A stretch of 64,000 nt of DNA from positions 744,001-808,000 of the forward strand of contig PABP01000038.1 of the NCBI GenBank assembly GCA_002699585.1, written 5' to 3'. Shown piece after piece: positions 1 to 64,000 of this stretch; positions within the stretch are counted from its first letter, which is position 1; every line of letters begins with the position of its first letter. The notes below the pieces were generated by a model. That model saw nothing but the letters and a program-made list of their open reading frames with translations. It ran no database searches and was not told where the DNA came from. The position numbers and the translations under genes are program-made. The stretch is from Anaerolineaceae bacterium (GTDB lineage Bacteria; Chloroflexota; Anaerolineae; Aggregatilineales; Phototrophicaceae).

Positions 1-669
1 GACACAGATACAAACCGCGACATAAATAGCAGAGTTCTTTCTATTCTTTATCAACGTCGGCCTTCAGAAGTTAGAAGTTATATCATTACAAATAAATCAA
101 ATTTCAATAGCATTCATGAGGATTTTCTCGACGATCTTTTAACATTTCTTGTTGAACATCCAAATCTATATAAATCTCTCCCAGAAGTGACACGGACACT
201 TGTCGATAGACAAGCCATTTCCTCGGTTGACAGACAAATCGAATGCGACTTTATATCGCCAAATTTAGAGGAGCACTTCGAAAAATCCCTGCAACTCATA
301 AAGAAGGAACTAACGAACGAATCATCATGGGAACTTCCGACTAAAGCTTGGGAGAGATTTGTCAAGTATGCAAAAACTCTCTCCAAACTAAATTTAGTTG
401 TCGACATAGGGATAGATTTTTACTGTGTTAGTAATAGCTTTGATGCAGCCGATCGACGTTTCAAAGAGTATATACTGCCCCATATTCACGTTATGAATGA
501 GACACATATATTGAGACTGCTTGATGGCATTGAGAAAAACAGCCAAACTCACAGTCGAAATCGAGCTACGTTTGACCACAAAATACTTAAAGAGCACTTT
601 GACAAAGTGCTAGGCCCTGATTTTGACTACAAACCGTATGAATGGTTCATGTGGACCGTTGAGCGTTAG
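1..669 (+). CDS. 3' end of an unknown protein gene, truncated by window edge
   Basis: The reading frame is open from base 1 to a TAG at 667-669, giving at least 222 residues; the true start lies outside the window, so the internal GTG at 187 is not needed as a start. I do not recognise the family. The visible part is hydrophilic, probably mostly helical and rich in charged residues, without a signal peptide or membrane segment. The DNA is clearly more AT-rich than everything downstream (codons such as ata, aat, tta are common), which suggests recent acquisition. Its stop overlaps by 3 bases the stop of the convergent oxidoreductase gene. Confidence 0.6.
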   Translation, partial: DTDTNRDINSRVLSILYQRRPSEVRSYIITNKSNFNSIHEDFLDDLLTFLVEHPNLYKSLPEVTRTLVDRQAISSVDRQIECDFISPNLEEHFEKSLQLIKKELTNESSWELPTKAWERFVKYAKTLSKLNLVVDIGIDFYCVSNSFDAADRRFKEYILPHIHVMNETHILRLLDGIEKNSQTHSRNRATFDHKILKEHFDKVLGPDFDYKPYEWFMWTVER

Positions 670-2006
670 TCCTTGACAGCGTTGGCGCTGAGTTCCTTGC
701 CCTGGATGAGGCGCGATGTACGGCGTCCGAGTTCGACTGCGAAGTTGGTCCCGCGATCCCAGGGGTAGACCTGCGACATGCTAGCCCAATACAGGCCGGG
801 TAGCGGCGTCTTGAGGCCAGGGATGTTTTCGCTGTGGTTGAGTCCGGGCACGGGTTGGGCATAGGGCGCACGGAATACCCAGGTCTTGCGCACCCAACTG
901 GGGTCGAAGTTGGGGTTCACCTGCTTGAGCGGGGCCATAAAACGCTCGGCCAATTCGTCATCGCTTAAAGTGAAATACTCGTGGTCAGGCGCGACATAAT
1001 CGCCCATATAGATGATGTGATCACCGCCGTAGTTGGCCTTATCAAGGAAGTTGGTATGCTCCACCAGCGCCAGATACGGGAACTGGTTACGATTGCGGTC
1101 GGGGCTGTCGGCAGGTAGATTGAGCCAGTAGGTGCCATCGGTCAATAGCTGCTGCTTGAGGGCCGCCACGACCACCACCCCGCCAATGCTTTTAAGGGCC
1201 GCCATCTGCTGGCCATAATCGGTTTCGGCCAGTCCATCCGCCAATTTGAGCATCAAACGCGGTGACATGGTGCTGAGAACCGCGTCAAAAGTCTGGGTCT
1301 GGCCAGCGATGGTCAGCGTGGGTTTGCCATCCTGTGTGCCGATGCCCTCAACAGGCGTGCCCAGCTTGATGGTCGCGCCTTTGGCTTCAATCGCCTTGCC
1401 CAGCAGGTCAAGGAAATTCTGGAAACCACCCTGGAATGTGCCCAGTTTGACCGAACGCGCTTTGACCCGCGCCCACATCCAGGCCATGTTAACCATGTCG
1501 TAGTCTTCACTGAATTTGCCGATCAGCAGGGGCTTGAAGAATTTTTCATAGCCTTCGGTGCCCATGTAGCGACGCATCCAGGCATCGGCTGTGACTTTTT
1601 CCAGGGCGCGCCAGTCAGAGGTCAGCTTGAGATAGACGCCGCCCAATCCCATGCGGAACGTGCCCCACAGTGAAATCGGCAGGAAGATGGCCGACAGGTT
1701 CATCTCACTACGGACGGGCTTGCCGTCGATCCAATAGCTGGTTTTGGGGCGCGGGAACACAACCTTATCGCTGTGGCCAATTTCCTCAATCAGACCGAGC
1801 ATATCGGCATCGCTGGTGAACCAGTGATGATAAAATTTTTCCAGCGACCAATCCCAGGATTCATCTTTGAAACCCGCAGCCAAGCCACCAACGCGGTCGC
1901 CAGCTTCATAGACAGTCACTTGATGGCCCGCGTTCACCAGGTCCCAGGCTGCGGATAACCCGGCAACGCCTGCACCAATAATGCCGATGTGTTGTGTCGT
2001 GGTCAT
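666..2006 (-). CDS. FAD/NAD(P)-dependent amine-oxidase-type oxidoreductase
   Basis: 446 residues. The N-terminus carries a Rossmann dinucleotide-binding motif (IGIIGAGVAGLSAAWDL, residues about 7-23), then an acidic residue ending the second strand (VYEAGDRVGGL), the hallmark of flavin amine oxidases, protoporphyrinogen oxidases and phytoene desaturases. The C-terminus has the usual second FAD contact (PGLYWASMSQVYPWDRGTNFAVELGRR). It probably oxidises or rearranges a lipid or glycan precursor, but the substrate cannot be read from the sequence. It lies 42 bases downstream of the UPF0104 membrane protein on the same strand, so the two are likely co-transcribed; such oxidoreductase/flippase pairs are often found in envelope-lipid clusters (family knowledge, not shown here). 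Confidence 0.8.
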   Translation of the reverse strand: MTTTQHIGIIGAGVAGLSAAWDLVNAGHQVTVYEAGDRVGGLAAGFKDESWDWSLEKFYHHWFTSDADMLGLIEEIGHSDKVVFPRPKTSYWIDGKPVRSEMNLSAIFLPISLWGTFRMGLGGVYLKLTSDWRALEKVTADAWMRRYMGTEGYEKFFKPLLIGKFSEDYDMVNMAWMWARVKARSVKLGTFQGGFQNFLDLLGKAIEAKGATIKLGTPVEGIGTQDGKPTLTIAGQTQTFDAVLSTMSPRLMLKLADGLAETDYGQQMAALKSIGGVVVVAALKQQLLTDGTYWLNLPADSPDRNRNQFPYLALVEHTNFLDKANYGGDHIIYMGDYVAPDHEYFTLSDDELAERFMAPLKQVNPNFDPSWVRKTWVFRAPYAQPVPGLNHSENIPGLKTPLPGLYWASMSQVYPWDRGTNFAVELGRRTSRLIQGKELSANAVKD

Positions 2007-2048
2007 GGTTTTCCTAACTGTGTGCTGTATGGCTACTTATTTATTGAA

Positions 2049-3122
2049 TCAGGTATCGAGGGCTGGTTGGACGTCGATAGATTGGGCTTGCGTCACCGAT
2101 TTCATACTGAGGCCCATGCGCGTCAGGAATAAAAAGCCGACGACGGTCACGGGCAGCCAGATCACGATATGGACGACAATCGCATACGCCAGGGCAATAT
2201 CCTGGGCGATGCCTGCCGCCATCAGCACCGTACTGGCGAAAAATTCATACACGCCGACCTGCCCCGGTGATGCAGGAATCAGACCAGCTAAATTAACCGT
2301 GCCGACGACCAGCAGCGCCACCGCGTAGTTTAATTCCAGGCCGAAAGCCCACATCACCATCCAGTAGACCAGTGCTTCGACAGCCCAGGTCAGGAACGAG
2401 CAGACGATGGTCCCGGCCAGATAGAGTGGGCTGCGTAGCCCTTCCAGGCCAGCGATAACGCCCTCGCCCAAAGAAAGCACTACATCAGCCAGCCGATCCG
2501 GCAAAATCCGGGTTGCCAGCTTCACCAGCGCACGCAGCCAATCGGGACGAGCCGCCAAAACGAAAAAGGTCAGCACGGCCAACCCAAAAACAGGCGCAGC
2601 AATCGATACGACCGACTCCACTTGCGGTGAGGCAATACCAGATACCAGCAAGCCAACGACGATAAAACTAAGCATCACCACGCCATCAAAAGCACGCTCA
2701 ACGACAGCAGTCGTCGCGGCCTGAGCGATGGGCACTTTATGGTTACGTCTCAACAAGTAGACGCGCAGCGCTTCACCAGCGCGCAGGGGATAGACGTTAT
2801 TCCCCATATAGCCGATGGCTACAATTTGCGTCAGGGGCAGCAACGGAATGTGCTTAACGGCCCGCAGGAGAAATTGCCAGCGTAAAGCGATCACAAGCAC
2901 AGCCAGCGCATAGGTCGCCGCACCAATAACAATCCACAGCGGGTTCACCTGGCTGATGCTCGCTAAAAACGTGTCTGGGTGCAATTCACGGAAAGCCAGA
3001 TACAAAAATACGGCACTAATCGCAATCCCGATGAAGATCACCAGGCGTTGGCGGCCTGACCGCTTTGAAGGCTGTTCCATTAAAGGCTGTTCTACAGGCT
3101 GTTCATTCGTAGATGAAGTCAT
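2049..3122 (-). CDS. Lysylphosphatidylglycerol synthase-type (UPF0104) membrane protein
   Basis: 357 residues with about eight hydrophobic helices and the characteristic internal motif PLRAGEALRVYLLRR (residues about 118-132) and GLIPASPGQVGVYEF (about 284-298) of the AglD/MprF-like flippase domain family. This family translocates or helps synthesise membrane lipids or glycosylated lipids; only the membrane domain is present, with no cytosolic aminoacyl-transferase domain, so lysyl-PG synthesis is unlikely. First gene of a probable two-gene operon with the FAD oxidoreductase downstream. Start ATG at 3122; the N-terminal 25 residues are polar before the first helix. Confidence 0.82.
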   Translation of the reverse strand: MTSSTNEQPVEQPLMEQPSKRSGRQRLVIFIGIAISAVFLYLAFRELHPDTFLASISQVNPLWIVIGAATYALAVLVIALRWQFLLRAVKHIPLLPLTQIVAIGYMGNNVYPLRAGEALRVYLLRRNHKVPIAQAATTAVVERAFDGVVMLSFIVVGLLVSGIASPQVESVVSIAAPVFGLAVLTFFVLAARPDWLRALVKLATRILPDRLADVVLSLGEGVIAGLEGLRSPLYLAGTIVCSFLTWAVEALVYWMVMWAFGLELNYAVALLVVGTVNLAGLIPASPGQVGVYEFFASTVLMAAGIAQDIALAYAIVVHIVIWLPVTVVGFLFLTRMGLSMKSVTQAQSIDVQPALDT

Positions 3123-3306
3123 TAGGTCCTATCGAAACGGTTCGCTGTGTGGCTACACTGGTTTTAGACACGCAACTACAAATGCCAAGTTAGGCATTGT
3201 AGCAGTAAGGTACATTCATGAATACAGTGGCGCGGTCGTTTTGCCGCAGGTATGGAATGTTGATAAATGTGTTAGCTGGCATGTTTCAACTTGATCGTTG
3301 CCCGAC

Positions 3307-4860
3307 TTACTCGTCTTCAAAGAAGCCCATGTCGAAGCCTTCCGGCAAATCGGTCATCCCCGGTGCGGGTGGTCCATCCAATTTACGCGGCTGGGTCGGC
3401 GCCTTGGGTTCGATCTGTGGTCGCTGTGTCTCGGTAGCGGATCGGTCCTCATCGGGTGCGGATTCAACCGAAATCATGGGGCCATCCGGCACAGGGTCAT
3501 CTTCGTCAACATCCGGGACATCCCCGCGCATATATCGAATGCGCTCCAACAGCACATGTAAAATACCACCCAATCCCAGGAACAACGCCAGGGCATTAGC
3601 TACCCAACCAACCACGGGCAGCGTCACAATGATGGATAAACATATCGTACCGACAAACAGGGCCATATAAGCGTTAATATTTGAATCGTCACGCGCCCAC
3701 AAAAAGTGTAACAGCAAGCGTCCGAGTGCGAGCGCGAACATAGCACGCGCGACAAAAATGGCAGTCAAATAGAAGATGAGCGCGCCGCCGATGATCAAAA
3801 TTGACAGGGTTAAGGTGGCCACCGTCGCTACCGATTGCAGCCCAATCCACAGCAAAAGCACGATCAGCAGGAAGCTCAAAAACGTCATAATGAGGATGAC
3901 GGGGAACGAAATAATGAAACTAAGCAGGCCGACGCTAACGCTGCCAAAGGCGTGATAACGCATATGTTGCAAGGGGACATGCAGTGATTGCGGAAAAAGC
4001 AGCAAACACAGCGCCCCGGTTATGAACAAGGCCGCCCCTTCCTGAATAGCACTGCGGGCAAACAAGCTCAATGAACCTGGTTCTTCCAAATTAGGGAGCG
4101 GCACAGATTGAGCGGGAATGTAGATTGTATCGCCATCAACCGCGCCAGCAATAACACCCGTCGAAGGTGATTCGTACTGCAAATTGCCGCTTACATTGGC
4201 ATCCGCATCGACATTCAGGCCCGGTTCAGCCAGAGTAAGATCCAGATTGAAGGGGAGCAGCAGGGTCGATACGCTGTTACTGGCCGCACTGGAATCGCCG
4301 ACATGGGCATAGACATCGCTGGTGATAGCCCCTGTGACATTGAAGGTCGATCCCCAGAAATTAACTTCATCACGCACAGTGCCATTGACGATCAACTGGT
4401 AGCCCAGATTGATGATACTGCCTGGTAAAAAAGCGTCCTTGGTAATGGTGGTGCTGATGTCCAGGGCAATTAAGTTGCTGGTGGCAGCACGGCCTACAGC
4501 CTCGTCCATATCCGGGTCAGCAGCAACATTCCAATTGAGGGCGATGCCCCCAAAATGCACATCACCGGTGACGCTGCCGTTGATCGTCAACTGGGAGCTA
4601 GCCAGGTAAATGCTGCCGTTCACATCACCGTTGATTTCCGCACGCAGGGCCGCACCCAAAACGCTGCCGTTCACGGTGCCATCAATAATGAGATCTTCAC
4701 AGAGTGAAAATAAGTTACCCTCAACGACCTCGTCTTCTTCGACGTAGCACTCGTTGCCCTGGCGTATTTCACGGGCAAAAATCAAACTCGGTGGGAGTAT
4801 TAACAGGATGAACAGAAGAAATAGTACCCGAGTAAAGGACCATTTGCGCATGGTTGACAT
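3307..4860 (-). CDS. Membrane-anchored bactofilin-like (polymer-forming) protein
   Basis: 517 residues from ATG 4860 (a TTG nine codons upstream is the alternative). An N-terminal signal sequence or anchor (FTRVLFLLFILLILPPSLIFA) is followed by a beta-helical stretch with short repeating units such as LIIDGTVNGSVLGAALRAEI, INGDVNGSIYLAS and LTINGSVTGDVHFGG, typical of bactofilins. Residues about 285-440 form four or more hydrophobic helices, and the last 85 residues are acidic and Pro-rich, ending DMGFFEDE. Classical bactofilins are cytosolic and lack membrane helices; here the beta-helix precedes the helices behind a signal sequence, so it should face outward. Monocistronic; divergent from the FHA gene at 5103. 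Function beyond an envelope scaffold is inference. Confidence 0.7.
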   Translation of the reverse strand: MSTMRKWSFTRVLFLLFILLILPPSLIFAREIRQGNECYVEEDEVVEGNLFSLCEDLIIDGTVNGSVLGAALRAEINGDVNGSIYLASSQLTINGSVTGDVHFGGIALNWNVAADPDMDEAVGRAATSNLIALDISTTITKDAFLPGSIINLGYQLIVNGTVRDEVNFWGSTFNVTGAITSDVYAHVGDSSAASNSVSTLLLPFNLDLTLAEPGLNVDADANVSGNLQYESPSTGVIAGAVDGDTIYIPAQSVPLPNLEEPGSLSLFARSAIQEGAALFITGALCLLLFPQSLHVPLQHMRYHAFGSVSVGLLSFIISFPVILIMTFLSFLLIVLLLWIGLQSVATVATLTLSILIIGGALIFYLTAIFVARAMFALALGRLLLHFLWARDDSNINAYMALFVGTICLSIIVTLPVVGWVANALALFLGLGGILHVLLERIRYMRGDVPDVDEDDPVPDGPMISVESAPDEDRSATETQRPQIEPKAPTQPRKLDGPPAPGMTDLPEGFDMGFFEDE

Positions 4861-5102
4861 AGGTATCCAGTTGGGTATCCCGTGCAATTTTGGTTAGTCT
4901 TACGTTGGCAAAGTCTTACTCTCTATTGTATCATGACGTATATATAGAATGATGCAAACCGTAGGTTCACAAAACCCAACCCTTTTTCATCCAAATGAGC
5001 AAATTTTAATGATTGTATAGTGCAACATGATTTGCCGACTGAGGATGATTGCTTTACAAGCTGCATTGGCAGCGTTTAGCGACGTAGGGCTAACCATACC
5101 GA

Positions 5103-5615
5103 GTGAACGATTGGGAGTCAGCAGTGGCGGACGAGGAAAACCGGGAACAAAAGGCACCAAATGAGGATGCTATCGTCACCGGTGAGCTAAAGTCAAAGAA
5201 GAAAGAAACCGAATACCTCGATCTCCCCCAAGATAACGACCCGATGCCGGAGCGCCCACCGCGCCCTGGGACGAGTTATCTGACGTCGGGCTGGCGTCTG
5301 CGTTTTATCATAGGTAACGAAATCAAGATTATCCCCATTCAGGATACCATCGTCATCGGGCGCGTACTGGATAACGAAACCAGCATTGGTTTCGACCTGA
5401 CGCCCTATGGCGCGTATCATTTTGGCGTCTCTCGTAAGCACGCGGTTTTGACGCTGTTCGATGGATCACTGTATTTAGAAGATTTAGGCAGCACCAACGG
5501 CACGCGCATAAACGGGTTCCAGTTGACGCCGCGCCAAAAATATCGTCTGCGTGACGCCGATGAGCTAGAATTTGCCCGGCTGCGTACGATCATCCGCTTT
5601 GAAAAGCCGAGCTAA
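5103..5615 (+). CDS. Single FHA-domain protein
   Basis: 170 residues from GTG 5103 (a second GTG eight codons in is possible; no strong ribosome binding site decides). Residues 1-65 are charged and probably disordered; residues about 70-165 form an FHA phosphothreonine-binding domain with the diagnostic IVIGR, SRKHAVL and LGSTNGTRING motifs. No membrane segment, so it should be cytosolic and read out Ser/Thr phosphorylation. It is followed 174 bases later by the PspC protein, from which a promoter-like sequence separates it. Three further FHA proteins lie in this window. Confidence 0.82.
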   Translation: MNDWESAVADEENREQKAPNEDAIVTGELKSKKKETEYLDLPQDNDPMPERPPRPGTSYLTSGWRLRFIIGNEIKIIPIQDTIVIGRVLDNETSIGFDLTPYGAYHFGVSRKHAVLTLFDGSLYLEDLGSTNGTRINGFQLTPRQKYRLRDADELEFARLRTIIRFEKPS

Positions 5616-5707
5616 TCATCCGACGGACTGGCCCGGCAGAGCGCCGTGGCAGTAACCGGGTTATGGGGAACACACTGTCAGGAGCAAGCTGTCCAGGCAA
5701 CTTGTGC

Positions 5708-5736
5708 TTGCCAATTGTGATGCCCAAAAGTATAGT
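5708..5736 (+). promoter_or_regulatory. Sigma-70-like promoter for the PspC gene
   Basis: TTGCCA (5708-5713), a 17-base spacer and TATAGT (5731-5736) lie about 54 bases upstream of the ATG at 5790. Match by eye only. Confidence 0.45.
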
Positions 5737-5789
5737 GAACCTCATATTGGTAGCAATGTTCATGCTATTACACACGTTTGAGAACAGTC

Positions 5790-7142
5790 ATGGTCAGGCG
5801 CTTTTCTAATCGTCTATTCGGCGGCGTATGTGCAGGTTTAGCTTCGATAACTCCTTTCAGCCCGGCAGTTTGGCGCTGGCTGTTTGTGATCCTCACTGTG
5901 CTGACCTCCGGCGCGGCAGCTTTGGCCTATGTATTGCTATGGTGGCTGCTGCCATTAGAAAACCCCCTCCAAGACAATCAACGTAACCCGGCTGGCATCC
6001 TGGCGATTGTGATAGCGATTGCCATCATCGCGGGCTGGTTCTTGCGCGACACCCTGGCGACCTCGCTTGGTGCAGATATGTATTGGCCACTGGTGCTGAC
6101 CGTACTGGCGCTGGCTTTTTTGCTGCGACAATTACGCAGTTCCCGCGCCCAGAGCAACATCATTCTGGGTTTGGTCATGCTAGCCGTCCCGCTGTTGATG
6201 ATCGCGGGCAGCGCCGACATTCTGCCGACTGGCCTGTATGACCTCGTGCTGCGCGCTTGGCCCGCCCTGTTGATCTTCCTGGGATTGACGCTGCTGTTGC
6301 GCCCCCGGACGCGCTCGGCGAGTTTCTTCGCGCTGTTGGTCAGTCTGGTGCTGGTAGCAGGTATCACCGCCTACGCCTTCTCCAGCCGCGTGAATGAACC
6401 GCGCACGGATAACACGGTCCTGGCCGAAGAACCTGTGTCAGAGGGCATCACCACCTTGCAAATCAACATCAACATGCTGGATACGGATGTGGTCGTGTTT
6501 GGCCGGGAAGATGATGAGCGCATCATCGAAGCTAGCTTTGCCGGGAGTACCGCCAGCGAAGTTTCGCCCAGTTATTTAGAAGATGGCCTGGGCAGCGGCA
6601 CCTTTACTATCCAGGAAACCAAGCCGACCGCTTTCCCCACATTAGATGAAGTCGGGCGCGGTGAATTACAGATCATCCTGCCAACGAATGCCGCTATCGC
6701 CGTGTCACTGGTCACGCAAAACGGCACGGTCAACTTCGATGCAGCGATCCTGGAATTGGAACGGCTCAAGATGACGCTCGATAATGGCGATGCCATCGTC
6801 ACGCTGCCGGATTACCAACCGCGTTCCCCTTCAGTAGAAGCAGACCCCGGCGAGCTAACGGTCAACAATGGCGATTTGCGCGTGCGCGTCCCGGCAGCAG
6901 TCGGTGGGCGCTTTGTCCTCGACCAGGCACGCAACAGCCAACCGACCCCGCTTGAAGAGGATTTTGATGATCTCTTGTATGCGCTGGAACTACGCCTGAA
7001 TGAATGGAACTTGATCGCACGCGATTATGACGACATGGCTGTTCAGGTGACATACGGCATCAACGTGCCCAATGGCAACTTCCGGCTGGATGTCATTGAC
7101 GAACTGGGAGCGACTTCGGACACAGAATCCGAAAGCAACTAA
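5790..7142 (+). CDS. PspC-domain membrane protein with extracytoplasmic-type C-terminal domain
   Basis: 450 residues from ATG 5790; a TTG four codons upstream is in frame but less likely. The first 60 residues are a PspC domain (RRFSNRLFGGVCAGLA, then a helix ending in LLWWLLPLE). Four or five more hydrophobic helices follow up to about residue 205. The rest (about 215-435) is a soluble beta-rich domain resembling the DUF4097/LiaF C-terminal fold, with repeated strand-turn units such as NGTVNFDAAI and NGDAIVTLPD. PspC/LiaF-type proteins sense envelope stress; the ligand here is unknown. Preceded by its own promoter-like sequence. Confidence 0.78.
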   Translation: MVRRFSNRLFGGVCAGLASITPFSPAVWRWLFVILTVLTSGAAALAYVLLWWLLPLENPLQDNQRNPAGILAIVIAIAIIAGWFLRDTLATSLGADMYWPLVLTVLALAFLLRQLRSSRAQSNIILGLVMLAVPLLMIAGSADILPTGLYDLVLRAWPALLIFLGLTLLLRPRTRSASFFALLVSLVLVAGITAYAFSSRVNEPRTDNTVLAEEPVSEGITTLQININMLDTDVVVFGREDDERIIEASFAGSTASEVSPSYLEDGLGSGTFTIQETKPTAFPTLDEVGRGELQIILPTNAAIAVSLVTQNGTVNFDAAILELERLKMTLDNGDAIVTLPDYQPRSPSVEADPGELTVNNGDLRVRVPAAVGGRFVLDQARNSQPTPLEEDFDDLLYALELRLNEWNLIARDYDDMAVQVTYGINVPNGNFRLDVIDELGATSDTESESN

Positions 7143-7199
7143 AAAACTTCCTCTTTGCTATTGATCGGGCGCATTCCACATTCCTTAACAGGACCTTAT

Positions 7200-7220
7200 C
7201 GCTCTTTATCGAAAAGAGCG
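7200..7220. repeat. Inverted repeat between the PspC gene and the next gene
   Basis: CGCTCTTT (7200-7207) pairs perfectly with AAAGAGCG (7213-7220) around a 5-base loop. No T tract follows, so it is a hairpin rather than a clear intrinsic terminator. Confidence 0.4.
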
Positions 7221-7232
7221 CTATACTTACTA

Positions 7233-7262
7233 TTATCCCAACTTATCCCAACTATATCCCAA
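7233..7262. promoter_or_regulatory. Three ATCCCAA direct repeats spaced 10-11 bases
   Basis: ATCCC occurs at 7235-7239, 7245-7249 and 7256-7260, each followed by AA, so the copies sit on one face of the helix just upstream of the ATG at 7269. The same motif recurs twice with 10-base spacing before lexA and once in the cyclase/PucR intergenic region. Candidate binding site for an unidentified regulator. Confidence 0.4.
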
Positions 7263-7268
7263 TTTGAC

Positions 7269-8192
7269 ATGACCTGGCGCATTCATCTCACAGCACAAGC
7301 TGTCAACCACCTCCAAATTTTACCGGGCAAGAACCCGGTGTTAGCGGCATGGTCACGTCCTGATCGCGTCGAGTACTATGACCTCGACAGCGGCACCAAA
7401 TTGGGCGATGACAGCATTCCGCCTGCCCCCAATGGCGACCGCAGCAGTGACGACTGGTTGCAATTCGTCAGCGCACTTAAGGGGCCAGATGACAATACCT
7501 ACTTGCCCGTCATCCAGTCCGAAAGCACCACCATCTATACCACCGACGACGGCAAACTGCGCCTGTACCGCGTCTATGATAATGAGCTTTATGTTCAAAC
7601 CGACGACCGCGAGGTCATGCTTGATCCAGGCGATGCGACTCAGTTCGTGTCGGTGGACCTCGACCGCGCATTGGGCATGATCGTAGCATTGGATGAAATG
7701 GGCAAGCTGCACATCTACCAGCAGGATATGCGACTGGGCGCTTTTGACCTGGGCCTGAACCTGGACATGCTGCGCCGTCCGGCAGTGGTCGTCTCACGCG
7801 GGGGTGGCAATATTTTTGTCTCCGATGGCCGCCAACTGATCCTTACCGATTCCAGCGGCAAAGTTCGCAAGAGCCAGCCGACACACTATATCATCGCGCG
7901 CATGGCCTGCTCACCCAATGGGGGCATGCTGGCCACCAGCGATGCCGAATCGGGCGTCATTCGTGTGTATCATGGGGATACGTTGGTGCTGACCCATCAG
8001 AAATTCGCCATTGATTTAGTCGCGGATGCCACCCAAGTCCAGCTATTAGCCGACTTGCCGCCACTGGATACCATCGCCCGTGCGCTGACGGTCCACGCTA
8101 AAGGCGTGTTGGCCTTCGCCATGTCGGGTGTGGTTTGTGTAACGGATGTCAGCCGCATGGATGAGCTACCCCGTCCGCGTAAGTTGCTATAG
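7269..8192 (+). CDS. Beta-propeller-like hypothetical protein
   Basis: 307 residues from ATG 7269. An in-frame start 38 codons earlier would run translation through the hairpin and the direct repeats, so the internal ATG is preferred. The sequence consists of repeated short blocks like TTIYTTDDGKLRLYRVYD, GMIVALDEMGKLHIYQQD, NIFVSDGRQLILTDSSGK and GMLATSDAESGVIRVYHGD, the spacing and composition of WD40/YVTN-type propeller blades, but without clear WD dipeptides. No signal peptide or membrane segment; probably cytosolic. No enzymatic motif seen. The SH3-SGNH hydrolase starts about 100 bases downstream on the same strand. Confidence 0.6.
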   Translation: MTWRIHLTAQAVNHLQILPGKNPVLAAWSRPDRVEYYDLDSGTKLGDDSIPPAPNGDRSSDDWLQFVSALKGPDDNTYLPVIQSESTTIYTTDDGKLRLYRVYDNELYVQTDDREVMLDPGDATQFVSVDLDRALGMIVALDEMGKLHIYQQDMRLGAFDLGLNLDMLRRPAVVVSRGGGNIFVSDGRQLILTDSSGKVRKSQPTHYIIARMACSPNGGMLATSDAESGVIRVYHGDTLVLTHQKFAIDLVADATQVQLLADLPPLDTIARALTVHAKGVLAFAMSGVVCVTDVSRMDELPRPRKLL

Positions 8193-8292
8193 CGCTGCAT
8201 CTAGTACCACTTCAGCATAGTCCTATCCCCGTGTTTGATGTACATTTTGTGCGGATCGCATTGTTCGAGTTGCCATCAGGTGAGGCTCCCAC

Positions 8293-9678
8293 ATGACCCA
8301 ACGGCTGCATATTCAACCCATCATAGCTGTCTTTGCTGTGCTGATAACGGCACTGGCCCTATTCGCTGGGTCGATTGCTGCACAAGATAGCAATGCCAGC
8401 GTCATCGATATGTGGGAGGGGCTTAACGTGCGCTCTGCACCGGATGGCGGCGCCAGCGTCATTGGGGAACTAGCAGGCCGGACACCTGTGACGATCCTCA
8501 CCCGGACGCGGGATAATGCCTGGTTCCAGGTGCAGATGCCTGATGGCCAGCTCGGTTGGGCAGCAGCGGGTTACTTTGACCTCAAGGTAGAAATCTGGCA
8601 GATTCCAATAGAAGGCGCAAGCCAGCCCGTAGACGAACCTCAACCCGATCAACCATCAGCCGAAGCGCCCGCCCAGGAGCCGATCAGCGTGCCAACCGAT
8701 TTCGAGGCCAATGCATCGGTCGCAGACAGCGCCTATGGCGGCCTGAACCTGCGCGATGACATCAACGGCAGTCGTATTGGGTTACTGGCAGCAGGCACAC
8801 CGCTGACCGTACTCGGCGAAAGCGGCGGTTGGCTGAATGTACAAGCGCCCGATGGTCAAGTCGGCTGGGTATCGGCGCGTTACGTCGATCGTCAGTCCAC
8901 AGGCACGACGAGTAGCGCAACCAGCACAGTCGATGCTGGCGGACCGCTGCCGCGCGGCGTGGCGGCGATTGTCCAGCGTGGACGCCAACTAGGGAACAAC
9001 GCCAACAATTTTTCGCGGGTCGGCGACAGCATCACCGCCTCTGATTTGTTCCTGTATCCGATTGGGCATGGGGCCTACACTCTGGGCGCGTATGGCCACT
9101 TACAGGAAGCCATTAACTTCTTCAGCAGCGACGATAATTCATTTTTGCATCGCCCGATTGCGGCCAATTATGGCTGGACGACTGCCGATGTACTCAATCC
9201 GGCGCAGGCCGATGGCAACCGCTGCCAAGCCGGGCAAACACCGCTGGCCTGTGAATATCGCACGGTGCGGCCTGCTGTCGCGCTCATCATGTTTGGCAGC
9301 AATGACGTTGCCCTGCTCAGCCTGGACCAGTACGCAGCCAACCTCGACCAGATTGTGCAGATCACGATTGGCCAGGGTATCGTTCCTGTGCTGAGCACGA
9401 TCCCACCGCGCAATGGCTATGATGTCGGCGGCATCAACGGTGTGGTACGGAACACAGCCACCCGTTATGGCATTCCACTATGGGACTATCATGGCGTCAT
9501 GGTCGGCTTGCCTAGCAGTGGCCTGAGCGCCGATGGCCTGCATCCGTCAGCACCCGCAGATGGCTTCGCCTATGCGGCCAGCTTCACCGAGGGATTTTTG
9601 CAGTATGGCACCGTTCAGCGCAATTTAGGCGCACTGGAACAACTCTACGCATTGTGGCGCGATGTCCTGGCTGGCTAA
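8293..9678 (+). CDS. Secreted tandem SH3b plus SGNH/GDSL hydrolase
   Basis: 461 residues. An N-terminal signal peptide (about 1-30, ending SIAAQDS) is followed by two bacterial SH3 domains at about 35-97 and 138-197, each with the LNVRSAP/LNLRDD and GWxxARY-type motifs. The C-terminal half is an SGNH hydrolase: RVGDSITAS carries the nucleophilic Ser (block I), MFGSNDVA the block III Asn, and LSADGLHPSAP the block V Asp and His. The protein probably binds cell-wall material and cleaves an ester or acetyl group on it (inference). Its last 17 bases overlap the start of the next gene, indicating translational coupling. Confidence 0.82.
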   Translation: MTQRLHIQPIIAVFAVLITALALFAGSIAAQDSNASVIDMWEGLNVRSAPDGGASVIGELAGRTPVTILTRTRDNAWFQVQMPDGQLGWAAAGYFDLKVEIWQIPIEGASQPVDEPQPDQPSAEAPAQEPISVPTDFEANASVADSAYGGLNLRDDINGSRIGLLAAGTPLTVLGESGGWLNVQAPDGQVGWVSARYVDRQSTGTTSSATSTVDAGGPLPRGVAAIVQRGRQLGNNANNFSRVGDSITASDLFLYPIGHGAYTLGAYGHLQEAINFFSSDDNSFLHRPIAANYGWTTADVLNPAQADGNRCQAGQTPLACEYRTVRPAVALIMFGSNDVALLSLDQYAANLDQIVQITIGQGIVPVLSTIPPRNGYDVGGINGVVRNTATRYGIPLWDYHGVMVGLPSSGLSADGLHPSAPADGFAYAASFTEGFLQYGTVQRNLGALEQLYALWRDVLAG

Positions 9679-11842
9679 ATACGCGCTGCCGCTGTGCATC
9701 CTGCTGTGCTTCGTCGGACTGGCGCTGCATACGGCCTATGTCGTCCCGGCTTTTGAAAATTCCGACGAAGCCGAGCACTTCCTTTATGCACAGACTATCG
9801 CCGCCAATGGGGTGCTGCCGACCATTGTGCCGCGTGACACCCTGAATGATGCAGATTCCGCGCTGGCCCGCTGGAACAACCACGCGCACCATCCACCTCT
9901 ATTCTACCTGAGCGCCGCCGTCATCAGCGGCTTTGATCGTAGGGAGCTAGCGAGCTATCTGCGCACCAACGATTTAATCTTCACACGCGGGGTTACGGCC
10001 AACAATCCCAACAAGTGGCTGCACAGTCCTCAGCCACCGACCGACCAGAGTTTGCTGGCGCTCAACATGGTGCGCTGGCTGAATATCGCTATTGGCATGG
10101 TCACGCTCAGTCTGGTCTATAAAACGGCCTTGATCGCGTTACGCAGTCGCTATGCAGCGGCGCTAGCGATGGGTTTCACGGCGGCGATTCCGACTTTCAT
10201 CAGCATTCACAGCAGCGTAAGCAATGACCCACTGGTGGTCATGCTGTTCAGTGCGGGGTTGTTATGGAGCGTGCGCCTGCTGCATCGTCGCCAATTGACC
10301 CTGCACGATGATCTGCTCATTGGCTTGATAGCCGCCGGGGCCGCCCTCAGCAAATTGACCGGAGCGGCGCTGTGGGCAGTCGTGATCGTTGCGCTGGCGA
10401 TTTCTGTGCTCAAGCAGTGGATTTCGTTGCGGCGTGCTGTGCGAACACTGGCGACAGCACTGGTGATCTTCGCCCTGCTGGCGGGCTGGTGGTATGTCCG
10501 TAACTGGCAGCTCTATGGCGATCCGTTGGCGCTGGATGCGACCGCCGCCATGTGGGGCCGTGACTTCGACGTTGTGGCGACTTCGTTTACACAGGAATTG
10601 CAACGGCTGGCACTGTCCTTCTGGATGATGGTCGGCTACCGTCACGAGCCAATTTTCGCGCCGGATTGGTTTTACGGTGTGGCGGCGGCTGTTGTCGGGC
10701 TGGCCGGATTGGGCATCATCGGACGCAGGCGTGTTCGGCTCAGCATATGGGACGCAAATCTGCTACTGGTAACAATAGCGGTCGTGGTGGCGCTGGTGGC
10801 GATAGGCACAGTCAGCGTCGATATTTCCTATGGTCGCCTGCTGATGCCTGCTATCGGCGCACTGGCTATTTTGCTCGGCTGGGGATTGGCACGTCTGCCC
10901 TGGCGGCTGGGTTCGCTGGTAATGATCGCCTTTTTCATCAGCAGCGGCGTAGTGCTAATCCGCGATTTGCCAATGCACTATCGGCCGCTGGTAGCGATTG
11001 AAGCCCTGCCAAACACCGTCACGCCCGTCGATTGGCAGCTTGATGACCTGGCGATAACGGGCATCGAACTGCATCAGGCGACAATACAACCAGGTGATAT
11101 GCTGACGTTTGATCTGTATTTGCAGGGCAGCAATGCGGCCAATCCGGCCTTGAACGCCACGCTGGTCGATAGCCTGACGGGCGAACCAGTGGGTCAGGTC
11201 GATGTGTTCCCCGGCATGGCCCCCACGGACAGCTTACAAGACAGCACACTCTATCGGGCGACCATCACCCTGCCACTGGATGCCAGCAACAAAGCACTTT
11301 CCCCCAGGGCGCTGTTGCTACAAGTGCGCTGGTACGACGTCGGTAACGCTGAATGGCTGGACTTTACAGTCGGTAACGGCACTCTGGAAGGTGCGGCGCT
11401 ATGGGTCGATACCGACTATGCGCGTCCGCAGTTGGCACAGGTGATGGACATTCAATTTGACGATTTGCTCAAGCTGGCCAGTTATGACATTGACCCAGCA
11501 GAGACCAGCGCTAGCGACGTCATCAGGCTTGATCTAGCATGGGATATACAGGCCCAACCAGACCAAGACATGGTGCTGACTGTTCAACTTTACAATGCAG
11601 AGGGCCAATTTATCAGTCAGTGGGATGGTCCGCTGGCGGGATTGCCTTACTGGCTATGGCGTGATAACTTGAGTGTGATCAACAGCCGTGACATTGCACT
11701 GCCGGAAGAGTTACCCGCTGGTGACTACCAACTGCGCCTGGGCTGGTACGACTTGGATACGCTGACACGCCTGCCCGTTGAGAATGCTCCTCAGCAGGAC
11801 AATTTAGCGATTTTAGAAACGCCACTCACAATCAGACCTTAA
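9662..11842 (+). CDS. GT-C fold (family 39-like) membrane glycosyltransferase
   Basis: 726 residues. The first extracytoplasmic loop has the acidic ENSDEAEHFLYAQ motif (residues about 34-46) expected of ArnT/PMT-like or DUF2142 glycosyltransferases that use polyprenyl-linked sugars, followed by HHPPLFYL. About eleven hydrophobic helices extend to about residue 435. The last 280 residues form a soluble beta-rich domain (for example LRLGWYDLDTLTRLPVE). ATG 9662 lies inside the end of the SH3-SGNH gene, so the two are coupled and probably act on the same surface polymer. The sugar and acceptor cannot be told. Confidence 0.78.
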   Translation: MSWLAKYALPLCILLCFVGLALHTAYVVPAFENSDEAEHFLYAQTIAANGVLPTIVPRDTLNDADSALARWNNHAHHPPLFYLSAAVISGFDRRELASYLRTNDLIFTRGVTANNPNKWLHSPQPPTDQSLLALNMVRWLNIAIGMVTLSLVYKTALIALRSRYAAALAMGFTAAIPTFISIHSSVSNDPLVVMLFSAGLLWSVRLLHRRQLTLHDDLLIGLIAAGAALSKLTGAALWAVVIVALAISVLKQWISLRRAVRTLATALVIFALLAGWWYVRNWQLYGDPLALDATAAMWGRDFDVVATSFTQELQRLALSFWMMVGYRHEPIFAPDWFYGVAAAVVGLAGLGIIGRRRVRLSIWDANLLLVTIAVVVALVAIGTVSVDISYGRLLMPAIGALAILLGWGLARLPWRLGSLVMIAFFISSGVVLIRDLPMHYRPLVAIEALPNTVTPVDWQLDDLAITGIELHQATIQPGDMLTFDLYLQGSNAANPALNATLVDSLTGEPVGQVDVFPGMAPTDSLQDSTLYRATITLPLDASNKALSPRALLLQVRWYDVGNAEWLDFTVGNGTLEGAALWVDTDYARPQLAQVMDIQFDDLLKLASYDIDPAETSASDVIRLDLAWDIQAQPDQDMVLTVQLYNAEGQFISQWDGPLAGLPYWLWRDNLSVINSRDIALPEELPAGDYQLRLGWYDLDTLTRLPVENAPQQDNLAILETPLTIRP

Positions 11843-11920
11843 CAACTGCACCAGTGACCCGACACCAGCACTGCGCTACACTTGGCTGCTATATAGTCAT
11901 CCTACAAAAGAGGCATCCAC

Positions 11921-12724
11921 ATGGAGCTTACAGCAGTTCGCGATATTGTCATCGACATGGCCAAAGAAGCGGGTGCAATCGCACTCGATTATTATCAGCG
12001 TCCGCTTGTTTACAATACGAAGGCCAGCAACTACGACATCGTCACCGAGGGCGATAAAGCCACCGAACTGGCGATTGTCGCGCAGATCAAAAAACATTTT
12101 CCAGGGCACTATATTCATGGTGAAGAAGGCGGCGGCCAGGGCGACCCGAATGCCGAGTATCATTGGTATGTGGACCCCATCGATGGCACAACCAACTATG
12201 CCCATTGCTTCCCCTATTGGTGTACCAGCATCGCCATGACCACACAGGACCGCCAACCCCTGGTGGGCGTGTTGTATGCCCCCGTCATGAATGATCTGTT
12301 TGTGGCGGTCAAAGGCCAGGGCGCAATGCTCAATGGCCAGCCGATCCATGTAGCTGAGCGCGCAGAACTGGCTGAGTGCATTGTCGTCAGCGGCTTCCCC
12401 TATGATCGCAAGACCAACCCGGATAACAATCAAGCGGAGTGGTCAGCGATGGCGCCCTTGGTACGCGGCCTTCGTCGGTTGGGCAGCGCCGCGCTGGACA
12501 TGGCCAATATCGCCGCTGGTCGACTGGATGGGTACTGGGAACGGGGACTACATCCCTGGGATACGCTGGCGGGCGTTTTGCTCATACAGGAAGCGGGTGG
12601 CAAAGTGTCCACCTATTCGGGCGAACCGAACCCCCAAAATACAGAAGAAGGCCGCTACCTGGTCAGCAACGGCCATGTTCACCAAAAGATGGTGGATGTC
12701 TTGATGAGTGCTCGTAAATCCTAG
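11921..12724 (+). CDS. suhB: Inositol monophosphatase family protein
   Basis: 267 residues, the normal length. The metal-dependent phosphatase signature is complete: the GEEGGG motif (Glu about 66-67), DPIDGTTNYAH (about 86-96), and the C-terminal WDTLAGVLLIQEAGG. These bind Mg2+ and the phosphate of inositol-1-phosphate or a related sugar phosphate. Cytosolic. It has its own start 78 bases after the glycosyltransferase, with TATAGT at 11892-11897 as a possible -10 element. It ends convergently with the first cyclase gene, the two stop codons overlapping by 4 bases. The symbol reflects family similarity only; 3'-phosphoadenosine phosphatase activity is an alternative. Confidence 0.85.
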   Translation: MELTAVRDIVIDMAKEAGAIALDYYQRPLVYNTKASNYDIVTEGDKATELAIVAQIKKHFPGHYIHGEEGGGQGDPNAEYHWYVDPIDGTTNYAHCFPYWCTSIAMTTQDRQPLVGVLYAPVMNDLFVAVKGQGAMLNGQPIHVAERAELAECIVVSGFPYDRKTNPDNNQAEWSAMAPLVRGLRRLGSAALDMANIAAGRLDGYWERGLHPWDTLAGVLLIQEAGGKVSTYSGEPNPQNTEEGRYLVSNGHVHQKMVDVLMSARKS

Positions 12725-14526
12725 CTGATGTCACCGAGCAGGTCGCGTAATTCATCGTCCATGAAGAGCGATCCGGTGCCCTTTTTGCGCTTGATGACGC
12801 GGTACATAACTACATCTTCGTAACCGGGTTTAGGACGCGGGATATTATCTGTCGGCTCGCACTCAAAGACGTCACTGATTTCATCATAAACGGCCTGGCT
12901 GATGATGATCTCGCCTTCTGCGGCTTGCTCTTGCAAATATTTACTGATGTCGTAGGCTTCGCCCAGGGCCGCCAGTTCTTTGCGATCGGGCGAACCCACG
13001 TTACCGATCACCGCCGGGCCAACATGCAAGCCAATGCCATAATATAGGCGCTCATTTTCCGGCATGACCTCATGCTGGGCGATTAGATCCAGCCGCAGTT
13101 GCAGCGCCGCGCTCACCGCCCGCACCACATGGTCTTCCTGCGGATTGAACTGCGTGTTCCACATGCCAGTCACGGCATCACCCAGGTATTTATCCGTGAT
13201 GCCCTCAAACAGGCCAATGGCATCGCTGGCAAGGCTCAGGTATTTATTGATGGCCTGCATCAAATCTTCGGGTTCAAGTTCTTCGCTAAAAGTCGTAAAG
13301 CCGCGCACATCGGCGAACATGCAGGTAATTTCGCGTTCCTGCGGCCGCATATCGATGGAACTGGCATCACGGAAGTGATCAAATAGGGCCGAAGGTAAGA
13401 ACAATTTGACTTCTGCTAACTGCGAGGCCAGCCGCTTTTGCTCGGTCAAGTCACTGACGACGATAGTCACACCTGCGTTAGCGCTGTCGGCATCGCGCAG
13501 GGGGCTGAGGGCCACCGTCCAATAGCGCGTGCCTGCACCGGGCAGTTCCACCGTGAGTTCGATGCGCGACTGCTGGCCCTGGCTATGCGCCAATTGCAAA
13601 TTCTCAGTGAAATGCTCTGGTAGCATGGGCAACAGGTCATCCAACGGTCGATTTTCCGCCACGTCGTCATCAGCCAACCCCAGGATCGAGCGCATAGCGG
13701 CATTGACGATCAAGACCTGATTGTCATGATCGACAGTAATGACGCCATTGGCAATCGAACTGAACAGGTTACGCATGCGGTCACGGATGTCAGTGACTTC
13801 AGCCAACCGGATACGCGAGGCTTCAAATAATTGGGCATTTTCAATAGCGACCGCTGCCTGGTCAGCAAAGGCCTTGAGCACGTCCATTTCTTGCTCGCGG
13901 AAGACACCGGGCATAAAGCGGTTGTCGCAATAGGCCACGCCGATGACCTCATCGCGGACCTTAAGCGGTACAGCGACGATACTGCGCAAGTTGTAGCCAG
14001 CAATACTCTGGCTGGAATTATAGCGCTGGTCAGCGGCGGCGTTGTCTGTCAGGATCGCTTCGCCCTTCTCAGCGACATCGCGCACAATCGTCTTGCTGAC
14101 AATGAGTCCCTGGCTGTTATCGAGCTGGGCCTGATCCATGCCACGCGCGGTACGAAATTCCAGTTCGCCTGTGTGTTTGCTCCTGAGGGCGATGTATCCG
14201 CGCTCAGCACGGGTCAGGGCAATGACGGTATCCATCACCTGATTCAACACATCATCGGTACTCAGGGAGGAATTAATCAGCGCGCTGGTATCTGCTAAAG
14301 CGCGCAAGGAACGCAGCTCAACCAGATTATCGACCATCGTACGACTGAGATTATCGACCTGGGATTTGAGCGTGCGTAAATTATCGAGCGACCCCGATGG
14401 CAAACTCATCCCACGCTGACGCAGCAGGTCGCGCTGGGTACGCAAAAGCTGCGTCACATCATCAATTTTTTGAGCGAGCTTGCTCAGCCCTTCCGGCTGT
14501 TTATTCTGATCGGGTGTGTTATTCAT
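12721..14526 (-). CDS. GAF-PAS-class III nucleotide cyclase, C1-like half (metal Asp present, Asn/Arg lost)
   Basis: 601 residues: coiled N-terminus (1-65), GAF domain (about 75-235), PAS-like domain (about 245-365), and class III cyclase domain (about 395-570). Both metal-binding aspartates are present, D406 in FADVRGFT and D450 in KYLGDAVTG. The transition-state Asn and Arg, normally in GDxVNxAxRL, are replaced: the segment is GEAYDISKYLQ, giving D526 and Y530, and the base-specificity position is Ala519. It therefore cannot complete a homodimeric site by the usual chemistry. It sits 65 bases downstream of a paralogue with the opposite losses, and a C1/C2-type heterodimer is the natural inference. 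No membrane segments, so cytosolic. Confidence 0.82.
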   Translation of the reverse strand: MNNTPDQNKQPEGLSKLAQKIDDVTQLLRTQRDLLRQRGMSLPSGSLDNLRTLKSQVDNLSRTMVDNLVELRSLRALADTSALINSSLSTDDVLNQVMDTVIALTRAERGYIALRSKHTGELEFRTARGMDQAQLDNSQGLIVSKTIVRDVAEKGEAILTDNAAADQRYNSSQSIAGYNLRSIVAVPLKVRDEVIGVAYCDNRFMPGVFREQEMDVLKAFADQAAVAIENAQLFEASRIRLAEVTDIRDRMRNLFSSIANGVITVDHDNQVLIVNAAMRSILGLADDDVAENRPLDDLLPMLPEHFTENLQLAHSQGQQSRIELTVELPGAGTRYWTVALSPLRDADSANAGVTIVVSDLTEQKRLASQLAEVKLFLPSALFDHFRDASSIDMRPQEREITCMFADVRGFTTFSEELEPEDLMQAINKYLSLASDAIGLFEGITDKYLGDAVTGMWNTQFNPQEDHVVRAVSAALQLRLDLIAQHEVMPENERLYYGIGLHVGPAVIGNVGSPDRKELAALGEAYDISKYLQEQAAEGEIIISQAVYDEISDVFECEPTDNIPRPKPGYEDVVMYRVIKRKKGTGSLFMDDELRDLLGDIS

Positions 14527-14591
14527 AGCAACCCATTACCTTAAATGGCACATTTCGATGGCATATACGGATGCAGAGGACGTATCCGGCG

Positions 14592-16343
14592 CTAGTCTGC
14601 GGCCGAGACCTCATAAATTTCGATACCTTGTTGGCGGCCCTTCACCTGAATCGTTCCTAACTCGTTAAAGTGCAGGCCATCCTGGGTGGTCAGCAGTTCG
14701 CAAGTGGCTTCACTGACGATGATCTGGCCCATTGCCGCATTTTCTTCCAGCCGCTTGGCCGTGTTGATCGTATCGCCAATAGCAGTGAAGTCGCGGCGGC
14801 TGGGGCTGCCCACGTTACCGAGGGTCGCTACACCGGTATGAATCCCTGCCCGGTAAGGCCAAACCTCCGGGTTGATGCCCTCTTGTTGGTACAAATTGAG
14901 GAAGGCACGGTGCATATCCAGCGCGCAGGCCAACGCCCGGTCGGGGTGATCTTCCGATGGGTTCAGGCGCGTATTGAATAGGGCCATGACTTCGTTACCC
15001 ATGTATTTATCCACGATGCCCCCGTAACGATGCACGCAGTCGGTAGCAGCGCTCAAATATTGGTTGAGCATATCGAGCATTTGACGTGGGCTAACGTGCT
15101 TGAGACTGGCAAACGAACGCGCTTCCACAAACAAGCAGGTGACAATACGGCGTTCCCCACCCAGCGAAATGCGGCTGATCTCATGAATATTGTCGACCAT
15201 CTGCGGCGGCAGGTAGGTCTTGGTGATACGGATTTGCTGCTCTTGTTCGCGCAGGTCGGTGACATCATCCAGCACAACCGCCACACCGCGTGTGGTCTCT
15301 TCGGCATCGCGCAAGGGGCTGAGCTTGATGTTCAGCGCACGGCGACCCTCAGACGTGACGATTTCGCCTTCGATCTGCTGAGCCGCTCCTTCTTCACGAA
15401 TCTGGGCCAGGGCCTGGTCAATATCGGCGGTGATGCGCGGCAGCAAATTGCTCATCGGCTGGCCAATAAAACTCTCCGACTGGAAGTCGAGAATTTGGGT
15501 CGCAGCGCGGTTGATTGTTGTAATCAGATCCTCGGAATTGGTGGCGATGATACCGCTGGCAATCGAGGCGAAGACGCTGTCCATCAATTCCTTGACGCGC
15601 GTAATTTCCCCTAGCAGCAATTGGATACGCTCGAATAGACGCGCATTGGAAATCGCAACGGCGGCGGTATTGGCGAAAGCCGTCAGCGTGCTGCGCTCGC
15701 GGTGGGTAAAGACGCCGGACTGCATGCGGTTATCGACGTAAACCACACCAAGAATATCGTCTTTGTACAGCAGTGGCACACACAAGACCGAGCGCATGTT
15801 CAAGTTGGCGATGCTGACGTTGTCCATCAAACGCTCATCCTGGTAGGCATCATCGGCCAGAAGGGGTTCGCGCTTGGTGATGACTTCCTTGATAATGCTC
15901 GTGCTGACCTCTGGCGTGGCTCCTGGTGCAGTTTGGCCCGTGAGAATTTCCTCGCGGATAATGCGGAAGACGAGCTGCTTTGTTTCTTTGTTGAGCAAAA
16001 TGAGATAGCCACGTTCGGCGCGTGTCAGTGCAATGACCACATCCATCGTGCGTTGGAGGACCGTATCGACATCCAGTTCACTGTTGAGCTGGGTAGACAT
16101 ATCGGCCAGGGCGCGCAACTGGCGCAATTCAGCCTGCTCCTCGACAAAACGATCCGCCAATCCGGCTAAGTCTTTGCCAATGGAATCCAAGGTTGTCATG
16201 ACCATCGGCGGCAGGTTCATGCCGCGTTGCTTGAGGATGGCTTTCTGGTTCTTTAGCGATTCAGTGATGTCTGCTGCAAGCAACTGGCATTTTTGCAAAT
16301 CGCGGATCATGCGCGTTTGCGTTGTCAGTTTGGGTTCCGCCAT
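14592..16343 (-). CDS. GAF-PAS-class III nucleotide cyclase, C2-like half (Asn/Arg present, metal Asp lost)
   Basis: 583 residues from ATG 16343 (MAEPK); an in-frame TTG at 16394 is less likely. Architecture matches the downstream paralogue: coiled start, GAF (about 75-235), PAS-like (about 245-365), cyclase (about 395-570), with long shared stretches such as ELRQLRALADMSTQLNSEL and VIALTRAERGY. Here the metal positions are changed, E407 in LFVEARSF and N450 in KYMGNEVMALF, while the base-binding Lys446, Thr520 and the transition-state N527 and R531 (GDTINTAKRLE) are kept. This is the residue set of a C2 domain. First gene of the pair in transcription order; TATAAT (minus strand, 16385-16380) lies upstream. 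Confidence 0.82.
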   Translation of the reverse strand: MAEPKLTTQTRMIRDLQKCQLLAADITESLKNQKAILKQRGMNLPPMVMTTLDSIGKDLAGLADRFVEEQAELRQLRALADMSTQLNSELDVDTVLQRTMDVVIALTRAERGYLILLNKETKQLVFRIIREEILTGQTAPGATPEVSTSIIKEVITKREPLLADDAYQDERLMDNVSIANLNMRSVLCVPLLYKDDILGVVYVDNRMQSGVFTHRERSTLTAFANTAAVAISNARLFERIQLLLGEITRVKELMDSVFASIASGIIATNSEDLITTINRAATQILDFQSESFIGQPMSNLLPRITADIDQALAQIREEGAAQQIEGEIVTSEGRRALNIKLSPLRDAEETTRGVAVVLDDVTDLREQEQQIRITKTYLPPQMVDNIHEISRISLGGERRIVTCLFVEARSFASLKHVSPRQMLDMLNQYLSAATDCVHRYGGIVDKYMGNEVMALFNTRLNPSEDHPDRALACALDMHRAFLNLYQQEGINPEVWPYRAGIHTGVATLGNVGSPSRRDFTAIGDTINTAKRLEENAAMGQIIVSEATCELLTTQDGLHFNELGTIQVKGRQQGIEIYEVSAAD

Positions 16344-16379
16344 AGGGTTTCGCTCTGTATACCGGGTTAACTTTAGAGC

Positions 16380-16385
16380 ATTATA
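16380..16385 (-). promoter_or_regulatory. Candidate -10 element for the cyclase pair
   Basis: TATAAT on the minus strand 37 bases before the ATG at 16343. No convincing -35 hexamer is seen at the proper distance. One ATCCCAA motif lies further upstream at 16426-16432. Confidence 0.35.
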
Positions 16386-16561
16386 CCCCGACAATCGGCC
16401 AAAGGTGGCTACGTTCGGTTAAATTATCCCAACAACTGGGGGTGATCGCCAATTCTCGCTTGCCTAAATGGGCCAACCTGCGGATGATGGAATCGGTCAT
16501 ATGGCCGTCGGCCTATTTATAAGTCCTTAGTTCGTCCGTACACAGCCGTGAGCATGTCGAT

Positions 16562-18199
16562 ATGTATACCGTTGCCGAAGTTTTATCTCATCCCCTAATG
16601 GAAAATGCGCATATCGTCGCTGGCCACCTTGGGCTGAATCGGCTGATTGCCTGGGTGCATAATGCCGGGACGCCGGATGCACCGGAATGGCTTAACGGTG
16701 GTGAGTTGGTGCTGACGACCATCATCAACATGCCAACTGAACGGGACGAGCAGGTCGATTATGTGCGGCAGATGGCTGACAAAGGCGTCGCGGCACTGGC
16801 GATTTCCACCGGGCGCTACATTGATGCCATCCCGGACTACCTGTGTGCCATCGCTGACGAAACCGACTTTCCATTAATTGAAATCTCTTATCAGGCGCGT
16901 TTCGTCGATATTGCCAAAGCGCTCAATCAGCGCATCTCGCAGGAATCGATGGAACGAGTAGCACAGGCGCTCAGTATTCAGCAGACATTGACGCGGCTGG
17001 TATTGGAAGGCGGCAGCTATCAGGATCTGGCTGATAAACTGGCGGACCTGCTGGAACACAGCATCAGCATCGAAACAGAACGCTTTGAGGCTATCGCCAC
17101 GCGCAATATCGCCGAGGTCGATGAAGCGCGGCGCTACACCCAGATACATGGCCGCACTGATCCACGGCTGGTGCAAGCCTTACGTGACCGAGGCTATCTG
17201 CCACAAATCGAACAGACATTGCGTCCGCGTCACCTGCCGGAAATGCCGGATGTCGGCCTTGAGATGGAGCGCGTGTTGGCCCCGATTGTGGTACATGGCA
17301 GCATCTATGGGTATATGTGGATCATCGCTGATGACCATAGCATCTCTGAAATCGACATGATGGCCATTGAAATCGGCGCGACAATTGCGGCGCTCATGAT
17401 GCTCTATCAGGAGAGCGTACAAAGCGCGGAAGCCAGCGTCAAAGGCAGTTTGCTGTCGCAGCTCATCCAGGGGGATGATACACGCGACACGGTCCTGACC
17501 GGGCAATCGCTGCATTATGGCGTTGACCTACGTGCGCCGTTCCTGATGATGCTCATCGAGCTGCATCAACCCAACAGCGGCCAACAAACCCGTCTGTATC
17601 GCATTGTCAACCAGTGGGTCGCCCAGACGCAGTGGCAAGCGGTGGTTGGTCAGTTCGCTGGACAAATTGTCATTCTGACGGCCCAGGCGGAGGATGTCGT
17701 CAAACAGGCGGAAGCTATCCTGGCGTATCTGCGCAGCCATAACCATGACCTCGATAAGGTGCGCATTGCCATCAGCGGCGTACATCAGGGAGCGATCCAG
17801 GTGCAGCGCGCTTATCAGCAGTGCCAGGATGTGCTCAAAATCAAGCGGCGCTTGCTGCCCAACCAACCGATTGTACAGTTCAGCAACCTGGGTTATCTGC
17901 ACGCGCTATATCAGGCGGGGCCTGCCAGCCTGGAAGACAATCCTCAGGTGCCGATTGTGCGCCGCCTTCTCGACCCAAAATCAGCGGATTTGTTCGCTAC
18001 ACTGGAAGCCTATCTGGATGCAGGCGGCAATGGCGTCAGCACAGCGGAAAGCCTGCACATTCATCGCAGTACGCTCAATTATCGATTGTCGCGCATTGAG
18101 CAACTCTGTGAAGTCAGCTTGCAAGACCCGCAAACACGGACCAACCTGCAAATCGCCCTCAAGCTGCTACGGCTCTTCGATCAACAGGCAGCAAGCTAG
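16562..18199 (+). CDS. PucR-family transcriptional regulator
   Basis: 545 residues. The N-terminal PucR domain (about 1-125) has the typical start TVAEVLSHPLM and ELVLTT segment. A middle region (about 140-300) is followed by a GGDEF-like regulatory domain (about 305-430) without a catalytic motif, and residues about 475-540 are the PucR C-terminal helix-turn-helix (LHIHRSTLNYRLSRIEQL). Members regulate purine, amine or other catabolic genes, usually in response to a small molecule. The gene diverges from the cyclase pair across 218 bases and may share control with it. No catabolic operon adjoins, so its target cannot be stated. Confidence 0.88.
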   Translation: MYTVAEVLSHPLMENAHIVAGHLGLNRLIAWVHNAGTPDAPEWLNGGELVLTTIINMPTERDEQVDYVRQMADKGVAALAISTGRYIDAIPDYLCAIADETDFPLIEISYQARFVDIAKALNQRISQESMERVAQALSIQQTLTRLVLEGGSYQDLADKLADLLEHSISIETERFEAIATRNIAEVDEARRYTQIHGRTDPRLVQALRDRGYLPQIEQTLRPRHLPEMPDVGLEMERVLAPIVVHGSIYGYMWIIADDHSISEIDMMAIEIGATIAALMMLYQESVQSAEASVKGSLLSQLIQGDDTRDTVLTGQSLHYGVDLRAPFLMMLIELHQPNSGQQTRLYRIVNQWVAQTQWQAVVGQFAGQIVILTAQAEDVVKQAEAILAYLRSHNHDLDKVRIAISGVHQGAIQVQRAYQQCQDVLKIKRRLLPNQPIVQFSNLGYLHALYQAGPASLEDNPQVPIVRRLLDPKSADLFATLEAYLDAGGNGVSTAESLHIHRSTLNYRLSRIEQLCEVSLQDPQTRTNLQIALKLLRLFDQQAAS

Positions 18200-18341
18200 G
18201 AAATCGGCTTTTTATAAAGTTAAGCATCAGATAAATGCGCATCTGGCTTGTTTATACAATGCAGACGCTGAGAACACATTATTTTTCATTTGGGAGACTG
18301 ACAATAGATATTATCTAGTGTCTTAGTTGAGGTCGTTTCTC

Positions 18342-18761
18342 ATGAATATTGAAAATCAAAGAGATGTTGAAGTCGTGGATCGCGATGGATATGCGCGTCG
18401 TCAACGTGTCACTGAATATCGAGCATCAACGCGCAATATTGTGATCAACCGCATATCGCAGTTACTGTGGTTGATTTATGGCCTTGTCGCCATCTTGCTG
18501 ACATTCCGCTTTGTGTTCCGCTTGGTCGGTGCTGATCCGAGCAGCTTCGTTGCCCTCATCTACAATGTCACTAACCCGCTGGTGGCGCCCTTCGCCGGGG
18601 CGTTTGCCCAAACTGAAGCAGCGGGCTTCGACGCGGGTGCGGTATTGGCGATCATCGTCTATGGCATTATCGTGTGGGCTGTGGTCAGTCTGCTGCACAT
18701 CTTGCTAAAAGAAAGCGGTGGCGTCCGGCGCGTGGTCAGCCGCGAACGTATCGTGGATTAA
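18342..18761 (+). CDS. YggT-family integral membrane protein
   Basis: 139 residues from ATG 18342; the GAGG at 18329-18332 sits 9 bases before this ATG, which decides it over the TTG at 18327. A 40-residue charged N-terminus precedes three hydrophobic helices (about 41-65, 72-90, 98-123). The motif FRFVFRLVGADPSSF followed by YNVTNPLVAPFAG is the YggT repeat signature. YggT proteins are implicated in turgor, division-site and photosystem assembly functions in other bacteria. Transcript ends in a clear hairpin terminator. Confidence 0.78.
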   Translation: MNIENQRDVEVVDRDGYARRQRVTEYRASTRNIVINRISQLLWLIYGLVAILLTFRFVFRLVGADPSSFVALIYNVTNPLVAPFAGAFAQTEAAGFDAGAVLAIIVYGIIVWAVVSLLHILLKESGGVRRVVSRERIVD

Positions 18762-18783
18762 CGACCTAAATAAAGCAATCCAA

Positions 18784-18830
18784 AAAACAAAAATCCCCAC
18801 TCCTACTTGGGGCAGGGATTTTTGTTTTAG
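18784..18830 (+). terminator. Intrinsic terminator after the YggT gene
   Basis: AAAAATCCC and GGGATTTTT pair around an apical CCCCA..TTGGGG-like inner stem, followed by TTTTAG. Could act in both directions. Confidence 0.75.
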
Positions 18831-18958
18831 TCAAATGTATACACGCGATCAGATAGCGCTTGCAGACCTTCACGACAATTTCATTGATCTTTTGGCTCAT
18901 TCATAGCAAAACGGCTCTACAATAAGGGCATCTGATTGATGATGACGAGTAACCCTGT

Positions 18959-19816
18959 ATGCTGAGTTCCACCTTAAGCCGTGCCAACCCTATCGTAAGC
19001 GCTGAGTTCAACCACCAGCGGTTTGTCATCAAACAAGGTCGCGTTGGCTATCTGTGGATTTTGCTGGCAGCCATGCTCGTTGTTCCGGCGCTGCTGATTT
19101 CGCTGGTAACATCGATCTCGGCCTTCCTGGGGGGTTTTGTACCGGAACTGGGTAGCCTCACGCTGCCTATCGCCTGGGAAGCGGGCACACCGCAAGCCTT
19201 CATCGGCAACCTGGGGTGGGTACTCATCCTGGTGATGGCCCCGGCGCAGTATCTAGTGGTCACGCTGGTGACGATGGCTTTATCAGCGAACAGCATTCGC
19301 CGGGAAAAAGCGGGCCTGACCTGGGATAGCCTGCGCCTAACGGGCATTGGTACACGGCGGATCGTCTGGGGCAAGTGGTGGGCGTCCATGCGGGCACTGG
19401 CAGGCGACCACGTTATGGTGACGATTATGCGCATGGGCCTGGTCACGCTTGTCATGACCACCTTCGCGCCTAGCATAGACATGCTTAACCAGATTGAACC
19501 CGTTTCTCATCTGGAAAAGATGCCGCTGCTTTTGACACTGACCGTCCTTTTCGGCGTGTTTGATGCTGCCCTGACAGCCGCCTTTGGCGTACTGGCAGCC
19601 ATCCCCAATGAAGCCGCCGGGACAGTGGTCGGTACGACGGTCATGGGGCTGCGCATGGTGGCGATGGTCGTTTCGTTCATCCTGTTGGGGTTGTCGCTGC
19701 ATCTGGCGGTCAACGTCGGCATGCTGGACGTTGTCGTGGTGAGCATCGGTGGCTTCTTGCTATACATCACGCTGATTATCGGCTCACTGGCCGTTGCGGA
19801 AAAGCTGGTCTACTAG
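18959..19816 (+). CDS. ABC-2-type permease-like membrane protein
   Basis: 285 residues with about six hydrophobic helices. The cytosolic loop SIRREKAGLTWDSLRLTGIGTRRIVWGKWWAS (in short: RREKAGLTWDSLRLTG, residues about 113-128, then GKWW) resembles the coupling loop of ABC-2 exporter permeases, where a REKGTLE-LLLTP-GK pattern is usual. No ATPase gene lies next to it, so any partner is encoded elsewhere. It begins with ATG 18959, about 130 bases after a terminator, and is followed on the same strand by recD2 after 103 bases. The assignment is by motif only. Confidence 0.55.
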   Translation: MLSSTLSRANPIVSAEFNHQRFVIKQGRVGYLWILLAAMLVVPALLISLVTSISAFLGGFVPELGSLTLPIAWEAGTPQAFIGNLGWVLILVMAPAQYLVVTLVTMALSANSIRREKAGLTWDSLRLTGIGTRRIVWGKWWASMRALAGDHVMVTIMRMGLVTLVMTTFAPSIDMLNQIEPVSHLEKMPLLLTLTVLFGVFDAALTAAFGVLAAIPNEAAGTVVGTTVMGLRMVAMVVSFILLGLSLHLAVNVGMLDVVVVSIGGFLLYITLIIGSLAVAEKLVY

Positions 19817-19919
19817 GTTGCCATAGCGAAAAACTCAAACTGCTGCTTTCCTCAAAGTGGGTGTCATTGTAAACTAATGTTCGATACCACCCGAAGCCAA
19901 TCACCCGTTGGAAAACCCC

Positions 19920-22394
19920 ATGCCGCTCATAACTGGCCGTGTGCGCCGAGTGATCTTTCGCAATGATGACAACGGCTATACCGTCGTCAAAATCACTCCC
20001 GATACCCCCCAACCCGATGTTCAGGATGCCGATGGCACTGTGACACTGGTCGGTAGTTTGCCCGCGCTACAGGCCAACGACAGCATCGAAGTCGAAGGCG
20101 AGTGGATCGAGAATGCCCGCTTTGGCATGCAGATGCAGGTCAGTGTGGTGCTGGAGCACGATGAAGCAGGCAGTAGTAACGGTAGTTCCGGCATCGGCCA
20201 GGAAGACATCAGCGGCGTGGTAGAACGCATCACCTATTACAACGATGAAAACGGCTACAGCGTCATCAAGATTGAACCCGATGGCAAATTCCCGGAAGCG
20301 CAGAGTTATGATGGCCTGGTGACGGTCGTCGGCATTATGCCGGAACTGATCGAAGGCGAGAGCGCCCAGTTCAGTGGCAAATGGGTAGAAGACCCGCGCT
20401 ATGGCAAGCAGTTCCGCGCGGAAGGCGTGGTTCCGATTGCGCCGCGCAGCGAGGTCGGCATTACACGCTACATCGCCGATACGGTTTACGGCATTGGTCC
20501 GGCAACGGCCCAGCGCATCTATGACCACTTCGGCGAAAAGACGATGGAAATCCTCGACCTGAATCCGCAAAAAATCAGAGATGTGCCGGGACTGAAACCC
20601 AACCTGGCGGAAAATCTCATCAAGCAGTGGGAGAAAAACCGCGTCGAGCGCAATGTGATGGTCAGTTTGCAGGAGTATGGCATCAGCACAGCGATGGCAC
20701 GGCGTATCTTTGAAACCTACGGTGCAGCCACCATGACGATGGTCCAGAGCGACCCTTACCAACTGGCCGATGACATCAGCGGTATCGGCTTCAAACGCGC
20801 CGACCGCATCGCGCGCAGCATGGGCATCCCCACCAATTCCCGGCAGCGACTAAGGGCCGGATTGAGTTATGCGCTATCGCAGTTAGCGAATGAAGGCCAC
20901 ACCTACGCGCCAACGGATCTGCTCTTTGAAACGGCAGAAGATTTGCTGGGTATCACACCGGAAGACGCACAGAATCTATTGAGCGTGTTGCAAGAGCAGG
21001 TGCTGGCAGGCAAACTGCGCCAGGAGAAGTTGCACATCGGCGATGATGTCATCGACGCTGTGTACTTGCCGTTGTTCTTCCATGCGGAAGAAAGCGCAGC
21101 GGACAACCTCAAGATGATGGCGCAAACGCCCTCGATCATCACGCGGCAGATGCAAGACACTGATTGGGCCGATTATTTGGCAGACCTGGCCAAAGAGAAC
21201 AAGGTCGAGCTGACGGATGTGCAGCAAAGCGCGGTTGAGGCGGCGCTGACGAGCAAAGTCAGCGTGCTGACGGGCGGCCCCGGTACAGGCAAGACGACCA
21301 CCCTGCGCATGGTCATCAACGCGCTGGAACGCGAAGGCTATCAGTATCAACTGGCCAGCCCCACTGGACGCGCCGCTAAACGCCTGTCAGAAGCCACCGG
21401 ACGCGCGGCATCGACTATTCATCGCCTGCTGGGTTTCAATCCACAGCAAGGCGGCTTTGAATACGACGAAGACAATCCATTGGAGACGCACGTCGTCATC
21501 ATTGACGAAGCCTCTATGCTGGATCTGCTGCTGTTCTACAGCCTGATTAACGCCCTGCGCGAAACATCGCACCTGCTGCTGGTGGGTGATGTGGACCAGC
21601 TCCCCAGTGTGGGTGCGGGCAATGTGCTCAACGACATCATCAACAGCGGCGTGGCCCACGTCACCCGCCTGAACCAGATTTTCCGGCAAGATGATGCCAG
21701 CCATATCGTGCTGAACGCGCACCGCATCAACCAGGGCGAGATGCCCCTAACGGACAATCAGAGCAAGGACTTTTTCTTCTTCAATGTGGAAGATGCTGCC
21801 GCCGCTGGCGATATGCTCATCGATGTGGTGACCAACCGCCTGCCGGAGCGCTTCGGCGTGCATCCGATTGATGATGTGCAGGTGGTCGCGCCGATGTATC
21901 GCGGGCCAGCCGGGGTTGATGCGCTGAACGTCGCGCTGCAAAAGCAGCTCAATGGGCGCTTCGGTATCGCGGAAAAGCGGCTGGATGGCAAGCTGTATCG
22001 TGTCGGCGATAAAATTATGCAGACGCGCAACAACTACGAAAAAGAAGTTTTTAATGGGGATATTGGCTTCGTGCGCGGCTTCGATGACGATGAAAATGTC
22101 ATGGAAGTGGTCATCGACGACCGAATCATTCCCTATGATTATGGCGACGTCGAAGACCTCAAGCTGGCCTACTGCATCAGCACCCATCGCTCGCAGGGAT
22201 CGGAATACCCGGTGGTGGTGATGCCTGTACTGACCTCGCATTACATCATGCTGCAACGCAACCTGCTGTATACGGCCATCACCCGTGCCCGACAGATGGT
22301 TGTGCTGGTCGGCAGCCGCAAAGCGGTCGCCATCGCAGTCAATAACAACAAGGTTGCTGAGCGTTATAGTGGTTTGCTGGCGCGGCTACTGTAG
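19920..22394 (+). CDS. recD2: RecD2-type SF1 DNA helicase with duplicated N-terminal module
   Basis: 824 residues from ATG 19920 (TTG 19908 is an alternative adding four residues). The helicase core is complete: Walker A GGPGTGKTTTL, SPTGRAAKRL (Ia), VVIIDEASMLD (Walker B), GDVDQLPSVGAG (III), RLNQIFRQDD (IV), and STHRSQGSEYPVVV (V-VI), with the final TAITRAR motif. A helix-hairpin-helix region (about 185-300) precedes it. The N-terminal small beta module occurs twice, at about 5-75 (GRVRRVIFRNDDNGYTVVKI) and 99-172 (GVVERITYYNDENGYSVIKI), whereas RecD2 normally has one. Unwinds DNA 5' to 3' in repair outside RecBCD. Converges directly with the next gene. Confidence 0.9.
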   Translation: MPLITGRVRRVIFRNDDNGYTVVKITPDTPQPDVQDADGTVTLVGSLPALQANDSIEVEGEWIENARFGMQMQVSVVLEHDEAGSSNGSSGIGQEDISGVVERITYYNDENGYSVIKIEPDGKFPEAQSYDGLVTVVGIMPELIEGESAQFSGKWVEDPRYGKQFRAEGVVPIAPRSEVGITRYIADTVYGIGPATAQRIYDHFGEKTMEILDLNPQKIRDVPGLKPNLAENLIKQWEKNRVERNVMVSLQEYGISTAMARRIFETYGAATMTMVQSDPYQLADDISGIGFKRADRIARSMGIPTNSRQRLRAGLSYALSQLANEGHTYAPTDLLFETAEDLLGITPEDAQNLLSVLQEQVLAGKLRQEKLHIGDDVIDAVYLPLFFHAEESAADNLKMMAQTPSIITRQMQDTDWADYLADLAKENKVELTDVQQSAVEAALTSKVSVLTGGPGTGKTTTLRMVINALEREGYQYQLASPTGRAAKRLSEATGRAASTIHRLLGFNPQQGGFEYDEDNPLETHVVIIDEASMLDLLLFYSLINALRETSHLLLVGDVDQLPSVGAGNVLNDIINSGVAHVTRLNQIFRQDDASHIVLNAHRINQGEMPLTDNQSKDFFFFNVEDAAAAGDMLIDVVTNRLPERFGVHPIDDVQVVAPMYRGPAGVDALNVALQKQLNGRFGIAEKRLDGKLYRVGDKIMQTRNNYEKEVFNGDIGFVRGFDDDENVMEVVIDDRIIPYDYGDVEDLKLAYCISTHRSQGSEYPVVVMPVLTSHYIMLQRNLLYTAITRARQMVVLVGSRKAVAIAVNNNKVAERYSGLLARLL

Positions 22395-23039
22395 TTACCA
22401 ATCTTGAAAACAGACAGTCCAATTGTCATCGATGACTTCTTCGATGTAATAATTACCAGGGCATTCGCGGATGCGTTTATCTGGTTCCGAATAGACGACG
22501 ACATGGTAATGCGTGTGATCTAGAGGGCTAAATTGCACCTTTAGCCCTTCAGTGTCACTTTGACTCACACCCATGCAAGCCGCCTCTGAAACGTGCGCAT
22601 ATTCCTCAGGTGGTAGATAGCCTGCTGGGCAATCAGGCTGACCTGATTCTAAACTACCATTGCGAGCCAATTGAACGACAGCTTCATATTCGCTTCTATG
22701 TTCTTGGAAATGCAATGTTTCCGGTAACAGCTCGCGTTCCGGCATCGGCAACGCAGCAACAACGAAAAACGCCACCATCAGCAAACCAAGTACCTCAAAA
22801 ATTTCTCGCCCATCAATCAGCGCGACACTAGCCATGCCGCCTAAAGAGAGAAAAACAATCGGAACAATAAATAGAATTGGAAAACACATTTGAACCGCAA
22901 CCCAGGGTGGGCGTATATCGTTCATCATAAGGGTCCAAACTAAGCGAGCGATGCCAAGAATGACAATCGCGATTACCAGAATATCTATGCGCTTAAGTCC
23001 ACGTGGAAAAACTTTTGATATGCGTTTGGGCTTGGTCAT
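22395..23039 (-). CDS. Hypothetical membrane protein with Cys-containing C-terminal domain
   Basis: 214 residues. A basic N-terminus is followed by three hydrophobic helices (about 19-37, 47-67, 83-98) and a soluble domain of about 110 residues with five cysteines (DCPAG, ACMG, ECPGN, CFQDW). The family is not recognised. The soluble part probably lies outside, where the cysteines could form disulfides (inference). Its stop codon abuts the recD2 stop without a gap. Codon use is a little more AT-rich than in its neighbours. Confidence 0.6.
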   Translation of the reverse strand: MTKPKRISKVFPRGLKRIDILVIAIVILGIARLVWTLMMNDIRPPWVAVQMCFPILFIVPIVFLSLGGMASVALIDGREIFEVLGLLMVAFFVVAALPMPERELLPETLHFQEHRSEYEAVVQLARNGSLESGQPDCPAGYLPPEEYAHVSEAACMGVSQSDTEGLKVQFSPLDHTHYHVVVYSEPDKRIRECPGNYYIEEVIDDNWTVCFQDW

Positions 23040-23105
23040 TTAGCTACCTAATGTGTATTGATACACATAGCATACACACAGATAGCCTCATTCCCGCATT
23101 ACGAA

Positions 23106-24443
23106 CTACGTTTTCACGAACAAAGCGACCATATCCATATAGTAGGTCTGAGGGGCGAAGTCAATCGGCTGCACCTGTTCCAGACGATAGCCCGCCTTGG
23201 TCAATTTCAGGCCATCGCGTCCGAGGGTAGCGGGGTTGCTGCTGACATAAACAATGCGCCGCGGCCCCATCTTGAGCAGTTCGGCAGTAGCATCTTTGCT
23301 GAGACCAAAGGGCGGCGGATCGACTATAACAGCGGAATAATGGGCTTCGTCCTCGTTCATCGCCTGGAGAACGGCTTCTACCCCACCTTCAATGATCTCC
23401 ACATTTTCGACTTCGTCCAGATTTTCGTCGGCATCGGTGGCGGCAGGCGGGTAGCTCTCGACCACAGTCACCCATTCCGCTAGCGGTGCAGCGAATTTCG
23501 CAAACAGGCCCACCCCTGCATACAGATCGAGCACGGTATCGTCCGGCAGTAAATTCAACTGAGCCAGAACCGTATCCACCAATAGCGCGATTTGATCGAC
23601 ATTGGCGCGGAAAGCCACGCCCGCTGTCGCCCGCAGCCATTGATCCTTCACCTGATAGCGTGCAAAACTGTCGCCGACCAGGTTCATAGGCTCGTTATCC
23701 GGCAGCACGATATTGACACTTGCCGAAAAATCAGCGGCCAGCTCCGGGGCGGTTTCTTCACTCATGCCGAGGGTGAGCATCGGCTGGCCGTCGCTGCCCA
23801 GGGTGAGCGTCAGCGTCTTCATCTGCGGGAAATCGACATCCAGCGATTCAAACAAATCCTGCAAATCGGGATGCAGAACATGGCACACGTCGATGGGTTC
23901 ATATTGGCGGCTGTCCATCTGCGGCAGACCAAAACGCCCATCTTTCAGGCGCGTATAGGTAATCTGGTGGTTGTACTGCCACTGATTGGGCGCAGGCAGC
24001 ACCGGGCGCATGGCATTTTCCAGGGTACGGTCATCGAACTTACCAGCTCGCTGTAGCTGATCAGCAATCACGTCGTATTTCAGCAGCAATTGCGCGTCAT
24101 AGCTGATGTGCTGCCACTGGCATCCCCAGCAGCGACCCGGTCCAAAGTGCGGGCAGCGCGGATAGTCACGATCAGCAGACGCATCAATGAGCTGCGTGCC
24201 AGTCGCAAAATCGACATTTTTCTCGGAGCGTGTGATCTGGGCCTGCACGACTTCACCAGGGATGACATAAGGCAGCAGCACGGTCCGTCGCTGGTGACGG
24301 GCCAAACCATAGCCGCCATTGGCCATCGCCCTGATCTCTAGCTGCATGGGACCATCAGAACGCTTATTATCATTCGTGCGTCGATTACGCGCTGATGATT
24401 TCTGGCGTCGATTGTTCTGTTTTTTAGATTTACGCGGCGGCAT
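23106..24443 (-). CDS. RlmD/RumA-like RNA (uracil-C5) methyltransferase lacking the catalytic Cys
   Basis: 445 residues. A very basic 35-residue tail (KSKKQNNRRQKSSARNRR) and a TRAM domain (about 32-90) precede an iron-sulfur motif CPHFGPGRCWGCQW with a fourth Cys in DVCHVL, as in RumA. The SAM domain follows (DLYAGVGLFAKFAA). The expected nucleophile motif SCNPATL reads VSSNPATLGRD, so the catalytic Cys is Ser402, and the DPPR motif is DPPPFGL; the final QTYHVE-type motif is QTYYMD. The protein probably still binds RNA, the cluster and SAM, but uracil methylation by the standard covalent mechanism is doubtful. Confidence 0.8.
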   Translation of the reverse strand: MPPRKSKKQNNRRQKSSARNRRTNDNKRSDGPMQLEIRAMANGGYGLARHQRRTVLLPYVIPGEVVQAQITRSEKNVDFATGTQLIDASADRDYPRCPHFGPGRCWGCQWQHISYDAQLLLKYDVIADQLQRAGKFDDRTLENAMRPVLPAPNQWQYNHQITYTRLKDGRFGLPQMDSRQYEPIDVCHVLHPDLQDLFESLDVDFPQMKTLTLTLGSDGQPMLTLGMSEETAPELAADFSASVNIVLPDNEPMNLVGDSFARYQVKDQWLRATAGVAFRANVDQIALLVDTVLAQLNLLPDDTVLDLYAGVGLFAKFAAPLAEWVTVVESYPPAATDADENLDEVENVEIIEGGVEAVLQAMNEDEAHYSAVIVDPPPFGLSKDATAELLKMGPRRIVYVSSNPATLGRDGLKLTKAGYRLEQVQPIDFAPQTYYMDMVALFVKT

Positions 24444-24556
24444 CTGGGCTGCCCTTTTCTATTTTCTTGATTAAGTAGCGCATCGCGTTTCCTCATCTAT
24501 AGCTGATGCAGCCACCGTATAATCATAGCAAACGACCGCAGCGGACAACACAGACA

Positions 24557-24958
24557 ATGCTGACAGCCATTTACGATAGCAACTGCGCCATCTGCCAGAC
24601 GACGCGCATCCTCATGCAAAAGCTGGATTGGCGGCTGCAAATCGAATTTTTGGATTTACACGCGCATGAGGTGGTGCAGCGACGTTTCCCACAGCTCGCC
24701 GACCGTGATCTGATGGGGGCGATGCATGTCGTCGACTCTAATCAGACGGTCTACTCTGGGTTTGCAGGCATCATGCAACTGCTCAAAGCTGTCCCACTGG
24801 GGATACCCTTCTGGCTGATTTTTAGTTTGCCGGGTTTGGGTCGATTGGGACCAGCCGTCTATCGCTGGGTAGCGAATCATCGCTATGAGATTAATCGGCT
24901 ACTGGGTATTGATCTCCCGGATAACTGCGTGGATGACATCTGCAAATTACCGGAATAA
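24557..24958 (+). CDS. DCC-family thiol-disulfide oxidoreductase (DUF393)
   Basis: 133 residues from ATG 24557, chosen because the family motif normally begins a few residues after the start; ATG 24506 would add 17 residues. The hallmark YDSNCAICQ (family: YDGxCxxC, residues 5-13) gives a CxxC redox pair, followed by a thioredoxin-like pattern and GRLGPAVYRWVANHRY at the C-terminus. Probably a cytosolic or membrane-associated redox protein of unknown partner. A short hairpin terminator follows at once. Confidence 0.8.
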   Translation: MLTAIYDSNCAICQTTRILMQKLDWRLQIEFLDLHAHEVVQRRFPQLADRDLMGAMHVVDSNQTVYSGFAGIMQLLKAVPLGIPFWLIFSLPGLGRLGPAVYRWVANHRYEINRLLGIDLPDNCVDDICKLPE

Positions 24959-24992
24959 AAAAAGCCGACACGCCATGTGTCGACTCTTCTTT
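24956..24992 (+). terminator. Intrinsic terminator after the DCC gene
   Basis: GCCGACAC and GTGTCGACT pair (CGACAC/GTGTCG core) around a GCCAT loop, with A-rich and T-rich flanks. It may serve both the DCC gene and the opposing small ORF. Confidence 0.6.
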
Positions 24993-25008
24993 ATGGATTC
25001 AGTGATGT

Positions 25009-25161
25009 CTAGATGTCCGAGCCACCGCTGCGACGGCGACGAATAGGCCGACGTGGGGCTTCTTCTTGATGACGCATTACTTCGTCGGCCTGACGCTGCT
25101 TTTTCGCGCGTTCCAGGCGTTCATTGACGTAATGCCGATGTTGATCGTAATTCCAGTTCAT
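25009..25161 (-). CDS. Small basic protein, MNWN family copy 1
   Basis: 50 residues, ATG 25161 to TAG 25009-25011. A strong Shine-Dalgarno run (GAGGGGGG) lies 7 bases before the start. The protein begins MNWNYDQHRHYVNERLERAK and ends in an arginine-rich stretch (RRPIRRRRSGG). It shares MNWNxDxH, NE, RA and QR at matching positions with the next upstream ORF, so both are real and paralogous. Very basic, no Cys, no membrane segment; nucleic-acid or ribosome binding is possible but unproven. I do not recognise the family. Confidence 0.65.
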   Translation of the reverse strand: MNWNYDQHRHYVNERLERAKKQRQADEVMRHQEEAPRRPIRRRRSGGSDI

Positions 25162-25237
25162 GACAATCCCCCCTCAGAGATTGAGCTATGAAGAAAAAGG
25201 TCTAGCTGTTGCCAGTTGGCTTAATCAATCGACCGCG

Positions 25238-25363
25238 TTAGCGCGACTTACGAGCGCGTTTGCCACGGCGATCATCGTTTTCTGTTTGCAGCAGGCGTTG
25301 GCGCTCTGCACGGCGAATTTGCTCGTTAGCAACCGATTTGTGCAAATCTAAATTCCAGTTCAT
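25238..25363 (-). CDS. Small basic protein, MNWN family copy 2
   Basis: 41 residues, ATG 25363 to TAA 25238-25240. The ribosome binding site is nearly ideal (AGGAGGAGGT, 6 bases from ATG). It begins MNWNLDLHKSVANEQIRRAE, runs on with RQR, and ends RRGKRARKSR. The identical first four residues and shared D, H, NE, RA and QR positions with the ORF at 25009-25161 indicate tandem duplication. The pair is separated by 76 bases and probably transcribed together. Highly basic; function unknown. Confidence 0.65.
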   Translation of the reverse strand: MNWNLDLHKSVANEQIRRAERQRLLQTENDDRRGKRARKSR

Positions 25364-25532
25364 GAAGCACCTCCTCCTGAACATAGGGTGGTCATAGCTA
25401 ATGTGTGTATCGGGCTACCAGTAAATGCGGCGATGAAATGCAATCTCTATTGTTTTACGCTGTCTCCCAGGTTTGTCTACCTGTAGGTCGTATTACCTTT
25501 GTATCCTGTTGTTAAGGCCCAATGTAGTTTGC

Positions 25533-25712
25533 TCAAGCCAGGTTCCCCTGGGCGATCTCACAAATTGATGTGTCATCTTGCTTCTCTTTACGATGCCAGT
25601 AACCTGCAAGTTGCAGGGTTCGGCAGGGTTGCCATACGGCTTTTGCAACATTTTTACGAGTTGTCCGCCGCTGGTGCACCAACTGCTCATCCAATGTGTG
25701 CGACCCATTCAT
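25533..25712 (-). CDS. Possible small basic protein upstream of the MNWN pair
   Basis: 59 residues, ATG 25712 to TGA 25533-25535, preceded by a strong Shine-Dalgarno (AGAGGAGGTAGCC before ATG). It begins MNGSHTLDEQLVHQRRTTRK and is basic in its first half, similar in style to the two MNWN proteins, but without clear residue-by-residue identity beyond MN. An overlapping plus-strand frame (25499-25798) lacks a ribosome binding site and is rejected. Function unknown. Confidence 0.45.
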   Translation of the reverse strand: MNGSHTLDEQLVHQRRTTRKNVAKAVWQPCRTLQLAGYWHRKEKQDDTSICEIAQGNLA

Positions 25713-26152
25713 GGCTACCTCCTCTTGTGCTAAATGACATGCACTTACACCTCTATACGGGGCGCGATGCTGATGGGTTCAAAATTGCTCAAAATTGATT
25801 TTGACCAACCAGCCCAGATGCCGTCTACGGCGCGCGAAAGTCTAGGTAGTCCTGTTAAGAGCGTCAAGGGCATGCCGCCCTGTTTCGCTGTGCGTAGGGT
25901 AGTCGTCAGCCCACTGTTGCCATTTGCTCATCTTACCCAATTTACCGCTATATCTATTTACCCGACTTAGTGGGTATATTGACTATATAGTAGGATAAAG
26001 ACAGAAAATTGTCAAGTAATGGCGATGTTTTATATTGATTTCTGACAATTGGATAAAATAGGACGAAAGAATTACCGACTCCACACCCCAATTTTAGCAC
26101 AAATTTTCTAATTTGTAAACAAGACAGTGCCTCTTGGCCCATGATAATAGAC
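25713..26152. other. Intergenic region without a recognised gene
   Basis: About 440 bases between the small ORFs and the tRNA promoter. The second half is AT-rich. No ORF with a plausible ribosome binding site, no repeat array and no RNA structure could be supported by eye. Confidence 0.5.
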
Positions 26153-26181
26153 TTGAGAGGCGTATGCCCCGCTGTTATAAT
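26153..26181 (+). promoter_or_regulatory. Promoter of tRNA-Arg
   Basis: TTGAGA (26153-26158), a 17-base spacer and a perfect TATAAT (26176-26181) lie 15 bases before the tRNA, placing transcription start next to its 5' end. Confidence 0.65.
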
Positions 26182-26196
26182 GCCGTCTATAAATAG

Positions 26197-26268
26197 GCCT
26201 CCGTAGCTCAGGGGATAGAGCAGTGGTTTCCTAAACCATGTGCACAGGTTCGATTCCTGTCGGGGGTA
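26197..26268 (+). tRNA. tRNA-Arg (anticodon CCU)
   Basis: A full cloverleaf can be drawn. The acceptor GCCTCCG (26197-26203) pairs with CGGGGGT (26261-26267). The D arm is GCTC/GAGC, the anticodon stem GTGGT/ACCAT with loop TTCCTAA, and the T arm ACAGG-TTCGATT-CCTGT. The anticodon CCT is at 26230-26232 and reads AGG. Discriminator base is A26268; CCA is not encoded. Confidence 0.93.
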
Positions 26269-26572
26269 CAAAAAGAATGATATATTCTGCCCAGCTTGAT
26301 GTGTGCTTTCAGCACTATCATATTTGCCCCCAAACAGTCATCATCCAATTTTCAAACGCTGCAATTTGATATGTCCTATTATGTGCTCACAGGTCACGAT
26401 ACGCAGTAGATCATGTGTCGCTATATCGACTTCCCACAGCATAAGCTCGGACAACAAGACATAAGACGAAAGTTATGACAATTAGTGACATATTACACAA
26501 TTCTCCTGTACGCCATCGCTGGTAAGATCATGTTCCGCAAGTATATTTACTGGTAGATTAAGAAGGTCGCAA
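26269..26572. other. Intergenic leader of cydAB
   Basis: 304 bases between the tRNA and cydA. It contains the Rex/CRP-like operator at 26483-26500 and otherwise no ORF or clear promoter hexamers that I can support. Confidence 0.5.
26483..26500. promoter_or_regulatory. Rex- or CRP/FNR-like operator upstream of cydAB
   Basis: Minus-strand reading TTGTG-TAATATGT-CACTA matches the Rex consensus TTGTG-N8-CACAA at 9 of 10 arm positions. The same bases also fit a CRP/FNR-type TGTGA-N6-TCACA with one mismatch per arm. It lies 73 bases before the cydA ATG. Rex is known to control cytochrome bd genes in other bacteria; which regulator acts here is undecided. Confidence 0.45.
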
Positions 26573-27994
26573 ATGGAAGTTCTAGATCTTGCGCGGCTGC
26601 AATTCGCCAGCACTACGTTGTTTCACTACATCTTCGTTCCGCTGACGGTTGGCCTCTCACTCATTGTTGCTATTATCCAAACGCAATACGTCATCACCGG
26701 CGACGAAACCTACAAGAAAATGGCGAAGTTCTGGGGAAAATTATTCCTCATCAACTTTGCGATGGGTGTCGTCACCGGTATCGTTCAGGAATTCCAGTTT
26801 GGCATGGGCTGGTCGGAGTATTCCCGCTTCGTTGGGGATATTTTCGGTGCGCCCCTCGCTATCGAGGCCTTGATGGCATTCTTCGTAGAAAGTACCTTCA
26901 TTGGCCTATGGATCTTTGGCTGGGACAAACTGCCTAAAAAAGTCCATCTGTTCAGTATCTGGATGGTGGCATTTGGCACAACGATCTCTAGTCTGTGGAT
27001 CTTGATCGCCAATAGCTGGATGCAAAACCCAGTGGGGTATGAACTCGTCGATGGTCGCGCACAGATGACCGACTTCGGCGCAGTCATCGCCAACCCCAAC
27101 ATCTTCCGTCAATTCCCACATGTGGTTGCAGCGGCCTTTGTTACAGGCGGTTTCTTCCTGATTGCCATCAGTGCCTATCGTCTATTACGCACATCAGAAA
27201 CCATTGAAAAGCTGATGTTCACCCGTTCACTCAAAACGGGCCTGATCTTCAGCTTGGCATCCATCTTGTTTGTCATTGGCACCGGCCACCTGAGCGGCCA
27301 ATTCATGGTAGAAAAGCAGCCGATGAAACTAGCGGCTGCGGAAGGCCTGTGGGAGTCAGAAGCCCCGGCGGGCATGTCCTTCTTCCAGATTGGTGACGAG
27401 AACGAGCGTACAGCGATTGTGAATATTCAGATCCCGTCGCTGTTGAGCTTCTTAACCTTTGACAACTTCGAGGGCCTGGTCCCTGGCATCAATGACCTGA
27501 ATTCCTTCTATCAGGAGCAGTATGCCGAGATCTACGGGCCGGATGCTGATTACGTGCCGCCGATGATCTGGATGCTGTATTGGAGCTTCCGGGCGATGGT
27601 GGGCTTCGGCATGTTGATGACCCTGCTGGCCCTGGTCGGCATTTTCTTCTGGTGGCGTGGCTCACTGGCGAACAAACGTTGGTTCCTGGTAATCCTGCCG
27701 TTCACCGTCGTTTTGCCTTACATCGCCAACTCCACAGGTTGGATGCTGACAGAACTGGGCCGCCAGCCCTGGATCGTCCAGGGATTGATGCGTACCGAAC
27801 AGGGGCTTTCCCCCAACCTGACCCCCGTCGATCTATGGATTTCGCTGATTGGCTTCACTGTGGTCTATGGTGTACTGGCCATTGCCGACATTTTCTTGCT
27901 CTGGAAGTTCGCAACGACTGGAACAGGCAGCGATTCAAATTTACCACTGCCTGATTCATCATCTGGCGACTTGCAGCTCAAGAGCGCTTACTAG
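26573..27994 (+). CDS. cydA: Cytochrome bd ubiquinol oxidase subunit I
   Basis: 473 residues, nine or so membrane helices. Diagnostic residues are visible: His18 in TTLFHYIF (haem ligand), the GWSEYSRFVGDIFGAPLAIE segment and Glu in FFVESTFIGLW (haem d/proton channel), the His of FPHVVAAAF, and the conserved STGWMLTELGRQPW loop with its following GLMRTEQG. The quinol-binding Q loop is of the short type, fitting the length of 473 against about 520 in E. coli. Oxidises quinol and reduces O2 to water at high affinity without proton pumping. Followed after 6 bases by cydB. Confidence 0.96.
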   Translation: MEVLDLARLQFASTTLFHYIFVPLTVGLSLIVAIIQTQYVITGDETYKKMAKFWGKLFLINFAMGVVTGIVQEFQFGMGWSEYSRFVGDIFGAPLAIEALMAFFVESTFIGLWIFGWDKLPKKVHLFSIWMVAFGTTISSLWILIANSWMQNPVGYELVDGRAQMTDFGAVIANPNIFRQFPHVVAAAFVTGGFFLIAISAYRLLRTSETIEKLMFTRSLKTGLIFSLASILFVIGTGHLSGQFMVEKQPMKLAAAEGLWESEAPAGMSFFQIGDENERTAIVNIQIPSLLSFLTFDNFEGLVPGINDLNSFYQEQYAEIYGPDADYVPPMIWMLYWSFRAMVGFGMLMTLLALVGIFFWWRGSLANKRWFLVILPFTVVLPYIANSTGWMLTELGRQPWIVQGLMRTEQGLSPNLTPVDLWISLIGFTVVYGVLAIADIFLLWKFATTGTGSDSNLPLPDSSSGDLQLKSAY

Positions 27995-28000
27995 GAGGCT

Positions 28001-29023
28001 ATGATGTCAATCGACTTAAACACAATCTGGTTCATTCTGATTGCCGTCCTCTTTACGGGGTTCTTCTTCCTTGAAGGCTTTGACTTCGGCGTGGGCATTC
28101 TGCTGCCCTTCATCGCCAAAGACGACCAGGAACGCCGCGTCGTCATCAATACGATTGGCCCACACTGGGATGGCAATGAAGTGTGGCTGCTGACAGCGGG
28201 TGGCGCGATTTTTGCGGCCTTCCCCAACTGGTATGCCACCCTGTTCAGCGGCTTCTATCTGGCGCTGTTCGTCATTTTGGTCGCTATGATTTTGCGCGGC
28301 GTTGCTTTTGAATTCCGCAGCAAAGATGACAATCCAAGATGGCGTAAAACCTGGGATTATGCCCTATTCATCGGCAGCTTTTTGCCCGCCCTCCTGTGGG
28401 GTGTCGCCTTTGCCAACATCGTGCGCGGCGTACCCATTGATGAGAGCATGACCTTTACGGGCAACTTCTTCACCCTGCTGAATCCCTACAGCCTGCTGGG
28501 TGGTGTGGTCACGCTAACCCTATTCATCCTGCATGGCGGCCTGTTCCTGACCATGAAGGTTGAGGGCGTCATCCTCGACCGTGCGAAGGCGGTTGTCAGC
28601 CGCATCCGGATGGTGGTCGTGGTGGTTGTGCTGCTGTTCGTCGGCTACAGCTACTTTGAAACCACCCTGTTCGAGGGCTTTACCATCGTCCAGGGTATCG
28701 GCCTGGTAGTAGCTGTCGCCGCGTTGCTAGGTGCGGCTGCCCTCATCTACCAGAAGAAGTTCGGCTTGGCCTTCATCGGCACCGGCCTGACAATCATCGG
28801 CGTGGTGCTGTTCCTGTTCGGTGGGCTGTTCCCGCGGGTGATGCCTTCGTCGCTGGGTGCGGAATTCGACCTGACGATCTACAATGCATCGTCCAGCCCG
28901 TATACCCTGCAAGTCATGACCATTGTGGCGCTGATCTTCGTGCCGCTGGTGCTGCTGTATCAGGGTTGGTCGTACTGGGTGTTCCGCAAGCGGGTCACCG
29001 TAGATAGTCACCTCGAATACTAA
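28001..29023 (+). CDS. cydB: Cytochrome bd ubiquinol oxidase subunit II
   Basis: 340 residues with about eight helices. The N-terminal FFLEGFDFGVGILLPF motif is the CydB hallmark, and GPHWDGNEVWLLTAGGAIFAAFP follows. The ribosome binding site AGGAGG lies inside and after the cydA stop (27993-27998), and ATG 28001 is followed directly by a second ATG. CydB is the second core subunit that stabilises the haems. Co-transcribed with cydA. Confidence 0.96.
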   Translation: MMSIDLNTIWFILIAVLFTGFFFLEGFDFGVGILLPFIAKDDQERRVVINTIGPHWDGNEVWLLTAGGAIFAAFPNWYATLFSGFYLALFVILVAMILRGVAFEFRSKDDNPRWRKTWDYALFIGSFLPALLWGVAFANIVRGVPIDESMTFTGNFFTLLNPYSLLGGVVTLTLFILHGGLFLTMKVEGVILDRAKAVVSRIRMVVVVVVLLFVGYSYFETTLFEGFTIVQGIGLVVAVAALLGAAALIYQKKFGLAFIGTGLTIIGVVLFLFGGLFPRVMPSSLGAEFDLTIYNASSSPYTLQVMTIVALIFVPLVLLYQGWSYWVFRKRVTVDSHLEY

Positions 29024-29059
29024 GCACACGCTAGTCAACCCAACTGCATAGACATACCC

Positions 29060-29087
29060 AGGGGCAGATTCTTGAGAATCTGCCCCT
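29060..29087 (+). repeat. Perfect 12-bp inverted repeat after cydB
   Basis: AGGGGCAGATTC (29060-29071) pairs with GAATCTGCCCCT (29076-29087) around TTGA. The stem is strong, but only TGTCTAAG follows, so it may be a terminator without a T run or an mRNA-stabilising hairpin between cydAB and cydDC. Confidence 0.55.
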
Positions 29088-29166
29088 TGTCTAAGTGAAA
29101 ACAACAGTTACGAGTTGTTGGTTTTTAGGGCGTGCTGACATTTGATTGCAAGAAGGGCTGACATAG

Positions 29167-29207
29167 GGGTTTTACATGTAAAACCCAGGGCATAACATGT
29201 TATGCCC
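29167..29207. repeat. Two adjacent 20-base perfect palindromes
   Basis: GGGTTTTACATGTAAAACCC (29167-29186) and GGGCATAACATGTTATGCCC (29188-29207) stand one base apart, both centred on ACATGT/ACATGT-like cores and flanked by GGG/CCC. They fill the 309-base cydB-cydD gap together with the 29060 hairpin; no ORF is present there. Confidence 0.6.
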
Positions 29208-29332
29208 CTACAATATGCGCTCTTTAGCATCCTAACGACTCTGTACCTAACGACTTCTCCTGTCACACCGTACAATGCAGCAACAGGCACGACCAACGAA
29301 GAAAACGCAGCAAGCATAAAGGAAAGCGAGTT

Positions 29333-31072
29333 ATGGATAGACGCTTGATGGCGGAAACCCATCGGGCACGGTTGGCTTTTGTCGCCACCGTTATTTTAGG
29401 CGTGATCGGTGGCATCCTGATTATTGGGCAGGCGTACCTGCTGAGTGACGTTATTGCCTCCGTTTTCCTGGAACAAGCCAATCTCAGTCAGGTCACAACC
29501 TCGCTAATCGGCCTACTGATCCTCATTCTGCTGCGTAGCGCCAACGGAGCCGCCGCCAGTTGGACAGCTTCCGAGGTAGCGATTCGCGTCAAACATGACC
29601 TGCGCAACAAATTGACGGAGCATATCCTCAAGTTGGGGCCGGCCTATACTCAGCAAGAGCGCAGCGGCGAACTCACCATCACAGCAACGGAAGGCATCGA
29701 AACGCTGGATGGCTTCTTCAGGGATTATTTGCCTGCACTGTTCACCTCGATCCTAATCCCGCTGGCAATATTGGTAGTTGCGGCGTCAATGGATTTGCTG
29801 ACGTTTATCGTTCTGCTGATTACCGGGCCGCTGGTGATCGTCTTCATGGTGCTGATTGGCATGGTCGCGGCGGCGTACTCGCATACGCGCTATGCGCAGT
29901 TGGGCCAGATGAGCGCCCACTTCCTGGATGTGATGCAGGGGCTGTTCACGCTTAAGTTGTTCAACCGCAGCAAAGCCCAGATCCAGACCATCACGCACAT
30001 CACCGACCAGTACCGCGAAAGCACCATGAACGTGCTGCGGGTCGCGTTTTTGTCGGCCTTCATGCTGGAATTCATGGCGACAATTAGTGTGGCCGTGGTG
30101 GCGGTAGAAATCGGGCTGCGGTTGTTGGCAGGTGGGATACCCTTCCAGCAGGCATTGTTTTTGCTGGTAATCGCGCCGGAATTCTATATGCCGCTGCGCA
30201 ACCTGGGGGCCAAGTTCCATACAGGGCGTGACAGTGCCGCCGCTGCCGAGCGCATCTATGCCATTTTAAACACACCGCTACCAGAACAGGCCGGGGATTC
30301 TGTCATAACCGATATTCAGCGCATCCAGTTTGAGCAGGTCAGCCATGCCTATGCTGATGGCACGCGGCCAGCACTGGCAGATGTCTCCTTTACGATTGAG
30401 CGTGGCCAGCATGTAGCCATCGTCGGCGCGACCGGCAGCGGCAAATCCACACTCATGCATCTGCTGTTACGCTTCATCCAGCCCAGCCAGGGAACGATCC
30501 GTGTCCATGATGGCCAATTGGCCCATAACCTCACCGCGTTGGATGCCGCCGCATGGCGCCAGCAAATCGCCTGGGTGCCGCAGCGCAGCTATCTGTTCAA
30601 TATGAGCATCACCGACAACATCCGCATTGGCCAGCCGGAAGCCACCCAGGAGCAGATCGTGCAGGCGGCAAAAGCTGCTGCCGCCCATGACTTCATTATA
30701 GGGTTCCCGCAGGGATACGATACGCTCGTTGGGGAAAATGGGGCGAGGCTGAGTGGTGGGCAGGCCCAGCGCGTTGCCCTGGCACGGATGTTCCTGCGAC
30801 ATGTGCCCGTTTACATCTTTGATGAGGCCACCGCCAGCCTTGACCAAGACAACGAAGCCCAGGTTAAGCAGGCGATTGAGCAGCATACGGCAGGCAGCAT
30901 GGTCATTACGATTGCCCATCGCCTGAATACCGTCGCTGAGGCCGATCACATCCTGGTGCTGGATGGCGGTCACATCGTCGAGCAGGGCAACCACGCCGAG
31001 TTAATCCAGGCACAAGGGGCCTATTTCCATCTGTTGCAAGCCTACGGAGAAACGATCCATGCAGGCCAATGA
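29333..31072 (+). CDS. cydD: ABC exporter CydD (thiol reductant export for cytochrome bd assembly)
   Basis: 579 residues: six-helix ABC type 1 membrane domain (about 1-310) with the family segment EVAIRVKHDLRNKLTEHILK, then an ATPase domain with Walker A GATGSGKST (about residue 366), Q-loop WVPQRSYLF, signature LSGGQAQRVALAR and Walker B VYIFDEATASLD. Fuses the membrane and nucleotide-binding parts as usual. With CydC it exports glutathione or cysteine in other bacteria, needed for bd oxidase maturation. Its end overlaps the cydC start by 14 bases. Confidence 0.93.
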   Translation: MDRRLMAETHRARLAFVATVILGVIGGILIIGQAYLLSDVIASVFLEQANLSQVTTSLIGLLILILLRSANGAAASWTASEVAIRVKHDLRNKLTEHILKLGPAYTQQERSGELTITATEGIETLDGFFRDYLPALFTSILIPLAILVVAASMDLLTFIVLLITGPLVIVFMVLIGMVAAAYSHTRYAQLGQMSAHFLDVMQGLFTLKLFNRSKAQIQTITHITDQYRESTMNVLRVAFLSAFMLEFMATISVAVVAVEIGLRLLAGGIPFQQALFLLVIAPEFYMPLRNLGAKFHTGRDSAAAAERIYAILNTPLPEQAGDSVITDIQRIQFEQVSHAYADGTRPALADVSFTIERGQHVAIVGATGSGKSTLMHLLLRFIQPSQGTIRVHDGQLAHNLTALDAAAWRQQIAWVPQRSYLFNMSITDNIRIGQPEATQEQIVQAAKAAAAHDFIIGFPQGYDTLVGENGARLSGGQAQRVALARMFLRHVPVYIFDEATASLDQDNEAQVKQAIEQHTAGSMVITIAHRLNTVAEADHILVLDGGHIVEQGNHAELIQAQGAYFHLLQAYGETIHAGQ

Positions 31073-32708
31073 CCCAATGCAACCCCCCGTTTGGCGGCAA
31101 CTTTTACAACTACTGCGGCCCTTTAGCAAGCGAATAGCTATCGCCTTGCTATTGAGTGTCGTGACCATCGGCAGCAGCATCGCCCTGATGATGACCTCAG
31201 CCTGGTTAATCAGCACGGCGGCGCTGCAATTGGGCATCACATCGTTGGGAGTGGCTCCAACGGGCGTGCGCATGTTTGGCATATCGCGGGCCGTGTTCCG
31301 TTATTTAGAGCGCCTCGCCAGCCATGATGTCACTTTCCGTTTGCTGGCCCGTTTGCGGGTCTGGTTTTACGAACGCATCGAACCGCTATCCCCGGCCCAA
31401 TTTGAGGCGTTCAGCAGCGGCGACCTGATGGCACGGGTCGTCACAGATATTGAAGAACTGCAAAACCTGTACATTCGTGTGGTCGCCCCGCCGATTGTGG
31501 CCGTGCTGGTGACCATCAGCGTGGGCTTCGTCTTCGCCTTACTGGACCCGCTTATCGCCCTGATCGCCGTGAGCTTCATGCTGGTAGCAGGGACACTGCT
31601 GCCCTATATGGTGTGGTGGATCGGCAAGCACATCGGACGGCATCTAGTGGCTGTGCGTGCGACCATGAACCAGCAATTGGTCGATACGATACAGGGCTTG
31701 CCGGATAGTCTGGCCTACGGCTATGCTCAGTCACAGTTGAGCGCCCTGCAATCGACTAACGCGCAGGTATCTGAGCGTGAACGCCAGGAAAGCCGCCTGG
31801 AGAGCCTGCACACAGGTCTATCGGTGCTGATGACTAACTTAGCCATGTTCTGCGTGTTGGTCGCGGCGATTGGCCGTGTCGAAGGTGTGTTCCTTGCCGT
31901 GGTCGCCCTGGGAACCATCGCCGCCTTTGAAGCCATCACACCGTTGGCCCTGGCCGCACAACACCTCGACAAGGAACTGACGGCAGCCAGCCGCGTCTTT
32001 GAGATGATCGCCAACGCGCCTGTCATTGAGGAACCGGAAACGACTGTATCCGCCCCTCTCACCGACTACAGCCTGTCGATACAGAATGTGTCTTTCCGCT
32101 ATGGGGATGCCGACCCATATATTTATGAAGACTTCTCGCTAGACCTGGCTTATGGACAGCGAGCGGCCATCGTCGGTGAAAGTGGCTCTGGCAAATCGTC
32201 GCTGGTGAACATTCTGCTGCGCTTCTGGCCCTATCAAGCGGGGGATGTCAGCCTGGGCGGCGTCGATCTCAAGTCACTGCCGCATGAAGATATCCGGCGC
32301 ATTTTTGGTGTGATGACCCAGCGCGTCCACCTGTTCAATACGACCATCATGGAAAATATCCGCATTGCCAACAAACCGGCATCAGATGACGCCATCATCG
32401 AAGCGGCCAAAGCAGCCCGCGTGCATGACTTCATCATGAGCCTGCCGGAGGGTTACGATACCTATGTTGGCGAAAATGGCGTGGCGCTCAGTGGTGGGGA
32501 ACGTCAGCGGGTGGCGCTGGCACGTATACTGCTAAAAGATGCCCCTATCTGGGTGCTGGACGAGATCACGGCCAACCTGGACCCGATCACCGCCAACGAG
32601 GTCATGGCGTCAGTAATGCAGGCCGCTGAAGGGCGGACGATCATCCTGATGACGCACCATCTGGCCTTCCTGAAAACGTTCCAGTTCGATGCCATCATCG
32701 AGTTGTAG
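31059..32708 (+). CDS. cydC: ABC exporter CydC
   Basis: 549 residues; six-helix membrane domain (about 1-310), including RLASHDVTFRLLARLRVWFYERIEPLSPA (short core: VTFRLLARLRVWFYERIEP), typical of CydC. ATPase motifs: Walker [19 protein letters not shown]-loop, signature LSGGERQRVALAR, Walker B IWVLDEITANLD and the switch His in MTHHLAF. Heterodimer partner of CydD, translationally coupled to it by overlap. The order cydAB-cydDC is the common operon order. Confidence 0.93.
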   Translation: MQANDPMQPPVWRQLLQLLRPFSKRIAIALLLSVVTIGSSIALMMTSAWLISTAALQLGITSLGVAPTGVRMFGISRAVFRYLERLASHDVTFRLLARLRVWFYERIEPLSPAQFEAFSSGDLMARVVTDIEELQNLYIRVVAPPIVAVLVTISVGFVFALLDPLIALIAVSFMLVAGTLLPYMVWWIGKHIGRHLVAVRATMNQQLVDTIQGLPDSLAYGYAQSQLSALQSTNAQVSERERQESRLESLHTGLSVLMTNLAMFCVLVAAIGRVEGVFLAVVALGTIAAFEAITPLALAAQHLDKELTAASRVFEMIANAPVIEEPETTVSAPLTDYSLSIQNVSFRYGDADPYIYEDFSLDLAYGQRAAIVGESGSGKSSLVNILLRFWPYQAGDVSLGGVDLKSLPHEDIRRIFGVMTQRVHLFNTTIMENIRIANKPASDDAIIEAAKAARVHDFIMSLPEGYDTYVGENGVALSGGERQRVALARILLKDAPIWVLDEITANLDPITANEVMASVMQAAEGRTIILMTHHLAFLKTFQFDAIIEL

Positions 32709-32787
32709 GTTTGTGCAAAATATACCAATTTTCAACCCAAATTCAGGCGATTTCCGGGGCTGCTCTAAGTCCGTTGTGATAGAACAT

Positions 32788-32817
32788 TTGACATACGAAC
32801 GTTCGTTCCGCTATACT
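32788..32817 (+). promoter_or_regulatory. lexA promoter with SOS box in the spacer
   Basis: TTGACA (32788-32793), 18-base spacer, TATACT (32812-32817). The spacer contains CGAAC-GTTC-GTTCC (32796-32809), which matches the Gram-positive LexA box CGAAC-N4-GTTCG at 9 of 10 arm positions. LexA bound here would occlude RNA polymerase, so the gene should be autorepressed and induced by DNA damage. Confidence 0.8.
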
Positions 32818-32850
32818 CAGAACAAAAATTCGTCCTAAAACTCGATCATA

Positions 32851-32869
32851 TATCCCAAAGTATCCCAAA
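32851..32869. promoter_or_regulatory. Two ATCCCAA direct repeats before lexA
   Basis: TATCCCAAAG and TATCCCAAAA stand head to tail with exactly 10-base spacing (ATCCC at 32852-32856 and 32862-32866), in the 5' untranslated region of lexA. The motif matches the triple repeat at 7233-7262. Confidence 0.4.
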
Positions 32870-32911
32870 AATGACCGAGTTTAACCCTGAACACACTGAG
32901 AGAGTCCCATC

Positions 32912-33592
32912 ATGAAGAAGGCATTTTCTAAATTATCGGAACGTCAGCAGAAGATTTTGCGCTTTATGCAAAATTACATGGAAGAGGCTGGTTATCCGCC
33001 AACCATCCGTGAAATTGGCGAAGATACCGGCATCAATTCTACTTCCGTCGTCAACTACAACCTGAACAAACTCGTCGATGCAGGCTACCTGGAACGCACC
33101 GACAAAGTGTCTCGTGGGCTACGCCTCGTTGGGGAAATCCCGGGGACGCGCAAGAAGAAAGTCATCCAGGCCACACAGACGACCCAGGTTCCGCTGGTGG
33201 GTCACATTGCGGCTGGTCAGCCGATCCAACTACCGGACGATACCGGGCAGTACTACGATGACGACGATATGATCGATGTGCCCGCGAATTTGCTGGGCAA
33301 TAACGATCCGGCGCACGTCTTCGCTCTGACTGTCCGTGGTGACTCCATGATTGACGCCATGATCGCTGAAAATGATGTGGTCATCCTGCGCGAACAGCGC
33401 ACGGCCAACAACGGCGATATGGTCGCGGTCTGGCTGCCGCAAGACAGCGAAACCACGCTGAAGTACTTTTACAAAGAAGGCGATAAGGTTCGCCTGCAGC
33501 CCGCCCACCCAACGATGGAACCTATCTACGTCGATGCCAAGAACTGCGAAGTTCACGGCAAGGTGCTGTCAGTCATCCGCCGCGTACATTAA
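32912..33592 (+). CDS. lexA: LexA SOS repressor
   Basis: 226 residues. Winged helix-turn-helix at about 8-75 (YPPTIREIGEDTGINSTSVV); S24 peptidase domain at about 95-222. The self-cleavage bond Ala101-Gly102 lies in GHIAAGQPI. The catalytic dyad is Ser145 (VRGDSMIDAMI) and Lys184 (TTLKYFY). Represses DNA-repair genes until RecA filaments trigger autocleavage. The promoter holds a LexA box, so it is autoregulated. Longer than E. coli LexA by about 24 residues because of a linker with KKKVIQATQTTQ. Confidence 0.95.
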   Translation: MKKAFSKLSERQQKILRFMQNYMEEAGYPPTIREIGEDTGINSTSVVNYNLNKLVDAGYLERTDKVSRGLRLVGEIPGTRKKKVIQATQTTQVPLVGHIAAGQPIQLPDDTGQYYDDDDMIDVPANLLGNNDPAHVFALTVRGDSMIDAMIAENDVVILREQRTANNGDMVAVWLPQDSETTLKYFYKEGDKVRLQPAHPTMEPIYVDAKNCEVHGKVLSVIRRVH

Positions 33593-33619
33593 GCTAAAAA
33601 GATACATCTGAGCAAATCG

Positions 33620-33652
33620 AAAGAGGCACACCTGCGGGCGTGCCTCTTTTTT
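33620..33652 (+). terminator. Intrinsic terminator after lexA
   Basis: AAAGAGGCAC and GTGCCTCTTT pair around ACCTGCGGGC and run into TTTTTT. Confidence 0.85.
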
Positions 33653-33675
33653 ATGAGCTGTTATGTTTATGAACC

Positions 33676-34362
33676 CTACTCGCGTAGATAATCCCCATAA
33701 GCCAGCAGATCGGCGTGGAGCACGTATTCCTGATTGCGCTTGCGCACTTCCACAAAGGCGAAAATACTGGGCGCGAGGCTGTCGGCGATCATACGCTCGA
33801 TATCAATGACGGAATCCAGCCAGTCATATAGCAAATCGGGCGACTCCAGGCTGTAGAGCATGAACACATGCTGCGTATGATAGTGCGTTTCCCAGTTGCC
33901 GCTGTCACCAGGGATCATCTCCGCAGCGAGGCGACGTTCCGCGTTAATCACCTGGAAGGCACATTTGCGCTGGCCCACGACCACGACGACGCGCGTATCC
34001 GGCTCCGGGAAGTAGTGGCGATACTGACGTGGGAAAATAATCCAGCCGTGATCTTCATCACGGCGCACACTGACGCTGACGAGGATGCTTTGCACATCTT
34101 CAAAAGGTCCAATGGGCGCATAGACCATCTCACCAGACCCACCAGAATAGTAATAAAGCGTGTCCTCATCCATCTCGACATCAAGCCGCTGGCCTTCGCG
34201 TTCCCAATCTTTGCAAACAATCTGCCAGTCCAGGCGGGGCATTACAAAATCATGTTTGGCACACCGTCGCTCAGTATAGGTATCGTCATTCTTATAAAAT
34301 TTACAGTTTGAACAATCTGGCCGAGGTTGATATTCCATAGATGGCCCGTATCTTCCAATCAT
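33676..34362 (-). CDS. Hypothetical protein with N-terminal Cys cluster
   Basis: 228 residues; an alternative start is ATG 34338 (MEYQ). The family is not recognised. Near the N-terminus there are four cysteines, PDCSNCKFYKND, RRCAKHD and IVCKDWE, a spacing that could bind zinc or an iron-sulfur cluster. The rest is soluble with a beta-rich middle (DTRVVVVVGQRKCAFQVINA) and a helical C-terminus. No signal peptide. Converges with lexA across its terminator. Confidence 0.6.
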   Translation of the reverse strand: MIGRYGPSMEYQPRPDCSNCKFYKNDDTYTERRCAKHDFVMPRLDWQIVCKDWEREGQRLDVEMDEDTLYYYSGGSGEMVYAPIGPFEDVQSILVSVSVRRDEDHGWIIFPRQYRHYFPEPDTRVVVVVGQRKCAFQVINAERRLAAEMIPGDSGNWETHYHTQHVFMLYSLESPDLLYDWLDSVIDIERMIADSLAPSIFAFVEVRKRNQEYVLHADLLAYGDYLRE

Positions 34363-34613
34363 CTGAATCCGTGCACTAGATTATAGGCCGTAGCCATGAC
34401 ATATGGCAATTGAGGGATACATATCACGTTGGGATCTCACGATGGGATCACGCCAATCTCTCCTATCTATAGGTCAATCATCATTAAGCACACGTACTTT
34501 TCCAAGTGCAAGTCGTGCACACCAGCGGAGGGAAACCGTAACTAGGTTTGATCGATGAGGCACGTTACAATCGCCAAAAATAATGCTCATAGGTCTATTA
34601 ACAGGTACTCGCT

Positions 34614-36152
34614 ATGGACAATCGCCCTGTGCGACTGCGCTTATTTGCTAGATGGTTATTATGGCTGGTCAGTGCCAGCCTGCTGGTTGCTGCCCCCATT
34701 GTCAGCGCCCAGACATATACGGACAGCAGCCCTATCGACCTGGACAGCCTGCCCAGCTGCGACTTCACTGAAAGAAGCGGCATCCCGAATATGAACGTCG
34801 GGGCAGTGGTCATCAACTTTGAGACGGGCGAAGGCTGTGTGGAAAATCTGGATCGCACTTTCCAGATCGCCAGCGTGCCCAAGTTATTCATCGCCGGGGC
34901 ATTCTACGAATGGATGCTCGAAGGGCGCATTTCTGCATCGACACCGATTACGTTCACCGACACCTATTGGATGGGTGGGCGCAATGCCTGCCTTCAGGAA
35001 GTCGACCTGGGACGCAGTTTTAGCTCCAGGGAGTTGGTCGAGTTAATGATCTATTGCAGCGATAACGCTGCCACCTGGATGGTCATGGATGCCCTGGGCG
35101 CGAGCCGGGTGCAGGAATACATTGATTCGCTGGACATTGATGGCATCGGCCCAGTGCTGCCTTACAGCGATGTCGACCGCATTAAACTGGCTTATCTGGA
35201 CCCCTTCTGGGCCAGTGTACCGCGTGGATTGTCCTCGCGTTATTGGCGGCGGCGCTGGACCAACGGGCTGGTCCCGGAGTATTTTGACGAAACACCAGAC
35301 TATACTCGCGAGCAGCGCATTGAAGCCAATCAGTACTATATGGATACCGCCGAAACCAATACGGCCACGCCACGCGCCATCGCTGAATTCATGCTCAAGC
35401 TACGCGATGACCGGGCCAATGCCAGCGGCAACGAATCCCTGGTCGCCAGCCTGATTTTTAACGCCATGCTCAAAAATCAGCGAGAAAACACGGCGCAGGC
35501 CTTCCCCGGCACGCTGTTGATTGGTGCGAAGAACGGCTTTGATACCGGGTTGACGGCTGAGGTCAACGTGGTGTTCGATGAGGTGGGCGGCTTTTTGCCC
35601 AGCGCGATGTTCATTATCTTCACACAGCAAGAGGATTTGAGCGTGCCATACGTTCAGCAGCCAGGGGACTATTTTGGCGTGCTGAACACCTATTTACGCA
35701 ACCTATCGCCGGAACTGGTCGGGCGGCTGCTGGGTGACGATGTCACCGTGATACCGCCTGTGACACCCAGTCCCAGCGTACGGATGATCCGCTACCAGAG
35801 TGAAGACATCCTCAACCCCTGCTGGCGACCCTATCGTCTGTCCGGCTATGATGCCGCCACGGTCGATACCCTGCAAAGCTGCCTGAACGGCGTTTTTTCC
35901 TGGGATGTCGCTCCCCTGGATGAGTCGTTAGGGGTGATGACCGTCTTGGGCAACCTAACTGGCGCGGAAAACAGGATCGTGCTGGTTTTCACCGCGCCCA
36001 ATGGTACGCCCTATTCTTACCAGACAGAAGCGGACTTCGCACGACAGGCGGCAGTCTACTGGCTGCACCCAATCAATATGGCTGGGCAATGGACACTCGA
36101 TATCTACCTGAACCTGGAACGCATCCATTCTGAGACTTTTATGGCAGGCTAG
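34614..36152 (+). CDS. Exported serine hydrolase of the class A beta-lactamase fold
   Basis: 512 residues with a signal peptide (about 1-33, ending VSAQ). The three active-site elements of class A enzymes are visible: SVPK (SxxK, after FQIA, about residue 86), SDN in YCSDNAATW (about 147), and KNG in LIGAKNGFDTG (about 307). The C-terminal 150 residues form an extra beta-rich domain (TAPNGTPYSYQTEADF) outside the family core. It may cleave beta-lactams or act on peptidoglycan or another ester/peptide; the extra domain argues against a simple resistance enzyme. The start codon of nfi lies one base after its stop. Confidence 0.75.
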   Translation: MDNRPVRLRLFARWLLWLVSASLLVAAPIVSAQTYTDSSPIDLDSLPSCDFTERSGIPNMNVGAVVINFETGEGCVENLDRTFQIASVPKLFIAGAFYEWMLEGRISASTPITFTDTYWMGGRNACLQEVDLGRSFSSRELVELMIYCSDNAATWMVMDALGASRVQEYIDSLDIDGIGPVLPYSDVDRIKLAYLDPFWASVPRGLSSRYWRRRWTNGLVPEYFDETPDYTREQRIEANQYYMDTAETNTATPRAIAEFMLKLRDDRANASGNESLVASLIFNAMLKNQRENTAQAFPGTLLIGAKNGFDTGLTAEVNVVFDEVGGFLPSAMFIIFTQQEDLSVPYVQQPGDYFGVLNTYLRNLSPELVGRLLGDDVTVIPPVTPSPSVRMIRYQSEDILNPCWRPYRLSGYDAATVDTLQSCLNGVFSWDVAPLDESLGVMTVLGNLTGAENRIVLVFTAPNGTPYSYQTEADFARQAAVYWLHPINMAGQWTLDIYLNLERIHSETFMAG

Positions 36153-36153
36153 C

Positions 36154-36846
36154 ATGGCTCAATCACTACTTCCTGAGGAACCCTTGCACGACTGGCAGCT
36201 TGCGCCAGCCGATGCTCGCAAATTACAAGCCCAGCTTTCTACCCAGTTGGTAGACGAACCGCTGTCGCTATCGGATATTTCGCTGGTGGCAGGCGTTGAT
36301 GTCAGTGTGAAGGACAACGTGTCGCGGTCAGCCATTGTGGTCATGACCTTCCCTGAGATGGAAGTCATTGAGATCGAGCGCGCTGTGAGGCCCACTGACT
36401 ATCCTTATGTGCCGACGCTGCTCACCTTCCGTGAAGGGCCAGTGCTGCTTAAAGCCTTTGCTAAATTGCAAAATCGACCGGATGTCTATCTGTTCGATGG
36501 CATGGGACGCATTCACCCACGCAAAGCGGGCATCGCCGCCCATATGGGGCTATGGCTGCAAGCACCGACTATCGGCGTCGGCAAATCGCACCTGTTGGGC
36601 GATTATGAACCCGCAGGCATCGAAAAAGGCAACTACAGTCCGCTGTTCTACAAAGGGCAGCAGCTAGGCGTCGTCCTACGCACACGGACCAAGGTCAAGC
36701 CAGTGTATGTTTCTGCTGGCAATAAGATGACGCTCGACAGCGCCATTGAAATCGTCATGGCCTGCACGCTCAAATATCGCCTGCCGGAGCCAATCCGGGC
36801 GGCACACAATGCCGCTGGTGATGACGATCTAGAAGATGGCCTTTAG
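36154..36846 (+). CDS. nfi: Endonuclease V (deoxyinosine 3' endonuclease)
   Basis: 230 residues, the normal length. Catalytic motifs are present: Asp in AGVDVSV (about residue 47), Glu in LLTFREGPVLL (about 93), Asp in LFDGMGRIHPRKAG (about 115), and the wedge-type PYVPT motif before FREGP. The enzyme nicks DNA one base 3' of deoxyinosine and initiates repair of deaminated adenine. Cytosolic. Translationally linked to the serine hydrolase gene (1-base gap), though the functions do not obviously connect. Ends directly against the convergent moaB. Confidence 0.93.
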   Translation: MAQSLLPEEPLHDWQLAPADARKLQAQLSTQLVDEPLSLSDISLVAGVDVSVKDNVSRSAIVVMTFPEMEVIEIERAVRPTDYPYVPTLLTFREGPVLLKAFAKLQNRPDVYLFDGMGRIHPRKAGIAAHMGLWLQAPTIGVGKSHLLGDYEPAGIEKGNYSPLFYKGQQLGVVLRTRTKVKPVYVSAGNKMTLDSAIEIVMACTLKYRLPEPIRAAHNAAGDDDLEDGL

Positions 36847-37359
36847 CTAGCCCTTGCGTACGACCTCCCAGGCAAGGTGGTTCAACTCGGGGATAATCAG
36901 GTTTTCCATCGCTGTTTTGACAGCGTTGTTGCTACCCGGCATGCAGACAATCACCGTTTGCTTGTAGACGCCTGCGGTGGCACGGCTCATCATGGCGGCA
37001 GCGCCAATTTGCTGGTAACTAATCGTACGGAACAACTCGCCAAACCCCGGCAGGGTCTTCTCTAGATAGCGGCTGATGACGTCATAGGTCGTATCCCGCG
37101 GGGAGATGCCCGTGCCCCCATTGAACAAAACCACCTGAACTTGGGGAATAGCTACCAGGTCTTTCAGGGCGGCTTCAACCTGGTCAGGCTCATCCTGAAT
37201 GACGCGGTAAGCTTCGACTTTATGGCCCAGGCTTTCCAGGCGTTCTTCCAGGTACATATAGTTGGTATCAGTCTCTGGCGTGCGCGTATCACTCACGGTC
37301 ACGATGGCCAGCGTTACTGGCTTCTGGCCTGCTTTTTGACGATGTTCCTCTGCGCTCAT
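36847..37359 (-). CDS. moaB: Molybdenum cofactor biosynthesis protein MoaB/MogA family
   Basis: 170 residues from ATG 37359, chosen because AAGGA lies 9 bases upstream; an in-frame start at 37410 would add 17 residues. The molybdopterin-binding domain motifs are [13 protein letters not shown] (about 82-94) and [15 protein letters not shown] near the end. Members adenylylate molybdopterin (MogA activity) or have an unclear role (E. coli MoaB). No other moa or moe genes are seen in the window. Confidence 0.88.
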
Positions 37360-37489
37360 AGTCCATTCCTTAAACCTGAGACTTGCGTTTTTTGGCTCGT
37401 TCGCAAGCATTTTATGACAGATAGTATAGCGTATTGATGAGACCCTTCTCTAAGTATGTTAAGAGATCGATCTTTAATGGGTTTCTTGT

Positions 37490-37518
37490 TTGACACAGCT
37501 TTAACATCGACTTAAACT
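37490..37518 (+). promoter_or_regulatory. Promoter ahead of the leader ORF and SWIM gene
   Basis: TTGACA (37490-37495), a 17-base spacer and TAAACT (37513-37518), about 30 bases before the small ORF at 37549. By eye only, but the hexamers and spacing are good. Confidence 0.6.
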
Positions 37519-37548
37519 AAAGACATCAATAAAGGAGTGCGACCAATT

Positions 37549-37626
37549 ATGGGTGTAAAAACGGATAAAAGCTTGTCCCCAAAGTGTCTGCACGGTCCAC
37601 TGATACCCAAACACGGTAAGCGTTAG
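37549..37626 (+). CDS. Possible 25-residue leader peptide
   Basis: ATG 37549 to TAG 37624-37626, preceded by AAAGGAG at 37531-37537. The peptide begins MGVKTDKSLSPKCLHGPLIP and ends KHGKR. Its last codons enter a hairpin (37610-37645), and the SWIM-domain gene starts 64 bases later. The layout fits an attenuation-type leader, but it could equally be a stand-alone small protein or spurious. Confidence 0.35.
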   Translation: MGVKTDKSLSPKCLHGPLIPKHGKR

Positions 37627-37645
37627 TTCGCCTGCCGTGTTTTTA
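37609..37645 (+). terminator. Hairpin with T tract between leader ORF and SWIM gene
   Basis: AAACACGG (37609-37616) pairs with CCGTGTTT (37636-37643) across about 19 bases and continues into TTT. It resembles an intrinsic terminator placed before, not after, the SWIM gene. Confidence 0.5.
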
Positions 37646-37689
37646 GTTCTGATAAACTCGATCAATTATTATTCACAGGAGCAATGTTT

Positions 37690-38190
37690 ATGGACACCAG
37701 CATGATTAACAAGATTCAGAAGGCTAAGGAATACGCTGAGGAGCCTGAGCGTGTGACTTTCCATACGCTGACGCTCGCCTTCCGTGGTAGCAACAACGAC
37801 TATACAGTTTCACTCGGCCCTGATGGCTGGTCATGCTCCTGCCCGGGCTGCCAGAAATACGGCATTTGCCCACATATCATGGCCGTCGAAATCAAATTCA
37901 AGCCGATGCTCAAGCGTGACCCTGTGCCTTATGCCCCCGGCCAAAACATCGTCAGCGATGTGAAAAAATCGAAGCAATACAGCGAAGAAGACGGGCACAT
38001 TACCATTCAAGCATTCAACGCCACTTTCCACGGCGATAATAAAGACCATCAGATCACCTACGATGATGGCACCTGGACCAGTACATCCAGCTTCTTCCAG
38101 ACGCATGGCGTCGGGGCTTATACGATGGCCATGGAGCGTATTCTGCAAGGCATGGTCAAACCGATTATGCTGCCCTCCACAATGGAATAA
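37690..38190 (+). CDS. SWIM zinc-finger protein with a degenerate second copy
   Basis: 166 residues from ATG 37690; AGGAG at 37677-37681 is 8 bases away, whereas the in-frame ATG 37684 is only 2 bases from it. Residues 10-68 contain a SWIM-type finger, C49-S-C51, C60-P-H62 (CSCPGCQKYGICPH). Residues 92-150 repeat the pattern (KSKQYSEEDGHITIQAF against KAKEYAEEPERVTFHTL) but every ligand is replaced: S131, S133, G142, Y144. SWIM domains bind DNA or proteins; here nothing else is fused, so the function is open. Confidence 0.7.
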   Translation: MDTSMINKIQKAKEYAEEPERVTFHTLTLAFRGSNNDYTVSLGPDGWSCSCPGCQKYGICPHIMAVEIKFKPMLKRDPVPYAPGQNIVSDVKKSKQYSEEDGHITIQAFNATFHGDNKDHQITYDDGTWTSTSSFFQTHGVGAYTMAMERILQGMVKPIMLPSTME

Positions 38191-38212
38191 ATTTAACCTA
38201 TAATTGGCAATC

Positions 38213-38248
38213 ACAAGCCCGGGGATGGTGCTATTCTCGGGCTTTTAT
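38213..38248 (+). terminator. Intrinsic terminator after the SWIM gene
   Basis: AAGCCCGGGG and CTCGGGCTT pair around ATGGTGCTATT and continue into TTAT. Confidence 0.7.
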
Positions 38249-38616
38249 AACCCAACAATAAGCCCCATTTTTTCTTCAAAGATGCTGTTAACGATGCCGT
38301 CAAAAACAACTTCAAAAATAAGTATCCATATAATGGAAACCAAAATCGCCTGTTTTGTCAGGTTTATCTAACCAATTCAGGGCAATCCATTGCAGGATTG
38401 GGTACAATTTCATTGTTTCTTCAAAGATATTGTTTAAAGTGTATGGATTATGAGCCACCCGATTGGTCATAGTTTGCTTGACATTTAGGTATAGATTGTG
38501 CAAACTCATGACTCAATTTCATAATCCACAGAAATGTACAATTTCTATGCATGTTGTTCGTATGATTTGGAACCAAGCAAAGGCACAGCCTATTGCGCGG
38601 TGGCAAATCGCTCATG
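38249..38616. other. AT-rich intergenic region with a diverged direct repeat
   Basis: About 370 bases without a supported gene. TTCTTCAAAGAT followed by TGTTTA/TGTTAA-like sequence occurs twice, at about 38274 and 38413. TTGACA at 38478-38483 may belong to an oppD promoter, but no good -10 is found at 17 bases. A 65-codon minus-strand frame here lacks support. Confidence 0.45.
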
Positions 38617-38622
38617 AGGAGG
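38617..38622 (+). promoter_or_regulatory. Ribosome binding site fixing a TTG start
   Basis: AGGAGG lies 7 bases before TTG 38630. The next in-frame ATG (38642) would be 19 bases away, so TTG is the likelier start. Confidence 0.65.
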
Positions 38623-38629
38623 TCACACC

Positions 38630-39652
38630 TTGGGCGTTTTAATGGAGGTGAAAGACCTTGTCGTCCGGTTTTATACCCAAGAAGGCACCGTCTACGCGGT
38701 TAACGGCGTATCGTATACGTTAAACGAAGGCGAGACGCTTGGGGTTGTAGGGGAAAGCGGTAGCGGTAAAAGCGTTCACGCCCTGGCTATTATGGGCTTG
38801 ATTCCGCAGCCCCCTGGCAAGATCGAAAGCGGCGAGGTTAAGTTTGAAGGGCGCGATTTGCTCAAGCTGAATAAAGAGCAAATGCGTCTGGTGCGTGGTA
38901 AAGAGATCGCTATGATCTTCCAGGACCCAATGACATCATTGAACCCGGTCTTGACCATCGGCACCCAGATTACAGAAGCATTGAAGCTGCACCTGGGCAT
39001 GAACAATTCTCAGGCGCGTCGTCGGGCGGCTGAACTGCTCGACCTGGTCGGCATCCCGGATGCAATGAACCGCCTGGACGATTATCCGCACCAGTTCTCT
39101 GGTGGTATGCGCCAACGCGTGATGATCGCTATGGGCCTGTCTTGCAATCCTAAGCTACTCATCGCTGATGAGCCGACGACGGCCCTCGATGTGACCATCC
39201 AAGCGCAAATTCTGGAACTGGTCAAGCAGCTTAAAGAAGAATTCAACATGGCGATGATCTGGATTACGCACGATCTGGGTGTGGTCGCTGGCCTATCCGA
39301 TACGATCCAGGTGATGTACGCCGGGAAAATCGTTGAGCGCGGCCCGACGAAGGAAGTTTTCCAGGATACACGCAGCGCCTATACGCTGGGCTTGCTGCGC
39401 AGCCTGCCCCGTCTGGATGGTAGCAACCGTAAGCTGATCCAGATTGAAGGCTCACCGCCAGATATGCGTATCCCACCCAAGGGCGACCCCTTTGCACCAC
39501 GCAACCCCTATGCGACGGATCGCTGCTGGGTCGATACCCCGGAATTAAAAGTTGTCGAAGGTGGCCATCCCGATCATATGGTCGCGGCCTGGTACGATTT
39601 GCGTGCCGCCTTAAAAGCCGAAGCCGAACAGGAGGCCGCAGCTCATGTCTAG
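38630..39652 (+). CDS. oppD: Oligopeptide/dipeptide ABC transporter ATP-binding protein (OppD-like)
   Basis: 340 residues from TTG 38630. Walker A GESGSGKS (about 41-48), Q-loop [13 protein letters not shown], signature [12 protein letters not shown], Walker [13 protein letters not shown] and switch His in WITHDLGVV. The C-terminal extension ([23 protein letters not shown]) is the Opp/Dpp-specific tail. Energises uptake of peptides or other solutes by a membrane complex. The oppF-like gene overlaps its end by 8 bases, but no permease or binding-protein gene lies beside them here, so the partners are elsewhere. Confidence 0.9.
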
Positions 39653-40679
39653 TACTGCACCCACTCTTCAGGATAAGTCCAAAAAAGGCAAAATGGGCGA
39701 AACTATCCTGAGCGTGAAGAATTTGAAAAAGCACTTCCCGATCAGCGCTGGTTTCATCCTCCAGCGTGAGGTCGGCGCTGTTAAAGCGGTTGATGGCGTC
39801 AGCTTTGACGTCAAGCGTGGCGAAACACTGGGCCTCGTTGGTGAGTCCGGCTGTGGTAAGAGCACGACGGGACGTACCATTTTGCAGCTTTACCGCCCGA
39901 CGGCGGGCACGGTCGAATTTGAAGGCCGTGATCTGACTGCCCTAAAAGGCAATGAACTGCGTCAGATGCGTAAAGAGATGCAAATCATTTTCCAGGACCC
40001 GTTCGCGAGCCTCAACCCGCGTATGACGGTCGGCAGCATCGTCAGTGAGCCGCTGCAAATCCATAACCTGTACCCCAACAAGCGCGAACGCCAGGAATAT
40101 GTGGAAGCCCTGTTGGAGCGTGTGGGCCTAAACCCCTACTTCATCAATCGTTACCCGCATGAGTTCTCCGGCGGCCAGCGCCAGCGTATCGGTATCGCCC
40201 GTGCCCTGGCCCTGCGTCCGAGCTTCATCGTCGCTGATGAGCCGATTTCCGCGCTCGATGTGTCGATCCAGGCGCAGGTTGTTAACCTGATGGAAGAACT
40301 ACAGGAAGAATTGGGCCTGACCTATTTGTTCATTGCCCATGACCTATCGATGGTGCGCCATATCTGCGACCGCGTGGCCGTGATGTATCTGGGTAAAATC
40401 GTTGAACTCGGCACAACCAAAGAGGTCTACGATAACCCGCTGCATCCGTATACCCAGGCTCTGCTCTCCGCAGTGCCGGAGCCGGACCCGTCGAAGGAAG
40501 CCAGCCGCCGTCGTCTTATCATTAAGGGCGACCTGCCCAGCCCGGCTAACCCACCGGCAGGCTGCAACTTCAGCACCCGCTGCCCGGTTTCGTTCGATCT
40601 GTGCTACCAGGACCCCGATCCTGAGTTGATTGAGCACAGCCCCGGCCATTGGGCGGCTTGCCATCGCGTAGCTTACTAA
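39645..40679 (+). CDS. oppF: Oligopeptide/dipeptide ABC transporter ATP-binding protein (OppF-like)
   Basis: 344 residues. A 25-residue polar N-terminus precedes the ATPase: Walker [11 protein letters not shown]-loop [14 protein letters not shown], signature [15 protein letters not shown], Walker [15 protein letters not shown] and switch His IAHDLSMV. The tail [16 protein letters not shown] has the oligopeptide-family cysteine pattern. Forms the second ATPase of an Opp-type importer with the preceding gene, to which it is translationally coupled. Followed by a strong terminator, ending the unit after only two genes. Confidence 0.9.
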
Positions 40680-40698
40680 ACGCGACCTGTTTCTCAAG

Positions 40699-40731
40699 CG
40701 AAAAGCGACCTCTGATGGGGTCGCTTTTTTG
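40699..40731 (+). terminator. Intrinsic terminator after oppF
   Basis: AAAAGCGACC pairs with GGTCGCTTTT around TCTGATGG and runs into TTTT. Confidence 0.85.
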
Positions 40732-40832
40732 TTTACCTTGCCTATGTTTTACCGATTTTTACAGCATCGGGAACCTATGATGCGCGATTTTCGTTTAGAG
40801 TATAGGCAGCAGATAACCGATGGGGGAATCGT

Positions 40833-41459
40833 ATGAAGGCAAAAAACAATGACAATGCATTAGGTCTGGGGGCGTTTCTGGCCCTGTGGGTGATCGTATC
40901 CGCGTTCGGATGGTTGGCTGCGTTCATCCTGTATGAAATCGACTTTCTCAATGTCAGTGACCACGGCAGTGTCAGTTACGTGCTGCTGTTGTCAGTGGTT
41001 CCGGGGCTGCCCCTAAGCCTGTTACAAGCACGACTCGTCGCACCGAAGTTCAACATTGAGCCGAAATTCTGGTTTCTTATCTCGATGCTGGGTTGGCTGT
41101 GCAGTGCGAGTGTCCTGCACTACGTCTTTAATACCTATCTGGATTTCCCAGAACCAAGAGTCCTGATTGCGACCCTGTTTGCACCGGCAGCGATTGTGCA
41201 GTGGCTGTTCCTGCTCAACAATAGGGCCAAAGGGGCCTGGCTGTGGGTCGTGTCCGCGATCATTAGCGCCTTTGTGTTCGGCTATATTGGCGATGTCCTC
41301 GCAGACATCAGCCGCGACGGTGAGGGCTTCCAGATCCTCCTGACCGCAGGCACCCAATCGCTGGTGACGGGCGGCGTCATGTGGTGGCTGATGCAGCAGC
41401 CGCAAGCCAAAGCACAGAAGGTGAAGCAGTCTCGTAGCCCATTTTCACCCACCGATTGA
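40833..41459 (+). CDS. Hypothetical multi-pass membrane protein
   Basis: 208 residues with about six hydrophobic helices (beginning FLALWVIVSAFGWLAAFIL). A short loop LVAPKFNIEPKFW and a basic C-terminus (KAQKVKQSRS) suggest both ends are cytosolic. Start ATG 40833 lies just after GGGGGAATCGT, a plausible ribosome binding site. No family recognised and no conserved catalytic residue seen. It is flanked by the oppF terminator and an FHA gene 145 bases downstream. Confidence 0.6.
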   Translation: MKAKNNDNALGLGAFLALWVIVSAFGWLAAFILYEIDFLNVSDHGSVSYVLLLSVVPGLPLSLLQARLVAPKFNIEPKFWFLISMLGWLCSASVLHYVFNTYLDFPEPRVLIATLFAPAAIVQWLFLLNNRAKGAWLWVVSAIISAFVFGYIGDVLADISRDGEGFQILLTAGTQSLVTGGVMWWLMQQPQAKAQKVKQSRSPFSPTD

Positions 41460-41604
41460 GCGATCATAAAACTGAAAATGCCGTGTGCCATTGCTCTGTG
41501 GCGTCTTCCCGCTACAATGGAGCATGTCAGTAACGAATGTTATTTCACTCGTTATATACACATTCGTCATATACGCTGGATAAACGACGCGGAGCAAAAC
41601 ACGC

Positions 41605-43605
41605 ATGGCATTTGGTCGGCTCGACATCTTCTGGCCGGATGGCCGCCTGGAATCCGTCACACTGGATGGGCAAACCGTCTCTGTGGGTCGGGCGGCTGGG
41701 AATACGGTCGTACTCGATACGGAAACCGTATCGCGCTACCACTTCAGCATCACCCACGAAAATGACGTGGTATCCATCACCGACCTGGACAGCGAAAACG
41801 GCACCTATATCGACAGCACGCGGTTGGTCAGTAACGAAGCCCGGGTGCTGGATGGCGTTGAGGAAATCCAGGCGGGGCATCTGCGCATCATCTATACCGC
41901 GCTGGATGAAACGCCAACCGCCCCTATGCCGCTCGGCAACAATGAGGATACGCAGCGCATCGAAGTGGCAGAAGCCACGTTCCGGCTGCAAGTGGATGGC
42001 ACGCATCTGGATGTGTGGCCCGCCGCCAGCAGTTCCGCCGAGCTGGCCATCACCAATCTGGATGAGGAACCCCAGCTTTATAACGTGGAAGTGGCTGGAC
42101 TGCCACGCGGCTGGGCGCGTGTCAACCGTCCCCGCTTAGAAGTCGAACCTAATGAAACGGCCTATGTACTGATCAACATCAAGCCACCGCGCCGTTATGA
42201 CAATGCCCCATTAACCTATCCTGCGCAGATCAATGTCTACGCCGATGAGCACCCGGAGATGGTGCTAACGGCCCCGGTCGAGGTCGAAATCCATACTTTC
42301 AGTGGGTTTGGTATGGCCCTGGCACGGCCCTTTATTGAAAATCGGGAAGCAATCCGGCTCTTTTTACATAATCAAGGTAGCGGTCCGCTAGGCATCAAAC
42401 TGCATGGCACCAGCCCAGATAAAGCCATTGCTTTCCAGCTACCCTCTGGCGTGCTGAAACTGGCCCCTGGCCAGCGCATGCAGGTCACAGGCGGGGTTGT
42501 CCCGCGCCAGCGCGCCATGCTCGGCCAACCAAGCGTCCACAATTTTAATATCTGGGCGACTGCCCAGAATAACGCCGGGTTCACAGCGGCGGTCAGTGGC
42601 AAAGCAGAGGTCGCACCGCGCTTTAAGCCCTGGCAACTGCTGGCGGCTGGCGGCATCGCCGTATCGATCTTGATACTGGGACTGATGGCACTCATTGGGT
42701 TGCTTGCCCCGCGCCCCCCGGCACTGCATGACCTGAGCGTCAACAGTGGCCAACTGGCCCAGGGCGACACGCTCATCCTGACTTGGATTGGCGAAAACCT
42801 CGATGACATCAATATACGCGTTAATCAAGCGCCCTACCTGACGCTGCCGGGGAACACCGACCGCGTCGAGATTGATACCAGCGAACTATCCGGCGACATC
42901 ACGCTGACAGTACAGGGCAGCGGCGGCGGCGAAACAGTCGAAGCCAGCGTGCCCGTGTATATCTACCGCGAGATGGTCGTCGAATCCTTCATGGTCGACC
43001 CGGCGAATCTGGTGCGTTATGTGGTCACGACGATTACAGTCAGTTGGGATGTTCCCGGCGCGACGACCGTCGAAATTAACGGGCTGGACGCCTTCACCAA
43101 TGCCCCCATTGAAAACACATTTGGCCCAACAGGCCAGATACCGGGCATCAGTGGCGTCGCCAGTGGTCCGATTATCCTGGCTTTGCGCGCTGAAGATGAA
43201 GTTGGCAACGTGATTGAAGACTCCTTTACGCTCACTGTCAGCGACGCCTACTGCATCGCCAACACCGATGTCACCCTGCGCGAAGGCCCTAACCTCAATA
43301 ACCAGCAAATCGGCACGGTACCATCGGGCGAGCGCGTCATCATAGATGCCCAGGATGGCGGCGCGGCCTGGCTGCGGGTAGCCTTGCCCAGCGGCGTGTT
43401 GGGTTGGGGACAACGCGGGTTCTTCACCTGCGATGCGGGCTTCCGAGTCGAGGAATTACGGGCAATCCTGGATGTACCCCCACCGCCACCCACCGCTTCG
43501 CCCACACCCATACTGACAGCGACGCCAACCCTGGCACCGCCATCGGCCACAGTGGACATCATACCAACGATCAACCCGGCCTCGACCTCCACTAGCAGCC
43601 CATAA
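41605..43605 (+). CDS. FHA - transmembrane - SH3b surface signalling protein
   Basis: 666 residues. An N-terminal FHA domain (about 12-95: VSVGRAAGN, SRYHFSI, SENGTYID) is followed by a large beta-rich region (about 125-345), one membrane helix (about 348-370, LLAAGGIAVSILILGLMALIG), an Ig-like region (about 375-545) and an SH3b domain (about 550-615, VTLREGPNLNNQQIG, GWGQRGFF). The C-terminus is Pro/Thr/Ser-rich. If the FHA domain is cytosolic, the SH3b end is outside, so the protein would link phosphothreonine signalling to the cell wall. The large beta region on the cytosolic side is odd. Located before the PstS-like exported protein. Confidence 0.72.
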   Translation: MAFGRLDIFWPDGRLESVTLDGQTVSVGRAAGNTVVLDTETVSRYHFSITHENDVVSITDLDSENGTYIDSTRLVSNEARVLDGVEEIQAGHLRIIYTALDETPTAPMPLGNNEDTQRIEVAEATFRLQVDGTHLDVWPAASSSAELAITNLDEEPQLYNVEVAGLPRGWARVNRPRLEVEPNETAYVLINIKPPRRYDNAPLTYPAQINVYADEHPEMVLTAPVEVEIHTFSGFGMALARPFIENREAIRLFLHNQGSGPLGIKLHGTSPDKAIAFQLPSGVLKLAPGQRMQVTGGVVPRQRAMLGQPSVHNFNIWATAQNNAGFTAAVSGKAEVAPRFKPWQLLAAGGIAVSILILGLMALIGLLAPRPPALHDLSVNSGQLAQGDTLILTWIGENLDDINIRVNQAPYLTLPGNTDRVEIDTSELSGDITLTVQGSGGGETVEASVPVYIYREMVVESFMVDPANLVRYVVTTITVSWDVPGATTVEINGLDAFTNAPIENTFGPTGQIPGISGVASGPIILALRAEDEVGNVIEDSFTLTVSDAYCIANTDVTLREGPNLNNQQIGTVPSGERVIIDAQDGGAAWLRVALPSGVLGWGQRGFFTCDAGFRVEELRAILDVPPPPPTASPTPILTATPTLAPPSATVDIIPTINPASTSTSSP

Positions 43606-43762
43606 AACAGGTTTGGTAGCGTCACAAGGCATGCAAGCGACAATCGTAGGTTATAATGACTGCGGCACACTTACTCTGGCATTGATCTTTTTTGTCATAT
43701 GATCTGCCGGGTAAATGCGAACAACCAAGCTGATAATCCACTTAAAAACAGGAGCATAGATC

Positions 43763-45607
43763 GTGCGCCGACTATTTACCGTTTTCTGCTTGTTGATGCT
43801 GCTCCCCTTGACGTCACTCGCCCAGAACATCCCGCCTATAGAACCGGCAGCGATTGTCGGCGACCTGCTCATTGGCGGCAGTGACGCGCTATCGCCCCTG
43901 ACCCAGCGCATCATCACTGGCTTCCAGACTGAGGGTGCAGCCGGCAATATCGTCGTCGAAAATCTGGCGACGTCTGAGGCCATGCTGCGCTTTTGCAGCG
44001 GCGAACTCGATATTGTCCATGCGGACCGCCTGCCGACCGCCGATGAAAACGCGGCTTGTCGGGCCGCGGGTCGTGCGCCGGTCGTGATGCCGATTGCAGC
44101 AGATGCGGTCGCTATCGTGGTCAGCAACAGCAATCCCTTCCTGACCAACGCCTCACTCGACGAAATACAACAGATATTTGGTCCGGCTACGCTGTGGTCA
44201 GATATTCAGGCAAGTTGGCCCAGCGAACCCATCAATCGCCACCTGACTGATGCCGATTCCGACACGTTCAGTAATTTCGCCACTGTGATTTACAACGGCG
44301 AGGAACGCATCCCCCTAACCGCTATCGGCGCGCGCTTCTACGACAACTTGAACGAACTCTACGCCGCCCTACAGGTTGATCCCTTTGCGGTTGGCATTTT
44401 GCCCGCCTCATACGCCAATCGGAATATCGGCGCGGTACGCATTGTGTCGATCAACAACCTGCAGCCGACATCCGAAAATGTCCAGAGCAATATTTACCCG
44501 ATGTCACGCCAGTTCTACCTGATTTCCCATGCGGCCTTGATGCAAGAGCAAATCCAGGTTCGGGCTTTCCTGAATTACTATATTCTGAATGCACCGGAGC
44601 AAATCGCTGCATTGAGCTACTACCCGATTGACCTATCGACCGCCGAACAGGCGTGGCTCAATGCAACCGGAAATGGCACTGTTACCACACTGCCCACACC
44701 GGAACTCGTCGAAGAGCCGGACGACCAAACCGTCGAAGAGGCTATTGATGAGGTCACAGACGCCCCTACGGACGAATCCCTGTTTGAGGAAGCGCTCCAG
44801 CCGCAGTTGAACGCCCTTCAGATTTTGGCCGATGCCCGCGCCGACATGGAACTGTTCGCCGTCACGTTTTTCGGTGCTGAGCGGCCCGAAGGTTGGAATG
44901 GCAGCCTGAATACAGACGATCCGCAGTTGGCGCTGCTCGTCCGCCTTGATCTGGAAGTATTAGCCGCCAGCCAGCTTGGCTCCGATGTACGCCCCTTTGG
45001 TTGGTTCGGGGCGGTGCCCAGCAGTGAGTACGCCATAGCCCGGGATGTGCGTCATGATCTGGAACTGCTGGCCGACGCCATTTTCGGCAACAATGAACGC
45101 CCCAATGGCTGGGAAGGTCCGTCCGACCCGGTGATGCGCTGCGACCGCGCGACGCAAGCCCTGGTCGGGCTGCTGCGGGCAGGCGGTGCCTTCGCTGTGC
45201 CACAAGCGGACCCGACATCGGCTACTTACTGTACAGACCTGACCCAGGAAGCGACCGTCTTTACTGAGGTCAACCTGTTGAATCGCAGTGATTTCCGGCT
45301 ATCGATACCCGGTTCAGGCGGCGGCAGTACGTTCAGCGGCGATACCCTCATCGAAACCGATTTCGCGGTGGGTTTCTATGATCGCGGCGCATCGATTCGC
45401 GGCGGCGTCATCCCCAACGGAACGCCCGTGCGCGTCATCGCCCGCAGCTATGCCGAGTACTCCAACATGATGCTGGTAGAAGGCGACGGCTTCGCGCTGT
45501 ATTTGGAACATCAGAATACGAGCATCACACCTACCGAATTCTTTGCCTTGCGCGACGCCGCCCAACTGGGCACGGAAACGTACTGTAACGTCGCCTGGTG
45601 CGAATAA
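43763..45607 (+). CDS. Exported PstS-like substrate-binding protein with extended C-terminus
   Basis: 614 residues from GTG 43763, with AGGAG 8 bases upstream. Signal peptide about 1-21 (ending SLAQN). Residues about 30-300 follow the pattern of phosphate-type periplasmic binding proteins (GGSDALSPLTQRII, CSGELDIVHADR, and ADAVAIVVSNSNPFL before SLDEIQQIFG). The remaining 300 residues are acidic and contain two similar blocks, GAERPEGWNGS and GNNERPNGWEGP, then a beta-rich end resembling an SH3-like domain. No transporter genes adjoin, so it may be a sensor or surface protein rather than an uptake component. Confidence 0.65.
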   Translation: MRRLFTVFCLLMLLPLTSLAQNIPPIEPAAIVGDLLIGGSDALSPLTQRIITGFQTEGAAGNIVVENLATSEAMLRFCSGELDIVHADRLPTADENAACRAAGRAPVVMPIAADAVAIVVSNSNPFLTNASLDEIQQIFGPATLWSDIQASWPSEPINRHLTDADSDTFSNFATVIYNGEERIPLTAIGARFYDNLNELYAALQVDPFAVGILPASYANRNIGAVRIVSINNLQPTSENVQSNIYPMSRQFYLISHAALMQEQIQVRAFLNYYILNAPEQIAALSYYPIDLSTAEQAWLNATGNGTVTTLPTPELVEEPDDQTVEEAIDEVTDAPTDESLFEEALQPQLNALQILADARADMELFAVTFFGAERPEGWNGSLNTDDPQLALLVRLDLEVLAASQLGSDVRPFGWFGAVPSSEYAIARDVRHDLELLADAIFGNNERPNGWEGPSDPVMRCDRATQALVGLLRAGGAFAVPQADPTSATYCTDLTQEATVFTEVNLLNRSDFRLSIPGSGGGSTFSGDTLIETDFAVGFYDRGASIRGGVIPNGTPVRVIARSYAEYSNMMLVEGDGFALYLEHQNTSITPTEFFALRDAAQLGTETYCNVAWCE

Positions 45608-45642
45608 TCGTAGGCCGTCCACAGATGTTAACTTGATTCCTG

Positions 45643-45676
45643 AGCAGGTGCCCACATGGGCATCTGCTTTTTTGTT
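45643..45676 (+). terminator. Intrinsic terminator after the PstS-like gene
   Basis: GCAGGTGCCC and GGGCATCTGC pair around ACAT and run into TTTTTTG. Confidence 0.85.
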
Positions 45677-45714
45677 TTGTTGCTGTATTTTTGAAGCTGT
45701 ATGAGGAGGAGCAC

Positions 45715-46539
45715 ATGGATCTTTCTTGTCATAGTTGGGCCTTCAATGACCTGACATTGCCGGAAGCACTGGGGACGATTGCACGCATGGGCTTCCGTTA
45801 TGTGGACCTGGGCAGCGGGTCGCACTTTAATATCGTGCGCGCGGCCAGCCCAACAACACGCAAAGCAGTCTACGAGGAATTACAAGCCGACCTGCAAATG
45901 TTCAACCTCAAGCTGGCCGATGTCTACCTGATGCTGCCGCGTATATCTATTTCCGACGAGACCAAGCGGCGCACCGACATCGCCCTGTTTAAAGCCGTGC
46001 TACCGATGGTCAAGGCATTGGGCGCACCCGGCGTCACCGTCTCCGCTGGCGTCGTGCATCCCGAAGATGACGAAGAAGCCTATGATCGCACCACCTCGGC
46101 CTTGCAAGAGATGCTGGCCGCAGCACAAAAGCTCGATCTGCCGCTGAGCATCGAGCCTTCGCTCAACAGCATGGCCATCACCAGCGAACAAACCCTCAAG
46201 CTGCTTGCAGATGTCGAGGGATTGCAACTGACGCTCGATTGGGGGCATGTGTTGTATATCGGCGAGAAAAACCAAGTTATTCAGCAACTGCTAGCGCACA
46301 CCCGCCATATCCAGGTGCGGCAGGCAGCCAAAAACAAAATCCAGATGCCCTTTGACAAAGGCAAACTGGACATTGAAGAACTTTATTCGCTGCTGATCGA
46401 AGCCGATTATAAGGGGGCGCTGTCGGTGGAGTATATGCTGAGTGGTTGGCAGAAGTCGCACAAAGTCAGTATGATTGCCGAAATCGTGCAGATGCGCGAT
46501 GCCCTGCGTGATGCACGCGCATCCCTGAAACTTGTCTGA
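45715..46539 (+). CDS. Sugar phosphate isomerase/epimerase (xylose isomerase-like TIM barrel)
   Basis: 274 residues from ATG 45715, preceded by GAGGAGGA 4 bases away. The TIM-barrel pattern of the AP-endonuclease 2/IolE family is visible: start DLSCHSWAFNDLTLPEAL, GAPGVTVSAGV, LPLSIEPSLN (metal Glu), LTLDWGHVLY (metal Asp and His), TRHIQVRQA (metal His) and VEYM near the end. These residues bind a divalent metal and an aldose or inosose substrate. The methyltransferase-like gene starts 8 bases later, so the two are likely an operon. Substrate unknown. Confidence 0.8.
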   Translation: MDLSCHSWAFNDLTLPEALGTIARMGFRYVDLGSGSHFNIVRAASPTTRKAVYEELQADLQMFNLKLADVYLMLPRISISDETKRRTDIALFKAVLPMVKALGAPGVTVSAGVVHPEDDEEAYDRTTSALQEMLAAAQKLDLPLSIEPSLNSMAITSEQTLKLLADVEGLQLTLDWGHVLYIGEKNQVIQQLLAHTRHIQVRQAAKNKIQMPFDKGKLDIEELYSLLIEADYKGALSVEYMLSGWQKSHKVSMIAEIVQMRDALRDARASLKLV

Positions 46540-46547
46540 GTGATGTG

Positions 46548-47225
46548 ATGGCCTACTCCCTGGAAAACGTCGTGCCCTGGGGCCGTACCTTCGACGAATA
46601 CGCGACCTTTTTCGCCCTGAATGATGCCGACCTGAGCAAATCGATCCTGGGCTGTGGCGACGGGCCTGCCAGCTTCAACGTGGAAGCGACTGAACGCGGC
46701 GTGAAGGTCGTCTCCTGCGATCCGATTTACGCCTTCCCCGCTGACGCCATTCGCCGACGCATTGACGAAACCTACCCGGTCATCATGGCCCAAACGCGCG
46801 CCCATCAAGAGCAATTTCTCTGGAATCATTACAAAACGCCGGATAATCTGGCTAGCCTGCGCATGCAGGCCATGACGCGCTTCCTCGAGGATTATCAGAC
46901 AGAGCCATCACGCTATGTGGCCTCAGCCCTGCCCAACCTGCCGTTCCACGATGATGCCTTCGACCTGGCGTTATGCTCGCACTTCCTGTTTTTATATTCC
47001 GAGCAGCTTGACCGCGATTTTCATCAGCGCAGTGTGATCGAGATGCTGCGTGTTGCCAATGAAATCCGCATTTTCCCGCTGCTGGGCCTGACCGTACAGA
47101 CATCGGCCCACCTGGAACCCGTCATGGCTATGCTTGGCGCACAGGGCTATGACTGCCAGATCGAAACCGTCGCTTATGAGTTCCAGCGCGGCGGCAACAA
47201 GATGCTACGTATCCGCCGCAGTTAA
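46548..47225 (+). CDS. SAM-dependent methyltransferase-like protein
   Basis: 225 residues from ATG 46548 (GTG 46545 is immediately before it). The SAM-binding motif I reads SILGCGDGPASFN (about 31-43), the acidic residue after strand 2 is in VVSCDPIY, and motif IV is FDLALCSHFLFLY (about 140-152). The insertion between motifs is long and helical. Substrate is not evident. Located 8 bases after the sugar isomerase. Confidence 0.65.
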   Translation: MAYSLENVVPWGRTFDEYATFFALNDADLSKSILGCGDGPASFNVEATERGVKVVSCDPIYAFPADAIRRRIDETYPVIMAQTRAHQEQFLWNHYKTPDNLASLRMQAMTRFLEDYQTEPSRYVASALPNLPFHDDAFDLALCSHFLFLYSEQLDRDFHQRSVIEMLRVANEIRIFPLLGLTVQTSAHLEPVMAMLGAQGYDCQIETVAYEFQRGGNKMLRIRRS

Positions 47226-47228
47226 AGC

Positions 47229-47936
47229 CTATTCCGCCAGCAGATAACGGCTTTCTAGCTGCGTTTCGCTGACGTCGCCCTCGGCAGTCTTTTCGATCCA
47301 GTAAGCATGGGCATCCGGGCGCGATGTCACGATAGCGACCCGTTCCCCATCGACATAATGGGCAGCAGCGCCATCATCCAGAGCGATACCTGCGGGAACA
47401 TCCCCGGCCAGTGCCAGCCGATGATACGCCGGACGGCGTTCTTCTTCGCCATCATAATGTGGAGAGCAGGTCCCCGATAAGTAGCCCAGACAGGGCAAGG
47501 CATTAATCTGCCCCGGGATGGAGTCCGTCAGGCCGTATTCAAACCAGCAAATGGCCCCAGCGCTGATGCCAGCCAGGACAGTGCCATTCTGGCCAGCCGT
47601 CCGCAGAATCTTGTCCAGGCCCCATTCTCGCCAGACAGCCAGCATCGAGCGCGTGTTGCCACCCCCAACGTAAATGATGTCCTGGGCACACAAAAAATCT
47701 TCGATGTCAGCCGTGTGCGGCTTAAAGAGCGATAAGTGTGATGCTTTGCAATAAAGCTGGTTGAAGGCCGTGTAGAAGCTAACAATATAGTCGGGATGTT
47801 CGCTGCTGGCCTGCCCCAAAAAACAAACGCGCGGATTGGTTTTGTCGGTTTGCGCGATGATATAGCGATCCAGGGCGAGGTTCTCCGGCTCCATACTAAA
47901 GCCACCGCCACCCAGGGCGATGATTTGCATCGGCAT
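47229..47936 (-). CDS. Peptidase family S51 (peptidase E-like)
   Basis: 235 residues. The nucleophile elbow is GISAGAICWFEYG (Ser about 122); the oxyanion Gly run is YVGGGNTRSML, and SPHYDGEEER contains the probable catalytic His region. Peptidase E hydrolyses Asp-X dipeptides; cyanophycinase is the other branch of the family, longer and exported, which this cytosolic 235-residue protein is not. Convergent with the methyltransferase-like gene across 3 bases. Confidence 0.82.
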   Translation of the reverse strand: MPMQIIALGGGGFSMEPENLALDRYIIAQTDKTNPRVCFLGQASSEHPDYIVSFYTAFNQLYCKASHLSLFKPHTADIEDFLCAQDIIYVGGGNTRSMLAVWREWGLDKILRTAGQNGTVLAGISAGAICWFEYGLTDSIPGQINALPCLGYLSGTCSPHYDGEEERRPAYHRLALAGDVPAGIALDDGAAAHYVDGERVAIVTSRPDAHAYWIEKTAEGDVSETQLESRYLLAE

Positions 47937-48171
47937 GTGCTGCTCCTAAGTGTCTTTCAATAGAATGGCATTGCTCGTTTGGATAGTCTAAACGGCTGCA
48001 AGGTGTGTGTAAAGTCATGTGTGCCATACTGTAGTCCATTACAATTGCGATACACTTTGTTCGTTTTTTGAACATTCGTCTCGCATTACAAACTGCATAA
48101 CGCTATACTCTTCGTAGCGGATAATAAACGACCGTTTTCAAAGACGGGTTAGGAACACAGGGTTAGGGTGT

Positions 48172-48591
48172 ATGTCCTTTGACTACGAAGTCAAACGCCA
48201 TGAGTCTTTGCCTATTTTGATTGCCAAAATCGGGCGCACTTGGGGCGAACATAATATGGCGATGATGTTTGCAGAATGCCTGGATGCCTGCCGGGATGAT
48301 GAGCAACACGTCATCCGCATCACTGATTTTTCTGAAGCTGATATGTCGTTTTCAGATGTCATTATGCTGGTGCAGTTGCTATCGAAGCAGCAAGTGCCGG
48401 GGTCATTCTTCGACACGCGCTTCGACGATGTGCTGGTCGGCACGGATGCCTGGGTATACGTCGCCCGTGACCGTATCAGTAAATTCCTGGGGCAACATGT
48501 CGCCTTGTTCCAGACACAGGAAGCGGCCCTGCGCTATGCTATGCGCCAGTTAGCACACGGCCAACACACTGAAGGCCCCGCTGCCGTCTAA
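48172..48591 (+). CDS. Hypothetical protein, STAS/SpoIIAA-like
   Basis: 139 residues. The alternating pattern of short strands and helices (ILIAKIGRTWGEHNMAMMFAE, then HVIRITDFSEADMSFSDVIML) resembles SpoIIAA-like/STAS-type regulatory folds, but I cannot assign it firmly. No membrane segment or catalytic motif. Upstream (47937-48171) is AT-rich with TATACT at 48104-48109 but no well-spaced -35. Confidence 0.5.
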   Translation: MSFDYEVKRHESLPILIAKIGRTWGEHNMAMMFAECLDACRDDEQHVIRITDFSEADMSFSDVIMLVQLLSKQQVPGSFFDTRFDDVLVGTDAWVYVARDRISKFLGQHVALFQTQEAALRYAMRQLAHGQHTEGPAAV

Positions 48592-48711
48592 GCGACTGTT
48601 GGTCTGCACCGCGCTATCCCCGGCACTCCACATCTTCCAAAAAACCCCTACAATATACATCTATGTCGATACCGATATGTCGATACCAAATCCAGGTTGA
48701 GGAGCCGTCTG

Positions 48712-49089
48712 ATGCTGCGTTGTGGCATTGATATGATCGAACATGAGCGCGTCGAAGCGGGCATCGAGCGGCTGGGGGAGCGTTTCTTGAACCGCTTCTT
48801 CACTGCCGGGGAACGCGCTGATTGCGAGGATGCGCCCTATCGTCTGGCGGCACGGCTGGCAGGCAAAGAAGCTGTCGCCAAGGCACTGGGGACGGGCATC
48901 GGCGATGTGCGCTGGATTGATATTGAAATCCGCGTGGATAATCCGCGCAAGCGTCCAACGCTGCATCTGCATGACGCCGCCGCCAAACTGGCAGAAGAAA
49001 TGGGCTTAACGCAGTGGGATGTCAGTTTGTGCCATACAGAGAGCTATGCAAGTGCAATGGCTGTCGCTATGAGCGACAGCCAGGAGTAG
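48712..49089 (+). CDS. acpS: Holo-[acyl-carrier-protein] synthase
   Basis: 125 residues from ATG 48712; GAGGAG at 48699-48704 is 7 bases upstream, which decides it over TTG 48697. Family motifs: CGIDMIEHERV (metal Asp), RFFTAGER and RLAGKEAVAKALGTG (metal Glu and substrate Lys). Transfers the 4'-phosphopantetheine arm of CoA to acyl carrier protein, a step essential for fatty-acid synthesis. Length matches the bacterial AcpS family. Confidence 0.93.
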   Translation: MLRCGIDMIEHERVEAGIERLGERFLNRFFTAGERADCEDAPYRLAARLAGKEAVAKALGTGIGDVRWIDIEIRVDNPRKRPTLHLHDAAAKLAEEMGLTQWDVSLCHTESYASAMAVAMSDSQE

Positions 49090-49116
49090 TCTACAGCGTC
49101 CGCTACTGAATATCGC

Positions 49117-49869
49117 TTATTTATCGCCCTTAGTGCGGAACTGCGTGTGAGGCTCGCCAGGAGGGGCTTCGTTCCAATCAGAGCGGAAGAGAAGCGTTGC
49201 GCCACCGAACATCAGCGTATCGCCATCAGCCAACTGCCGCTGTTCATCACCTGAGAGAACAGCGCCATTGACGAAGGTGCCATTGCTGCTGCCGAGGTCT
49301 GTCAGGTACCAACGGTCGTTATTCAAGCGCAGCACGGCATGGGGCCGCGATACTGACCGATCCTGCAAGCGGATTTGCCATTTAGCATCGGACGTCGCGC
49401 GGCCAATGAACAGCTCTGTGCCGTTCAAGGCCATCGACTGCCCTTCCTGGGGGCCATTGGTAGCAATCAAACTGGCCTCACCTGTATTCTGTGCCGGGAG
49501 GATGACACGTCCGGTTTGCTCCGCAACCTGTAGGTCGGATTCATCAGCTGCCAAGAATTGAATCTGGGGCACATACAGACGAATTCTGTCACCAGCGAAC
49601 AACGGGAATGGCTCGTCGACGCGCTCATCGTTGACGAAGGTCCCATTGCTGCTGCTGAGATCCGCAATGAAGAAAACGCCATTACGATACGACACCACCG
49701 CATGTTGACGTGATACGTGTTGCTCTGCAATTTGGATGTCATTGTTGGATGAACGACCAATGGTCGCAGTCGCGCCTTCTCTTAAAACGAAGTCGCAGTA
49801 CGCTTTGGTTTGAGGATCTTGCCATCGCAGGCGTGCTAGTGCTTCAGCCATATACTCTGTCGCTATCAT
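49117..49869 (-). CDS. Tandem FHA-domain protein
   Basis: 250 residues from ATG 49869; ATG 49851 is a close alternative. Two complete FHA domains: about 25-110 (ATIGRSSNND, SRQHAVV, SSSNGTFVND) and about 145-235 (LFIGRATSD, SRPHAVL, LGSSNGTFVNG). No membrane segment or enzymatic domain. Two phosphothreonine-binding modules in one soluble protein suggest an adaptor bridging phosphorylated partners. Converges with acpS. Confidence 0.88.
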   Translation of the reverse strand: MIATEYMAEALARLRWQDPQTKAYCDFVLREGATATIGRSSNNDIQIAEQHVSRQHAVVSYRNGVFFIADLSSSNGTFVNDERVDEPFPLFAGDRIRLYVPQIQFLAADESDLQVAEQTGRVILPAQNTGEASLIATNGPQEGQSMALNGTELFIGRATSDAKWQIRLQDRSVSRPHAVLRLNNDRWYLTDLGSSNGTFVNGAVLSGDEQRQLADGDTLMFGGATLLFRSDWNEAPPGEPHTQFRTKGDK

Positions 49870-50066
49870 GATGTATCTATCCCATGTAGCGGCCCTAACC
49901 CAAGCCGCCACCGTCCCATTATAATTGTACTATAACGTTGACTATACCTAAACCCACCTTACACCGGGCTAAATCGCCCGATGTTTACGGATTTTGTACA
50001 GCTTTTTTCGCGTTTGGGTTGGAATTTGGGTTAGAAAAGAAACAGTCCGTTTATCGGTATCTGCGC

Positions 50067-50972
50067 TCAATCGGAGAAACGATCACGGAATTCAGTGTCG
50101 CCCATGTCGGCGTGCCATTCGTCGGGGTAGGCATCCGACATGCGTGTGACCAGCCGTCCGGCCAGGTCACGGGCGATGCGCTCCAACAGATTGGGCTGCA
50201 CCCAGGTAGCGGCATCCACCTGGACAGCCACCGCCCCCACTTCCAGATAATCGCGCGCGTCGTCAATGCTGTGGATGCCCCCCGCGCCAATGATAGGGAC
50301 ATCCGGCAGGCGTTCATGTAAGACCTGCACCATATGCAGCGCAATCGGCTTGATGAGTGGGCCATAGATGCGGCCCTGCACCAGTTGGCCCGAACTTTTG
50401 TCGCGGGCTGTGCCGCGCGGCGGTGCAGCAATCACCAAAGCCCCGGCCCCGGCTTCCGCTACGGATTGGGCGATTTCAAAGGCATCACCCAACGGCAACC
50501 GCACAATGACTGGTTTTTCCAGGGCACCGCGTACCGCCGCTGTCGTGAATTTCTGAGCATCTTCCCAGGAAATATCATCGGGCAAGCCCAGTTCGATGGC
50601 CGCGACACTCTCGACATGATCGAGCGTTGCAGCGGATTTGCGCACATCGTCCACGTTGGTCGCCACCAGATGCACGATCACCGGGCAGGGTAACGATGCC
50701 CATACTTGGCCAAATTCACGAATGACTTTTTTGAGTCCAACATTGGGCAAGCCAGTATGCATCAATACGCCAGCATCAAGCGCGACCACGCGCTGGCCAG
50801 CCGCCGGCGACCAGGGCTGATAGGTCACCGGGTTGGTGACAATCGCGCCCAGGGTGTCATAATCCAGCAGGCTGCGATAGACATTGCCAAAGCCGAAGGT
50901 CCCGGCAGCGGGCATCACAGGTGAGGACACATAGAGCGCGTTTTTTCCGGGACGAGTGATACAAATCGACAT
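50067..50972 (-). CDS. Dihydroorotate dehydrogenase-like flavoprotein lacking the catalytic Cys motif
   Basis: 301 residues. The FMN-barrel pattern of PyrD class 1 is clear at both ends: SSPVMPAAGTFGFG (about 16-29) and YGPLIKPIALHMVQVL, then PIIGAGGIHSIDDARDYL. However, the NxSCPN segment with the catalytic Cys is replaced by AIELGLPDDIS, so orotate chemistry is doubtful. Last gene of a probable three-gene unit: PyrK-like protein, glycosyltransferase, this gene. A variant of PyrD or another flavin oxidoreductase are both possible. Confidence 0.7.
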   Translation of the reverse strand: MSICITRPGKNALYVSSPVMPAAGTFGFGNVYRSLLDYDTLGAIVTNPVTYQPWSPAAGQRVVALDAGVLMHTGLPNVGLKKVIREFGQVWASLPCPVIVHLVATNVDDVRKSAATLDHVESVAAIELGLPDDISWEDAQKFTTAAVRGALEKPVIVRLPLGDAFEIAQSVAEAGAGALVIAAPPRGTARDKSSGQLVQGRIYGPLIKPIALHMVQVLHERLPDVPIIGAGGIHSIDDARDYLEVGAVAVQVDAATWVQPNLLERIARDLAGRLVTRMSDAYPDEWHADMGDTEFRDRFSD

Positions 50973-51017
50973 CTGGCTGGCCTGCTATTCGCGGACGGGT
51001 ATGGGCACGATTATGGC

Positions 51018-53111
51018 TCAGTCGCGCCATTCGTACAATGTGTAAGCCACGCCATCGGTCCAGACCGCATCAACAGCACTAAAGAACACCTGCGGGAACA
51101 GCTCATTTTGCTCACGGGCAAACGCGTGCAGGTCGAGCCACATGCTGTAGCCACCAGAGCCATCGGCCACATCGAACAGCAAGATATAGTCGATGCCTTC
51201 ATCTTGCCACTGCTGCAAGAGTTCATCTGGTGAGGTCCCCAGACGGATGGGCCGCGCCCAGTTATCGAACAGCGCATCCGGTATGCAGGTGATATGGTCC
51301 GGGCAATAGTAGGATCTATCTTCCCACATCATCAAGACCTGACTGTCATTCGGCAGCGTATCAAGCTGCATCATGGCGTTATAGAGCAGGCCAAAATTCC
51401 CCAGCAGATAGTCATCTTCGGAAATCAGTCCGACATGGTATGGCAAGGCACGCGTCTTGGCCAGGTAATGCACATGATCGAAGCCGCCCAGTACCAGCGC
51501 CATCACAATCGCTGCCTGCACAAAAAAGCGCACATTGAGGTTGTCTGTGGGGAGCTGCTCAATTTCATGGAATACGAGGCCACCCAAAATAGCAATCACA
51601 GGCAGGCCAACCAGCATCAAGCGAATTTGGCCACCGATGCCGGATGTCGCAGCCACCACCACCCAGAAAGCCCATAGTACCAAAGCCATCGGCAGCAAGA
51701 TGCGCGCCTGTCGCCGTACCAGGTCTGATAGACGACCCCAGAGCAGTAGCAAACCAAAGGGCAGCACAAACAAAAACGGCCCCATCGTAAAACCATATGG
51801 CAGGCGTTGTTCCACACCAAAGAGTGTCGCTGCAATCGGCAAAATAATGAGCTGGACCAAACCACCAATGCCCTCACTCAGCAAACCCCCACCGGACACA
51901 TTGAAATTCGCTGACTGCACCGCGTCCCATTCCAGGCCACCGAACACATAAGGAAATACCGGATTCTGATAGAGCAGCAGGCCCTTCACCATCCAGGTCA
52001 GGAATGCGACCCAGGCGGCAATGCCAAACGTGACGATATTGCGTGGGCTGCGGCGCATGTCATACAGGAAGATCAACAGCACCATGCCTATCACCAGCGG
52101 AGCCGCCGTGTACTTGACGCCAACCGCCAAGCCAGCAATCACACCACTCAGGATGAGCCACTTGCTATTGGACTTGTCTTCTACCCATTGCGTAATGGCG
52201 ATCACGGCGACCGCGCCATAGGCCATCAGGGCGATATCCACATACGCGACTGACAGGTGCTTCCAGATACCGAAGCTCATGACCATCAGCAGGATGATCG
52301 TCAGCGCGGCGGAACGGCTCACCTGACGGTAGAGATAGCCACCGATAGCCAAAAAGGCGAACAAACCCATTGTGTAGTGCAAAACGGCTGCGGCTGTGCC
52401 ACTGCCCGTGACCATCATCAGCAGGCCATAGAGCATTTCCGTGTTCTGAGGAAAGCCAAAAAAGTGAATATCCGTGTGGGCGCCGATGATGCCCGTATTG
52501 ATATAGCGCTGCGGAATCACCAGATGGTAGTAAATAGCATCCCAGCCCGTCGCTGGGGCCAATGCAATGATCAATGCCATCACCAACAGGACGGCAATCA
52601 CAATGGCGGCGAAGCGTTCCCATACGGAAAGCTGCTGCCCGGTGCCACGCAGCAGCAGGCGAACATCAGCCACATAGCGCCTGATGCCTGCACGACACAA
52701 TACGCCAATCACCAGCACAACGGCCCATATCACGATATTGAACAAGCCCAGCAACCCCAGGATCACCGTCAGCAGGCTGACGCTCCCCAAACCCACCAGA
52801 CTGGTCAGGGCCAGCCGTTCGGCAGCGGTCAGGCTCGTCAGATCCAAGCGAGACAGGGCCATCTGGCCGATGCCGCCGCCGATGAGCGCCAGAATTGCCA
52901 CAAGGCCGATGTTCATGCCAGCATTGACCGTCGATAGCAAACCGGCCATCAGCACACTGCGGGCAGGCTCGACATTATGACCCCAAAAATACAGCGCAAA
53001 AATCAGCATCAGGCCCATGATGAGGACCAGCTTGCTGCGCATCAGGCGTGTGGCTTCCTGGGACGTTTTCTTAGATACGGGTTGGGGTTCGGGCACGGTC
53101 AACCTCGGCAT
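51018..53111 (-). CDS. GT-C fold membrane glycosyltransferase
   Basis: 697 residues with about twelve hydrophobic helices after a 25-residue cytosolic start. The first large outside loop has TGWDAIYYHLVIPQRYI (about 185-201), an acidic-aromatic motif typical of dolichyl-phosphate-mannose-type (family 39/87-like) transferases. A C-terminal soluble tail of about 130 residues (about 565-697) follows the last helix. Uses a lipid-linked sugar, acceptor unknown. It is flanked on the same strand by PyrK-like and PyrD-like genes, an unexpected context. Confidence 0.75.
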   Translation of the reverse strand: MPRLTVPEPQPVSKKTSQEATRLMRSKLVLIMGLMLIFALYFWGHNVEPARSVLMAGLLSTVNAGMNIGLVAILALIGGGIGQMALSRLDLTSLTAAERLALTSLVGLGSVSLLTVILGLLGLFNIVIWAVVLVIGVLCRAGIRRYVADVRLLLRGTGQQLSVWERFAAIVIAVLLVMALIIALAPATGWDAIYYHLVIPQRYINTGIIGAHTDIHFFGFPQNTEMLYGLLMMVTGSGTAAAVLHYTMGLFAFLAIGGYLYRQVSRSAALTIILLMVMSFGIWKHLSVAYVDIALMAYGAVAVIAITQWVEDKSNSKWLILSGVIAGLAVGVKYTAAPLVIGMVLLIFLYDMRRSPRNIVTFGIAAWVAFLTWMVKGLLLYQNPVFPYVFGGLEWDAVQSANFNVSGGGLLSEGIGGLVQLIILPIAATLFGVEQRLPYGFTMGPFLFVLPFGLLLLWGRLSDLVRRQARILLPMALVLWAFWVVVAATSGIGGQIRLMLVGLPVIAILGGLVFHEIEQLPTDNLNVRFFVQAAIVMALVLGGFDHVHYLAKTRALPYHVGLISEDDYLLGNFGLLYNAMMQLDTLPNDSQVLMMWEDRSYYCPDHITCIPDALFDNWARPIRLGTSPDELLQQWQDEGIDYILLFDVADGSGGYSMWLDLHAFAREQNELFPQVFFSAVDAVWTDGVAYTLYEWRD

Positions 53112-53187
53112 GATATGGGTGCGATAGTCCCATTATATGGAGCCAAAGGCTGTAGCAGGCGTAAGACTGTCCAGTGGATCGCTTGCG

Positions 53188-53955
53188 CTAATCTAGGCGG
53201 ACGTTAAGCAGGTCGAAGGCGGGGCCATCGGTACAGGTCAGACGGGGACGCGAGCTGTTCGACATACGCAACGCACAGGCGAAGCACGCACCAGTGCCGC
53301 AGACGGTCGGCGGTTGGAAAATGCCATACGCAAAGCGCTGCGGAATCACGACTTTGCGGTCGAGCAGCATATCTAACAGGGCCTTGAAGTTCTGACGCTC
53401 ATCATCGGGAGCCACAACCGCATATAGCTGGTCAGCCCAACCGAGCGTCATGACCATGTCATCCCATTCCAGGCCATCCTCGCCACGGATAACTTCGACC
53501 TCAGCCGATAGATGATCGGTGCCATAATGACGGGCGCGGCCCAACAGCACCAGCGTCACGTTGAGCTGGTTACGCAGCAGCCAGGTGAGCATGATGGTCA
53601 GCGGTGTGGGGTCGGCATCGTAAGCAATCAGGAGGATATTCTTCGCCCGTTGGCTGAATCGGTACGGCTCACCAATCGGGCCAAGCAAACTGACGTACTG
53701 GCCGGGTTCATAACGCGGATTGGCAGGACGCTCCACCAGCAGCGTGTTCTGGCCTGTCATCCCCAGCGGCCACCACTGTTCACGCAGGTAGGGGTCCCAG
53801 GCGAGGGGTTCGCCAGATGCATCCACCAGACGCGCTAACAGCGTTTGGCCTGGTTTGATCCTATACAAGGCTTCATCAATCAGGCCTAATTCTAGATGGA
53901 TGGTCTGCGCATTGATGCGACGAATGCGTTCGATTTTTGCTTGTGTCAAGCGCAT
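53188..53955 (-). CDS. PyrK-like electron-transfer protein ([2Fe-2S], flavin reductase fold)
   Basis: 255 residues. The C-terminal ligand pattern C-x4-C-x2-C-x11-C (VCGTGACFACALRM, then LTCTDGPAFDL) matches the [2Fe-2S] loop of dihydroorotate dehydrogenase electron-transfer subunit PyrK. The N-terminal part has a ferredoxin-reductase-type beta barrel (YEPGQYVSLLGPIGEPY) and a nucleotide-binding middle (ILLIAYDADPTPLTIML). It would pass electrons between NAD(H) and a partner flavoprotein; the PyrD-like gene two places downstream is the candidate. First gene of the unit. Confidence 0.8.
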   Translation of the reverse strand: MRLTQAKIERIRRINAQTIHLELGLIDEALYRIKPGQTLLARLVDASGEPLAWDPYLREQWWPLGMTGQNTLLVERPANPRYEPGQYVSLLGPIGEPYRFSQRAKNILLIAYDADPTPLTIMLTWLLRNQLNVTLVLLGRARHYGTDHLSAEVEVIRGEDGLEWDDMVMTLGWADQLYAVVAPDDERQNFKALLDMLLDRKVVIPQRFAYGIFQPPTVCGTGACFACALRMSNSSRPRLTCTDGPAFDLLNVRLD

Positions 53956-54005
53956 GCTGTACCCGACTTTCTGACGATATAAGCCACCCTAGGAGCCACC
54001 CAACC

Positions 54006-54449
54006 ATGCCCGAACATCCTTCTGATCGGTATGTCATCAGCACTGACCCCGACCGTCTGGACATCGCCTACATCCATGCTTACCTCAGTCAACAATCGTA
54101 CTGGGCGGCCAATCGACCTTATGAGGTGGTCGAGCACTCTATACAAAATTCCCTGTGTTTTGGGCTGTATGATACCACGACTGGCCAGCAAGTGGGCTTC
54201 GCCAGGATGGTCACGGACCACGCGACATTTGGTTATCTGGCCGATGTCTTCATTGATCCGGCCCAGCAGGGCAATGGTCTGGGCAAAATGCTCGTCGAGC
54301 ATATCGTCAACTACCCGGAGTTCGCCAGCTTCCGGCGCTTGCTGTTGGCCACCCGCGATGCGGACACCCTCTATGCTCAGTTCGGCTTTGAATACATCAC
54401 GGACAACAGCCCTTATTACTTGATGGAAATCGTCCGTCCGCAGCAGTAG
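54006..54449 (+). CDS. GNAT-family N-acetyltransferase
   Basis: 147 residues from ATG 54006 (AGGAG about 10 bases upstream). The acetyl-CoA-binding motif A is VFIDPAQQGNGLGKMLVEHI (about 80-99), followed by LLLATRDADTLYAQFGF, the standard GNAT end with a Tyr near the active site. The substrate (small molecule or protein amine) is unknown. Divergent from the PyrK-like gene. Confidence 0.88.
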   Translation: MPEHPSDRYVISTDPDRLDIAYIHAYLSQQSYWAANRPYEVVEHSIQNSLCFGLYDTTTGQQVGFARMVTDHATFGYLADVFIDPAQQGNGLGKMLVEHIVNYPEFASFRRLLLATRDADTLYAQFGFEYITDNSPYYLMEIVRPQQ

Positions 54450-54453
54450 GGTC

Positions 54454-55149
54454 TTACCCTTCTAAGGCCCAATCCACAGAAGCCAGGGCGTGTAGCTCGG
54501 TCGTGTCAAACGTCGGGACCGGGCTGTGCTCCGGTTTGATGAGCAAGCCAATTTCCGTGCAGCCCAGGATGACGCCCTGCGCGCCCTGGGCCACCAGCTT
54601 ATCAATGATCCGCTGGTAGACCTGCCGCGACTCCTCACGGACGTTGCCTAATACCAACTCTTCATAGATGATGTTGTGTACCAATGTGCGATCCTCATCA
54701 TCCGGTACAAGCACCTCTAGCTGATGGTCATCTTCCAGACGACCTTTGTAGAAATCCTGCTCCATCGTAAAGCGCGTCCCCAGCAGGGCAATACGATGCA
54801 TACCCTGGGACTTGATAGCCACAGCCGTCGCATCGGCAATGTGGATCAGCGGAATATCGACCGCATTTTGGACGTCTTCCGCCATCAGGTGCATGGTATT
54901 GCTACAAATGAGCAGCACATCCGCGCCACCGCGTTCCAACTGACGCGCCGCATGGATCATGCGAAAGGTGGCTTTTTCCCAATCCCCCGCCATTTGCAGC
55001 GCCTCGATTTCCGCAAAGTCGAAGGAAAAGAGCAAGCACTGTGCAGAGTGCAACCCGCCCAATTTTTCTTTGACGGACTCATTGATGATACGATAATATT
55101 CGATTGATGATTCCCAGCTCAGGCCACCAATCAGGCCAATCGTCTTCAT
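54454..55149 (-). CDS. Aspartate/glutamate racemase family protein
   Basis: 231 residues. The two catalytic cysteines are Cys82 (LLICSNTMH) and Cys197 (VILGCTEIG), and the N-terminus IGLIGGLSWESSIEYY is typical of the YgeA/aspartate racemase branch. Interconverts L- and D-amino acids without cofactor, likely supplying D-Asp or D-Glu for the cell wall. Converges with the GNAT gene across 4 bases. Confidence 0.88.
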   Translation of the reverse strand: MKTIGLIGGLSWESSIEYYRIINESVKEKLGGLHSAQCLLFSFDFAEIEALQMAGDWEKATFRMIHAARQLERGGADVLLICSNTMHLMAEDVQNAVDIPLIHIADATAVAIKSQGMHRIALLGTRFTMEQDFYKGRLEDDHQLEVLVPDDEDRTLVHNIIYEELVLGNVREESRQVYQRIIDKLVAQGAQGVILGCTEIGLLIKPEHSPVPTFDTTELHALASVDWALEG

Positions 55150-55273
55150 AGCTATTTACCCTTATCCATCAGCCACAGATCATACATGTGGCACCAGTCG
55201 CTAGCAACGTTATCGAAAAACAAGCAAAGTAGCAACGCGAAAATCACAACGATCTCACATAGGAGATACCTTC

Positions 55274-55885
55274 GTGCCCAGATGGACACCCCTATTGGCC
55301 CTGATATTGCTCGTCGGGGCACTAACAGCCTGCACAGATTCAGACGATAGCCCTGCCACAGCGGCAGCAACGACACAGCCTGCGGCGGCTACAGCGCCCC
55401 CTGTGCCAACCGCAACAACAGAAACGATAGGCATCATACAGCCACTGGCGCCCGATGGCGAGCTGCCTGTCGATATGAACGGCAGCCCATTTGTAGTTGA
55501 AGTCAGTGGGGCGCGTACGGCGCGGCTGGAAGGCAACGGCTATATCGGTTGTGAAAATGGCCGCATCGCCTTACGTGCAGAAAATACCGGCTTCGGCCAG
55601 ATGACGCTGATATTGCCACCGGATGCCCAGGAAGGTAGCTATGACATCCTCGAAAACGGCAGCAATCAGGAAGCCACCTGGGGTATGATGTCCTTCACAG
55701 ACGGCGCGGTCTATGCTGGACGTGTTTCCGGTAGCTTAGATCTGCGCTTCTTTGATCATAATCCCAGCGCGCGTATTGGCGGCTACTTTACATTCAACGC
55801 AACCAACCTGCGCGATACGGTCGATGTCAGCGGCGCATTCGATTTTGAAGCCCCGGCCAGCAACTGGTATTGCCAGCCGCAATAG
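55274..55885 (+). CDS. Putative lipoprotein
   Basis: 203 residues from GTG 55274, with AGGAG at 55261-55265. A lipoprotein signal (LLALILLVGALTAC, Cys about 20) is followed by a Thr/Ala/Pro-rich linker and a beta-rich domain (about 65-200) containing two further cysteines (IGCENG, WYCQPQ) that could pair. Anchored on the outer face of the membrane. Function unknown. Confidence 0.72.
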   Translation: MPRWTPLLALILLVGALTACTDSDDSPATAAATTQPAAATAPPVPTATTETIGIIQPLAPDGELPVDMNGSPFVVEVSGARTARLEGNGYIGCENGRIALRAENTGFGQMTLILPPDAQEGSYDILENGSNQEATWGMMSFTDGAVYAGRVSGSLDLRFFDHNPSARIGGYFTFNATNLRDTVDVSGAFDFEAPASNWYCQPQ

Positions 55886-55890
55886 GTCGA

Positions 55891-56688
55891 TCAGGCATCC
55901 ACCAGTAAATTGACGTCCAGCAGCCATGCCAGATACAGCGCCTCCAAAAAGCCCTTCAGGTCAAAAATTGTTGGGTCGTCATAGGATTCTTGCTGAATGA
56001 TGAAGGGATGAACTTCGGCGGCATCCAGCGCGGCAGGGGCCAGATTCATGATGACATCCGATTCCAGATCACGGTGAATCGCCCGGAAAAATAGCAGCAA
56101 GATGCTGGCATGGTTGGGGATGATGTCGCCAACTGTGAAGCACATCTCAAAGACCTGATTGCTATCTATCGTGAACTCGCCCAGGCGGCGCTCAGCAGCT
56201 TTGCGGCTTTCGAAGTAGATGTCATCCTGCTGGCGCAACATGGCGATCTGCTGACCATCGTACAAAAAGCGATCTACCCCCTGCTTGAGCAATAACCAGA
56301 TTAACGGCTCATCCGGCACGGGCAACCGATCAATGAGCCAGGATTCTCCAGCCGCTGTAATCGGGTAGTTGATAAAGCTCATACAGCCAAAGGGCCGCCC
56401 CAATCGGTTAGCGGGACAATCAGCACAATGATGGACCAATGGTTCCAGATCTGCTGCCTGGTCCAGCAGGTCTTGCACGATGACAACCTGGGCTTCTGTT
56501 TCACCTTCCGGCGTGCGCTGGGTAAATTCAAAGCCCATTTCCGAAGGGGGGCGCTCGTCGCCAGCATCACGATACTGCTGGATAATCAGGGCCGCGCGTT
56601 CCGCGCCCTTCAGGCGCTGGCGAATGCCTTCTGTCGTCAATTGACGCTTGGGTTCACAATCGTAATCAATAGTGTAGTCGATGGCCAT
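55891..56688 (-). CDS. Hypothetical protein with HCADCP motif
   Basis: 265 residues, no signal peptide or membrane helices. The middle holds VHHCADCPANRLGRPFGCM (about 88-106), a three-cysteine, two-histidine cluster likely to bind metal. The remainder is probably helical. The family is not recognised. It converges with the lipoprotein gene. Resembles the 33676-34362 protein only in having a Cys cluster. Confidence 0.55.
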   Translation of the reverse strand: MAIDYTIDYDCEPKRQLTTEGIRQRLKGAERAALIIQQYRDAGDERPPSEMGFEFTQRTPEGETEAQVVIVQDLLDQAADLEPLVHHCADCPANRLGRPFGCMSFINYPITAAGESWLIDRLPVPDEPLIWLLLKQGVDRFLYDGQQIAMLRQQDDIYFESRKAAERRLGEFTIDSNQVFEMCFTVGDIIPNHASILLLFFRAIHRDLESDVIMNLAPAALDAAEVHPFIIQQESYDDPTIFDLKGFLEALYLAWLLDVNLLVDA

Positions 56689-56998
56689 ATTTTTTCGTCC
56701 GTTTGTGGCTCAGGTTCATCCGATGAAATGGCAAAAGTATAGCATAGGTTAGAAAACCTTTTGTTTAACGATGTTGAAAATTCCGTCATCACGGTCTGTA
56801 AATAGTACGATTTCGTTCGATTTTAGAACACACATTCTAAATACCAAGCCAATTATATCGAAAAACCAACGCTTAATGAACGGAAATGTGTTATATTGGG
56901 ACAATATTAACTTGCAGCGGCTTTTTTTTGAGCGATACTGTTGGTTAAGAACTTGTAACAGTTAAGTTATAATACATTCGTCGCCTGGAGCACCTGAC
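56689..56998. other. AT-rich intergenic region upstream of the response regulator
   Basis: 310 bases with no supported ORF (a 64-codon frame at 56771-56965 has no ribosome binding site or typical composition). TATAAT at 56968-56973 with TTAAGA 17 bases upstream (56945-56950) is the likely promoter of the response regulator gene. Confidence 0.5.
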
Positions 56999-57685
56999 AT
57001 GTCAGACAAAGTTCTGATTATTGATGATGAAGAACCCACCGTACAGCTCATTAGCATGCTGCTGGAAAAGCGCGGTTTTGAAACGATTAAAGCCTTCCGT
57101 GCGGAGGAAGGGTTGCGTAAGGCCTATCGTCATCAGCCAGATCTGGTGCTGCTCGATGTGATGATGCCAGATATGGATGGTTGGGACGTCTGTAAACGCC
57201 TACGCGAGATGTCTGACGTGCCGATTATCTTCCTCACCGCCCGTGATGACGTTAAAGACGTCGTTTATGGCCTGGAAATTGGCTCCGACGATTATGTCGT
57301 CAAGCCTTTCAACAATGATGAACTCATCGCGCGCATTAAGGCCCATTTGCGGCGCTCACCACGCCCCAATATGAGCGAAGAAATGATCTTCAACGATGGC
57401 GATTTCCGCATCAACTTCATGAACCGCGAAGTCTGGGTACGTAACGAACTCAAACACCTGACGCCCAAAGAATTTAATTTGCTGGCTGTGTTGGTCCGCA
57501 ATGCGGGACGCGTCGTCACCCGCAATGAACTGGTGACCCAGGCCTGGGGCGAAGAATACAGCGACGCTATCGACAGCCTCAAGCTCTACATTCACTATTT
57601 GCGGCAAAAGGTTGAAGAGAACGCGCAACAACCTGAGTATATTGTAACGTCGCGCGGTGTGGGCTATCGCTTCGTCAATCGCTAA
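56999..57685 (+). CDS. OmpR/PhoB-family response regulator
   Basis: 228 residues. Receiver domain 1-118: acidic pair Asp10/Asp11, phospho-acceptor Asp53 (LVLLDVMMPDMDGW), the Thr of FLTARDD, and Lys in YVVKPF. The winged-helix effector (about 130-226) has LTPKEFNLLAVLVRNAGRV and the end RGVGYRFVNR. Acts as a DNA-binding regulator after phosphorylation. No histidine kinase gene adjoins, so it is an orphan in this window. Confidence 0.93.
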   Translation: MSDKVLIIDDEEPTVQLISMLLEKRGFETIKAFRAEEGLRKAYRHQPDLVLLDVMMPDMDGWDVCKRLREMSDVPIIFLTARDDVKDVVYGLEIGSDDYVVKPFNNDELIARIKAHLRRSPRPNMSEEMIFNDGDFRINFMNREVWVRNELKHLTPKEFNLLAVLVRNAGRVVTRNELVTQAWGEEYSDAIDSLKLYIHYLRQKVEENAQQPEYIVTSRGVGYRFVNR

Positions 57686-57859
57686 TTACTATCGCACTGG
57701 GCTATCACGACCACCCATAACGCATGATGTGCTGCTTATGACAAAACAAGCACTTGCACTGGACGAATTCGTGCTAGGTGGTTAAAGTTGTAGCGTTTGG
57801 TCATCAACGTTGCGGATATACGAGCGTTGAGCCTTATTCGATAATTAGCTGAGGCCCAT

Positions 57860-59029
57860 ATGACGCAGCCGAATCCCGACTCTCCTCAAAATGATGCTGA
57901 AGATCAGGTTCCATCTGAAAACGGTGAATCTGAAAACAGCAAACAACAAGATGGCGCACCCCATGAGGATGCTTCATCTATGCGTGTTTCATCTGAGAAC
58001 GTCTCGTCTGACAATGAACAATCTATGCCCGATATTGGCGAGGCTCAAACCAAAGTGCCGCCGTCACCGCCCCGCCGAGCAACACCTGAAACCGAAACTG
58101 AGCCGCCAAAGGAACCATCAGCTATGGATGAAGAAGCGAAGGTGGCAGCAGGTACCGGGGACTTAGATGACGAAGAAGCCCACCGCAGCACCCGTCCCTT
58201 GGCACATCAACACGGCGCGACAACCAACCGTCTACCAGCAGAAAACGTCATCGCCCTTGAAAACAGCGGCCTGATCTATGGTCACGCGACCGATGTCGGC
58301 CAGCAGCGCCAGCGCAACGAGGACTCGCTGCTTGCCTATGGGTTTTCGGTCAGTAGCATGGACGAATTCCCCGACTTCGGCGTGTTCATTATCGCTGATG
58401 GCATGGGCGGCCATGCAGATGGCGACCGGGCATCAGGGACAGCCGTGCGCAGTATCGGCACAGGCATCACCCGCAAGATTTACTTCAACATCCTGCGCGG
58501 TACACCCATGACCCAACTACCCCCAGTCAACGAACTGCTGGTGGAAGAAGTCGAAAATGCCAATGCGGAAATCCGCAGCATTACATCGGATGGTGGGACG
58601 ACCTGTACCGCCGCCCTGGTCATTGGCCGCAGGGTGTTCATCGCCCACACTGGCGACAGCCGTGCCTATCTGGTTAAAACAGATGGCATCGAGCGCATCA
58701 CCCGCGATCACTCGCTGGCGGAGCGCCTACGAGAAACTGGCGTGATGTCGGAAGAAGAAGCTGCCAATCACCCACAGGGCAACCAACTTTACAGCGCCCT
58801 GGGTATGTCGGATGATCCGCGTATTGATAGCTGGACGCGCAGCCTGGGCAAAGGCACGCGCCTGCTGCTGTGTAGTGATGGCTTATGGGGCATGGTCCCC
58901 GATGGCCAGATTTACAGCATCATGATGCAGCACCCGGTTCCGCAGGATGCCTGTAACCGCCTCGTCGCTGCCGCCAATGAAAATGGCGGCCTGGACAATA
59001 TTTCGGCGATTATCCTGTACATGCCATAG
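57860..59029 (+). CDS. PP2C-type protein phosphatase
   Basis: 389 residues. The first 130 are polar, Pro/Glu/Ser-rich and probably disordered. The PP2C domain (about 140-388) has the metal motifs RQRNEDSLLAY, IIADGMGGHADG, AHTGDSRAYLV, LCSDGLWGM and GGLDNISAIIL. Removes phosphate from Ser/Thr of proteins, and probably counters a Hanks-type kinase that lies outside the window; FHA proteins nearby are likely readers of the same marks. No membrane helix. Confidence 0.9.
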   Translation: MTQPNPDSPQNDAEDQVPSENGESENSKQQDGAPHEDASSMRVSSENVSSDNEQSMPDIGEAQTKVPPSPPRRATPETETEPPKEPSAMDEEAKVAAGTGDLDDEEAHRSTRPLAHQHGATTNRLPAENVIALENSGLIYGHATDVGQQRQRNEDSLLAYGFSVSSMDEFPDFGVFIIADGMGGHADGDRASGTAVRSIGTGITRKIYFNILRGTPMTQLPPVNELLVEEVENANAEIRSITSDGGTTCTAALVIGRRVFIAHTGDSRAYLVKTDGIERITRDHSLAERLRETGVMSEEEAANHPQGNQLYSALGMSDDPRIDSWTRSLGKGTRLLLCSDGLWGMVPDGQIYSIMMQHPVPQDACNRLVAAANENGGLDNISAIILYMP

Positions 59030-59052
59030 GCAACACCCACGTCATAGACAAA

Positions 59053-59090
59053 CGAAGGCTGTTCCCCTTATGGGAATGGCCTTTTTATTT
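59053..59090 (+). terminator. Intrinsic terminator after the PP2C gene
   Basis: GAAGGCTGTTCCC and GGGAATGGCCTT pair (one mismatch) around CTTAT and run into TTTA. Confidence 0.7.
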
Positions 59091-59119
59091 GCCTCCTCAT
59101 CTTTAGCAAGGAGCGAATA

Positions 59120-59197
59120 ATGTGCCTCCCTCCAGACCATGTTATTATTTCCTGCGAGACAGCTTGTCTGCACCGACAAAGGACACCTCAACGATGA
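59120..59197 (+). CDS. Possible leader ORF coupled to the sulfatase gene
   Basis: 25 codons, ATG 59120 to TGA 59195-59197, with AAGGAG at 59108-59113. The peptide begins MCLPPDHVIISCETACLHRQ. Its stop overlaps the sulfatase start as ATGA (59194-59197), the layout of translational coupling. The same ribosome binding site could instead serve GTG 59122 and give a 24-residue N-terminal extension on the sulfatase. Confidence 0.35.
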   Translation: MCLPPDHVIISCETACLHRQRTPQR

Positions 59198-60561
59198 CTA
59201 ATATCCTTATGTTTATGACCGATGACCATGCACAATGGGCACTGCCCGCTTATGGCAACCGAGAAATCATCGCGCCGACGCTGACCTATCTGGCAAATAC
59301 GGGTGTCCGTATGGCAAATGCCTTCACGCCAACGCCGGTTTGCTCTCCAGCGCGAGCTTCCTTCTGGACGGGCTTGTTCCCCTCGCAGCATGGCATTCAT
59401 GATTACATCAATGAAGATGACAAAGAGCGTGAAAAACTCGACTGGCTAGGGGATGAGGTCACGCTGGCGAGTCGCCTGCAAGAATCTGGCTATACGACGG
59501 CCCTGTGTGGTAAGTGGCACTGCGGTAATGGGCGCAAAAAGCAGCCCGGTTTTGATGTATGGCAATCTACAGGCAGTGTCACTGCCCGCTATAACAATCT
59601 TGACAACGAATACTCCGATGAGGGAGAGGTCTATCGCAAAGATGGGTATGAAACACAGATCATAACGGATAACGCAGTCCATTTTCTGCGCGAGCGAGAC
59701 ACGGAAAAGCCGTTTTTCTTGTTTGTTGGGTATACCACCACCCATAGCCCTTGGGTCAATCATCCTGAGCGGTTGGTCTCGCATTATCGCAACTGTCGCT
59801 TTGAAGATATTCCTGAGGACACCGTCTATCACTTTGGGCGCTTGGCAGGTGAATCCACACTGCCCTCACGGTTTGATGAACGCGAAGCTCAGGCACAGTA
59901 TTATGCCTGTGTTACGCAGATTGATGAGCAGGTCGGGCGTCTACTGGATGAGCTGGACGCATTAAAACTGCGTGACGATACGCTGGTGATCTATACTGCC
60001 GATCATGGTCTGAACTGCGGGCATCATGGGGTGTGGGGTAAGGGTAACGGCACGCGCCCGCTGAATATGCTGGAAGAGTCTATCCGGGTGCCGCTTATAT
60101 TCAACCATCCGGGCAATTTGTTTGCTGGGCAAGTGCGCTCTGAATTTACAGACCATACAGACTTATTCAAAACGGTGCTGGATTATGCCGGAATCAACGT
60201 CACAGGCGAACGCTATCCCGGCAAGAGCTTCAAAACTATGTTAACGGAGGCCCGGGCTGATCCAGATTGGAAAGATGTTTACATCGGCGAGTATGGCAAC
60301 CTGCGTGCAATTCGGACAGACCGCTATAAGCTGGTTCGGCGTTATCCCAGTGGACCCAATCAATTGTTTGATCTGGTCGATGACCCGCGTGAGACGCGCA
60401 ATCTATTCGATGATCCAGCTTATGGCTCACTGATTGAAGATTTGACTGATCGTATGACGTCTTTTTTCAATACATATCAAGATGAGCACAAAAGCGGTCT
60501 GAATGTAAACAATCTGCCTGTGCACAATCCAGTAGAAGCATGGCGCGGTGAAATAGATTAG
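59194..60561 (+). CDS. Sulfatase family protein (type I, Cys-type)
   Basis: 455 residues from ATG 59194. The formylglycine motif is PVCSPARAS with Cys50, the residue converted by a formylglycine-generating enzyme. Metal ligands include the DD at 10-11 and the D-H in YTADHGLNCGHHG. The substrate Lys/His region GKWHCGNGRK is present. No signal peptide, so hydrolysis would be cytosolic, which is unusual for sulfatases. It interrupts the PP2C and VWA-FHA genes and looks slightly more AT-rich, possibly acquired. Confidence 0.85.
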   Translation: MTNILMFMTDDHAQWALPAYGNREIIAPTLTYLANTGVRMANAFTPTPVCSPARASFWTGLFPSQHGIHDYINEDDKEREKLDWLGDEVTLASRLQESGYTTALCGKWHCGNGRKKQPGFDVWQSTGSVTARYNNLDNEYSDEGEVYRKDGYETQIITDNAVHFLRERDTEKPFFLFVGYTTTHSPWVNHPERLVSHYRNCRFEDIPEDTVYHFGRLAGESTLPSRFDEREAQAQYYACVTQIDEQVGRLLDELDALKLRDDTLVIYTADHGLNCGHHGVWGKGNGTRPLNMLEESIRVPLIFNHPGNLFAGQVRSEFTDHTDLFKTVLDYAGINVTGERYPGKSFKTMLTEARADPDWKDVYIGEYGNLRAIRTDRYKLVRRYPSGPNQLFDLVDDPRETRNLFDDPAYGSLIEDLTDRMTSFFNTYQDEHKSGLNVNNLPVHNPVEAWRGEID

Positions 60562-60690
60562 CTCAACACTATCAAGGTAGGCTAGATGACGCACAAAATA
60601 TCTGCAAAAAATCCCAATCTCGTTTACAGTTAGACTATGGTTTGGACGCAAAAAACCCCGTAAAGGGCGCAATGCTTACAAGCCCGTTAG

Positions 60691-60731
60691 AAGACGCCCA
60701 CCAAAGCCCATCTATGCTTACGAGGCGTCTT
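60691..60731. repeat. Inverted repeat between sulfatase and VWA-FHA genes
   Basis: AAGACGCC (60691-60698) and GGCGTCTT (60724-60731) are perfectly complementary over a 25-base loop. A second pair of ATGCTTAC copies occurs at 60673 and 60714. No T tract follows; the function is unclear. Confidence 0.35.
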
Positions 60732-60816
60732 ACGTTACTTTTATATAGAGTAGGGTGTACGCTACTAAAGTCCACCCCATCATTTAGGTCACACTATCCT
60801 GATTAGCGTTGAACGC

Positions 60817-63210
60817 ATGAATAGGGTTCGCAAACTACTCGTCATCATCTGGCTGATTGGCCTCAGTATGCACCTGAGCGCCCAATCTGACACGCCACAT
60901 ATCGACCTCGCGGCCCAGTTGCCCAATGGCGAGGTCGTTGTCCATGTGCGTACAACGGAAGAACCGCCTCAATCGGCAACCATCGATGAGACCGTCCCGT
61001 TAATTGTCGAACCCGATGCGCTGCCGATGACCTACTGGCTGGTGCTGGATGCCAGCCAAGCCATGCTCAATGTGCAGCCCGTCATCCAGCAAACCCTGCT
61101 GGACCTTGTCAGTACATCTGAAGCGCGCGTAGGTATCGTGACCTATAACAACACGATCACCTATGCTCCACCGACCAGCCAACTCAATGAAATCAACGAC
61201 AATATTCGCGCTTATCAAGCCAGCGCGGCCCAGGATCGCTGTTTAGCGGATGCGCTGGAGGTGATTGCCAACACAGAGCGCCCGGTTAGCCGAGGATGGC
61301 GCGTACTGGTGCTGGCAGGTGGTGACCCACAGCAGGATAATTGCCAGCAGCAGGTTTTACCCGACGTCGAAGCCCCGGTGGATGTCATCAGCCTGGGCGA
61401 GGCGGGTATGGATTTACGATCCCTGGACCAGACCAGCGGCGGCAGTTTTTCCCAGGTGACGCTACGGTCACTACCAACAGCCCTAACGGATATGTGGGAC
61501 ACCTGGCAGCAACCTGTTTACGCGCTACGCGGTGGCGCGCTGCGCGTCATCACCCAGGCCAATTTGATGCTGGATGACCAGTCATTCTCGCTATCCCTGG
61601 CCAATATTGCGGGTAACGTCCTGCCACCGACCTTTACACCGACGGCAACGTTTACACCGTCATCCACGCCAACGGCGACGATGACCCCAACACCAACCAT
61701 CACGCAGACGGCCAGTAACACACCGACATCGACCGTCACTCCCACCGCATCGGCGACTGCCACATCAACTGCTTCCAATACACCGACAGCCACCGCCACA
61801 TCGACGGATGAGCCAACGGCGACCGAGACACCGACCGCTACATCGACACCCACTGCAACGGTCACGCCAACGGCATCGGCCACGACAACACCGTCCATTA
61901 CGCCCACTTCGGATGCGACAGAAACGCCAACCAGTGGCGCACTGGCTATTTTGTCCAGCAGTGGCACAGCAACCGCTGAGGTCAACAATCCACCGTCAGG
62001 GCCGGATAGCAGCAGCACACAAAACCTGTTGTATTTGCTGTTGGGTGCCGTGCTGTTCCTGGGACTGGGCATCGCCTTTGGCAGTTGGAACGCCCAGCGT
62101 AAAGAGCAGCAGGAAGATCATCTGCTGGCGACCAACTTTTACCAGAGCATCGACACGCCTGTCAGCAACCCGCCGCCATCCGCATCGAACCAGCCCTCAC
62201 CGGCGACGATTGTGTCGGTGGTGGATGTTGCCGAAACGCCCCGCAGCCGCAGTCGCAGCCTGGACAGCAGTCCAACTGAGGATCATCAAGAATCGGACAC
62301 ACCGCCGCTCTCAAAAGCCAACCTATCGACACCGGTTGTTGAAAGCGAACACGCGGAGCCGCTGGCCAGCCGCCTGATCTTCCCAGATGGCGAAGACGAG
62401 TCGATGATTATCACGCGCATCATGTCGCCGGATACGCTGCAAGAGATCGAAGCACGTGCCCAACAGCTCAACGGGGTCGGCGTGCTGCGGCTAATGGTCA
62501 ATGATGTCGTCCGCGACTATGTGCTGACGGAAGATGGTGTGACGATTGGTCGCGGTAATGACTGCGAGATTCGTATCCTGGAAGATGAGATGATCTCCAG
62601 GCAGCATGCCCGGATCGACGTGCGCGACCATGACGTAGCCATCATCCGGCGCCTGAGTGCCGATAACCCGATTGTGGTGCGCGGCAAATTGATCGTCAAT
62701 GACTTTGAACTGATTAATAACGACGTCATCTATCTATCGCCAAAGGCCAAGCTGGTCTACTTCACGATGCCAATCAGCATGCCGTTGATGCCGGACAAAA
62801 CAGCAAAACCGGATACCGAAAAGCCGCTCACCGAGACACGGATACTGGATGCCCAGGCTGTGGCGCAGATGCTGCACGAAAACGAAAATCGCATGGGTAT
62901 GGCCTGGTTGCGCATCGTGGATGGCAAAAATGGCCACGATCACCTGATGCAAAAAGACAAAATCATCATCGGGCGCGATGACCGCTGCGACATCGTCATC
63001 ACCAGCGACCCGACCGTCTCGCGCCAGCACATCGAGTTGTCATTCACAGATGATGGCAAACTGGCCATCCGCCGCCTGAGCATGACCAATCCGGTGTTCG
63101 TCAATCAGACTGAAGTCCCGGATATGAGTACGCTCACACCCAACGATGTCGTCACGATTTCCGATAATGTCCGCCTGATTTTCATCGCGGCTGCCCCTGC
63201 GGGCAGCTAG
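60817..63210 (+). CDS. VWA - Thr/Pro linker - transmembrane - twin FHA protein
   Basis: 797 residues. A signal sequence (1-24) is followed by a VWA-like domain (about 70-235: LDASQAMLNV replaces the DxSxS ion site, with AAQDRCLADALEVI and VLVLAGGD). Residues about 270-375 are a low-complexity Thr/Pro/Ala linker. One membrane helix (about 404-425, LLYLLLGAVLFLGLG) leads to two FHA domains (about 570-650: TIGRGNDCE, SRQHARI; and about 712-790: IIIGRDDRCD, SRQHIEL). The topology places VWA outside and FHA inside, so it may transmit phosphothreonine status to an outer partner or anchor a complex. Partial loss of the VWA metal site noted. Confidence 0.8.
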   Translation: MNRVRKLLVIIWLIGLSMHLSAQSDTPHIDLAAQLPNGEVVVHVRTTEEPPQSATIDETVPLIVEPDALPMTYWLVLDASQAMLNVQPVIQQTLLDLVSTSEARVGIVTYNNTITYAPPTSQLNEINDNIRAYQASAAQDRCLADALEVIANTERPVSRGWRVLVLAGGDPQQDNCQQQVLPDVEAPVDVISLGEAGMDLRSLDQTSGGSFSQVTLRSLPTALTDMWDTWQQPVYALRGGALRVITQANLMLDDQSFSLSLANIAGNVLPPTFTPTATFTPSSTPTATMTPTPTITQTASNTPTSTVTPTASATATSTASNTPTATATSTDEPTATETPTATSTPTATVTPTASATTTPSITPTSDATETPTSGALAILSSSGTATAEVNNPPSGPDSSSTQNLLYLLLGAVLFLGLGIAFGSWNAQRKEQQEDHLLATNFYQSIDTPVSNPPPSASNQPSPATIVSVVDVAETPRSRSRSLDSSPTEDHQESDTPPLSKANLSTPVVESEHAEPLASRLIFPDGEDESMIITRIMSPDTLQEIEARAQQLNGVGVLRLMVNDVVRDYVLTEDGVTIGRGNDCEIRILEDEMISRQHARIDVRDHDVAIIRRLSADNPIVVRGKLIVNDFELINNDVIYLSPKAKLVYFTMPISMPLMPDKTAKPDTEKPLTETRILDAQAVAQMLHENENRMGMAWLRIVDGKNGHDHLMQKDKIIIGRDDRCDIVITSDPTVSRQHIELSFTDDGKLAIRRLSMTNPVFVNQTEVPDMSTLTPNDVVTISDNVRLIFIAAAPAGS

Positions 63211-63242
63211 CCACGCCGATTCCCCTCAGAGAGGAGCGTTTC

Positions 63243-64000
63243 TTGAAGCCGATTCGCTGGTTCTTGCTCGTCATCACCCTGTTCAGCCTGAGCCTATCGC
63301 TGCACGCGCAGGAAGCCACGCCCCACGCCATCGGCTATGGCATGACGCGCAGCGCTTTCTTCGCACCGGGCACCGACCTGCACCTATGGCAGTTCGAAGC
63401 CGAGCAAGGCGATATGGTCCAGGTGGATGTGGTACGCATCGCAGGCCAGATGATGCCACAAATCCGCCTGTTGAACGCCAACGGCGAGCAAATCGGCACG
63501 ATCGAAGCGGATGATCGACCTTATGACAGCAGCGTGGTCGTGTGGGAAGGATTAGCGGCCAGCGGCAGCTTCACGATTGAAATCAGCAATACTGCCGAAC
63601 CCTCAACTGTGCCGGAAAACCCGGATGAATATGCCCTCACACTGCGCAAATTAGGACAGCATCGCACACCGCAGCAGTTGGGCCTGGATACGCTGCCGAC
63701 CCTGGGCACAGAAGCACTGCCTGTCTTTGAAACTGGCGAACAAACGCCAAATACTCTGGGCATCGACATCTACGGCAACCCGAACGAAGTAGAACCAGTG
63801 AGTAGCCAGCCGAATGTCTATGCATTCCAGCGCGGGCCACTGACAGCCACCCTCGACAACAATTTCCCGCTGGCATCCGGCATTAAGTCCATCACTTTGC
63901 AGCAGCAAGGCATCGGCATTCTGGCCAGCAACAATAGCATGGCGCAGGAGCAGGTGGCTTTCTATACCAACCAGAACGTGCAGGTCGCCTATGTGAATGC
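63243..64000 (+). CDS. Exported PPC-domain-like protein, truncated by window edge
   Basis: At least 252 residues, open to the window end. TTG 63243 is chosen because GAGGAG at 63231-63236 is 6 bases upstream. A signal peptide (about 1-22, ending LHAQE) precedes a beta-sandwich pattern typical of bacterial pre-peptidase C-terminal domains (DLHLWQFEAEQGDMVQVDV, then SGSFTIEIS, about 45-125). It starts 32 bases after the VWA-FHA gene, so they are likely co-transcribed. Any downstream catalytic part lies outside the window. Confidence 0.65.
   Translation, partial: MKPIRWFLLVITLFSLSLSLHAQEATPHAIGYGMTRSAFFAPGTDLHLWQFEAEQGDMVQVDVVRIAGQMMPQIRLLNANGEQIGTIEADDRPYDSSVVVWEGLAASGSFTIEISNTAEPSTVPENPDEYALTLRKLGQHRTPQQLGLDTLPTLGTEALPVFETGEQTPNTLGIDIYGNPNEVEPVSSQPNVYAFQRGPLTATLDNNFPLASGIKSITLQQQGIGILASNNSMAQEQVAFYTNQNVQVAYVN

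Follow-up and report, generated by a model that had tools for sequence, protein, structure and literature searches.

The window analysed here, a stretch of 64,000 nucleotides from an Anaerolineaceae bacterium, carries two adjacent cyclase-like genes on the minus strand, separated by a gap of 65 bp. The upstream gene, A (14592..16343), starts with ATG and encodes a protein of 583 aa, and the downstream gene, B (12721..14526), encodes a protein of 601 aa. Both were delimited from their open reading frames and Pfam, and both have the order coiled coil, GAF, PAS, cyclase, with A resembling the C2 half and B the C1 half of a two-part cyclase. Pfam found a GAF, a PAS and a Guanylate_cyc domain in each, all exceeding cut-offs. 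In A, the GAF domain covers residues 90-233 (15645..16076, minus strand; PF01590), the PAS domain residues 253-362 (15258..15587, minus strand; PF00989/PF08448) and the class III cyclase domain residues 395-583 (14595..15161, minus strand; PF00211, Foldseek). The corresponding domains of B cover residues 88-229 (13840..14265, minus strand; PF13185/PF01590), 250-365 (13432..13779, minus strand; PF00989/PF08448) and 394-582 (12781..13347, minus strand; PF00211, Foldseek). The PF00211 matches (E-values of 1e-19 for A and 9e-14 for B) pass the cut-off and place both proteins among the class III catalytic domains.

The two proteins are paralogues, with 37% identity across 546 columns (E 1e-121); this alignment and the Pfam results bear out the original prediction that the adjoining paralogues have a GAF-PAS-cyclase layout in common. 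AlphaFold models of the two monomers (mean pLDDT of 82 for A and 85 for B) show the same succession of a helical N-terminus, GAF, long helix, PAS, linker helix and cyclase fold. Foldseek matched the catalytic domain of A to CyaC, PaCyaB and Cya2, and that of B to CyaC and PaCyaB. No membrane domain was found in the open reading frames, Pfam matches or AlphaFold monomers of either protein. None of the genes flanking the pair in the window (inositol monophosphatase, a PucR regulator and others) recurs beside relatives. Clustering of the flanking open reading frames at named loci yielded small clusters only, except for one large cluster containing frames antisense to the cyclases, and promoter and terminator scans gave counts close to chance.

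The original prediction named the catalytic residues kept and lost in each chain, and every assignment proved exact. The counts given with them cover all proteins read, 83 A and 84 B, and all codons lie on the minus strand. In A, metal position 1, an Asp in single-copy relatives, is E407 (15123..15125; D 38, E 38, other 7), and metal position 2 is lost, being N450 (14994..14996; N 41, S 19, T 18, others 5, Asp 0). The base-recognition residues K446 (15006..15008; 83/83) and T520 (14784..14786; T 76, S 7) are kept, as are the transition-state residues N527 (14763..14765; 83/83) and R531 (14751..14753; 83/83). In B, both metal Asps are kept, D406 (13309..13311) and D450 (13177..13179), each in 84/84 proteins. 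The base position, A519 (12970..12972), is lost in the window and variable in B generally (T 48, A 17, S 16, G 2, N 1). The transition-state Asn is replaced by D526 (12949..12951), with Asn in 15/84 proteins and ten different residues elsewhere, and the transition-state Arg by Y530 (12937..12939), a position held by L, Y, K, F, I, W, Q, S or T and by Arg in 0/84. The window's B also has K446, and this Lys is kept in 83/84 B proteins despite a site that is expected to be dead, perhaps for a structural role. The complete set of two Asp, Lys, Asp/Thr, Asn and Arg is therefore absent from each chain alone and present in A and B together, and the losses are total only at metal position 2 of A and the Arg of B.

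A similar division was found beyond these positions. We took as further active-site columns those at least 90% conserved among single-copy relatives. Retained in B only are the loop after the first Asp (G409, F410, S414, E415, E420) and A451 beside the second, columns on the metal and triphosphate side of known class III structures (tmAC, CyaC). Retained in A only are M453, D524, the Asn, the Arg and the Gly in the KG hairpin at the C-terminus, which lie largely on the base and transition-state side of these structures.

Conceivably, one chain is active as a homodimer, more likely B than A, with the other serving as a dedicated regulatory pseudocyclase. B retains both metal Asps, Asn is present in 15 of the 84 B proteins, and some class III cyclases remain active with other residues at the base or Asn position. 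However, the transition-state Arg never occurs in B and the second metal Asp never occurs in A, and the corresponding single mutants of Rv1625c are described as inactive (PMC4821796). A homodimer of B would also leave the invariance of the Asn and Arg of A without a reason, and we regard this explanation as highly improbable.

We surveyed 154 genomes of the order for such genes and found a strong match in 144, with at least two matches in 126. Family f2 stood apart, with exactly one match in all nine of its genomes. Nine genomes outside f2 also had one match; these look like contig breaks, with a whole or partial partner visible for most, and in two of the single-match genomes (G018 and G073) the match lies at a contig end. 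Complementary A and B residues were present in all 78 further two-gene loci, which span 45 genera and 6 families; the two genes always share a strand, with A the upstream one. With the window included, the metal Asps are on one chain (B) and the base, Asn and Arg residues on the other (A) at 79 loci, with zero exceptions. In 79 more loci, taken from genomes of named species (with many contigs identical to those above), the pattern holds in every case with two complete genes. A chance pattern in one genome is ruled out by the 78 further loci. In one genome of family f6 (G047; L059 / L216), the A gene is split into separate frames and has Glu at metal position 2, and this broken gene may reflect assembly error or decay.

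Outside the order, matching genomes of the class mostly carry one such gene. We fetched 40 loci from other orders, and the 39 that were readable at all six positions had D-K-D-T/S-N-R (39/39), the fortieth ending at a contig edge before the Arg. The f2 loci were likewise complete (8/8 read), which brings the single-copy relatives with a full catalytic set to 47/47. One gene with a complete set, as in the homodimeric bacterial type, is thus what f2 and the relatives from other orders have, and what neither A nor B has. We also looked for homologous pairs in which both copies have full sets or the losses fall at random, a finding that would have spoken against the original prediction, and found none: 78/78 are complementary with the same polarity, and the singles are complete. 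A distant single cyclase from a Thermoflexia record (L222:4110-6212) has His at the transition-state Arg position and keeps the remaining catalytic residues.

A full-length tree, built by a quick search with SH-aLRT support and no bootstrap, placed the f2 singles as sister to A and B together (SH-aLRT 98), with A forming one clade (100) and B another (97). Within each of these, the subtrees track the family groupings. This topology points to one duplication after the split from f2, with the losses fixed before the other families radiated. The duplication and the main losses were probably a single event, and the 78 pairs should therefore not be counted as independent of one another. A and B as unrelated recruits can be dismissed, as they are sister clades in the tree.

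The fewest changes on the tree differed sharply between kept and lost positions. In A, they came to 11 at metal position 2, 7 at metal position 1 and 0 at the Lys, Asn and Arg; in B, they came to 17 at the Asn, 12 at the Arg, 10 at the Thr and 0 at both Asps and the Lys. Judged from these substitution patterns, the kept positions are under strong purifying selection and the lost positions free. Pseudogenes or drift are ruled out by the 0 changes at retained sites. A further possibility is that A and B are both catalytically dead pseudocyclases, acting as regulators or scaffolds that sense through GAF and PAS without cyclic nucleotide synthesis. Each single chain does lack essential residues, and the genome of the window encodes another complete cyclase. 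Yet an exactly complementary set is not expected of dead proteins, nor are 0 changes at the retained residues against 7-17 at the lost ones, a contrast that one shared site requires. Moreover, in genus g17 the pair is the sole source of class III cyclase domains. We therefore consider two dead proteins very improbable.

Our combined findings support the core of the original prediction and are best explained if A and B together make up a class III adenylyl cyclase that is an obligate heterodimer with a single working active site and that arose by a single tandem duplication and complementary loss (probability of roughly 0.88). From class III biochemistry we strongly infer that the chains would form a heterodimer with a single site, that the product would be cAMP and that each chain would be inactive alone. 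B would take the C1 role, contributing the two Asps that bind metal as well as the triphosphate loop. A would take the C2 role: its Lys446 and Thr520 would recognise adenine, its Asn527 and Arg531 would serve the transition state, and it would also contribute the KG hairpin at its C-terminus. Each A:B pair would then have one catalytic site, and the pseudosymmetric site, made of the metal side of A and the base side of B, would be dead twice over, lacking both sets. Acting through the long helices, the GAF and PAS domains of the two chains may determine how the catalytic domains are placed relative to each other. As to origin, a complete GAF-PAS-cyclase would have been duplicated in tandem in an ancestor shared by most members of this Anaerolineae order; the copies would then have undergone complementary loss and been retained as a unit ever since.

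The heterodimer could also be real and make cGMP instead of cAMP. Substrate choice depends on two side chains, and the guanylyl cyclase Cya2 is among the closest structures. Nonetheless, K446 and T520 of A conform to the Lys plus Asp/Thr combination that marks adenylyl over guanylyl cyclases (Lys in 83/83 and Thr/Ser in 83/83 A proteins). In our alignments the base positions are Lys and Thr in both PaCyaB and CyaC and Glu and Gly in Cya2, so that A resembles the adenylyl cyclases, and a cGMP product seems improbable.

The original prediction also held that the two chains are controlled by two different GAF/PAS inputs, and in this it was not supported as stated. The GAF domains of the window pair are 45% identical and the PAS domains about 30%; in related families, GAF identity between A and B reaches 83% in G041 (f6) and 73-74% in f4. 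The catalytic stretches of the G041 and f4 pairs are 36-51% identical. Loci that combine near-identical GAF domains (73-83%) with differing catalytic domains are L033 (A 3219-4697, B 1489-3252, minus strand), L036, L038 and L117. In a tree of the catalytic domains only, A and B remain single clades. In a tree of GAF and PAS, they intermix by family, a grouping that is strongly supported for G041 (99) and less well for f3 and f7. The simplest reading is that gene conversion may have acted between the tandem copies, with the sensor domains tolerating it and the catalytic domains not doing so. Homogenisation confined to the sensor part strengthens the case for a selected catalytic asymmetry, and conversion of the sensors between copies weakens two distinct inputs as a general rule. 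The inputs to A and B may be alike, or may act jointly.

The number of other cyclases in these genomes varies. The window's genome has a third cyclase, which is complete (DKDTNR, 532 aa, G000:C23), and 9 cNMP-binding domains. In genus g17, A and B are the sole PF00211 domains in 13 of the 14 genomes searched, and the fourteenth has one extra marginal match below the cut-off. In genera g2, g11 and g19 both A and B are gone, and these have no other PF00211 domain. Across our survey of the order, contig ends aside, we found no genome that lacked one partner while keeping the other intact.

As proof of cAMP use, cNMP-binding proteins do not suffice, since genomes with no PF00211 domain retain 2-3. 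At three loci (L239, L241 and L242) in genomes whose only PF00211 domains are A and B (G017, G033 and G111), a cNMP-binding domain is found on a SulP (sulfate permease)-STAS protein, where it carries the GE...RTA/RSA phosphate-binding motif. This protein is a candidate cyclic-nucleotide-controlled anion transporter; it also occurs at L248, in a genome without any cyclase, and its link to the pair is therefore not specific. In the window's genome, an unusual fusion joins PIG-L (GlcNAc-PI de-N-acetylase) to a cNMP-binding domain (L247:663-1850) and is a possible cyclic-nucleotide effector. In the animal enzymes, forskolin occupies the pseudosymmetric site. More tentatively, and with considerable doubt, the dead pseudosite of A:B could be a pocket for a native regulatory ligand, the split could have bought single-site allosteric control, and in the genomes where it is the sole class III cyclase the pair might act on the SulP-STAS-cNMP transporter.

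Animal tmAC and sGC are heteromeric, with one active site and a pseudosymmetric cavity that is possibly regulatory (PMC3591389). In the mammalian tmAC C1/C2 pair, the metal Asps come from one domain and the base and transition-state residues from the other, giving one working and one degenerate site (PMC8815786; PMC3591389), the arrangement that we propose for A:B. The mammalian halves are, however, on one membrane-bound chain, while A and B are separate genes with GAF and PAS and no membrane domain; the fused halves and two 6-helix membrane domains of the mammalian type are not found in them. The tmAC duplication and fusion have been placed in an early eukaryotic cell (PMC9552081). A and B go back to a separate duplication that took place within a bacterial order. 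The alpha and beta subunits of sGC are likewise two separate homologous chains with one site, alpha supplying the metal Asps (PMC3591389), but sGC is eukaryotic and haem-NO regulated, makes cGMP and has H-NOX/PAS sensors rather than GAF/PAS.

Among bacterial enzymes, CyaC, PaCyaB and Cya2 have the solved catalytic domains closest to A and B in both sequence and fold, but they are homodimers of complete chains, unlike A and B, which are incomplete singly. Bacterial class III cyclases have been stated to need homodimerisation, and in Rv1625c the D300A (metal) and R376A (Arg) mutants are each described as inactive, with activity restored by co-expression (PMC4821796). That engineered pair has two equivalent defects, one per chain, but is a laboratory product derived from a single homodimer, whereas the A/B split is natural and maintained across families. 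The rhodopsin guanylyl cyclases NeoR/RGC of chytrids are also obligate heterodimers of two sensor-cyclase chains (PMC8815786), as A:B is predicted to be, but they are eukaryotic and membrane-bound, and RGC1 and RGC2 keep all catalytic residues, their obligation lying elsewhere (PMC8815786).

We found no earlier bacterial case of this kind in the open-access papers that we searched. Our best reading is that A and B would constitute an independently evolved, two-gene bacterial cyclase of the C1/C2 type. In published descriptions, bacterial class III cyclases are homodimers, and heterodimers with a single site are eukaryotic. Both states occur in this order of Chloroflexota: sister family f2 has the complete single-copy gene, which is also found outside the order, and about 126 genomes have the split pair. 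The transition from homodimer to heterodimer thus becomes testable with living representatives. The pair would offer soluble bacterial analogues of C1 and C2 for structural work and may reveal the purpose of the degenerate site.
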